Positions 1 through 35,416 of a stretch of 35,416 nucleotides of DNA are shown piece by piece; position 1 is the stretch's first letter, and each line of letters starts with the position of its first letter. This stretch comes from Ruminococcus sp. (GTDB taxonomy: Bacteria; Bacillota; Clostridia; Oscillospirales; Ruminococcaceae), in assembly GCA_017521805.1 (NCBI GenBank), contig JAFXDK010000078.1, positions 1-35,416 of the forward strand. The letters run 5' to 3'. The notes beneath the pieces are model-generated. The model had not been told where the DNA came from and did no database searches. It worked only from the letters and a program-made list of their open reading frames with translations. The position numbers and the translations under genes were made by a program.

Positions 1-131
1 TGGTTTTTTGAAAAGTTTTTATTTTAACTTTCTCTCAAGTCAAACTAATTCTCTTTTCTTACTCGCCTCTTTTACGCTCGTCCTTTCTGCGATTTTCAAG
101 ATCCTCCCGCCGTCCCCTGACGACATAAATT

Positions 132-160
132 ATTATAGCACACCTTTTTCCTTTTGTCAA
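132..160 (-). promoter_or_regulatory. Consensus promoter firing out of the left edge
   Basis: On the minus strand TTGACA (155-160) and TATAAT (132-137) are separated by exactly 17 bases. The transcript would start near 125 and run leftward off the window. The 125 transcribed bases hold only a possible 19-codon TTG frame behind GGGAGG, so they look like a leader. The product is not visible; the edge sequence rich in AAACTTTTCAAAAAA resembles what often precedes rRNA operons in Clostridia, which is only a guess. Confidence 0.75.
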
Positions 161-224
161 CTCAAAGTTTGCATTTAATTTCGACAACATTTTGTATAAA
201 CTGTACAGACTTACTCTAATTGTA

Positions 225-256
225 CAAAAAACAGCACGGAATTCAATCCGTGCTGT
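225..256 (-). terminator. Intrinsic terminator of the leftmost pilin gene
   Basis: A perfect 10-bp stem (231-240 with 247-256, arm ACAGCACGGA) with a 6-base loop is followed on the minus strand by TTTTTG. It lies 9 bases past the stop of the prepilin gene ending at 265. Confidence 0.9.
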
Positions 257-264
257 GATAATTC

Positions 265-987
265 TTATTCTGAATCACTAGGTCCAGCTCCGTCGCTGTC
301 ACCGATAACAGTTATAGCGTTACCGTTATTTGAATCATTTAAATCAAACCAAGTCAGATTAACATCTGCAACATTGGTATTTTCCAATGCATCAATCTGA
401 GCAGCAGTAACAGTGCTATCACCTTTAAGCATAAAGATATTTGTAGGATGCGCGCCAATAAATCTGTTGTTTTCGCCTGCGGAACAAGTAACAGCCTGAA
501 CCTGATAATTTCTTACCCAAATTTTATAAACCATATCATCTGTAACGATACGCTTTACAGAATTACCAAGCTTTTCATTCCATTCGTTTCTTATATCCTG
601 TCTATAATCTACAGTGTCAAGCGGATTTCCATTCGCATCTGCTATAAAGCCATTGATTCCGTCCCAATAATAGCACCAGTCAACATCGCCGACCAGTTCA
701 GTTCTTATAGGTGTGTAGATGTGTTTTGCAACATTCTTAAACTGATCGCTGGTTTCACCTGCTTTATATCGTTCAAGCTCAGTACGGAATTGTCTTTCTG
801 CAAACTCCAGATCAGTTACAACAATCTGAGCCGCATTAAAAATAGCTTTAGCTTTGTTATTCTGTGTTTTGAATTTAGAACGTCTAACATAAGTTGCCCA
901 TGCAGGAGTAACAACTCCCACAAGCACGCCGAATATCGCAATTACAACAAGAAGCTCCATAAAGGTGAAGCCTTTTTTTCTTCGCAT
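265..987 (-). CDS. Type IV prepilin-like protein (240 aa)
   Basis: A prepilin with a short positive leader MRRKKG, the cleavage site G^F, Glu at mature position 5 (FTFMELL) and a ~20-residue hydrophobic N-terminal helix. This is the class III signal read by the prepilin peptidase and then assembled by PilB/PilC. The rest is a soluble pilin head with no recognised domain. The start chosen is the ATG at 987, because GGGAGG sits 7 bases upstream and the cleavage motif follows at once; an in-frame ATG at 1023 lies upstream of that RBS. It has its own consensus promoter (1050-1078) and terminator, so it is probably monocistronic. It could be a minor pilin or pseudopilin; its assembly into the pilus is inferred from context. 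Confidence 0.9.
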   Translation of the reverse strand: MRRKKGFTFMELLVVIAIFGVLVGVVTPAWATYVRRSKFKTQNNKAKAIFNAAQIVVTDLEFAERQFRTELERYKAGETSDQFKNVAKHIYTPIRTELVGDVDWCYYWDGINGFIADANGNPLDTVDYRQDIRNEWNEKLGNSVKRIVTDDMVYKIWVRNYQVQAVTCSAGENNRFIGAHPTNIFMLKGDSTVTAAQIDALENTNVADVNLTWFDLNDSNNGNAITVIGDSDGAGPSDSE

Positions 988-1049
988 AATAATTCCTCCC
1001 GATTGAGATATATTCTCATACAACGACCTGCGCTTTAAAATCTAATACT

Positions 1050-1078
1050 ATTATAACAAAAAATTCACAATTTGTCAA
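1050..1078 (-). promoter_or_regulatory. Promoter of the leftmost prepilin gene
   Basis: TTGACA (1073-1078), 17-base spacer, TATAAT (1050-1055) on the minus strand. The block ATTCACAATTTGTCAATA (plus-strand reading, 1063-1080) is identical to one at the promoter of the putative major pilin (3681-3698). Confidence 0.85.
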
Positions 1079-1141
1079 TAATATGGCTTCAAAAATATGC
1101 ACAACTTTTTTTGTATTCTATTGTATAGTTTTACGGGATTA

Positions 1142-1669
1142 TCAATCATCAGAATCCTCGGTATTATCATCAATTTCAATTCCGAGCTGGTCTTTTGCAA
1201 GACTAAGCGCAAATTCCATTGATTTTGTTGTCATAAGTTCATCGTAATTTTTGTTTGTAAGAATAGCCGGATAGGTTCCGTAATATCTGCCGTTTTTTGC
1301 CGCAGCCGCAATAGCAACGCCGTCTTTTGCATAAAAAGCAAAGTCCTGATTAGCCAAGGCATCAGAATATGTTCCTATATAGTCTGAAAGCTTGTTATCA
1401 TCGTCGTCAACAACCTCCTCAATGGCGGTGCCGACATTAACATTAAATCCGAAATCTCCGGTACCGAGAGTAGCAAAGCTGTCGTGCTGTGCGTCATCAC
1501 CCACAATTGCGTTTATCGTCTTTATTACATCGGTAGCCGTAGAATTTGCTACAGTAATCTTTGCCTTTTTAATATGCCCCAGCATAGCAGGCACAAGAAT
1601 AGCTGCAAGCACACCGATAATTGCTATAACAACTATCAGTTCCATAAGTGTAAATCCCTTTTTTTTCAT
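1142..1669 (-). CDS. Type IV prepilin, paralogue of the putative major pilin (175 aa)
   Basis: Starts MKKKG^FTLMELIVVIAIIG, a textbook prepilin signal with Glu5 and a long hydrophobic helix (mature residues 1-24). The helix ends in the same VPAMLG motif as the pilin at 3008-3574. Both proteins also share YYGTYPA-x-LTNKNY near the C-terminus, so they are paralogues from duplication. The ATG at 1669 is chosen because GGGGGA lies upstream; an in-frame ATG five codons earlier precedes that RBS. The head is Asp-rich (DDDDN near residue 90 and an acidic tail). It is expressed from its own promoter with a palindromic element. Likely role: alternative or minor pilin subunit (inferred). Confidence 0.92.
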   Translation of the reverse strand: MKKKGFTLMELIVVIAIIGVLAAILVPAMLGHIKKAKITVANSTATDVIKTINAIVGDDAQHDSFATLGTGDFGFNVNVGTAIEEVVDDDDNKLSDYIGTYSDALANQDFAFYAKDGVAIAAAAKNGRYYGTYPAILTNKNYDELMTTKSMEFALSLAKDQLGIEIDDNTEDSDD

Positions 1670-1709
1670 TGTAATTTCCCCCAAAAATATAATATATACT
1701 TATATATCA

Positions 1710-1738
1710 ATTTTAACAGATTATACATAATCTGTCAA
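1710..1738 (-). promoter_or_regulatory. Pilin promoter with embedded 20-bp palindrome
   Basis: Minus strand TTGACA (1733-1738), 17-base spacer, TAAAAT (1710-1715). The spacer and part of the -35 form a palindrome, 1716-1735, with 9-bp arms ACAGATTAT and ATAATCTGT around a 2-base centre. That placement fits an operator; no regulator is encoded nearby. Confidence 0.7.
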
Positions 1739-1783
1739 TATACAATTCGTAGATTTTCAAGTATTTTCATTCTGAAAAGTTAG

Positions 1784-2920
1784 CTATTTCACCAATTCAA
1801 GAGCTTTTTCAAGCTGAACGTCATATTCCGTGCCTATATAATCAGCGTCCATATCAATTTCAACGTCAGGTTTAATTCCTACACCGTGATAACATTCCCA
1901 ATCACCAACGGTATAATAACCGTCAGTGTATCTGACAGTTTCGCCTTTGAAAAAAGCTCTGCTCTGGAAGATTCCCTTTCCAAAAGTATTTGTACCTATA
2001 AGCTGAGCGTCTCCGTACTGTTTAAGCAAGGCTGTCAGGATTTCAGCGGCACTTGCCGTATTTTCGTTTATCAGCACAGTTATCGGCACGTCGTATGTTA
2101 TTTTATCAGTAGTTTTAATATGTTGTTCTTCTCCGTTATAAGTATAGAGCGTTGTCGTTGCCGCTCCTATAAACAAATCTGCTGTTGAAACAGCTAAATT
2201 CGTCTGTCCGCCGATGTTATTTCTCAAATCAAGAATGATTGAACCGAAAGATTTTTCCGAAAGCACAGCTTTAAATTCCGCAACAGCCTCACCGCTGATT
2301 TTTTCAAGAGCAACATACAATGTATTTCCGTGCATTTCAGAATGTACTTTGCTTAGCACCTCGTCGTCAGTACTGAGCGTGAAATCAATTGACATTTCCT
2401 TTCCGTCGCGCTCAATCAGCAATTTCACGGTTGTGCCATTTTCTCCTGTAAGACGGATTGCGTGGTTATAGTCTGTAAGTTCATAATCGTCAACTTTTTT
2501 TACAATATCCCCGACTTTTATTCCCTGCTTATCAGCAGGAAAACCTTTTATAACTGTCGAAAAATACGGCTGTTTCTTCTCGTTAAACTTAATTTTGAAT
2601 CCGCTTTCTTTGGCTGTAGATGAATTGTTCACATTTTCAAGACCATATTCTTCTGAATGTGGACTTAAACTTTCTTCAATATAAGTGTATTTATCGTCAT
2701 AAAGCCTGAAATACGCGTCAGCTACAATCGAATCATCAGGATTCTTCGGCGGTAATATTTCCAGTTCATTTCTTGCATAATCATCAACTTCAATTAATAC
2801 AGGGTATCTGTTCATGAAGTTGATTTTTTTATAATTAGCAAGATACATTGCTCCTGCGCCTATACCAACCAGACCCATTGCCGCAATAATTTTTACAAAA
2901 GCTTTTTCCTTGTTATTCAT
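1784..2920 (-). CDS. S41-family (C-terminal processing) protease with PDZ domain
   Basis: A 378-aa protein with an uncleaved-looking N-terminal membrane anchor (residues ~8-27), then a PDZ domain (~110-175; 'IKGFPADKQGIKVGDIV') and an S41 peptidase core. The likely catalytic pair is Ser in ENTASAAEIL and Lys in GTNTFGKG, as in CtpA/CtpB proteases, and DLRNNIGG is the usual S41 motif. It would act outside the cell, tethered to the membrane. RBS AGGAG precedes the ATG. It follows the putative major pilin gene with only a 9-bp hairpin between and no clear promoter of its own, so it is probably co-transcribed at reduced level. The context suggests a role in pilin quality control or processing, but that is inference; generic envelope proteolysis is the alternative. 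Confidence 0.9.
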   Translation of the reverse strand: MNNKEKAFVKIIAAMGLVGIGAGAMYLANYKKINFMNRYPVLIEVDDYARNELEILPPKNPDDSIVADAYFRLYDDKYTYIEESLSPHSEEYGLENVNNSSTAKESGFKIKFNEKKQPYFSTVIKGFPADKQGIKVGDIVKKVDDYELTDYNHAIRLTGENGTTVKLLIERDGKEMSIDFTLSTDDEVLSKVHSEMHGNTLYVALEKISGEAVAEFKAVLSEKSFGSIILDLRNNIGGQTNLAVSTADLFIGAATTTLYTYNGEEQHIKTTDKITYDVPITVLINENTASAAEILTALLKQYGDAQLIGTNTFGKGIFQSRAFFKGETVRYTDGYYTVGDWECYHGVGIKPDVEIDMDADYIGTEYDVQLEKALELVK

Positions 2921-2932
2921 TTTATCTCCTAT

Positions 2933-2960
2933 GAAAATCCCCCCTCAATAAGAGGGGGGA
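2933..2960 (-). terminator. Hairpin between pilin and protease genes (weak terminator or attenuator)
   Basis: A perfect 9-bp GC-rich stem, TCCCCCCTC (2938-2946) with its complement (2952-2960), loop AATAA. On the minus strand only four T follow, then the RBS of the protease gene. It may stop most transcripts after the pilin, or protect the 3' end of the pilin mRNA. Confidence 0.6.
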
Positions 2961-3007
2961 TAACATATTTCATTTAAGAATGACTATTATACTTCAAAAG
3001 TATTTAA

Positions 3008-3574
3008 TTAGTCACTAACCTGTGAATCTTCGTCACGGCCCTCGTTGTACTGATCAAGAGCATAGCCCTGTGCATCTTCGAGATCAGGATTGTCACCAAG
3101 ACCATCTGTATCATCGTTGTAGTTCTTGTTTGTAAGACCAGCAGGATATGTACCATAGTACTTACCGCTTCTGGATACGCAAGCAATAACTACACCCTCG
3201 TGGAGACGAGCAGAATATCTGGAGTTTGTGATAGAATCGCTGTATTCCTTAACATATGTAAGAACTGTATTCCAATCTGCAACAGCATCAGAACCGCCTG
3301 TGCCGCCTGCGCCGCCTTCGCCGCCTTCGCCGCCTTCAGATAATGTACCATACCAACCGTCATCAAGAGTAATATCTCTACCCTCTTCGTCGATTTCCTC
3401 AAGACCAGCGTTGATGTTAGTCATGATTGTCTTAGCGTCTGCGTTAGCAGCCTGAATCTTGGACTTCTTTACCCAACCGAGCATAGCGGGTACGAGGATT
3501 GCTGCGAGAACACCGATGATAGCAATAACAACGATGAGCTCAATGAGTGTAAAACCTTTTCTTGTTGTTTTCAT
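3008..3574 (-). CDS. Putative major type IV pilin (188 aa)
   Basis: Starts MKTTRKG^FTLIELIVVIAIIG with Glu5 and a hydrophobic helix that ends in VPAMLG, the classic type IV pilin N-terminus. Signs of high expression: AAGGAGG with good spacing, a consensus promoter, a structured leader and preferred codons. A Gly/Glu-rich stretch at residues 81-95 (GGEGGEGG...) is encoded by in-frame 9-bp tandem repeats (3311-3337). The C-terminal part shares YYGTYPA-x-LTNKNY with the neighbouring prepilin. In Ruminococcus albus, type IV pili have been linked to adhesion to cellulose; a similar role here is possible but not shown by sequence. That this is the major subunit is inferred from the expression signals. 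Confidence 0.93.
   Translation of the reverse strand: MKTTRKGFTLIELIVVIAIIGVLAAILVPAMLGWVKKSKIQAANADAKTIMTNINAGLEEIDEEGRDITLDDGWYGTLSEGGEGGEGGAGGTGGSDAVADWNTVLTYVKEYSDSITNSRYSARLHEGVVIACVSRSGKYYGTYPAGLTNKNYNDDTDGLGDNPDLEDAQGYALDQYNEGRDEDSQVSD
3311..3337. repeat. 9-bp in-frame tandem repeat in the pilin gene
   Basis: Three perfect copies of GCCGCCTTC (plus-strand reading), preceded by degenerate copies, encode Gly-Gly-Glu units. Unit length is a multiple of three, so slippage would lengthen or shorten the loop without a frameshift. Confidence 0.85.
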
Positions 3575-3667
3575 GATAGAAAACCTCCTTAATTATTAAT
3601 TTGTGCTTTCGCACTGTTTTTCATTGGGGTAAGTTTTTCTTTTCTCTTATCCCCTTCCTGTGATTAT

Positions 3668-3696
3668 AGTATACCACTTCATTCACAATTTGTCAA
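3668..3696 (-). promoter_or_regulatory. Promoter of the putative major pilin gene
   Basis: Minus strand TTGACA (3691-3696), 17-base spacer, TATACT (3668-3673). The ~88-base leader has small hairpins (GTGC-TTTC-GCAC around 3602-3613, and a GGGGTAAG/CTTATCCCC stem). It shares 18 identical bases with the promoter at 1050-1078. Confidence 0.8.
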
Positions 3697-3699
3697 TAG

Positions 3700-4049
3700 T
3701 TTCTCGAAAATTTTTTCAAAAAAAATTCACTTTTTACATCAAAACGGTAAATGGACATTTATTTCGCCCTCTTTTCGTCATATTGCACAATATTCTGTGA
3801 ACTTTTTAAATTATTAAACTTTTGATTTCGATTTAAACTGCCAGTACAAATTCGACTATTTTTCACACTGTAAAATCATGTTTTTCTATTACTATTTGTA
3901 TATCATAGACATTTTGTGCATTTTGTCTGAAATCAACATTCGTTATTTGTCATGATTTTTTGACCTGAATTTACTGAATTGTATCGCGCTTGGAATTAAT
4001 TAAATTTTATATTATTTACAGTATTGAATTAGGTATTTATTTTACAAAA
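3700..4049. other. AT-rich gap upstream of the pilin promoter
   Basis: About 350 bases of very AT-rich DNA between the pilin promoter and the small-peptide locus. No coding frame with an RBS was seen. There is a 14-base palindrome at 3780-3793 (ATATTG-CA-CAATAT), and A/T tracts next to the pilin -35 that could act as an UP element. Confidence 0.5.
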
Positions 4050-4078
4050 TTGACTTTTCAAACTTAATATGGTATAAT
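4050..4078 (+). promoter_or_regulatory. Promoter of the small toxin-like peptide mRNA
   Basis: TTGACT (4050-4055), 17-base spacer, TATAAT (4073-4078), giving a start near 4085. The leader can fold CACCTCC (4091-4097) onto GGGGTG (4107-4112), hiding the Shine-Dalgarno AAAAGGGG. Confidence 0.85.
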
Positions 4079-4118
4079 TATCTTGTCGTTCACCTCCAAC
4101 TGAAAAGGGGTGTTGTCA

Positions 4119-4202
4119 GTGGAATACTTAATCGTTTTTTTTATTTCTGTTCTTGCAGGAATAGTCAGTAACTACATCTGCAAATTAATAGACAGAAAGT
4201 AA
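4119..4202 (+). CDS. 27-aa hydrophobic peptide, Fst/holin-like type I toxin candidate
   Basis: A short frame starting at GTG with AAAAGGGG 8 bases upstream. The peptide begins MEYLIVFFISVLAG, has one membrane-spanning segment (~residues 4-21) and ends in a charged tail CKLIDRK. This pattern (short acidic/polar start, single helix, K-x-x-DR-K end) resembles the Fst/TxpA/holin-like peptides of type I toxin-antitoxin systems in Firmicutes, which damage the membrane when over-made. A dedicated promoter, a terminator, an RBS-sequestering helix and a convergent antisense transcript support a real regulated gene. It sits between pilT and the pilin gene on the opposite strand. Toxicity is inferred; the peptide could also be a harmless small membrane protein. 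Confidence 0.78.
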   Translation: MEYLIVFFISVLAGIVSNYICKLIDRK

Positions 4203-4219
4203 GACCGACAAACTTACGA

Positions 4220-4250
4220 AAAAACTCGGAGATGCAACTCCGAGTTTTTC
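4220..4250. terminator. Bidirectional terminator shared by toxin mRNA and antisense RNA
   Basis: Stem CTCGGAG (4225-4231) with CTCCGAG (4238-4244), extended by AAAA/TTTT, loop ATGCAA, flanked by an A-run on the left and a T-run on the right. It can end transcripts from both sides. Confidence 0.88.
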
Positions 4251-4289
4251 TGTCATCAGTAGACTTAATCGCTTTGTGGCTTTCACCAT
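4220..4289 (-). ncRNA. Predicted ~70-nt antisense antitoxin RNA
   Basis: From a consensus minus-strand promoter the RNA would run from about 4289 to the bidirectional terminator. It has no coding frame. Two blocks of it match the 5' part of the peptide gene as direct repeats: ACTTAATCG at 4263-4271 and 4126-4134 (each preceded by TCAGT), and TTCACC at 4282-4287 and 4089-4094. The RNA is therefore complementary to the toxin mRNA at its leader and at the start codon, in addition to the terminator loop. This is the logic of RNA II in the Fst par system. Confidence 0.65.
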
Positions 4290-4295
4290 ACTTAT

Positions 4296-4324
4296 ATTAT
4301 ACTCTATTTTTTTCATTTTGTCAA
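4296..4324 (-). promoter_or_regulatory. Consensus promoter of the antisense RNA
   Basis: Minus strand TTGACA (4319-4324), 17-base spacer, TATAAT (4296-4301): a perfect match. No gene other than the short antisense RNA lies between it and the terminator at 4220. It is stronger than the toxin promoter, as expected for an antitoxin. Confidence 0.88.
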
Positions 4325-4333
4325 CTACTTTTG

Positions 4334-4362
4334 AAAAACAGGCGGCAAAACCTGCCGCCTGT
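4334..4362 (-). terminator. Terminator after pilT
   Basis: Perfect 10-bp stem ACAGGCGGCA (4338-4347) with 4353-4362, 5-base loop, followed on the minus strand by a T-run. It insulates the small RNA locus from pilB-pilT transcription. Confidence 0.92.
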
Positions 4363-4372
4363 TGTATTATTA

Positions 4373-5473
4373 TTAGTTGAGACCGCCTGTAGGTACACCG
4401 CCAAGCTGTGTAAGGAAACGATAGAATTCCTGCTTGTCAAGGCACTTATCAAGAGCGTCAACTTCGTTGATTACGCCCTTAGCAGTAAGACGTGCAAGCT
4501 CCTGGTCAAGTGACATCATGCCCTGCTGCTTACCTGTCTGGATTGCAGACTGGATAAGGTGAATCTTGTTATCACGAATCATAGCAGCAATAGCGTCTGT
4601 TACGTTGAGGATTTCCATTACAGCGATACGTCCTGTACCGTCCTTTCTCGGAATAAGTGTCTGAGAAATAACTGCAACAAGGTTGTTTGCAAGCTGTGTA
4701 CGAATCTGCTGCTGCTGATGCTCAGGGTAAACGTCGATAATACGGTTGATTGTATCAGCGGCAGATGTTGTATGAAGTGTAGACATTACAAGGTGACCTG
4801 TTTCAGCCGCAGTTACAGCAGCCTGAATTGTCTCGAAGTCACGCATTTCTCCTACGAGGATTACATCAGGGTCTTCACGGAGAGCAGCTCTCAGCGCCAG
4901 TGAGAATGAAGGAACGTCATCACCAATCTCACGCTGGTTTACCATACATCTCTTGTGATCGTGAACGTACTCGATAGGATCCTCAACAGTAATGATATGT
5001 GCAGATCTGTTAAGATTTACAAAGTCAATCATTCCTGCGAGAGTTGTAGATTTACCTGAACCTGTAGGGCCTGTTACAAGCACAAGTCCACGGGGACGCA
5101 TAGCGAAATCCGCAAGAATCGGAGGAAGTCCAAGATCCTCAAGTGTAGGAATATCGTTACGGAGCAGACGGATAGCAATACCGGGCTTACCCTTCTGGAA
5201 GTACACGTTTACACGGTGACGATAACCGCTCTTTGTCTGGAAAGAGAAGTCAGTATCGATATGGTTGTTAATCTGTGTCTGCTGCTGCTCGTTTGTCATC
5301 TGGTTTACGATATCCAGTATTTCTTCCTCGTCCATTTCGGGATACTGTGAACGCATTGTTCTCAGTGTACCGTTGAGACGAACAACGGGAGCGATAGCGT
5401 TTGTGAAATGAAGGTCAGAACAGCCCAGAAGTCTTACCTCATCAAGTATTCTATGAATGTTAATTATACCCAT
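4373..5473 (-). CDS. pilT: Type IV pilus retraction ATPase PilT
   Basis: A 366-aa hexameric secretion-type ATPase that drives pilus disassembly and so twitching motility. Visible motifs are Walker A GPTGSGKSTT (135-144), the Asp box (ITVEDPIEY, ~161-169), Walker B DVILVGEMRD (203-212) and the His box TGHLVMSTLHT. The length and the absence of the MshEN domain and tetracysteine zinc motif seen in its neighbour separate PilT from PilB. The start has GGAGG at a good distance. It lies 28 bases after pilB, so the two ATPases form one unit. The presence of PilT implies retractile pili rather than a static pseudopilus. Confidence 0.95.
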   Translation of the reverse strand: MGIINIHRILDEVRLLGCSDLHFTNAIAPVVRLNGTLRTMRSQYPEMDEEEILDIVNQMTNEQQQTQINNHIDTDFSFQTKSGYRHRVNVYFQKGKPGIAIRLLRNDIPTLEDLGLPPILADFAMRPRGLVLVTGPTGSGKSTTLAGMIDFVNLNRSAHIITVEDPIEYVHDHKRCMVNQREIGDDVPSFSLALRAALREDPDVILVGEMRDFETIQAAVTAAETGHLVMSTLHTTSAADTINRIIDVYPEHQQQQIRTQLANNLVAVISQTLIPRKDGTGRIAVMEILNVTDAIAAMIRDNKIHLIQSAIQTGKQQGMMSLDQELARLTAKGVINEVDALDKCLDKQEFYRFLTQLGGVPTGGLN

Positions 5474-5501
5474 TTTATTTTCCTCCAGTCAATTTTTCCG
5501 A

Positions 5502-7181
5502 TTATACGGAGAAGGTGCTTCTTACAAGCTCGTCGATTGATGTCTGACCAGCCTGTACAAGCTCGGAAGCGTTATCACGAAGAAGCTTTGTACCATTAGC
5601 TCTTGCAGCCTGCTCGATTTCCTCTTTGCCGCCGCCTGCTGCGATAATAGCAGATACCTTAGCTGTACAGTGAATAATCTCGTGAATAGCAGTTCTTCCC
5701 TTATAACCTGTATTGTTGCAGTTGGAGCATCCTACAGGCTCGCAAATCTCAATAGAGGAGGGAATACCCATGAGCTCGTTTTCTTCCTCTGTGGATAATC
5801 TTGGTCTCTTACAGTTAGGACAGAGAACCTTAACAAGTCGCTGTGCAATAACGCCGATAAGCGAAGTAGCAACCATGTATGAAGCAACACCCATATCAAC
5901 AAGTCGAACAACTGTTGAAGCGGCGTCGTTTGTATGAAGTGTGGAAAGTACAAGGTGACCTGTGATAGCGGCACGGATACCGATATCCGCTGTTTCCGTA
6001 TCACGCATCTCACCGATCATAACGATATCAGGGTCCTGACGGAGAATTGAACGGAGGGCAGCTGCGAATGTCATACCTGCCTTCTGGTTTACCTGACACT
6101 GATTGATTCCGTCGATAGCCTTTTCGACAGGGTCCTCAACAGTAACAACGTTTACATTTGGACGAGCAATTTCACCGAGAGCAGCGTAAAGAGTTGTTGT
6201 TTTACCTGAACCGGTAGGTCCTGTTACGAGGATAACGCCGTGAGGAACTCGGAGCATTGACTCAAAGAGCTGATAGTTATAGTCGGACATACCCAGATCG
6301 GTAATCTTACGAAGAGCAATTTGTCCTGTTGAAAGAATTCGGATAACGATTTTTTCACCGTGAACCATAGGAAGTGAGGATACACGGACATCAAGAGTAC
6401 AGCCGTCAACAACCTGTGTGAAACGTCCGTCCTGAGGTATTCTCTTTTCAGCGATATTCATGCCGCTGATGAGCTTGAAACGTGTTGTAAGAGCACTATG
6501 TACAGCAGATGAGATATTCATAAGCTCTACAAGGTCACCGTTTACACGGATACGAATACGTGTATACTTATCGAAAGGCTCGATATGAATATCGGTAGCG
6601 TCGGCTCTGAATGAGTTTTCAACAATTGTTGTAGCAAGCTTAACGATAGGAGCAGACTCAACTCGGTCCTGTGCCTCCTGATCCTCGATAGAACCGCCGA
6701 GGTCGTTAGCCATAGCGTTTACACCTTCGAGAACGTTATCAACGTTCTGCATTGAATAGCACTTACCGATAGCCTTATTGATAGCAGAAGTGGTTGCAAG
6801 TACAGGAACAGTGTCCATACCTGTTGAAACCTTGATATCCTCCAGTACAATAAAGTTTACAGGGTCATTTGTAGCAACTGTAAGTCTTTTACCCTGAATG
6901 TTGATGGCGATTACTGTGTGCTTTCTTGCCAGCTGCTCAGGAACCTTCTGTACAGCGTCTGTGTTGATATCGATATTGTCGAGGTCAACATACTGTACTC
7001 TCAGCTTTCCTGCAAGAGCTTTGGTGAAATTGACTTCCGTCATAAATCCAAGCTCTACAACAACATCGCCGAACTTTTTAGCACCATTCGATTCTTTCTG
7101 GACCTGAAGAACTTTCTGTAACTGTTCCTCGTTCAACAGACCCTGACTAACTAAGTAGTCGCCGATTCTCTCGTTTCTCAT
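5502..7181 (-). CDS. pilB: Type IV pilus assembly ATPase PilB
   Basis: A 559-aa GspE/PilB ATPase that powers pilus extension through the PilC platform. It has an N-terminal MshEN-type domain ('RIGDYLVSQGLLNEEQLQKVL'), then a catalytic domain with Walker A GPTGSGKTTT, Walker B DIVMIGEMRD and the His box TGHLVLSTLHT. A tetracysteine zinc motif follows (CPNCKRP ... CEPVGCSNC). The start is the ATG at 7181, with GGAGG 7 bases upstream; an in-frame TTG at 7187 sits against the RBS and is unlikely. It is divergent from pilD, with 130 bases between, and transcribed with pilT. Confidence 0.95.
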   Translation of the reverse strand: MRNERIGDYLVSQGLLNEEQLQKVLQVQKESNGAKKFGDVVVELGFMTEVNFTKALAGKLRVQYVDLDNIDINTDAVQKVPEQLARKHTVIAINIQGKRLTVATNDPVNFIVLEDIKVSTGMDTVPVLATTSAINKAIGKCYSMQNVDNVLEGVNAMANDLGGSIEDQEAQDRVESAPIVKLATTIVENSFRADATDIHIEPFDKYTRIRIRVNGDLVELMNISSAVHSALTTRFKLISGMNIAEKRIPQDGRFTQVVDGCTLDVRVSSLPMVHGEKIVIRILSTGQIALRKITDLGMSDYNYQLFESMLRVPHGVILVTGPTGSGKTTTLYAALGEIARPNVNVVTVEDPVEKAIDGINQCQVNQKAGMTFAAALRSILRQDPDIVMIGEMRDTETADIGIRAAITGHLVLSTLHTNDAASTVVRLVDMGVASYMVATSLIGVIAQRLVKVLCPNCKRPRLSTEEENELMGIPSSIEICEPVGCSNCNNTGYKGRTAIHEIIHCTAKVSAIIAAGGGKEEIEQAARANGTKLLRDNASELVQAGQTSIDELVRSTFSV

Positions 7182-7243
7182 ATTCAAACCTCCGCTAATT
7201 TTTTAAAGCTGCCCCTTTTTTTCGGAACAATCTTAAATAATAC

Positions 7244-7272
7244 TTGAAAAAATTGAAATAATATGATATAAT
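7244..7272 (+). promoter_or_regulatory. pilD promoter
   Basis: TTGAAA (7244-7249), 17-base spacer, TATAAT (7267-7272), then AAGGAGG at 7297 and the pilD ATG at 7312. Confidence 0.8.
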
Positions 7273-7283
7273 TATTTTGTCAA
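7255..7283 (-). promoter_or_regulatory. Possible pilB-pilT promoter, overlapping the pilD promoter
   Basis: Minus strand TTGACA (7278-7283) with, 17 bases on, a poor -10 TATTTC (7255-7260). The -35 is perfect but the -10 is weak. If real, it faces and overlaps the pilD promoter. Confidence 0.4.
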
Positions 7284-7311
7284 TAATTATTATGTAAGGA
7301 GGTCAAAAACA

Positions 7312-8157
7312 ATGTCTGATTTCGTTAATATGCTCCATGATCCTTTCACGGAGTTACCGTTCAAACTTGTGTTTTTAACCATTATTTTTCTCTTTGGCAT
7401 CTGTATCGGAAGTTTTCTGAATGTGGTAATTATCAGGCTTCCTATGGAAAACCCTGAGGACCGTTCTTTGACAAAACGTTCCTCACACTGCATGACATGC
7501 GGTACACCAATACGACCTATCGACCTTATTCCCGTATTCAGCTGGATTTTCCTCCGCGGAAAATGTCACAGTTGCGGCGAAAAGATATCTGCAAGATATC
7601 CCATTGTCGAAAGCCTTAACGGCATACTTTATGTCCTCACATTCATGATACTGGATATAAATGCTAAAGCCATAATAACCTGCGTTCTGATGTCCCTGCT
7701 TATCGTTATAGGCTTTATGGATTGGGACACTCAGGAAATTGATCTTGTTATTGTCGGTCTTATTCTTCTCCTTGCAGTTCCCGCCGCAATTTTCACCGAT
7801 GATGTGAAGCTTATTCACAGAATTATCGGCGCACTTGCTATCAGCGTTCCTTTCTTTATTATCGGAGAGGTAAGCAGACCTATCATCCGTAAGAAATACG
7901 GAGAGGATTTCCGTGCAATTGAACTTGGCGATACGGCGTTGATGTTTGCCGCAGGCGCTCTGCTCGGAACACAGGCTGTTATCGTTTCAGCATTTGTTGG
8001 AATTCTTGTTGCGGCATTCATCGGCGTAATTATCAAGATTGTCACAAAGGATTCAAAATTTGCCTTTGGTCCATATCTTTCAATCGGTATTGCCATTGCG
8101 ATGCTCTGGGGAAACAGTCTCGCGGACTGGTACATAAAGCTTATTACAATTGAGTAA
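7312..8157 (+). CDS. pilD: Prepilin peptidase PilD
   Basis: A 281-aa polytopic membrane aspartic protease that cuts prepilin leaders after Gly and usually methylates the new N-terminus. The N-terminal cytoplasmic loop holds a double CxxC zinc motif (CMTCG ... CHSCG). The two expected catalytic aspartates fall in MDWDTQEIDL and in ELGDTAL, the latter the family's GD motif. About seven to eight hydrophobic segments follow. It is the only pilus gene here on the plus strand, convergent with the minor pilin operon. Five prepilins with classic G^F/M-x-x-x-E sites in this window are its likely substrates. Confidence 0.95.
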   Translation: MSDFVNMLHDPFTELPFKLVFLTIIFLFGICIGSFLNVVIIRLPMENPEDRSLTKRSSHCMTCGTPIRPIDLIPVFSWIFLRGKCHSCGEKISARYPIVESLNGILYVLTFMILDINAKAIITCVLMSLLIVIGFMDWDTQEIDLVIVGLILLLAVPAAIFTDDVKLIHRIIGALAISVPFFIIGEVSRPIIRKKYGEDFRAIELGDTALMFAAGALLGTQAVIVSAFVGILVAAFIGVIIKIVTKDSKFAFGPYLSIGIAIAMLWGNSLADWYIKLITIE

Positions 8158-8177
8158 TCTTAAAAGCAAAAATAATT

Positions 8178-8212
8178 ACAGGCAGCAGCATTTAACTGCT
8201 GCCTGTTTCTTT
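8178..8212. terminator. Bidirectional terminator between pilD and the pilC operon
   Basis: Perfect 11-bp stem (8178-8188 with 8196-8206, arm ACAGGCAGCAG), 7-base loop, with TTTCTTT on the plus side and a T-rich stretch on the minus side. It can end both convergent units. Confidence 0.85.
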
Positions 8213-8223
8213 ACTAAAGGTTA

Positions 8224-9396
8224 TTAATCATAAGTAATATTTGTGTCAAAGATTTCTTCGGGCATGATATAGATGATATATATATCGTCTGTTATTCTAT
8301 CTTCATCCAATCTAGGTGTATACTCTGTATATGCAAGTTTTGCGCTTCCGCCCATAACCGGAGTATATACGAGGTCACCGGTATCATTGCGTTCTTTCTT
8401 GACATATCTTACTTCTGAGGCACTATTTGCATTTACAACATTTGTAAGAGCCATAGTTGCCGCACTAAGATGTGCAGGAGATTTGAACACCGGCATGAAC
8501 TCTGCAGGATCAACGCCCTCATAAAGTACATCTTCCTTATGATCAACGTCATCATCCTGACGGTAGGAAACAATATTCATACTAAAGTTACGACCTGCCT
8601 GTATCTCAATAGGGTCGTCAACTAATTCATCAGCATCCTTAGCATAAAGCATGGGATACAGTCTGCTGTAGTATGATCTGTTTGCAGAAGCATACGACTT
8701 TGAAGAACCGTCTGTAGCATAGTAATTTTCAGGATCTTTCAATGGGTCAAGCGTATAGAAGCCTGTTTTGAAATAGTAATTGTAATCCTCATAATGTTCT
8801 TCATTAATCAACGGTCTGTTCATGTAACAACCGGGAATTGGATTACCGTCTGCATCTGTAACAGAGATTTTTACACCCGATAGTTCTGTAACTGTTCCGT
8901 CGCTCTCAGTAACCTTGTCAGCACAAGTGAACTCATATACAGTTTCATAAATCTGACCAGGCTCAAGTCCTAAAGCATTGCCATCAGTATTAATAAATTT
9001 CATAAGACGAACTCTGCCTTTTAAAGGAACAGGTTTTTTAGCATCAGTCGGATCGGGGGCAACTGCACCGTCAAGAACATCATCTATAAAGAGTCTTATT
9101 GCTTCTTCCTCATTAATTTCAACTTCCAGATTATCTTCTTCACTTTCATTATGCATCGGCTTACATAACGCTCCGTTATATACTCGCATAAATTCAGCAT
9201 AGTGAAGCGAATTATCAATATATTCACTTATATTATCCGCATATGCTGCTGTACGCTCACGAACAGAAGTCTTACTCATAATCTTTGCTACAGGGTCTAT
9301 AAGAGACATTACAAGCGTCATAATTACGCCGAAAATAGACACAACTATGAGTAATTCTATAAGCGTAAAACCTTTAAGCTTTCTCTTATTATGCAT
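8224..9396 (-). CDS. Type IV prepilin-like minor pilin (390 aa)
   Basis: Begins MHNKRKLKG^FTLIELLIVVSIFG with Glu5, so it is a prepilin peptidase substrate. The ~360-residue soluble head is large for a pilin, rich in Asp, Glu and Tyr, and shows no domain I recognise. Last gene of the pilC operon. The ATG at 9396 is chosen because GGAGGG lies directly upstream; an earlier in-frame ATG at 9414 overlaps the stop of the previous gene (ATGA) but has no RBS. Large minor pilins of this kind usually form part of a priming or tip complex; that assignment is inferred. Confidence 0.88.
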   Translation of the reverse strand: MHNKRKLKGFTLIELLIVVSIFGVIMTLVMSLIDPVAKIMSKTSVRERTAAYADNISEYIDNSLHYAEFMRVYNGALCKPMHNESEEDNLEVEINEEEAIRLFIDDVLDGAVAPDPTDAKKPVPLKGRVRLMKFINTDGNALGLEPGQIYETVYEFTCADKVTESDGTVTELSGVKISVTDADGNPIPGCYMNRPLINEEHYEDYNYYFKTGFYTLDPLKDPENYYATDGSSKSYASANRSYYSRLYPMLYAKDADELVDDPIEIQAGRNFSMNIVSYRQDDDVDHKEDVLYEGVDPAEFMPVFKSPAHLSAATMALTNVVNANSASEVRYVKKERNDTGDLVYTPVMGGSAKLAYTEYTPRLDEDRITDDIYIIYIMPEEIFDTNITYD

Positions 9397-9410
9397 TGCA
9401 CTCCCTCCTA

Positions 9411-9932
9411 TCATTCTGGTTCAGCTTCACCAAGATCATCGTCAGGGTCAGCTCCACCGTCTTCATCATCAGGGTCAGCTTCTTCGGGACTTTCATCCGG
9501 AGCATCATCAGCATCTCCCTCGTCCTCTTTTGCAGCTGTACCAGTTTCAGTCTGAATATCATCAATAAATCTCATATTGAGTCCACCACCGAATTCATCC
9601 TGATGTGCAGTCATTTGCTCACTGTCGTAAACTGCGTACAAGTCTCCGATAAGAGAAATATTGCCTACAACACCCTCAGGGGAAAGAATGATTTCAACTC
9701 CTGTTTCTATCTCAACATTTGCTCCGTTTTTGCTTTTTCCCTGCGCAACAGGAGCCTGGATTGCAACACGATCATTAATATCGTTGGCAGATCTGAGGTA
9801 AGAATTTATAGCGTTAGATGTTGCTACAAGAACTGAAGTCATTACTGCAACTATAGCTATTGCAATAATAATTTCCAAAAGAGTCATGCCCTTTAAAACT
9901 TTTTTTCTTAATTTAAGTTTAAGTTTTTTCAT
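9411..9932 (-). CDS. Minor prepilin with acidic Asp/Glu/Pro tail (173 aa)
   Basis: Has a long basic leader (MKKLKLKLRKKVLKG) and the cleavage site G^MTLLEIIIAIAIV, Met at +1 and Glu at +5. The head is short (~100 residues) and is followed by a ~38-residue low-complexity tail made almost only of Asp, Glu, Pro, Gly and Ala, with a repeated ADPDD unit. GGAGGG precedes the ATG. It sits 12 bases after the PilX-like gene. GspH/GspI-like size suggests a minor pilin of the tip complex. The tail is unusual and could bind cations or a basic partner, which is speculation. Confidence 0.88.
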   Translation of the reverse strand: MKKLKLKLRKKVLKGMTLLEIIIAIAIVAVMTSVLVATSNAINSYLRSANDINDRVAIQAPVAQGKSKNGANVEIETGVEIILSPEGVVGNISLIGDLYAVYDSEQMTAHQDEFGGGLNMRFIDDIQTETGTAAKEDEGDADDAPDESPEEADPDDEDGGADPDDDLGEAEPE

Positions 9933-9944
9933 AGCCGCCCTCCT

Positions 9945-12900
9945 TTAGAATTCGCTGTAATAAAGAACCTTATACCAGAATTCCTTATCTTTCTTATATG
10001 CGTCAGTAATCTCTTTATCATCACTAGGAATATATATACAATTGAGCATATTCTTACTGTATGCAGAGTTTACGTTTACACAACCAATAACAACCTGAGT
10101 AGACTCAGCTGTTCCGGATACCTTTTTAAATTCACCGCCTGCGTAATAATTACCCTTTATTACATCGTAATTATTATACACAAAGCTTTCGATACCCGAA
10201 CCTGTTCCGCCGTTTATACTGAGCTTAAGGTAAGGTGAAATAATATTTGCAGTTATAAGTCCCATATTTTCGCAAGTGAATGAACTTTCCTCTGCACCAT
10301 ATATAAATACATTTGGTGTGGGGTCACCTTCTAAATCCTTTATAGCTTTATAACCCTCAATAGCAGATGAATTATAACTGAATTTTGCACTGCCACCTTT
10401 AGTTGCATTATAATATGTTTTTGTCATAATACCGCCGTTGCCATTGTGCACTAAATCTCCTGTAATGTAGAAGTAAACATTACCGCCACCCTTGCTGTCA
10501 TCAATAAATATGTTTTTACTATTCTGTATGCTTAAACTATCTATTACGATAAGCATATTATTATCACCGGGAGTAATTACAATATTCTTATCTACATTAG
10601 CTATATTCAATGTACAGTTTTCAGTAATAACATAACAATCGTTACCTTCAAAATCCTTACCATCTGCCAATGAAGTAAGAACGTTGTCTTTTGCACCACT
10701 AAGTAGCTCAGATACACCTTCAGGAAGCTCAGCTGCTTCATAGGGGTTAGCAACATCTTTAAGAACCTCTTCCATGGTTCTGACAATTTTACCCTCTGCA
10801 CCGTAATTTACTCCGTTATCATCATCTAAACCTAAGATTACAAGTCTCTTTGCGTATCTTGGATAAATATAATCTGTTTCTTCGTTTACAGATTCTAGAT
10901 ATTCTTCAGGCTTAGGATATGTAGCGCCGCCCTTTGAGTATCTATATGTAAAAGTTTTACCCGCTACCTTTACATAATCAGTGCTGATTTTATACTCATA
11001 TCTTTGGCCGCCGTGTTCAATAGAATATTTACCGTCAACACCGGGACCGCCAGGACCACCTGGACCAGGACCGGCAGCTTCTGTAAAGCTTCCGCTTACA
11101 ACACTTGTTTTGATATAAAAACCTTCAAGGTCATTGTCATCATGCTCGCCTCGTCCACCGGGACCGGGTCTCTTCAGAGGCTCTATATCAGCATAATATT
11201 TATCAAGCTCTGATTCCTTGAATTCGCCCCAGGCAAATCTGCACTGAATATTAAAATCAATCGAGTCTATAGCTTCGGGATCTGTCGGACGTATACTGCG
11301 GTCTCCGTCCTGTTTCATTGTGTAGTATATTCTGATATCCTCAACGAACTCAGGTACAGGTACATCTTCTATTGTAGCGTCTTTCTGGAATTCACCGCCT
11401 ACAAATACGGTACCGTCATCGAGAAGCGCACCATTAGGAGCTACATATTTACCCTCATATAATCCGCTTTCATCAAGTTCAGGAGTATATACATAATAGT
11501 AGCCTACTTCATTAGGAATTTCAACTTCTATTCGCTCCCCGTCAGATTTAAGATACTCATTATATATCTCATATCCATCTGATACAGTGAGATTTGTGAT
11601 GCTGTCAATTGTATCACCGCTGTAGATATGACCGCCAACAACAACGTTTCCGTTTATTGTTACATTAGATTCAAGCTTTAAATCGCCCTCAACTCTGACA
11701 TCACCCTCGACAGTAGTGCCTCCGAGAGTAAGATTTCCATTTGAACAAATCTGTCCACGGACATCTACATTATCTCCGTCTGCATGAATTTTCTTAACAA
11801 CTGATTCAGACCAATTGTATAAACCGCTTTCAATATGATCAATTGTAATTACATTTTCTCCGCCTTCATCCATACAGTAGAGATTACCTGTAATTACGCT
11901 TCCCTGATCTGCGCCGTCATATGTTCTGCCGCATTCAATTGTACCGCAGAATATATTAAGCGGAAAGTCCTGTTTATCACTTTTATTTCCGAGTGTTACA
12001 AGACCCTTTTCACCGGTTATAGTACCGTCCACATAAATATATGGAACGTCTGTAAAACCTAAATTTGCACTTTTATCGCCAAGATATATATAATTACACT
12101 TACTATCATCCTTAGAGTTTACAGCAAATACCAAATCGCCCCATACTGTAATACCCGTCTTGGGACCGGGGAATACAAAACCGCTCCAGTTCTGTATATA
12201 CATGTTATTGTTCACAAACAAATCTGCTTCTACTATGGCTCCTTGGTTTTGAGCAAAGAAAGCATTTGCAACAAACACATTTCCGTTTTCATCATTGGTT
12301 TTTACTACTTCTGCATGACCGCCGTCTTTAAACTGAATTTTACCAAAACCTTCAATTTTCGTATCATCATCATCAGGATTCAGACTTCCTGTTCTGTCAT
12401 TATCTCTGTACACATGCTTGTTGCTGTATACATACTTCTTAGCTGTGTCAAGATCAGGAAGTGTGATATAGGCACCGCCAACAATGTTGGTCTGACATGG
12501 CAGAGAAGCATTGGCAATAGTAACGAAGCCTGCACCGCCGCTGCTTGAACCTTCGTCGTCATCTTCCTCATGTTTAAGAACATATACAGAAGATGTAGAC
12601 TCAACTCCTGACATTCTTACAGTAGCTGTAAACTTCAGAAGGTCTCTTGTTTCCCAACTTTTCTTAGTAACATCATAGTACTGTTTTGTTCCGGCGTGAG
12701 TGATAATTACATCCTCAACGTGTCCAAGAGAGCCTAATCTATTATGATCAGCTGAATTATTAACCTGAACAGGAACTCGTATAGGATCACCGCCGGGGCC
12801 GAGGTCACCGACAAGATCAGCATACGCCTGACCGGAGCTTGTGCCGTTATCAATAGCCCTGATAGCAGCTTCGGCTACAGCACGAGCTGTAATTCCTGTC

Positions 12901-13049
12901 TGTGCACTTGAATAATTTACATGAGCTCTGTTGTTATTTGCAACCGCAAGAGCCATAGTTCCAAACAGGAACACTATAAGAATTGACATTACAAATACAA
13001 CTGTCAGCAAAACTGAGCCGCGTTGTTTTCTATTCTTATCTGTTTTCAT
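9945..13049 (-). CDS. Giant PilX-like pilus protein with repetitive beta-rich body (1034 aa)
   Basis: The N-terminus (KQRGSVLLTVVFVMSILIV, then NNNRAHVNYSSAQTG-x-ARAVAEAA) matches the pattern of PilX-type N-terminal domains, with Gly before Ser and no Glu at +5, like GspK/PilX tip subunits. Residues ~430-480 have bactofilin-like hexad repeats (GNLTLGG, EGDVRVEGDLKLES, NVTINGNVVVGG), expected to form a beta-helix. Gly/Pro-rich linkers occur near 630 and 660-675 (GPGGPGGPG). At 1034 aa it is several times the usual PilX size of about 200. It lies in the pilC operon after pilO, where minor pilins are expected. I infer a tip-located pilin carrying an adhesive body; no known binding domain is visible. 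RBS AAAGGCGG. Confidence 0.85.
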   Translation of the reverse strand: MKTDKNRKQRGSVLLTVVFVMSILIVFLFGTMALAVANNNRAHVNYSSAQTGITARAVAEAAIRAIDNGTSSGQAYADLVGDLGPGGDPIRVPVQVNNSADHNRLGSLGHVEDVIITHAGTKQYYDVTKKSWETRDLLKFTATVRMSGVESTSSVYVLKHEEDDDEGSSSGGAGFVTIANASLPCQTNIVGGAYITLPDLDTAKKYVYSNKHVYRDNDRTGSLNPDDDDTKIEGFGKIQFKDGGHAEVVKTNDENGNVFVANAFFAQNQGAIVEADLFVNNNMYIQNWSGFVFPGPKTGITVWGDLVFAVNSKDDSKCNYIYLGDKSANLGFTDVPYIYVDGTITGEKGLVTLGNKSDKQDFPLNIFCGTIECGRTYDGADQGSVITGNLYCMDEGGENVITIDHIESGLYNWSESVVKKIHADGDNVDVRGQICSNGNLTLGGTTVEGDVRVEGDLKLESNVTINGNVVVGGHIYSGDTIDSITNLTVSDGYEIYNEYLKSDGERIEVEIPNEVGYYYVYTPELDESGLYEGKYVAPNGALLDDGTVFVGGEFQKDATIEDVPVPEFVEDIRIYYTMKQDGDRSIRPTDPEAIDSIDFNIQCRFAWGEFKESELDKYYADIEPLKRPGPGGRGEHDDNDLEGFYIKTSVVSGSFTEAAGPGPGGPGGPGVDGKYSIEHGGQRYEYKISTDYVKVAGKTFTYRYSKGGATYPKPEEYLESVNEETDYIYPRYAKRLVILGLDDDNGVNYGAEGKIVRTMEEVLKDVANPYEAAELPEGVSELLSGAKDNVLTSLADGKDFEGNDCYVITENCTLNIANVDKNIVITPGDNNMLIVIDSLSIQNSKNIFIDDSKGGGNVYFYITGDLVHNGNGGIMTKTYYNATKGGSAKFSYNSSAIEGYKAIKDLEGDPTPNVFIYGAEESSFTCENMGLITANIISPYLKLSINGGTGSGIESFVYNNYDVIKGNYYAGGEFKKVSGTAESTQVVIGCVNVNSAYSKNMLNCIYIPSDDKEITDAYKKDKEFWYKVLYYSEF

Positions 13050-13076
13050 TTTACATACCGCCTTTCCGTTATTGTA

Positions 13077-13173
13077 GACTTGTTTTAACTCCCCTTACGC
13101 TGATTCCTTGTTTTTCCACAGCTAACACAGCATTTGCGGAATCAAAACAAGTCCGTTTTTTATAACTTCAGCG
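13077..13173. other. Structured spacer between pilO-like and pilX-like genes
   Basis: Inverted repeat GACTTGTTTT (13077-13086) with AAAACAAGTC (13144-13153) continues directly into GATTCC (13102-13107) with GGAATC (13138-13143). A competing pair, CGCTGA (13098-13103) with TCAGCG (13168-13173), cannot form at the same time without a pseudoknot. A T-run (13156-13160) follows the stem only on the plus strand. It could set expression of the downstream pilX-like gene in the minus transcript. Confidence 0.5.
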
Positions 13174-13183
13174 TGAATAACTC

Positions 13184-13930
13184 TTATTCCATTTCGAGAT
13201 ATGGCTCATCCATTTCAAATACAGAATAGAGAGTTACTATAAATGTGGCTGTGGGGAGCTTTTCTTCTTCAGATTCCTCTACTACTACGTCTTCGCGCTC
13301 CTTAATTTCGATATTCTTGAGCTGAACAGAATTGATAAGGATTGTTTCCTCCTGCTGTTCAAGAAGTTCCATATACTTCCAGATATTTTCCTTTTCCTCA
13401 GCCTCTACAGTAATTTTGTATTCAGCTTGAACAACATCTTCTGCTGTTCTCTCGGAAAGTGAATCACTTTCAGCCTTATCCTTTTTAAGGAGCTGCTGCT
13501 GTGAACCATTGATATCAGCCTTTTTAAGTGCTTCCTCACCAACAATTGTGGGAGTGAAGTAATAATAGTCAAGTGAACTTTCGTTCATACTTTCAACTGC
13601 AAGGTTCATAATCTTAACTTCGCTTTCCTCAGCAAAGTTCTGCATATACTGGTCAAGCTTACGAGTATTATTAAAACTGTTGTAATCAACAAATGTTTCT
13701 GTAAAACCAATACCCTTGTCGTATGACTCATTGATATCGTCCTTGATACCATCAATTTCGGCAATCTTCTTATCGACCTCTGCCTGAGAAGACTGAACTT
13801 CTGAAAGTTTTTTCATATTAGACTTTCTATCGTCAATCTGAGGCTTTATTAAAAGGAAGAATCCTGCAAGAAGCAATGCTATTGCAAGGAGAACACCTAT
13901 AATAATTCGGTCTCTGTATGTTATTTTCAT
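13184..13930 (-). CDS. pilO: PilO-like pilus alignment protein
   Basis: A 248-aa bitopic protein: short cytoplasmic start, one membrane segment (~residues 9-28), a coiled coil (~30-70) and a C-terminal alpha/beta domain. This is the architecture of PilO, which with PilN bridges the cytoplasmic PilM ring to the cell surface. Similarity in primary sequence is weak, so the call rests on architecture and position directly after pilM-pilN. A Glu-rich insert (~220-230) is present. The gap to pilM-pilN is 18 bases with AGGGAGGTAG as RBS. Confidence 0.82.
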   Translation of the reverse strand: MKITYRDRIIIGVLLAIALLLAGFFLLIKPQIDDRKSNMKKLSEVQSSQAEVDKKIAEIDGIKDDINESYDKGIGFTETFVDYNSFNNTRKLDQYMQNFAEESEVKIMNLAVESMNESSLDYYYFTPTIVGEEALKKADINGSQQQLLKKDKAESDSLSERTAEDVVQAEYKITVEAEEKENIWKYMELLEQQEETILINSVQLKNIEIKEREDVVVEESEEEKLPTATFIVTLYSVFEMDEPYLEME

Positions 13931-13948
13931 TTCAATCTACCTCCCTAA

Positions 13949-15583
13949 TTATGCTGCATCTTCATCGGAAGACTCAGTTTCTTCCGGATGGTAAGCACTC
14001 GATCTGCCTTCGAGACCAACTGCTACATTAAACTGAACATGTTCTTCCTTTTCAGAGGAACCTTCTGATATTTCTGTCTTTACAACTTTATATCCATCAT
14101 ATGAAGCAGCTCCGTAGAATTCCTGATTGTCTTTGTAAGCTTCATCAAGAATATTATCGATGTATATTGAAGGGAGTTTCTGAACGAAATCTTCACTTCC
14201 TGCGGCCTCAACCTTAAATGTGAAAGTACCGTATGAATAAGAAGGTGTTGAAATATAACATTCATCCACATCAAGATCAAGCTCTTCAGCTGTCTTGTCA
14301 AGGATTTCCTGAAGTGTATCAAACTTCAGACCGTTTACAACAGGCTGTGAATAAAAAGCATCATAAGAGTTTTCCATTCTTACAGCGTATGCATCAACAG
14401 TATCTCTCATCTTGAGAAGCTTTGTACGGTGATTCAGCTGGCTCTTAACTTTGTCAGATTCAAGATATTCTTCAATCTTCGCAATTTCGTCTTCAATTTT
14501 ACCATTGGAAATAGACATTCCGAGCCATACACCGCCTACAACAACAGCTGCACCTGCAACGCATGCGAGCATTACTCCAAGACCAGCATTTTCGCTTCTT
14601 ACCTTGTTGCCGGCAGCCATTTTAATAGCTGTACCAAGCTCAGTTTCAAGGAGGTTAATCTTTTCTGTATCCTTATTACGCTTGAACATTGCGCCGATAG
14701 CGTTAGCATACAGTGAGAATTCAAGATTCTCATGACCGTGAATCTGCGGAGGAACATTAATAAGACTTGTATTAAGGTCAAGTTTTTCAAGCTCGTCTGT
14801 AAGTCTTACATACTCGTGTGTATCACCGTAGAAGATTACGTTCTCAATAACCTCGCCTGTATTACGGCTTCTGTGGAACTGGAGCATACGGAAGATGTTC
14901 TCGTTTACAGCCTCGAACACATAATCTCCGGAATTGCCGTAGTCATCAGGGTCGATTGAAGCGAAACGTGAGAATGAAAGCTGTCCCTGCTCATAAAGGT
15001 TGAGTGAGATGAAGTTGGGGTCAATCTGTACTGCAAGCAGAGGCATCTTTGACTTGATTTTTGTATCAGCAAGAAGCACCTTTGTAATACAGTTACAGCC
15101 GACCATTACTGATTTAAGTGAAGTACCGAGGAACTTGAAAACTTCCTTGTAGCTGTTTACAATTGCATAAGGACAAGCTGTTGCAAGAACCTTAATCATA
15201 GGCTCACCGCTGTCACCCATTTCTGCTGCATCACCAACTATAACATATGTAACAGAATATGTATCATCAAGGTTAAGTTCAGCCTGCATCTGCTGCTTAA
15301 CTGTTTTCTGCATATCCTGAGGCTTTACTCTCGGAACAACAAGCTCCTTGAATATTGTAAGGTTCGAGGACATGGAAACGATAGCTTCCTTATCAGGCAT
15401 CTTATTCTTTTTAAGAACACCGTTGATAAGTGTAGCAACCTGTGCCACATCCTTAACGTGACCGTTTACGATAAGACCTTCCTCGAGGTTAAGTGTTGCA
15501 GCAGAGCTGATTTTAATTTTACCATTGCTCTCAACGCCCTTCACAACACGTATAATTCTATCCGTAATATCAAATGAAAGCAT
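13949..15583 (-). CDS. PilM-PilN fusion protein
   Basis: A 544-aa protein in two parts. Residues 1-~320 are an actin-like PilM domain (starts MLSFDITDRIIRVVKG; PilM normally binds the N-terminal tail of PilN). Then come a membrane helix (~338-360, GLGVMLACVAGAAVVVGGVWLG), a coiled coil and a PilN-like periplasm-type domain. In most bacteria these are two genes; the junction here is continuous with no stop or frameshift in sight. The fusion would fix PilM to the membrane in a 1:1 ratio with PilN. It sits between pilC and pilO in the operon. Confidence 0.88.
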   Translation of the reverse strand: MLSFDITDRIIRVVKGVESNGKIKISSAATLNLEEGLIVNGHVKDVAQVATLINGVLKKNKMPDKEAIVSMSSNLTIFKELVVPRVKPQDMQKTVKQQMQAELNLDDTYSVTYVIVGDAAEMGDSGEPMIKVLATACPYAIVNSYKEVFKFLGTSLKSVMVGCNCITKVLLADTKIKSKMPLLAVQIDPNFISLNLYEQGQLSFSRFASIDPDDYGNSGDYVFEAVNENIFRMLQFHRSRNTGEVIENVIFYGDTHEYVRLTDELEKLDLNTSLINVPPQIHGHENLEFSLYANAIGAMFKRNKDTEKINLLETELGTAIKMAAGNKVRSENAGLGVMLACVAGAAVVVGGVWLGMSISNGKIEDEIAKIEEYLESDKVKSQLNHRTKLLKMRDTVDAYAVRMENSYDAFYSQPVVNGLKFDTLQEILDKTAEELDLDVDECYISTPSYSYGTFTFKVEAAGSEDFVQKLPSIYIDNILDEAYKDNQEFYGAASYDGYKVVKTEISEGSSEKEEHVQFNVAVGLEGRSSAYHPEETESSDEDAA

Positions 15584-15607
15584 TTTCTTTTTTCCACCTT
15601 TCCGTGT

Positions 15608-16807
15608 TTATTCGTTTTCGATACCTTCCATGGCACCGTAGAGTGCGGGGTAAATACCTACTACAACAAGTCCGATAATAATACCCATGAAGATAAGCAT
15701 AATAGGCTCAACCATATGAACAAGACGCTCAACAGCTGAATCTGATTCGTCTTCATAATATTCAGAAGTCTTTTCAAGGATTGAGTCAAGAGCACCTGAC
15801 TCCTCACCAACATAGATTACAGAGCAGAACATTGATTCGAAAATTTCTGTTCTTGTAATTGCAGCTGAAAGAGTTTCACCCTGTTTTACTTCGTCAACAA
15901 CCCCTTCGAACTTCTCATCTACGTACATATTGCCAAGTACGGCAGAAGCTCTCTGGAGACACTCAACCATTGGAATACCACTGGAGTAAAGTGAAGAAAG
16001 GGTTCTTGAAAAACGTGCTGTATAAATCTTTGTAATCAGAGGTCCCCAACCGGGTCCCTTGATTAACATACGGTCAATCTTGTATCTGAATTTAGGAGTT
16101 TTAAGCGCATAGCTTATACCTATAAACAATCCGACAAATATTACAATCAGAATATACCACTTTGTTCTCAGGAAGTCGGAAATAGCCTTCATAACCTTTG
16201 TAAGGAAAGGCATCTGACTGGGATCCTCGTACATATCAAGGAACGCAGGCATGATAAATGTAAACAGGAAGATTACAACTGCTACGCAAAGAACACCAAG
16301 GATAATAGGATATACCATAGCGCCCTTAACAGTATTTGCAAGCTTGTTTTCCTTAGCGTACTGCTCTGCCATACGCGTCATAATTACGTCCAGCGAACCG
16401 CTGGCTTCACCTGCACCAACCATTGAAATAAGGAAGTCAGGGAATGAGCCTCTGTGCATTTCAAGAGTAGCAGAGAAGGATTCACCCTTCTGTACGTTCT
16501 CATAGATATCCTGCCAGATAGCTTTTGCCTTGTCGTTTTCCTGTTCGTTTCTCATAATGTCGATTGACTTTACAAGAGTAAGACCTGATGTAAGCATAGC
16601 ACTTAACTGTCGGCAGCAGAATGCAAGCTCTTTAGTGCTGAACTTATAAATTGATCTCGTTGAACTGTCGGCTGACTCGCCATAATCCTTGACAAATAAG
16701 CCTCGTTCTTTCATCTTTTCGAGGAATTCCTGCTCATTCTCCGCATTAGCTTTACCCTTTACCTGCTTACCGCGGGCGTCCTGAGCAACGTAGGAATAAC
16801 TCTTCAT
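15608..16807 (-). CDS. pilC: Type IV pilus inner-membrane platform protein PilC
   Basis: A 399-aa GspF/PilC protein with two T2SSF repeats and three membrane segments (~169-190, ~215-240, ~370-395). It starts MKSYSYVAQDARGKQVKGK, typical of the family, and has the GEASGSLD and GEESGALD loops once in each repeat. PilC couples PilB and PilT to pilin insertion and removal. The ATG at 16807 is used because GGAGG lies 6-7 bases upstream; an upstream extension to 16888 precedes that RBS and lacks family similarity. First gene of the six-gene operon running to 8224. Confidence 0.95.
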   Translation of the reverse strand: MKSYSYVAQDARGKQVKGKANAENEQEFLEKMKERGLFVKDYGESADSSTRSIYKFSTKELAFCCRQLSAMLTSGLTLVKSIDIMRNEQENDKAKAIWQDIYENVQKGESFSATLEMHRGSFPDFLISMVGAGEASGSLDVIMTRMAEQYAKENKLANTVKGAMVYPIILGVLCVAVVIFLFTFIMPAFLDMYEDPSQMPFLTKVMKAISDFLRTKWYILIVIFVGLFIGISYALKTPKFRYKIDRMLIKGPGWGPLITKIYTARFSRTLSSLYSSGIPMVECLQRASAVLGNMYVDEKFEGVVDEVKQGETLSAAITRTEIFESMFCSVIYVGEESGALDSILEKTSEYYEDESDSAVERLVHMVEPIMLIFMGIIIGLVVVGIYPALYGAMEGIENE

Positions 16808-16903
16808 GAAACCACCTCCGTGTATTTTGATACGTACCCCCGGAAACCATGTTCGGAATCTGTGAGATACAGGGGCACATATACGCACTACCCTAACATA
16901 ATT

Positions 16904-16932
16904 ATTATAACATATCAGGAGTTATTTTTCAA
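16904..16932 (-). promoter_or_regulatory. Promoter of the pilC operon
   Basis: Minus strand TTGAAA (16927-16932), 17-base spacer, TATAAT (16904-16909) with an extended -10 TG. The start would be near 16897, about 90 bases before pilC. Confidence 0.78.
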
Positions 16933-17242
16933 TCGTGTTTTTGACTTAAATAATCTATGGTTTTTTATCAATATTAACCAAATTTTATACAAGGTGTAAT
17001 ATTTAGCGCTTGTGTGTTGATTATTTTACAAAATATCAGCCGAATGAAAGCATTGTGCGACAACGTGCCATATTATCATGTAACCATTATAACATATTTT
17101 ATCACACACTGCAACATTTTTTTGCATATTTTCTAAAATTTTATTTAATTTATGAACCATAATGAAATTTTTAACTTTTTGCACCGCTATTTTTCTCATT
17201 TTCGACAAATAGCAGTATATATTTTTTCTATATTAGTCGACT
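16933..17242. other. AT-rich gap between asnB and the pilC operon, with a second promoter
   Basis: Apart from the promoter at 17086-17114 I see no supported gene; a 60-codon frame here lacks an RBS and has biased composition. Weak inverted repeats occur, including GATATTTT/AAAATAATC near 17,018-17,036 and GCTATTT/AAATAGC near 17,188-17,215; the latter could be a poor terminator for asnB. Confidence 0.5.
17086..17114 (-). promoter_or_regulatory. Possible distal promoter toward pilC
   Basis: Minus strand TTGCAG (17109-17114), 17-base spacer, TATAAT (17086-17091) with an extended -10 TGT. A transcript would have a ~270-base leader before pilC or might be a separate small RNA. Confidence 0.6.
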
Positions 17243-19075
17243 TCAATCAATTATATTCAAAGAAATATTGTACTTTTTCATCCAGTATTCAAGCTGAATG
17301 AAAAACGCAATAGTCTGCGGCAGATTCATAAGCTGTCCATACCACTGCACATGGTCGGAATGCGTCAGCAGCTGTTCCAGTGCTTTGATATCCACAATAT
17401 CCGCAAGAGGTGTAGGCTGAGAAATAATCTCACGAAGTCTTGCGGTTACAGCATTGAGAAAAGCAGGATTGTGAGTTTTCGGATACGGGCTCTTTTTTCT
17501 GTTCAGCACGCGCTCAGGCAGCCATTCTTTCATCGCCTCTCTGAGCAAACCTTTTTCTCTGCCGCGATAATCCTTAAATTCCCACGGCACATTATAAAGG
17601 TATTCAGCTAAGCGGTAATCGCAGAAAGGAACGCGGACTTCAAGACCGCTGTACATTGACATTCTATCTTTACGTTCAAGGAGATTCTGCATAAACCAAT
17701 CGAAATTCAGCTTTGTCATCTCTCTCATACGGCTTTCAAGAGGACTGTCCGAGGGCAGTTTATCGGCTGAATCCGCAGTTCTGCGATATGCTGAATATAC
17801 ATAATCCTCAGCATTTATACGCTCTGCAAGTTCCCTGCGAATAAAGCCTTTACGGTATGCTGTGCTTTGCGCCCACGGGAAACCGTCAGTCATACGTATA
17901 TCCTCGTCACGATACCAAGGATATCCACCGAAAAGCTCATCGGCACATTCTCCCGACAGCGCAACAGTACCATGCTTTTTTATTTCGCGGCAGAAAAGGA
18001 GCAGCGACGCGTCAACGTCAGCCATTCCCGGCAGTCCTCTTGCATCAACCGCCTTTTCAAGAGCGTCCACAAGTTCGGGGATATCCACAACTGTCCAATG
18101 GTGATTACTGCCTAGATATTCCGCCATTATATTAATGTATTCAGGATCGCTGTTTGGCTGAAAATGGGATTTTGTGAAATATTTCTCGTTATCCTTGTAA
18201 TCAACGGAAAAAGTATTGAGGATTTTGCCGTTTTTACGCAGTTCCGAAGCGGCAACAGAAGATATAAGGCTTGAATCAAGTCCGCCTGATAAAAATGTGC
18301 ATATGGGCACATCTGATACAAGCTGACGGCGGATAGAATCAAGCACAAGTTCACGGGTACGCTCCGCTGTTTCCTCGAAATTTTCGGTATGCTCTGCAGC
18401 GCGAAGTGACCAGTAGCGGCGAAGTTCAAGACCGTCCTCGGTGTAGTATCCGCAATGCCCCGATTTTACTTCCTTAATTCCGCGGATAATTCCACAGCCT
18501 GACGTTCTGCCGGGAGCCATAAGAAGCAATTCCGAAACTCCTTTTATGTCTATTTCACGGGGGATTTCAGGATTTGCAAGAAGTGCCGCGATTTCAGATG
18601 CAAATATAAGTTTGTTGCCCTTTTCATAATAAAACAGCGGTTTTACGCCGATTCTGTCTCTTGCAAGAAATACGCGGCGATTACCCTCGTCATATACAAC
18701 AAAGGCAAAAATACCATTGAATCTGTCAACACAGTTTTCGCCCCATTTCATATATCCGCGAAGAACTACCTCTGTATCTGATAAGGTTTCAAATTCTCTT
18801 TCACCGATTTCGCGGCGAAGCTCGGCAGTATTATACAATTCGCCATTATACACGATAGTATAGGTATTTCCGCCCATATTCAGCGACATGGGCTGTCTGC
18901 CGCCCTCAATATCTATAACAGCAAGACGGGTATGAATTAGAGCCGCATTACAGCTGAGATAGATTCCGCGCTGGTCAGGACCTCTCCTGATAAGCGCTTT
19001 CTGCATTAAACCGCATACAGCCGCCGTTTCTCTCATATCCTCGTTAAAGCTTATCATTCCTGCAATTCCGCACAT
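17243..19075 (-). CDS. asnB: Asparagine synthase (glutamine-hydrolysing) AsnB
   Basis: A 610-aa cytoplasmic enzyme making asparagine from aspartate, ATP and glutamine. The glutaminase domain starts with the nucleophile Cys2 (MCGIAGM), which requires processing of Met1 and fixes the start at 19075, where AAGGAG lies upstream. The synthetase domain has the PP-loop FLSGGLDSS (~residue 265) and downstream SGECADELFGGYPWY. Length and the full glutaminase domain fit AsnB rather than an exosortase or peptidoglycan-amidating relative, though such relatives cannot be excluded. Monocistronic, divergent from rsmD; a TATAAT at 19124-19129 may be its -10. Confidence 0.93.
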   Translation of the reverse strand: MCGIAGMISFNEDMRETAAVCGLMQKALIRRGPDQRGIYLSCNAALIHTRLAVIDIEGGRQPMSLNMGGNTYTIVYNGELYNTAELRREIGEREFETLSDTEVVLRGYMKWGENCVDRFNGIFAFVVYDEGNRRVFLARDRIGVKPLFYYEKGNKLIFASEIAALLANPEIPREIDIKGVSELLLMAPGRTSGCGIIRGIKEVKSGHCGYYTEDGLELRRYWSLRAAEHTENFEETAERTRELVLDSIRRQLVSDVPICTFLSGGLDSSLISSVAASELRKNGKILNTFSVDYKDNEKYFTKSHFQPNSDPEYINIMAEYLGSNHHWTVVDIPELVDALEKAVDARGLPGMADVDASLLLFCREIKKHGTVALSGECADELFGGYPWYRDEDIRMTDGFPWAQSTAYRKGFIRRELAERINAEDYVYSAYRRTADSADKLPSDSPLESRMREMTKLNFDWFMQNLLERKDRMSMYSGLEVRVPFCDYRLAEYLYNVPWEFKDYRGREKGLLREAMKEWLPERVLNRKKSPYPKTHNPAFLNAVTARLREIISQPTPLADIVDIKALEQLLTHSDHVQWYGQLMNLPQTIAFFIQLEYWMKKYNISLNIID

Positions 19076-19248
19076 AACATTCTCCTTATATTCAGAAAAA
19101 ATTACGGACATATACTGTCCCCTATTATAATATGTAAAGATTTGAAAATATGTGCTTTCGGATTATCTTTCAGTTACAAGCCAATAACTAAAATCAACAT
19201 TCGAACGAAAGTTTTTTTGTGCAAAATAACCTATTTTCGAAAATGATA

Positions 19249-19277
19249 TAGACAAATGAAAAAAAATCGGTTATAAT
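19249..19277 (+). promoter_or_regulatory. Promoter of the rsmD-coaD unit
   Basis: TAGACA (19249-19254), 17-base spacer, TATAAT (19272-19277), about 90 bases before the rsmD start. Confidence 0.75.
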
Positions 19278-19365
19278 AATTAGGTATAGAATTGTCGAGA
19301 TTACTACGGTTTCCGCAGCCGTGATTGCGGACAGCGGTTATCTATACCGCAGAATCGGAGCGTTT

Positions 19366-19923
19366 ATGAGAGTTATTACAGGTACTGCCAGAGGCTGCAA
19401 GCTTGTTACTCCCGAGGGTATGGACGTAAGACCTACAGGGGAGAAAGTAAAAGAAGGTGTTTTTTCATCTATTCAGTTTGAGCTGGAGGGCGCTCATGTC
19501 CTCGATCTTTTTGCAGGCAGCGGACAGCTGGGTATCGAGGCTCTCAGCAGAGGTGCCGCTCGTGCCGTTTTCGTGGACAATTCAACAAAATCACTTCGCT
19601 GTATAAACGAAAACCTTAGAAATACCAAGCTTACACGACTTGCCGAAGTCATTAACCGTGACAGCTACGATTATATCCGTCTTACTGCCCAGACCTTCGA
19701 CATTATTTTCCTTGATCCGCCATACAGGTACGGTCATATCCACAAGCTTCTCCCCCTTGCCGCTTCCAAGCTCCGCGACGGCGGAAGCATTATCTGCGAG
19801 TACGAAAAAGGCGCGGAGGATATTTCAGCTCCCGAGGGTATGACTTTGAAAAAAATATACACCTATGGCAAAATCAATGTAGCCGTGTTCACCAAGCCCT
19901 CAGAGGAGGACGATGAGCAATGA
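19366..19923 (+). CDS. rsmD: 16S rRNA (guanine966-N2)-methyltransferase RsmD
   Basis: A 185-aa SAM-dependent methyltransferase acting on the small-subunit rRNA. It starts MRVITGTARGCKL and carries the SAM-binding motif VLDLFAGSGQLGIEALSRGA and the catalytic motif DPPY. The ATG at 19366 follows GGAG; an in-frame extension upstream to 19321 would add 15 residues unlike the family. Its stop overlaps the coaD start (ATGA), so the two are translationally coupled. The rsmD-coaD pairing is common in Firmicutes. Confidence 0.95.
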   Translation: MRVITGTARGCKLVTPEGMDVRPTGEKVKEGVFSSIQFELEGAHVLDLFAGSGQLGIEALSRGAARAVFVDNSTKSLRCINENLRNTKLTRLAEVINRDSYDYIRLTAQTFDIIFLDPPYRYGHIHKLLPLAASKLRDGGSIICEYEKGAEDISAPEGMTLKKIYTYGKINVAVFTKPSEEDDEQ

Positions 19924-20411
19924 GACGAATTGCAGTCTGTCCCGGAAGCTTTGACCCCATAACTCTCGGTCATCTTGATATTATTACGAGAGCGTCAAAG
20001 CTTTTCGATAAGGTTATTGTACTTATTTCCCGAAATGTCGGGAAAAGCCAGCCAAGCTTCACAGCTACGGAGCGTATGCTTATGATTGAAGCCGTAACCC
20101 ATGACCTTGACAACGTGGTAATTGACATATTGGACGGACTTCTTGCGGATTACGTGCGTACTGTGGGCGCAGTGGCTATTGTAAAAGGTCTGAGAGCTGT
20201 CAGCGATTTTGAATACGAGTTCCAGATGGCTCTTGCCAATAAAAAGCTTTATGCAGGAGCAGAAACGGTATTCCTTACCACAGCGGCAGAAAATATGTAC
20301 CTCAGTTCAAGCGTTGTCAAGCAGATTGCCTATTTCGGCGGCGATATAAGCCATTTTGTGCCTGCGCCTATACTTGACGATATCACACAGAGACTTGTAA
20401 AAGCCAATTGA
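19920..20411 (+). CDS. coaD: Phosphopantetheine adenylyltransferase CoaD
   Basis: A 163-aa nucleotidyltransferase of the coenzyme A pathway (4'-phosphopantetheine + ATP to dephospho-CoA). It shows the family N-terminus CPGSFDPITLGHLDII with the T/HxGH motif and the C-terminal SSSVVKQIA motif. Length is normal. It overlaps rsmD by four bases. Confidence 0.97.
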   Translation: MRRIAVCPGSFDPITLGHLDIITRASKLFDKVIVLISRNVGKSQPSFTATERMLMIEAVTHDLDNVVIDILDGLLADYVRTVGAVAIVKGLRAVSDFEYEFQMALANKKLYAGAETVFLTTAAENMYLSSSVVKQIAYFGGDISHFVPAPILDDITQRLVKAN

Positions 20412-20461
20412 CTATAAAAAATACGTCGGAGCCTGTAAGCTTCTGACAAGGAGGAAAAATT

Positions 20462-20983
20462 ATGAATATTGATGAAATTCTTGAGGAAATGGACGAGCTT
20501 CTTGATAAATCAGGCTCGCTTCCCTTTATGGCTCATAAAAAACTCGTTGACGGCGAGCGTCTCCGCGAGCTTATCAACGATATCCGTCTCAATCTCCCTC
20601 ACGAGCTGAAAGAGGCTAAGAAGATTGAGTTTGACTGCCAGAGAATACTTAACGAAGCAAAAATAAATGCTGAGGGCACAATCCGCAAAGCTGAAGAGCG
20701 TGCAGCTCTTATCGTTTCCAAGGAAGCTATTATCACTGAGGCTAAGAAAAAGGCTATGGAAATAGTAAGCAATGCTCAGGAGCAGGCGGCTATAGTTCAG
20801 AAATCCGCGGCTCTCTCTGTTGCTCAGATGCTTAACGACGCTGAGGCTTCACATCAGAAATCACTGCTTGATATCAAGAGAACAAAGGAAAAGATTCAGC
20901 ACACACTGAAAAATTCTCCCTCTCTTAAAGATACTCCCCAGAATGCAGCTGCAAAGATGTTAAAAGAAAATAAAATAAAGTAA
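20462..20983 (+). CDS. Coiled-coil protein of unknown function downstream of coaD
   Basis: A 173-aa soluble, Ala/Glu/Lys-rich protein predicted to be almost all helical, with a long coiled coil (~50-150). The central part (EAKINAEGTIRKAEERAALIV) looks like the stator helices of ATP synthase b or V-type subunit H, a resemblance due to composition rather than proven homology. Such proteins often follow coaD in Clostridia and have been loosely named 'ATPase'. No nucleotide-binding motif is present, so I would not use that name. RBS AAGGAGG; probably same transcript as coaD, 50 bases apart. Confidence 0.8.
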   Translation: MNIDEILEEMDELLDKSGSLPFMAHKKLVDGERLRELINDIRLNLPHELKEAKKIEFDCQRILNEAKINAEGTIRKAEERAALIVSKEAIITEAKKKAMEIVSNAQEQAAIVQKSAALSVAQMLNDAEASHQKSLLDIKRTKEKIQHTLKNSPSLKDTPQNAAAKMLKENKIK

Positions 20984-20986
20984 ATT

Positions 20987-21018
20987 AAACGGCGGATTTT
21001 CGATATCCGCCGTTTTTT
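20987..21018 (+). terminator. Terminator after the coaD unit
   Basis: Perfect 11-bp stem AAACGGCGGAT (20987-20997) with 21005-21015, followed by T6. The other side is T-rich, so it may also serve the convergent protease gene. Confidence 0.92.
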
Positions 21019-21024
21019 AACTTC

Positions 21025-22230
21025 TTATGAAACAAGAGCATGAATCATATAAATTATCTGTATTGTAGCCGCCAACATAAAGGGTACTGAGCTTGTAGCA
21101 ACAGCTCTGCCGCGCCTGTGCTGCTGAGGTGTAGGAGCCGGAAGCCTGTTTCCCTCTGAGCGAAATACCAGAAGCATTATAGCTCCCACAAGAGCCGCGC
21201 CGAAAAGTATCAGCGTTGCAATAAGCATATATGCTTCCAGTTTATCTGTAACAAGTCCAAATATGGTGGAAGTTGTATTTATAAAGATATGCACGATTAC
21301 GGCAGGAATAATTGAATTATGCTTCATAGTAATCTGCGCAAGGAAAATTCCCAATACAAAAGCAAGGATAAACTGCGGTATATTGCCGTGAGCCAATCCG
21401 AAGAAGAATGCCGAAGCAAAAATTGCAAAGCGCTGATTCGCTCTTGAGAATACTTTCAGCACCATGCCTCTGAACATAATTTCCTCTGTAACAGGAGCGA
21501 TTATGCAAGTATAAACATATCCCACCGCAAGTCCGAGAGGAGATTCCCCAAGTCCTGTCTGGTCAACTATACAGGAAAGCCCGAATTTATTCAGTATCAG
21601 CTCAACAATAGTTCCTGAATAAACGGATACAAGCCACAGAAACAGCGCAATAAGGCAGTATTGCAATCCCTTTCCAAAAGTGAAATCCCGTGTTTTTATC
21701 AGGGATTTCCCCTTGTAGCCTGCCCATTTCAGACCTGCAAATGCGCCCGTCAGATTCGCAATTATATACACAAGCATATTTATTGCAACAAGGATAGACG
21801 AGCCGTACATATATTTATATGAAGCCTCACCGTCGCCGCCGTTAATTACTTTCATTACAAGCTGTACACCACTCATAAGAAGAAGTGAAAGTACCAATGC
21901 CATGAGAAATTGAAGCATGATACACCAGCCGCCGATAGAGTACTGACGTTTGAGATTTTTGAATTCAACCCTGTCAATTTCCACAGGGATTTTATATCCT
22001 GCCTCACCAAGACGAGGCTGTATAATATCATAACTTCCGCTGTATTTCTTATAATCTGTAGGATTATCGAAAGGATGCTTTTTATCAGCAGTAGCATTTT
22101 TCAGCAGCTCAATATTTTTTTCGCTGAGTTGTTTTTCTTTTCTTTCAAGTGTATTTTTCAAAGAGCATATTTCCTGTATCAAGCCTGATACTTCGGCTCT
22201 ATGCTCATCAGCATTTATAAATTCATCCAT
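21025..22230 (-). CDS. CPBP-family (CAAX-like) intramembrane metalloprotease
   Basis: A 401-aa protein: soluble N-terminal ~100 residues with a short coiled coil (SLKNTLERKEKQLSEKN), then about eight membrane helices. The CPBP/Rce1 motifs are all present: EEIMFRG (~250), FFFGLAHGN (~275-283) and HIFINT (~315-320), which provide the Glu, His and Asn of the metal site. Substrates of such bacterial proteins are mostly unknown; some give bacteriocin immunity. No bacteriocin gene is seen nearby. The start at 22230 (GGAGAAAC upstream) is chosen; a longer frame to 22533 runs through the hairpin cluster and is not protein-like. Confidence 0.88.
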   Translation of the reverse strand: MDEFINADEHRAEVSGLIQEICSLKNTLERKEKQLSEKNIELLKNATADKKHPFDNPTDYKKYSGSYDIIQPRLGEAGYKIPVEIDRVEFKNLKRQYSIGGWCIMLQFLMALVLSLLLMSGVQLVMKVINGGDGEASYKYMYGSSILVAINMLVYIIANLTGAFAGLKWAGYKGKSLIKTRDFTFGKGLQYCLIALFLWLVSVYSGTIVELILNKFGLSCIVDQTGLGESPLGLAVGYVYTCIIAPVTEEIMFRGMVLKVFSRANQRFAIFASAFFFGLAHGNIPQFILAFVLGIFLAQITMKHNSIIPAVIVHIFINTTSTIFGLVTDKLEAYMLIATLILFGAALVGAIMLLVFRSEGNRLPAPTPQQHRRGRAVATSSVPFMLAATIQIIYMIHALVS

Positions 22231-22264
22231 TTTATATCTGTTTCTCCTTTGTTTTGTTATATTT

Positions 22265-22293
22265 ATTTTATCATATTTTAGCTTGTTTGTAAA
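22265..22293 (-). promoter_or_regulatory. Promoter of the CPBP protease gene
   Basis: Minus strand TTTACA (22288-22293), 17-base spacer, TAAAAT (22265-22270). Confidence 0.6.
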
Positions 22294-22343
22294 GGGCTTT
22301 TCAAAAAATAGAGAGAACAATGCCAGATTATTAGAACGGGATT

Positions 22344-22521
22344 CTAAAGGGTGAAACCCTTTAGCAGAGTCAAGAGACAGCGTCTCTTGCAGGGTGTGGG
22401 ACTGGTCCCACGCAGAGCAAAGCTCTGCGATGCGTTCAAGCGCTCTGCAAGGGGTGAATTTCCAAACAGTCCTGTGGACTGTTTGGAAAGAGGGGACGCT
22501 CTGCAAGAGAGAGCGTCCCCT
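22344..22521. repeat. Cluster of six perfect hairpins (intergenic repeat array)
   Basis: Six tight inverted repeats in 178 bases: 22344-22364 (9-bp stem), 22371-22389 (8 bp), 22396-22411 (6-7 bp), 22411-22429 (8 bp), 22459-22489 (14 bp) and 22491-22521 (12 bp), with loops of mostly 2-7 bases. The stems are perfect, which suggests selection or recent origin as a mobile repeat. No coding capacity. GC content is far above the flanks. Last stem ends 24 bases past the TPM gene stop and may double as its terminator. Confidence 0.85.
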
Positions 22522-22544
22522 TAAACCAAACACTAATAACCGTT

Positions 22545-23438
22545 CTACCTGTGACGACCGCCGCCGCGACCGCCTCCGCCACCGCCTCCACGACTTCCTC
22601 CACCCGAGGATGTTTCTATTTTTCTCTTTGTGGTGTAAGTGCGGATAAATCTGTCTTCACGGTGAATAAATCTTGTATCTTCCGAGGATACATATACATT
22701 AGGATTAGCAGATGACTTGAATTTATATGCGTGTTTCATTGCAAAGAAATATATCAGAGCCGCTATCAATCCGATAGGCAAAGCAAAGACAAGTGCTTTA
22801 AGACGTGCTTTGAAAGGTTTGTTTCTCGTAATTACAAGTTCATCGTCTTCATAATAGTAATATCTTTCACTATAATCGTCAAAATAATATGATTCCGAGC
22901 CGCTGTACTCCGAAAGCTGACCTAAAAAGCAGCTGATACCGTCTTTTATATCATCGGTGTAATCCGCTGGGTCAAGGTCAGATGAGGGCAGATAATAATA
23001 CACTTCATCAAGTATATCATCAATATGACTTTTGTAGTAAACCATACCCTTGCCGCTTGGAGAGATACAATCGTATGCAGGCTGTTTGCCCGTAAAATCC
23101 ATAAAATAGAATACGCCGTCTGTATCTTCTCCGAAAGTCTGGTCATAGCTGTCATCACTGAAACGCTCAGTCTGTTCATCACCCATATAATACTCAGAGC
23201 CTGCCGCAAGTACGATAATATTCAGTTCAAGCTTTTCGGAAGTTTCCTGAATTTCTTCTGTTATATCTTCCTCTTCCGATTTCGTAAACAAATCGGCATT
23301 ATCTATAAACATGCTCTTACCGGAATCGCCGCTCCAGCCTTCCGCATGGTTTTCCTTTGCGGAGGCAGACATCGGAACAACGGGAAGCGTTAAAATCGTC
23401 ATAAGCAGCGTAACCGCCGCAACAGTAAACTTTTTCAT
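22545..23438 (-). CDS. TPM-domain exported membrane protein
   Basis: A 297-aa protein with a signal peptide (1-27, ending SASA), a TPM domain outside the cell (~40-185, 'FIDNADLFTKSEEEDITEEI'), a membrane helix (~212-232) and a Gly/Arg/Ser-rich tail (GGGSRGGGGGGG...). TPM proteins include Psb27/TLP18.3-like phosphatases and YgcG-type factors; a precise activity cannot be stated. Its ATG overlaps the stop of the zinc-ribbon gene (ATGA) and has no good RBS, so translation is coupled to it. Confidence 0.88.
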   Translation of the reverse strand: MKKFTVAAVTLLMTILTLPVVPMSASAKENHAEGWSGDSGKSMFIDNADLFTKSEEEDITEEIQETSEKLELNIIVLAAGSEYYMGDEQTERFSDDSYDQTFGEDTDGVFYFMDFTGKQPAYDCISPSGKGMVYYKSHIDDILDEVYYYLPSSDLDPADYTDDIKDGISCFLGQLSEYSGSESYYFDDYSERYYYYEDDELVITRNKPFKARLKALVFALPIGLIAALIYFFAMKHAYKFKSSANPNVYVSSEDTRFIHREDRFIRTYTTKRKIETSSGGGSRGGGGGGGRGGGRHR

Positions 23439-24487
23439 ATAAAGAACTGCCCTCCCAGAAATGCAATTACGGCGGCAATAATACCCACAAGAACCGAGAA
23501 AAGCGCCAGCTTTCCCTTATCAAGAGGGGGCGTGCCTGCCAGTTTTCCCGTCTGACCGTTTATTGCAAATTCATACACCTTATCTTTATAACGATAAGTC
23601 ATAAACCACACGGGGAGCATTATGTACTGCCAGTCAGTTCTTTCGATGTTATAGTTCTGATGCTGTACAATAGTAGTTGTATATCCGCTGACACTGCTGT
23701 TAATAACATTTTTTCCTGCCTGTGTAACTCTTTCCTGTATTCTCGGAAATACAGCTGCCTTGTCAACGTCGTATTTATCAGCGAAAAATCCGCTGAAATA
23801 GGACATATCAAAAGGTTTGAGAGCAGTATAATCAAATGGCTCTATAGACTCCATAAGCAAATCTTCAATTTTGCTTTCGCCGTCGGCAGGAACACCCTCG
23901 GCTCTGATTTTTGCTTTTCTTATAACGGAATACTCCTTTGTTTCAGTATAGCGGTAATTGCCTGATGACCAGCTTCTGATTTTTTTACCAAGAGCTTGAT
24001 AGTCAGCATATACATCACAATCAGTTACCCAGAAAGGCACATAAAGTCCTGTCATTTTCTCCAGCTGCTGCTGAGATTTAAAATCGGCAGGAATAAACAT
24101 CTTCTTTCCGCACCAATCCTTGAACATTTTTTCAGCCTCGTCACGCTGAATATGGAATCCGATAATCTTGCTTGGCTTAAAATCCCCCTTAAGCTTTCCT
24201 GCAAGAATTACGGGACTGTGGCAGTAATAGCAGAAAGTGGCTGTTGAATTCTCCTCTGCCATAATTTCCGCGCCGCAGTTTTTGCACTGATAGAGATTCG
24301 TGTGGGATTCAAAATCCTCTTTCTGCTCAGTTTCCTCAGCAGTTTCGGGCTTAACATTGGCATAAATCTCCTTGATTTTGTCCATAGTAAACTCACTGCG
24401 GCAGAAATCGCAGACAAGCTGTTGAGCAGACGGGTCAAAAGTAAGTTCGCCGTCGCAGTTGGGACATTTGTACTGTGAAGCTTCCAA
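23435..24487 (-). CDS. Double zinc-ribbon membrane-anchored protein
   Basis: A 350-aa protein with two N-terminal zinc ribbons (CPNCDG ... CDFCRS and CKNCGA ... CYYCHS), a large central domain with no known fold call, and a C-terminal membrane helix (~325-348). Similar zinc-ribbon proteins are often paired with TPM-domain genes, as here, which suggests a shared membrane-associated role that remains undefined. The start is taken as TTG at 24487 because AAAGGAG lies 8-9 bases upstream; a longer frame from the ATG at 24529 contains that RBS inside it. Confidence 0.82.
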   Translation of the reverse strand: MEASQYKCPNCDGELTFDPSAQQLVCDFCRSEFTMDKIKEIYANVKPETAEETEQKEDFESHTNLYQCKNCGAEIMAEENSTATFCYYCHSPVILAGKLKGDFKPSKIIGFHIQRDEAEKMFKDWCGKKMFIPADFKSQQQLEKMTGLYVPFWVTDCDVYADYQALGKKIRSWSSGNYRYTETKEYSVIRKAKIRAEGVPADGESKIEDLLMESIEPFDYTALKPFDMSYFSGFFADKYDVDKAAVFPRIQERVTQAGKNVINSSVSGYTTTIVQHQNYNIERTDWQYIMLPVWFMTYRYKDKVYEFAINGQTGKLAGTPPLDKGKLALFSVLVGIIAAVIAFLGGQFFI

Positions 24488-24536
24488 AAAAACATCTCCT
24501 TTATCATGTATTGCGATTAATAAAATCACTTCTATT

Positions 24537-24565
24537 ATTTTATCATAAATTCAAAGATTTTGCAA
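24537..24565 (-). promoter_or_regulatory. Promoter of the zinc-ribbon/TPM pair
   Basis: Minus strand TTGCAA (24560-24565), 17-base spacer, TAAAAT (24537-24542). Confidence 0.6.
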
Positions 24566-24613
24566 TAGTAATGTATGAAATTATATGTATTTTTTTGCAA
24601 GCCATTAGATTTA

Positions 24614-25306
24614 TCAGCTGACGGATAATATTTTTTTATTCTGTCGCTTTTCCATTTTACTCCAGCTGATAAAGCCGTAAATATCATTTACAAGAAATGC
24701 CATAAAGCACACAGCTACGGAAATTCCGGATTTATCGTGTTTTGCCGCCATTATCCACATAATTATGAGAACGATATCATTTGCAGAATAGCCTATGGCA
24801 TAATATGGACTTCTGCGGAATGTGAGATATACCGCGATAAAGCTTGTTGAAACGGAAATTGTACTGAAAAACATATTTGCCGTGTGAAAATAATCCAATA
24901 TAAAATAAAATATAACAGTTACTATCCCCGTCAGCACCGCCGCAAAGACATATTCTCCCCTTTTCAGCCGATTTACCGCAACCTCAGCCTTGTTATCCTC
25001 ATAGGGATTTTTCAGCCACGAAATCAAGGCAAGCACCGCCATGGGCATTGTCATTCCGAGATATGTTATCATTTCACCATAGTAAGCAAATCGGTATGAA
25101 ATAAAGCCATAAAACAGGCTAAAAATCACCATAAGCACCTGCCCGAAAGGGTTTCCTTTAGCGTTGAAAATAAGGGACGTAACACCAATCAGCGAGGCAA
25201 TAAGCGTCATATAGTTTACCCTGTCAAATATCAGAAACGCGGCAATTATTGCCGCCATTGAACCGAACCATAATATGAGTTCGGATTTTGTAAAGTATTT
25301 TTTCAT
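24614..25306 (-). CDS. pnuC: PnuC-family nicotinamide riboside/vitamin transporter
   Basis: A 230-aa membrane protein with about seven helices and the PnuC pattern (IASLIGVTSLIFNAKGNPFGQ, SYRFAYYGEM, and DIYGFISWSKMEK near the end). PnuC proteins import an unphosphorylated vitamin that a kinase then traps. No NadR kinase and no riboswitch were seen here, so the substrate is open. The start at 25306 (MKKYFTKSEL) follows AAAGGA; an in-frame extension upstream translates a heptamer-like intergenic repeat and is rejected. Confidence 0.88.
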   Translation of the reverse strand: MKKYFTKSELILWFGSMAAIIAAFLIFDRVNYMTLIASLIGVTSLIFNAKGNPFGQVLMVIFSLFYGFISYRFAYYGEMITYLGMTMPMAVLALISWLKNPYEDNKAEVAVNRLKRGEYVFAAVLTGIVTVIFYFILDYFHTANMFFSTISVSTSFIAVYLTFRRSPYYAIGYSANDIVLIIMWIMAAKHDKSGISVAVCFMAFLVNDIYGFISWSKMEKRQNKKILSVS

Positions 25307-25317
25307 ATATTTTCCTT

Positions 25318-25357
25318 TATAGCCTTTAGCCGTCAGCCTATAGCCATTAGCTCTTGT
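25318..25357. repeat. TAGC-type short repeat tract (copy 1)
   Basis: Degenerate units such as TAGCCTTTAGC and GCCTATAGCCATTAGC in a row. Inverted relatives lie at 25457-25492 and a fragment at 35112-35124. Typical of small intergenic repeats with no coding role. Confidence 0.6.
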
Positions 25358-25373
25358 CAAAGCAAGTAATATT

Positions 25374-25414
25374 AAAAAAGACGGTAGTTCTTCCGTAAAT
25401 AGAAGAAACTACCG
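25374..25414 (-). terminator. Terminator of pckG
   Basis: Stem CGGTAGTT-CTTC (25382-25393) with GAAGAAACTACCG (25402-25414), one bulged base, then T6 on the minus strand. It is ~90 bases past the pckG stop. Confidence 0.85.
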
Positions 25415-25456
25415 CCTTAAAAATTTCGTGATTATATTACCTTACCGTTACCAAAA

Positions 25457-25492
25457 AGCTAAAAGCTAAAGGCTATCGGCTAATAGCTATAC
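25457..25492. repeat. TAGC-type short repeat tract (copy 2, inverted)
   Basis: GCTAAAAGCTAAAGGCT followed by GGCTAATAGCTAT: the reverse complement style of the tract at 25318-25357, so the pckG terminator is bracketed by inverted copies. Confidence 0.6.
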
Positions 25493-25499
25493 TATTCAA

Positions 25500-27314
25500 T
25501 TACTTGTTGAGGTTAGCCTCAATCTTGTCAAGTACAGCGTAGAGCTCAGCAGGGATATTGCCGCCCTTAGCAGCGATATCGTCGTTGTAGTATCTTCTCA
25601 TTTCAGCAATTTCAGCCTTCCAGAGGTCAGAATCTACAGCGAGGAGCTTATCCATAACTTCAGGAGTTACCTCATCCTCGATACCAGCAACATTGATGTC
25701 GCACTTCTTGGGGAGGAATCCGATAGCAGTCTCATCAGCATCAACTGTACCGTCACATCTCTTGATGATCCAGTCGAGAACACGCATATTATCGCCAAAA
25801 CCGGGCCAGAGGAAGTTGCCGTCCTCGTCCTTCTTGAACCAGTTTACGTTGAAGATCTTAGGAGCCTTATCGCCGAGCTTCTCGCCCATTTCGAGCCAGT
25901 GTGCCCAGTAATCGCCTACGTTGTAGCCGATGAAAGGCTTCATAGCCATAGGATCGTGACGGAGTACGCCTACTGCACCTGCAGCTGCTGCTGTTGTCTC
26001 AGAAGATACAGCAGAACCAACGTATGTACCGTGTGTCCAATCGAATGACTGATATACGAGAGGAGTTGTGGATGCACGACGACCGCCGAATACGATAGCA
26101 GAAATCGGAACGCCAGCAGCGCTGTCGAACTCAGGTGAGATGCAGGGGCAGTTTGCAGCAGGAGCTGTGAAACGTGAGTTGGGGTGAGCAAGCTTCTTAC
26201 CCTCAGCTGTCCACTCCTTACCGTTTGTCTTGATTCCTGTCCACTCTGTAGCGTCCTCGGGAGGATTCTTGTCAAGACCTTCCCACCATACTGTATTATC
26301 AGCATTGTTGAGAGCAACGTTTGTGAAGATAGCATTCTTCATTGTGGAAGCAAGAGCATTGTAGTTGGACTTAGCATTTGTTCCGGGAGCAACACCGAAG
26401 AAGCCGTTCTCAGGGTTGATAGCGTAAAGTCTGCCGTCCTCGCCGGGCTTGAGCCATGCGATATCGTCACCTACTGTGAATACCTTGTAGCCGTCCTTGA
26501 GGTATCCCTCGGGAGGAATAAGCATAGCAAGGTTTGTCTTACCGCAAGCAGAGGGGAATGCAGCACAAACGTACTTTGTGTCACCGTCGGGCTTCTGAAC
26601 GCCGAGGATGAGCATATGCTCAGCCATCCAGCCCTCGTTCTTACCCTGGAATGAAGCGATACGGAGAGCGAAGCACTTCTTGGAAAGGATAACGTTTCCG
26701 CCGTATGCAGAGTTGATAGACCAGATTGTATTATCCTCAGGGAACTGAACGATGTATCTCTTTTCAGGGTCAACGTCAGCCTTAGAGTGGAGACATCTTA
26801 CGAAGTCGTTGGAATCGCCGAGCTTATCGAAAGCAGCCTTACCCATTCTTGTCATGATGTTCATATTGAGAACAACGTAGATAGAATCTGTAAGCTCAAC
26901 ACCAACCTTGGAAATAGATGAAGCAACAGGTCCCATAGAATAAGGAATAACGTACATTGTCTGTCCCTTCATTACGCCGTCGTACATAGGAGTAAGCTTA
27001 GCGTACATTTCCTGAGGGTCCATCCAGTTATTTGTAGGGCCGGCGCCCTCCTTTGTCTTTGTACAGATGAAAGTTCTGTCCTCAACACGAGCAACGTCAT
27101 TCTCAGCTGTTCTGTGGTAGAGACATCCGGGAAGCTTCTCCTGATTGAGCCAGTACATCTTGTTGGGATCACCGTCGGGAAGTGAAGTAACCTCCTTTGT
27201 AAGTTCATCGAGCTGCTCCTGAGAACCGTCGATCCATACAACCTTATCAGGCTTGCAGAGAGCGACCATCTCGTCAACCCACTTAAGTACATTTGCATTT
27301 GTAGTCAGTGACAT
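25500..27314 (-). CDS. pckG: Phosphoenolpyruvate carboxykinase (GTP)
   Basis: A 604-aa cytoplasmic enzyme interconverting oxaloacetate and PEP with GTP/GDP. The length and the P-loop region AAFPSACGKTNLAM (~255-268, holding the active-site Cys) mark the GTP class, not the ~530-aa ATP class. In rumen and gut anaerobes it often runs toward oxaloacetate to feed succinate formation. The start ATG at 27314 has AGGAGG upstream; a longer frame to 27374 precedes that RBS. Strong promoter, strong RBS and preferred codons indicate high expression. Confidence 0.96.
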   Translation of the reverse strand: MSLTTNANVLKWVDEMVALCKPDKVVWIDGSQEQLDELTKEVTSLPDGDPNKMYWLNQEKLPGCLYHRTAENDVARVEDRTFICTKTKEGAGPTNNWMDPQEMYAKLTPMYDGVMKGQTMYVIPYSMGPVASSISKVGVELTDSIYVVLNMNIMTRMGKAAFDKLGDSNDFVRCLHSKADVDPEKRYIVQFPEDNTIWSINSAYGGNVILSKKCFALRIASFQGKNEGWMAEHMLILGVQKPDGDTKYVCAAFPSACGKTNLAMLIPPEGYLKDGYKVFTVGDDIAWLKPGEDGRLYAINPENGFFGVAPGTNAKSNYNALASTMKNAIFTNVALNNADNTVWWEGLDKNPPEDATEWTGIKTNGKEWTAEGKKLAHPNSRFTAPAANCPCISPEFDSAAGVPISAIVFGGRRASTTPLVYQSFDWTHGTYVGSAVSSETTAAAAGAVGVLRHDPMAMKPFIGYNVGDYWAHWLEMGEKLGDKAPKIFNVNWFKKDEDGNFLWPGFGDNMRVLDWIIKRCDGTVDADETAIGFLPKKCDINVAGIEDEVTPEVMDKLLAVDSDLWKAEIAEMRRYYNDDIAAKGGNIPAELYAVLDKIEANLNK

Positions 27315-27398
27315 TGTATTATACCTCCTATAATAAAAATCGTTATTCAGTATGAGAATACAACGTATCATCAAAATATACTCGTACCCTCATTTACT

Positions 27399-27427
27399 AT
27401 TATATATTATTTTTGTCAACCTGTCAA
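27399..27427 (-). promoter_or_regulatory. Consensus promoter of pckG
   Basis: Minus strand TTGACA (27422-27427), 17-base spacer, TATAAT (27399-27404). A second TTGACA lies inside the spacer. The leader is ~75 bases. The rest of the gap to 27548 is AT-rich with no gene seen. Confidence 0.88.
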
Positions 27428-27548
27428 TATCTTACAAAAGATTTTTAAAACACAACGCGATTTTTTCAGATTTAACGTCATTATGCACAATTTATGTCGT
27501 TTTTTGTTGTCTAAAAGATAGATTTTTTCAATTTCTTCCTTTTTGTTA

Positions 27549-27577
27549 TTGAATCATACGGGTAATTGTGGTATAAT
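27549..27577 (+). promoter_or_regulatory. Promoter of the cytidylate-kinase-like gene
   Basis: TTGAAT (27549-27554), 17-base spacer, TATAAT (27572-27577) with extended -10 TGG. Confidence 0.78.
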
Positions 27578-27625
27578 ATCATTTACCATAAGAATCAAAA
27601 TTTTTAGGAAAGCGAGGAATATACA

Positions 27626-28240
27626 TTGAAAAAACCAATTATAACAATTGAACGCCAATACGGCAGCGGAGGAAGCGTTATCGGAAAGTTAGTTGCCGAA
27701 AAACTGGGCATAAACTGCTACAATAGACAAATCCTCGATATGACCGCAGAGAGATGCGGATTTGATAAGGAACAGATTGAAAACGCAGAGGAAACTGTAC
27801 CTACAAGCTTTCTTTATTCCCTGCTTATGACTGCAAATCCCACTCGTTCACTGGAGGACAACCTGCCCCTTTCTGATAAGGTTTTCATTATGGAAAGCCG
27901 TATAATCAACGAAATCGCTGACAAGGAAGAAAGCTTTGTCCTTGTAGGAAGATGCGGAAACTATGTCCTTGAAGAAAGAGGCTGTTTCAGCGTATTCATC
28001 TATGCGCCGCAGGATTTCCGCATTAAACGCGCAGTTGAGGAATACGGCATAAAGGAAAATAAAGCGGAAAGCTATATGAAAAAGACCGATAAGCGCCGCG
28101 AGACCTTTTTCAGCGTAAATACGGGTAAAAACTGGCTTGATAAAGACATTTACTGCCTATGCCTCAACAGTGAGCTGGGCGATGAGCTTTGTGCAGAGCT
28201 GATTGTTCAGGCTTATAAGGCATATAACAGCGATAAATAA
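27626..28240 (+). CDS. Cytidylate kinase-like family protein
   Basis: A 204-aa P-loop protein starting KKPIITIERQYGSGGSVIGKLVAEKLG, where GSGG-x-x-x-G is the variant phosphate loop of the cytidylate-kinase-like family common in Clostridia. The tail RRETFFSVNTGKNWLDKDIYCLCLNS is also typical. It is probably a nucleotide or small-molecule kinase; the true CMP kinase (Cmk) is a different protein, so substrate is unknown. Start codon TTG at 27626 with GCGAGGA upstream; no nearby ATG fits. Confidence 0.88.
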   Translation: MKKPIITIERQYGSGGSVIGKLVAEKLGINCYNRQILDMTAERCGFDKEQIENAEETVPTSFLYSLLMTANPTRSLEDNLPLSDKVFIMESRIINEIADKEESFVLVGRCGNYVLEERGCFSVFIYAPQDFRIKRAVEEYGIKENKAESYMKKTDKRRETFFSVNTGKNWLDKDIYCLCLNSELGDELCAELIVQAYKAYNSDK

Positions 28241-28247
28241 CACTTCA

Positions 28248-28275
28248 ACCCCATGGAAACTCCGTGGGGTTTTTG
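28248..28275 (+). terminator. Terminator after the cytidylate-kinase-like gene
   Basis: Stem ACCCCATGG (28248-28256) with CCGTGGGGT (28262-28270), one G-T pair, then a T-run. Confidence 0.88.
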
Positions 28276-28407
28276 TTTATATCGCACAAATTTAGTATAT
28301 ACTAACTGTTCATTCCTACGAAATTGAAATTTTTTTCGTCTTTTTCGCCCTTTAAATACACTGTAATATAGAACGTTAAAAAGCGTTACCGAAAAGGAGG
28401 AAATCAC

Positions 28408-30498
28408 ATGAAAAAATTAATTGCATTTTTAACAACCCTTATCACCCTTTGCGGTGTGTCATGCAGTGAGAAGCCAACAAGCAGTAATTCACGAGTTATC
28501 AACAAGGAGCAGGTGCAGATTGTGGACAATTCACGGATTTACAAGAAAACAGAGTTACCATTCCCCGACGAATTACAGGGAATAAGCAACATTTTCTACA
28601 ACGAAAAATCAGGAAGTATCCACATAATCGGCAACGATTCAGAGGGAAATGAAAAAGCCTGCATAACCGACAGCGATTTTTCAATGTACAGTTATGCCGA
28701 CCTCAAATTAAAAATGGATTACTCTAAAAATGAAAGCGTAGCTTTTGCGGTTTCAGAGGATAATATTTTTGCTGTAATTTCAACTGCCGTACAAGCGGAG
28801 AAAAACGAAGAAATTTCATTTACCTACAGACTAAAAACCTACGATAACAGTGGAAATGAGCTTTCCGTATCTGATTTTACAATTGACGACAGCTTGCTTT
28901 CGGAATGTCTTTACAAGGGCATCAGAAGTATACGTTATGCAGGCGAAAACAGGCTGATTTTAGACATTGACAGCATTTTTCTTCTCATTGATACAGAGGG
29001 CAATGTAATTGAAACTCTTACCGAAGAAACAGTCAATGATTATACTGAATCCGCAAACGGCTATATTCGTCATTATGTCGAGAACAACGGTTATTACGGC
29101 ATAAAATCGGACAAAATAACGGAAAAGCTGATTGATTTCACCGATTCGGGATTAAGCGGAATTAGCGCCATTTCTCCCATAGCAAACGGGGATTTCGTCT
29201 GCTATATGGACAGAAAGCTATACAGGCTTTCGGAACGTGATATTGCGGAATATAGCCAAATTCAAACGATTACCCTTGCAGCAGCATCTAAAATTGACGA
29301 AATTCAGCCTATGATTGCGGATTTCAACGCAGAGAGCAATTTGTATCAGATTGATTTAAAAAATTACCTCGACGGCTATGAATACAGCGCTGAGGGAGTT
29401 GAAAACGCTGTGAACGACCTTGAAATGGACATTATATCGGGAAAGATACCCGATATGGTATACCTTGACACAAACGAAATTGAAAAGCTTTCCTCAAAGG
29501 GTGCTTTTGCGGATTTATACGAATTCATGGACAGCGACAGCAAGTACAGCCGTGATGCGTTTCTGCCGAATTATCTTGAAGCCGCAGAGACAAACGGGCA
29601 TATTTACTCCGTTGCACCAACATTTATGATAAAAACAATTGCCGCCAAAACTAAGCATACCGACATTCAGAACTGGAATTTCGAGGAATTTAAGAATGTT
29701 TATAATTCAAAATCCGCAGATATGACGCTTTTTGAAAGTGCCAACAACAGAATTGCTGTTTTCGGTTTCTTATCCGACGATTGCAACGATTTTGTTGATT
29801 ACGGCACTCACACCTGTTCTTTTAATTCGCAAGATTTCATAAATATACTTGAATTTTCCGCAGAATTCCCAAGCGTTGAAGAATATTCATGGGAAACAAC
29901 CTCATGCCGCAATGATACGGCATTGATTTCAACTCTGTATATTAAATCTTTCAGGGATATAAACGTCCAAAACCAGAGCATTTTTGGAGATGATATTACT
30001 TTTGTGGGATTCCCCTCGGAAAACAGAAACGGTTCAGTTATGACACTTTCAAACCAGTTTGCAATAATGGAGGATTCTCCGGCAAAAGACGGCGCATGGA
30101 GCTTTATCCGCACATTTTTCAGAGATGACAGATATTATGGGAACATCAATGGTATTCCCATAACAGAAAAGGGATTTGAAATCGCAATGGAAGAAGCCCT
30201 TGAACCGCCGTATTACATCGACGGTGAAAGCAATCAGAAAGTTCCTATGAAAGAAACAGGCTATAATTTTACAAATGGCTCAGAAACAGAAATAACCCCT
30301 ATGACAGAGACTGAACAGGCGAAATATGAAGCATTTGTCCGCAGTATCACAAGGGCAGTTTCAGGACATTACGATAACAGTATCAACAGCATTGTAAGCG
30401 AGGAAACATCACGCTATTTTGCAGGTGCTTGCTCCGCCGAGGAATGTGCCGAAGCTATACAGAACAGAGTTTCAATAATGTTAAGCGAACAGAGTTAA
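28408..30498 (+). CDS. Lipoprotein with C-terminal extracellular solute-binding-like domain
   Basis: A 696-aa exported protein. The signal peptide MKKLIAFLTTLITLCGVSC ends in a loose lipobox (Cys19). Residues ~35-285 are beta-rich with repeated 'x-D-x-x-GN' turns, like an incomplete beta-propeller, but I cannot assign a family. From ~285 on it resembles extracellular solute-binding proteins (AAASKIDEIQPMIADFNAES, later IPDMVYLDTNEIEKLSSKGAFADLYEFMD). No ABC permease or ATPase gene is adjacent, so it is an orphan binding or sensing lipoprotein. RBS AAGGAGG. A 12-base palindrome TAGTATATACTA (28293-28304) lies in the upstream gap. Confidence 0.82.
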   Translation: MKKLIAFLTTLITLCGVSCSEKPTSSNSRVINKEQVQIVDNSRIYKKTELPFPDELQGISNIFYNEKSGSIHIIGNDSEGNEKACITDSDFSMYSYADLKLKMDYSKNESVAFAVSEDNIFAVISTAVQAEKNEEISFTYRLKTYDNSGNELSVSDFTIDDSLLSECLYKGIRSIRYAGENRLILDIDSIFLLIDTEGNVIETLTEETVNDYTESANGYIRHYVENNGYYGIKSDKITEKLIDFTDSGLSGISAISPIANGDFVCYMDRKLYRLSERDIAEYSQIQTITLAAASKIDEIQPMIADFNAESNLYQIDLKNYLDGYEYSAEGVENAVNDLEMDIISGKIPDMVYLDTNEIEKLSSKGAFADLYEFMDSDSKYSRDAFLPNYLEAAETNGHIYSVAPTFMIKTIAAKTKHTDIQNWNFEEFKNVYNSKSADMTLFESANNRIAVFGFLSDDCNDFVDYGTHTCSFNSQDFINILEFSAEFPSVEEYSWETTSCRNDTALISTLYIKSFRDINVQNQSIFGDDITFVGFPSENRNGSVMTLSNQFAIMEDSPAKDGAWSFIRTFFRDDRYYGNINGIPITEKGFEIAMEEALEPPYYIDGESNQKVPMKETGYNFTNGSETEITPMTETEQAKYEAFVRSITRAVSGHYDNSINSIVSEETSRYFAGACSAEECAEAIQNRVSIMLSEQS

Positions 30499-30520
30499 AA
30501 AAAGCGGAGAAACTCTCCGC
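30497..30520 (-). terminator. Terminator of the aim24-walJ-rlmH operon
   Basis: Perfect 7-bp stem GCGGAGA (30504-30510) with TCTCCGC (30514-30520), followed on the minus strand by T7. It overlaps the end of the convergent lipoprotein gene. Confidence 0.82.
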
Positions 30521-30522
30521 CA

Positions 30523-30658
30523 CAGTCTGTAGAAAAAGTCGTTATTTCAATGCGGACCGCCAAAGGCGGCCCCTACGAATCGGCTATTTTGAGTCATTTC
30601 GTGTAGGGGCGGATATTATCCGCCCGCAATTTCGGTACGAAATTCAGGTTTTTCGACA
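30523..30658. repeat. MITE-like repeat, copy A (~136 bp)
   Basis: Nearly the same sequence recurs at 32886-33020. Ends form an imperfect inverted repeat (TGTAGAAAAA / TTTTTCGACA). Inside are hairpins CCGCC-AAA-GGCGG, CCCCTACGAA...TTCGTGTAGGGG, GGCGGAT-ATT-ATCCGCC and AATTTCG-GTA-CGAAATT. No coding capacity; probably a non-autonomous mobile repeat. Confidence 0.8.
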
Positions 30659-30689
30659 CTCTCAGGCAGAGGAAATACCTCCGCCCACA

Positions 30690-30726
30690 AAATTAATTAC
30701 GCATTACGCATTACGAATTACGCATT
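30690..30726. repeat. ATTACGC heptamer tract
   Basis: Four units of ATTACGC/ATTACGA in a row, running up to the stop codon of rlmH. Confidence 0.7.
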
Positions 30727-31198
30727 ATTTATGGTATTTTCCACCCTCCGCAATCTGAAACGCGCGGTATATCTGCTCTAAAAGCATAACACGGGCAAGC
30801 TGATGAGGAAATGTCATTTTAGACATAGAAAGCTTTAGTGTGCCCATTTGCTTGATTTCATCATCAAGCCCGAAAGAACTGCCGATTATGAAAGTCACAG
30901 TACCCATACCATTCACACCTGCGGAGGTAATTTTCTCCGAAAGTTCGGGACTGCTGAGCTGTTTACCCTCTATGCACATAGGAGCAATCATACCCTTTGC
31001 ATATTTTTTTATAGCCGCCGCCTCTTTTTTCAGAGCCGCGGCGATTTCTTTTTCCGAGGGTTTGTCGCTTAAACGACACTCATCAAGCTCATGCAGTTCA
31101 AATGTGCAGTACCGTCCAAGCCGCTTTATGTATTCAGCGCAGGCTGAACGGAGATAATCCTCTTTAAGCTTGCCAATAACAATAAGATTAATATTCAT
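30725..31198 (-). CDS. rlmH: 23S rRNA (pseudouridine1915-N3)-methyltransferase RlmH
   Basis: A 157-aa SPOUT methyltransferase modifying helix 69 of 23S rRNA. It begins MNINLIVIGKLKEDYL and shows FIIGSSFGLDDEI and the C-terminal knot motif LLEQIYRAFQIAEGGKYHK, the classic RlmH ending. Its ATG is one base after the stop of walJ (TAG-T-ATG) with little RBS of its own, so it is coupled. Confidence 0.97.
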   Translation of the reverse strand: MNINLIVIGKLKEDYLRSACAEYIKRLGRYCTFELHELDECRLSDKPSEKEIAAALKKEAAAIKKYAKGMIAPMCIEGKQLSSPELSEKITSAGVNGMGTVTFIIGSSFGLDDEIKQMGTLKLSMSKMTFPHQLARVMLLEQIYRAFQIAEGGKYHK

Positions 31199-31199
31199 A

Positions 31200-31985
31200 C
31201 TAAAAAATCACAGCTCCTCCCACTGATTCAACAGGTGCAACACCCATGAGATAATCACGTTTTCTCACAAAGTCCGACAGCACACGCTCCACTGTCTTAT
31301 CAGCTATATCAGGGCGATTATTGTCCTGACTAAGATGTCCGAGAATAATATGGGTTGTCCCCTGCCTGATAAGCTTAGCCGCCTGCATACCGCAGTTTTC
31401 GTTGGATAAATGACCGTATGGCGACAATATACGCTCTTTCAGATAAAGGGGATACGGACCGCGGCGGAGCATTTCCTCGTCATAATTGGATTCAAGAAGC
31501 ACAAGACGGCAGCCATTCAGCGCCTCGTCAACCTCAGGAGTGATATGCCCTAAATCCGTACATACAGCGCATATTTTCCCGTCGGACGTTGTAATTCTGT
31601 AGCCGCAGCTCTGAATTGTATCGTGGGGAGTATTAAAATTAGTCAGCTCACAGTCACCACAGGCAATTTTCTTCCCTGTCATATCAATAACAGGAGATGT
31701 AGGGGATATCTTATCATCATCGCACAGCTGCTGCAAGGTACGCTTCTGCCCATACACGGGAATTGAAGTATGCTTCGTCAGCATTTTCAGACCGCTTACG
31801 TGGTCGGAATGGCCGTGAGTGATAAACACACCTCTGATTGCGGAAAGGGGTATGCGGTTACAGTCAAGTGCGGCGTTAAGCCGTTTAAAGCTTACGCCGC
31901 AGTCGATAAGGATACCGCCTTGTTCCGTGCCGATAAAAGTCGAATTGCCCTTACTGGAGCTGAAAAGCGGATATATTCTTGCCAT
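31200..31985 (-). CDS. walJ: MBL-fold metallo-hydrolase, WalJ/YycJ-like
   Basis: A 261-aa metallo-beta-lactamase-fold protein with the metal motif THGHSDH (~56-62) and the YycJ-type start MARIYPLFSSSKGNSTFI. WalJ proteins have been tied to DNA replication/cell-wall coordination as putative 5' exonucleases, and the gene often neighbours rlmH, as here. Its ATG overlaps the upstream stop (TAATG). walK/walR are not in the window. Confidence 0.9.
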   Translation of the reverse strand: MARIYPLFSSSKGNSTFIGTEQGGILIDCGVSFKRLNAALDCNRIPLSAIRGVFITHGHSDHVSGLKMLTKHTSIPVYGQKRTLQQLCDDDKISPTSPVIDMTGKKIACGDCELTNFNTPHDTIQSCGYRITTSDGKICAVCTDLGHITPEVDEALNGCRLVLLESNYDEEMLRRGPYPLYLKERILSPYGHLSNENCGMQAAKLIRQGTTHIILGHLSQDNNRPDIADKTVERVLSDFVRKRDYLMGVAPVESVGGAVIF

Positions 31986-32662
31986 TAGCCTCTTGCAGGG
32001 ATTCTTGTTGCTACTCTCATAGCAAAATCGTTGAAATTCTGTGTCTGGAGAATAACTCTGCCGGGGCCAGTAAGACGAGTGAGGAAAAGGCCTTCGCCGC
32101 CAAAGAATATATTTCCAAGTCCCTTAACCATTTCAATATCATAGCTTACAGACGTTTCAAAAGCAACAACATTTCCTGTATCTACTTTCAGGACTTCACC
32201 GGGAGCAAGAATGCGGTCAACTCTGTCGCCGTCAACTTCAAGAAAAGCCATACCGCTGCCGAAAAGTCTCTGAAGAATAAAGCCCTCACCGCCGAAAAGA
32301 CCAGCTGAAAGCTTCTTTGTGAAAGTAGCTTTTACATCAACGGATTGTTCAGCGCAAAGGAAAGCACCTTTCTGCACGATAAGCTCGCCTCTGGAAATAT
32401 CCACAGGAACGATAGAACCAGGGCAGGTAGCACCGAAAGCGATTTTTGCCCCTTGAACCTGAGAAGTATAATTAGCCATAAACAGAGATTCCCCTGTAAA
32501 CATTCTGCCGAGGCTTCTGCCGAGACCGCCTCTTGCGTTTGTGGACATATTTATGCCGTTAGTCTGCCAAATCATTCCCCCCGATTGAGAGAATACGGAT
32601 TCCCCTGCATTGAGTGTAAGTTCCACAGCAGGAACAGTTTCACCGATAAGCTGATAATTCAT
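31985..32662 (-). CDS. AIM24/TIGR00266-family protein
   Basis: A 225-aa soluble protein of duplicated beta-sandwich type; pattern NAGESVFSQSGGMIW, GGLGRSLGRMFTGESLFMANY and GGEGLFLTRLTGPGRVILQT is that of the TIGR00266/AIM24 family. Function unknown. The start at 32662 (MNYQLIGE) follows AAAGGGAA; the frame extends upstream to 32683 through that RBS. First gene of the operon with walJ and rlmH. Confidence 0.9.
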   Translation of the reverse strand: MNYQLIGETVPAVELTLNAGESVFSQSGGMIWQTNGINMSTNARGGLGRSLGRMFTGESLFMANYTSQVQGAKIAFGATCPGSIVPVDISRGELIVQKGAFLCAEQSVDVKATFTKKLSAGLFGGEGFILQRLFGSGMAFLEVDGDRVDRILAPGEVLKVDTGNVVAFETSVSYDIEMVKGLGNIFFGGEGLFLTRLTGPGRVILQTQNFNDFAMRVATRIPARG

Positions 32663-32732
32663 AATTTTGTTCCCTTTCATCATATTTTAAATTATAAAGC
32701 AAACTGAAATATTCAGTACACTTATACATATT

Positions 32733-32761
32733 ATTCTATCATTTTTTATCAAATTCGTCAA
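32733..32761 (-). promoter_or_regulatory. Promoter of the aim24-walJ-rlmH operon
   Basis: Minus strand TTGACG (32756-32761), 17-base spacer, TAGAAT (32733-32738). A small inverted repeat ACTGAA-ATA-TTCAGT lies in the leader at 32703-32717. Confidence 0.65.
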
Positions 32762-32789
32762 GCGGAAATTTTTCAAAATTACGCAAATC

Positions 32790-32880
32790 TTTTGTAGGGG
32801 AGGTTGCCCACGACGTCCCGTTAAGGCAATACCGGCGGACTGCCAAAATGAGCCATGTCCGTGAGAACCCCTGCATACAA
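32790..32880. repeat. Second type of GTAGGGG repeat element
   Basis: Begins TTTTGTAGGGG and ends CCCCTGCATACAAAA, so the ends are imperfect inverted repeats. It abuts copy B of the MITE-like repeat. No coding capacity seen. Confidence 0.55.
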
Positions 32881-32885
32881 AATCT

Positions 32886-33020
32886 CAGTCTATAGAAAAA
32901 GGTATTTTTGAATACGGACCGCCAAAGGCAGCCCCTACAAATTGGCTATTTTACATTATTTCGTGTAGGGGCGGATATTATCCGCCCGCAATTTCGGGAC
33001 AAAATTCAGGTTTTTCGACA
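32886..33020. repeat. MITE-like repeat, copy B (~135 bp)
   Basis: Same element as 30523-30658, same orientation, estimated by eye at over 80% identity. The core with GTAGGGGCGGATATTATCCG is identical, while the last hairpin (AATTTCGGGACAAAATT) is degraded. Confidence 0.8.
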
Positions 33021-33074
33021 ATCTCCAAAATCTATCGGTTCATTTCTGTTCACAGAAAATTTACAATTCCAGCC

Positions 33075-33103
33075 TTGACAAATATTTTTTGCATGAGTAT
33101 AAT
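33075..33103 (+). promoter_or_regulatory. Consensus promoter of the T-box/leuA transcript
   Basis: TTGACA (33075-33080), 17-base spacer, TATAAT (33098-33103). The start near 33110 leaves a ~340-base leader holding the T-box. Confidence 0.88.
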
Positions 33104-33129
33104 AAAATTATCATAGTATTCAAATGCAA

Positions 33130-33401
33130 TGAAGGGAAATAAAGCCTTTTTAGTTTTTCAGAGAGCCGCTGTTGGTGCGAATGCGGTAAACGACACAGGT
33201 TATAGCTCCTCCCTGAGCAGTCGGTTGAAACGGCAGTTGTACTGTCGGATTAGCTCCGAACGGGTTCTCCCGTTACAGAGATATGCGTTAGCGGACGCAG
33301 ATGAGTGGGTGTAAAAGTATACACCAAGAAGAGTGGTACCACGGAATATAGAATTTCGTCTCTTCCATGCCGATTGTGCGTGGAGGAGATTTTTTATTTC
33401 T
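33130..33401 (+). promoter_or_regulatory. T-box leader, leucine type, with terminator
   Basis: The conserved T-box core GAGTGGTACCACGG is at 33331-33344 and the stem I region AGAGAG...TTGGTGCGAA at ~33160-33180. A CTC triplet at 33206-33208 (a second follows at 33209-33211) fits a leucine specifier. The terminator is 33358-33396 (CTCTTCCATGC with GCGTGGAGGAG, then T6). Uncharged tRNA-Leu would pair with both specifier and T-box and favour the antiterminator, switching leuA on when leucine is short. Confidence 0.92.
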
Positions 33402-33447
33402 CCAAAACAGCATCGGCACTCCGCAATAGTTTTAAGGAGAGATTAAT

Positions 33448-35109
33448 ATGATGAACGCATCAAAGTACACAAGACAATTTTTCAAAGCTCCCGCAACATC
33501 AATGAAGTGGACTGAGAAAACCCACATTGAAAAAGCGCCCATATGGTGCAGTGTTGATTTACGCGACGGCAATCAGGCGCTTATCACACCTATGAATCTG
33601 GAAGAAAAGCTGGAATTTTTCAAGCTTCTGGTAGATATCGGCTTCAAGGAAATCGAAATCGGCTTCCCTGCCGCATCTGAAACGGAATACGAATTCTGCC
33701 GCACACTTATTGAGCAGGATATGATACCCGACGACGTTGCAATACAGGTACTTACCCAATCCCGTGAGCATATCATTGAAAAAACATTTGAGGCACTCCG
33801 CGGCTGTAAGAATGCAATCGTGCATCTTTACAATTCCACCAGCGTGGCACAGCGCGAGCAGGTATTCCGCAAAACCAAGGAGGAAATCATAAATATTGCG
33901 ATTACAGGCGCAAAGCTCTGCAAGGAGTACCGCGAAAAATACGAGGGAAATTTCCGTTTCGAGTACTCCCCCGAAAGCTTCACAGGCACAGAGCCCGAAT
34001 TTGCTCTGGAGGTATGCAATGCCGTACTTGATATATGGCAGCCCACCGCCGAGGATAAGGTAATTATAAATCTTCCTGTTACAGTGCAGGTTTCCATGCC
34101 CCACGTTTATGCAAATCAGGTTGAGTATATGTGCGAGAATATAAAATACCGCGAAAATGTGGTGATTTCCACACATCCCCACAACGACAGAGGCTGTGCC
34201 GTTGCAGATACTGAAATGGCACTTCTTGCAGGCGCAGACAGAGTTGAGGGAACACTTTTCGGAAACGGCGAGCGCACAGGCAACGTTGATATAATCACCC
34301 TTGCTATGAATATGTTTTCACAGGGCATTGACCCACAGCTTGATTTTTCCGATATTCCGTCAATCTGCGAGGTATACAGCCGTGTAACGAATATGAATAT
34401 CCACGAGCGTTCACCCTATTCGGGAAAGCTTGTATTTGCGGCATTCAGCGGCTCACATCAGGACGCTATCGCAAAGGGTATGAAGTGGCGGGAGGAGGGA
34501 CACACAGAGCACTGGACAGTCCCCTATCTTCCAATCGACCCCAAGGACGTTGGCAGAGAGTATTCCGCAGATGTTATCCGCATCAACAGCCAGTCGGGCA
34601 AGGGCGGAATCGGCTATATTCTCGAAAAGCACTTCGGATATGACCTGCCGAAGAAAATGCGCGAGGTTGTGGGATATATGGTCAAGGGTATCTCCGACCA
34701 CAAGCACAAGGAGCTTCTCCCCGACGAAGTATACGGCATATTCAAGGAAAGCTTTGTGGATATAACTGCGCCTCTTGACGTAAAAGAAACCCATTACAAA
34801 CAGTATGGAGGCGGCATTGAGGCTACCGTATCACTTCTATACAACGGAAAAAAAGCATCTGTAACAGATACAGGTAACGGACGACTTGACGCTGTAAGCA
34901 ACGCAATACGCTCATATACGGGACTTGATTTCAGTCTTAACAGCTATACCGAGCACGCTCTTGAAGTGGGCTCAGCTTCAAAGGCTGTTTCATACGTAGA
35001 AATTATCAACAGAAATGGCAAAAGCTTCTGGGGCACAGGAATAGACAACGATATTATCATATCGTCGATTAAAGCTCTTGTAAGTGCTGTAAATAATATG
35101 CTGAAATAA
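33448..35109 (+). CDS. leuA: 2-isopropylmalate synthase LeuA (long form)
   Basis: A 553-aa enzyme condensing acetyl-CoA with 2-oxoisovalerate, the committed step of leucine synthesis. The catalytic HMGL-like domain shows SVDLRDGNQALI (~35-46) and the metal motif STHPHNDRG (~238-246); the C-terminal part (~430-553) is the LeuA dimer domain that senses leucine. Start WCSVDLRDGNQALI and length place it with the long LeuA form also found in actinobacteria, not the ~510-aa proteobacterial form. AAGGAGAG precedes the ATG; the second Met is also possible. Controlled by the leucine T-box. No leuCDB follows within the window. Confidence 0.96.
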   Translation: MMNASKYTRQFFKAPATSMKWTEKTHIEKAPIWCSVDLRDGNQALITPMNLEEKLEFFKLLVDIGFKEIEIGFPAASETEYEFCRTLIEQDMIPDDVAIQVLTQSREHIIEKTFEALRGCKNAIVHLYNSTSVAQREQVFRKTKEEIINIAITGAKLCKEYREKYEGNFRFEYSPESFTGTEPEFALEVCNAVLDIWQPTAEDKVIINLPVTVQVSMPHVYANQVEYMCENIKYRENVVISTHPHNDRGCAVADTEMALLAGADRVEGTLFGNGERTGNVDIITLAMNMFSQGIDPQLDFSDIPSICEVYSRVTNMNIHERSPYSGKLVFAAFSGSHQDAIAKGMKWREEGHTEHWTVPYLPIDPKDVGREYSADVIRINSQSGKGGIGYILEKHFGYDLPKKMREVVGYMVKGISDHKHKELLPDEVYGIFKESFVDITAPLDVKETHYKQYGGGIEATVSLLYNGKKASVTDTGNGRLDAVSNAIRSYTGLDFSLNSYTEHALEVGSASKAVSYVEIINRNGKSFWGTGIDNDIIISSIKALVSAVNNMLK

Positions 35110-35416
35110 AAGCCTTTAGCTTTCGTGTAGTACCTTGTAACAACTAAAACTTTATATTTAATAGAAACAGCAATTTATAGATAGGAGAAATGAATAAACA
35201 ACATTTAAAAAGACCACTTGACACACATGAAAAGACTTTCCTTTTCTTATACAACAATCCCCCTCGTCAAAAGTCGGCAAAGGGAGGGAAAAAGGGGAAA
35301 GGGAAAGGAGAGCCCAGAGAGGAAAACCGTAGGGGAAAAAGGGAGGCGGCGTGTCGCCGCTGACATTTTGGGCTTTGGAAAATGCACATTAGCGCGATAA
35401 TATTTGTTCTGATGAA
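35110..35416. other. Gap after leuA with a doubtful small frame
   Basis: No clear terminator for leuA. A 57-codon frame 35190-35363 (MNKQHLKRPLDTHEKTFLF..., then Lys/Gly/Arg-rich) has AGGAG only two bases before its ATG, too close for a good start, and its second half is purine-rich low complexity. A small GCGGCG/CGCCGC hairpin is at ~35346-35360. I see no firm gene here. Confidence 0.4.

What the first reader, a model, noticed from the sequence alone, without database searches (positions are those of the whole stretch)
4050..4324. Compact Fst/par-like type I toxin-antitoxin locus hidden in the pilT-pilin gap
Seen directly: a 27-codon GTG-started frame for a single-helix peptide with a basic tail; its own TTGACT-17-TATAAT promoter; a leader helix able to hide its RBS; a perfect convergent TTGACA-17-TATAAT promoter 170 bases away; one bidirectional terminator between them; and two short direct repeats (TCAGT..ACTTAATCG and TTCACC) that make the ~70-nt convergent RNA complementary to the toxin mRNA at its 5' leader and start codon. 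Established: in the enterococcal par locus RNA I (Fst toxin) and RNA II converge on a shared terminator and pair through direct repeats. Inference: this is a chromosomal relative with a divergent toxin, placed between pilus genes. It is too short for normal gene calling.
Basis: partly seen in the sequence, partly recalled or inferred. Interest (0 to 1): 0.82.

Follow-up and report, generated by a model that had tools for sequence, protein, structure and literature searches.

The report
Hidden toxin–antisense RNA pair in Ruminococcus
Between two pilus genes of a Ruminococcus-type gut bacterium lies a tiny gene for a membrane peptide, probably toxic, facing a short antisense RNA that matches and should silence its start; it belongs to a large, mostly unlabelled branch of a known kind of bacterial toxin–antitoxin system.

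Summary
Window 4050-4324 holds a par-type (Fst-like) type I toxin-antitoxin locus: a 27-codon GTG-started single-helix peptide (4119-4202), its own promoter, a perfect convergent promoter, a hairpin between them, and a repeat that makes the convergent RNA complementary to the toxin start codon. Relatives settle it. Of 116 copies collected, 108 had enough flank; 90 have a promoter of at least 10/12 pointing back at the toxin, against 4.3% of 540 shuffles. In 64 non-redundant loci, chosen for two recognisable promoters, antisense and toxin RNAs pair twice as well within a locus as between loci (-36.3 vs -18.0 kcal/mol; 0 of 10,000 permutations). Four species carry the module at this pilT site, 26 of 30 inspected pilT loci do not, and two of those align to both flanks as empty sites. 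Corrections: the window's leader does not clearly hide its RBS, the TTCACC repeat is not used in the best duplex, and Fst models do not recognise the peptide. Unexpected: Rfam's 'Streptococcus sRNA SpF66' consensus encodes a peptide of this family, so it is probably a toxin mRNA. Expression and toxicity are untested. New member of a known kind.

The parts
4050..4078 (+). toxin promoter TTGACT-17-TATAAT
   Evidence: 11/12 match; toxin promoter of at least 10/12 in 64 of 108 copies vs 2.6% of 540 shuffles
4085..4252 (+). predicted toxin mRNA (RNA I-like), ends inferred
   Evidence: promoter and hairpin positions; 4084-4252 folds better than 200 of 200 shuffles, z -3.59
4083..4088 (+). 5' arm of the 5'-3' fold-back (TTGTCG)
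   Evidence: pairs with CGACA after the stop codon; fold-back co-varies across 64 loci
4095..4123 (+). leader hairpin that pairs over the GTG start codon; SD lies in its loop
   Evidence: MFE of the leader; not more stable than shuffles (z -0.06)
4107..4110 (+). Shine-Dalgarno GGGG
   Evidence: sequence; stretch used
4119..4202 (+). toxin peptide frame, 27 aa, GTG start
   Evidence: relatives; NG86 dN 0.05-0.14 vs dS 0.30-1.38 against three same-site orthologues, few changes
4116..4134 (+). repeat copy on the toxin start (target of the antisense RNA)
   Evidence: D1; duplex covers the start codon
4206..4211 (+). 3' arm of the 5'-3' fold-back (CGACAA)
   Evidence: (I14)
4220..4249 (.). hairpin shared by both RNAs, read as bidirectional terminator
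   Evidence: 15-nt arms, 93% complementary; z -4.85; not listed by the scan
4256..4271 (-). repeat copy inside the antisense RNA
   Evidence: D1; -26.7 kcal/mol duplex
4219..4289 (-). predicted antisense RNA (RNA II-like), about 70 nt, ends inferred
   Evidence: promoter position; 4217-4289 folds at -23.7, z -3.81
4296..4324 (-). convergent antisense promoter TTGACA-17-TATAAT
   Evidence: 12/12; 12/12 in 55 of 108 copies, 0 of 540 shuffles

Best explanation
A par-type type I toxin-antitoxin module. RNA I (about 168 nt) is a folded mRNA for a 27-aa single-pass membrane peptide; its 5' end pairs with the stretch just after the stop codon. RNA II (about 70 nt) is made from the strong convergent promoter, shares the terminator hairpin, and carries a second copy of the toxin start region, so it pairs over the GTG start codon and blocks translation. 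When RNA II falls, the peptide is made and should harm the membrane or otherwise stall the cell. Shown here by computation: layout, antisense-target co-variation, 5'-3' fold-back, presence/absence at the site, some coding constraint. Inferred: transcription, translation block, membrane toxicity.
For: 116 distinct copies in 177 fetched loci. Convergent promoter of at least 10/12 in 90 of 108 copies vs 4.3% of 540 shuffles; 12/12 in 55 vs 0; at least 10/12 in 52 of 74 further loci, not de-duplicated. Own vs swapped antisense pairing -36.3 vs -18.0 in 64 loci; 61 of 64 toxins and 62 of 64 arms prefer their own partner; 0 of 10,000 permutations. Start codon covered in 64 of 64 own duplexes vs 588 of 960 swapped. 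5'-3' fold-back own -11.6 vs swapped -8.8, 0 of 10,000. dN below dS in six of six pairs of the four same-site orthologues. Copy in 4 of 30 pilT loci; empty sites in G278 and G043.
Against: No expression or toxicity data. The window copy is among the weaker ones: duplex -26.7, with one foreign arm better; P(SD paired) 0.28; leader pairing -8.8 against -15.1 for swapped partners; conserved Trp replaced by Leu. Across the family SD hiding is hardly above shuffled leaders (0.81 vs 0.73; over 0.5 in 70 of 74 vs 73 of 74). Changed codons among orthologues are few, and replacing ones are not fewer than silent ones in two of six pairs. Fst models do not recognise the peptide. The 64 loci were pre-selected for two recognisable promoters; before dropping over-long arms and near-duplicates only 24 of 76 toxins ranked their own arm first (68 of 76 arms did).
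Confidence: 0.88

Rival explanations
1. The architecture is real but this copy is a fading remnant: still transcribed, with a toxin or antitoxin that no longer works well.
For: Trp lost (108 of 116 copies have it; the window and its three same-site orthologues do not), weak own duplex, weak leader hairpin; one same-site orthologue, L080, has a poor toxin promoter (8/12) and a leader that aligns badly.
Against: Both window promoters near-perfect, frame intact, dN below dS; Fst of pAD1 itself has Val at the Trp position (PMC7472228 section 2).
Confidence: 0.2
2. A small non-toxic membrane peptide with antisense control, used as a regulator (for example of membrane proteins or pili).
For: No toxicity test exists; functions of chromosomal par relatives remain obscure (PMC7472228 section 4).
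Against: Layout, size, patchy distribution (24 of 125 genus genomes at E<=1e-7, my count), up to 9 matches per genome and tandem copies fit toxin-antitoxin modules; most inspected pilT loci lack it.
Confidence: 0.08
3. Chance: an AT-rich gap with accidental promoters, hairpin and a short frame.
For: Promoter-like sites are common in the stretch (12 vs 5.4 expected); the window's own duplex is reached by 5 of 2000 shuffles.
Against: Conservation of the layout and within-locus matching in dozens of loci.
Confidence: 0.01

Closest known systems
[quoted passage not shown]
   Same: Convergent promoters, bidirectional terminator, direct repeats that place RNA II complementarity on the toxin start, sequestered mRNA 5' end, GUG start, single-helix peptide with charged tail and an XXXG motif, here SXXXG (PMC7472228: abstract, introduction, sections 2 and 4, legends). 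Fst loci fetched show, by eye, the same repeat of the start region beyond the terminator.
   Different: Peptide not listed by PF13955 or NF033608; profile comparison with five Fst peptides (two of them below the Fst cut-off) gives no support (probability 1.7); the fold-back partner lies after the stop codon.
Rfam RF02442 SpF66_sRNA (Streptococcus pneumoniae F66)
   Same: 4 of 47 scanned sources pass its gathering score over the toxin mRNA; its consensus encodes MSLILELVLTIIADVIAGIILYFVCKWLDGKE, 38 bits to the family model, 0 of 2000 shuffles.
   Different: The window does not match it; Rfam files it as an sRNA, not an mRNA.
C. difficile type I toxins (NF047374; CD2517.1-RCd8 and kin)
   Same: Weak profile similarity: 23 of 58 members at E<=0.1, best 0.00056, vs 0 of 58 shuffled peptides; convergent antisense RNA.
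   Different: Window 18.6 bits against a 60-bit cut-off. Unrelated membrane families score as well (ATPase_gene1 12 of 58, best 0.00062), so this may be generic helix similarity. The first three such toxins described have 50-53 aa, others 34-47, and their antisense RNAs share a long complementary region with the mRNA (PMC6563280 sections 2 and 4).

Membership tests
par/Fst type I TA | convergent promoters for toxin mRNA and antisense RNA | tested here: met
par/Fst type I TA | shared bidirectional terminator | tested here: met
   hairpin; the simple scan did not list it; termination itself not testable
par/Fst type I TA | direct repeats giving complementarity at the toxin start | tested here: met
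par/Fst type I TA | 5' stem-loop hiding the Shine-Dalgarno | tested here: inconclusive
   window P(SD paired) 0.28; family 0.81 vs 0.73 for shuffled leaders; leader arms co-vary slightly, -12.4 vs -11.3, 0 of 10,000
par/Fst type I TA | mRNA 5' end sequestered by an intramolecular helix | tested here: met
   window fold; family swap test
par/Fst type I TA | Trp between TM helix and charged tail, and P/D/S/TXXXG motif | tested here: inconclusive
   SXXXG present, Trp is Leu in the window; Trp in 108 of 116 copies; combined motif in 20 of 58 related members vs 0.8% of shuffles
par/Fst type I TA | toxin recognised by PF13955 / NF033608 | tested here: not met
   at E<=0.1, 4 of 58 members reach NF033608 and 1 of 58 PF13955
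par/Fst type I TA | both RNAs expressed; peptide toxic; RNA II protects | not testable with these tools
   no expression data here
RF02442 SpF66 | passes Rfam gathering score | tested here: not met
   window; relatives: 4 of 47 sources
C. difficile type I toxin NF047374 | passes the 60-bit cut-off | tested here: not met
   window 18.6 bits

The most novel reading that the evidence does not exclude
The peptides ending in YICKWLD form one large, unnamed type I toxin family across Clostridia and Negativicutes, with a branch in Streptococcus that is filed as the sRNA SpF66. It either bridges Fst and the C. difficile toxins into one superfamily or reached the par layout independently. Each locus, even within tandem arrays, keeps a private antisense code, so one species can hold several non-cross-reacting modules.
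Probability: 0.4. Interest if true: 0.55.

Novelty: new member of a known kind. Interest (0 to 1): 0.42.

Why it matters
It suggests that a mechanism known mainly from enterococci, staphylococci and streptococci is widespread and little annotated in gut Clostridia: a restrictive 9-residue pattern alone gave 416 loci in GTDB species genomes (the best 80 were kept and seen). The within-locus match of antisense and target gives a natural data set for how RNA antitoxins stay specific. It also suggests that the pneumococcal 'sRNA' F66, reported among sRNAs with reduced fitness in nasopharyngeal colonisation (PMC3395615, passages), should be re-read as a toxin mRNA.

Tried and rejected
Rfam on the window gave only a T-box far away; the permissive scan of 3950-4380 gave 10 weak matches below gathering scores, rejected. 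A DNA search of the locus in the family matched in 147 of 148 genomes at E<=10, largely promoter-consensus stretches: uninformative. Fst Pfam family in 20 relatives: 7 matched at E<=10, none over cut-off, and controls rang in 10 of 14 named genomes: uninformative. NCBIfam Fst in 348 genomes of the phylum: 3 match at E<=0.001, 1 over cut-off, the window's genome none; 1 of 14 controls rang. PHROGs: no family for the window peptide; phrog_738 (no function) for 8 of 15 members, best 3.7e-4. PDB: none. Plasmid and phage collections: no tblastn match of one member, the L004 peptide; IMG/VR: 11 loci. Pilus function for the peptide: not the main reading, because 26 of 30 inspected pilT loci lack a recognisable copy (in 5 of these no pilin-like frame was found downstream either; 107 of 125 genomes had a pilT match, 30 loci were given). 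Profile homology to Fst: hhalign probability 1.7, in a different register, reversed control 0.4; the Fst model scores 0 of 58 members above the 99th percentile of shuffles, and the family model puts 1 of 5 Fst peptides above all shuffles. A homology claim to Fst therefore rests on motif, layout and the SpF66 bridge, for which no shuffled control was run against NCBIfam. Weak Pfam matches (ATPase_gene1, Phage_holin_3_3 and others) were set aside as generic membrane-helix matches. Literature: the motif letters occur in 1 held paper, unrelated; the listings show no paper on this family in Ruminococcus, and passages of the one paper concern SymE; Fozo 2010 is not held, so its 'Fst-like' C. bolteae sequences (named in PMC6563280) could be this family.

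Selections: 116 copies needed at least 30 bits and differ in DNA context; 108 had enough flank; 76 had both promoters at 9 or more and fitting spacing; 74 had an arm of at most 50 nt and 64 remained after dropping near-duplicates. In one search, of 91 loci, 2 were too short and 15 set aside as already seen (L225 among them through a slip in the script); L187 was mis-parsed and counted as a miss.

Full report
What is there. The window is a whole contig (G000:C59). Between pilT (4373-5473, minus strand) and a pilin gene (3008-3574, minus strand; frames, names from recall of the sequence features) lies a plus-strand frame, GTG 4119 to stop 4202, for MEYLIVFFISVLAGIVSNYICKLIDRK. Upstream is TTGACT-17-TATAAT (4050-4078); facing it is a perfect TTGACA-17-TATAAT (4324-4296). 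A 15-nt inverted repeat at 4220-4249 (fold -16.4 kcal/mol, z -4.85) lies between them. The stretch 4116-4134 over the start codon recurs at 4256-4271 inside the convergent RNA. The window's antisense arm pairs with the toxin mRNA at -26.7 kcal/mol; 5 of 2000 dinucleotide shuffles do as well. The whole predicted mRNA folds at z -3.59 with its 5' end paired to CGACA just after the stop codon.

Relatives. With the window peptide alone, 25 of 99 genomes (the own one included) matched at E<=10, many by chance. A 15-member profile (A1) matched 96 of 125 genomes of the genus at E<=1, mostly short chance matches, and 24 of 125 at E<=1e-7 (my count of the rows, own genome included), 38 of 396 in the family and 26 of 394 in the order at E<=0.001 (the order sample repeats some family genomes). 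Up to 9 matches occur in one genome (G524, G849), some in tandem. A restrictive pattern gave 416 loci in GTDB species genomes; the best 80 include records titled Butyrivibrio, Blautia, Eubacterium ramulus, Hungatella, Faecalibacterium, Veillonella and Phascolarctobacterium. Viral contigs gave 11 loci.

Layout test. Of 116 distinct copies, 108 had enough flank. A convergent promoter of at least 10/12 lies downstream in 90 of 108 (4.3% of 540 shuffles), and a perfect one in 55 (0 shuffles); a toxin promoter of at least 10/12 in 64 of 108 (2.6% of shuffles). Among 91 viral and named loci, 74 were taken as new and long enough, and 52 of these had a convergent promoter of at least 10/12.

Antisense test. 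For loci with two recognisable promoters (76 of 108; 64 after dropping two over-long arms and near-duplicates), I compared pairing of each antisense arm, terminator excluded, with its own and with foreign toxin mRNAs. Own -36.3, swapped -18.0 kcal/mol; 61 of 64 toxins and 62 of 64 arms prefer their partner; 0 of 10,000 permutations reach the own mean. Before that clean-up, 24 of 76 toxins and 68 of 76 arms ranked their partner first. The window toxin ranks its own arm second of 64, and its arm ranks its own toxin first. The own duplex covers the start codon in 64 of 64, swapped ones in 588 of 960. In the aligned same-site orthologues the repeat and the start region differ together (window and L087 against L081; alignment). 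This is what a cis-acting antisense antitoxin predicts.

mRNA structure. The 5'-3' fold-back co-varies (own -11.6, swapped -8.8; 0 of 10,000). Hiding of the Shine-Dalgarno is less clear: mean pairing 0.81 in 74 loci, but 0.73 with shuffled leaders, and over 0.5 in 70 loci against 73; leader arms still match their own partner slightly better (-12.4 vs -11.3; 0 of 10,000). In the window the best leader hairpin covers the GTG and leaves the GGGG in the loop (P(SD paired) 0.28), and its leader pairing (-8.8) is weaker than with swapped partners (-15.1).

Site. PilT of the three other carriers (G273, G267, G282) is 96-99% identical to the window's over 157 aa, and all four species have the module next to pilT; 26 of 30 inspected pilT loci lack a recognisable copy, among them some with PilT as close. 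G278 and G043 align to both flanks but lack the stretch with the module. Among the four, NG86 dN (0.05-0.14) is below dS (0.18-1.38) in six of six pairs, and third positions hold 4-13 of 7-19 changed bases; but changed codons are few (1-7 silent, 3-8 replacing) and the overlapping antisense target may constrain them too.

What it is. The features given for par in Weaver 2020 (PMC7472228; abstract, introduction, sections 2 and 4 and legends read) are convergent promoters, a bidirectional terminator, direct repeats on the toxin start, a sequestered 5' end, an RBS stem-loop, and a Trp/XXXG signature. In the window the stem-loop is doubtful and the Trp is Leu; the others are met by sequence and fold. 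pAD1 Fst itself has Val at the Trp position; 108 of 116 copies here have Trp, the window and its three same-site orthologues do not. By sequence the peptide is not an Fst by the models (family), and a profile comparison with five Fst peptides loci fails. The curated model that most members touch is the C. difficile type I toxin, 23 of 58 at E<=0.1 and 0 of 58 shuffled, below its cut-off in each case shown; unrelated membrane families reach similar E-values.

SpF66. Four of 47 scanned sources pass Rfam's SpF66_sRNA over the toxin mRNA (L026, L171, L125, L205; two of the 47 repeat the places of others). The printed consensus encodes MSLILELVLTIIADVIAGIILYFVCKWLDGKE: 38 bits to the family model, best of 2000 shuffles 9.3, and E 0.00096 to the Fst model, below cut-off. 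F66 lies next to F67 (PMC3395615, passages); F67, as M18, is annotated in PneumoBrowse2 as Fst family according to PMC12323649 (passages). D39 carries three annotated Fst-family type I systems (PMC6212727, passages). PMC7472228 mentions a DXXXG clade of pneumococcal toxins; the SpF66 consensus peptide has DVIAG. That these are the same clade is inference.

Verdict. A par-like type I toxin-antitoxin locus by anatomy and comparison, an unannotated-looking member (no gene model was consulted for this genome) of a large toxin branch that Pfam and NCBIfam do not name. Toxicity, expression and biological role remain untested; the pilus setting looks like a landing site rather than a function.

Noticed in passing
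window 33120-33366: T-box leader (RF00230, 99.7 bits) just upstream of a plus-strand frame at 33448 that looks like 2-isopropylmalate synthase (name from recall).
   Followed up: no
L026 1400-1616, L171 499-712, L125 1781-2006, L205 1462-1674: Matches to Rfam SpF66_sRNA coincide with the toxin mRNA; the Rfam consensus encodes a peptide of this family, so the 'sRNA' is probably a toxin mRNA.
   Followed up: partly
L158 (5 copies in 14.5 kb), L159 (3), L163 (3), L160 (2): Several toxin copies close together, most with an antisense arm of their own.
   Followed up: partly
L080: Same-site orthologue with a poor toxin promoter and leader but a perfect convergent promoter: possibly a module being lost.
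   Followed up: no
window 3301-3345: The pilin gene carries a short Gly-rich repeat (GGEGGEGGAGGTGG) coded by near-identical units.
   Followed up: no
terminator loops of 76 loci: 22 of 76 hairpins carry TGCA in their central 12 bases, including the window, which could allow kissing of the two RNAs; no chance expectation was computed.
   Followed up: no
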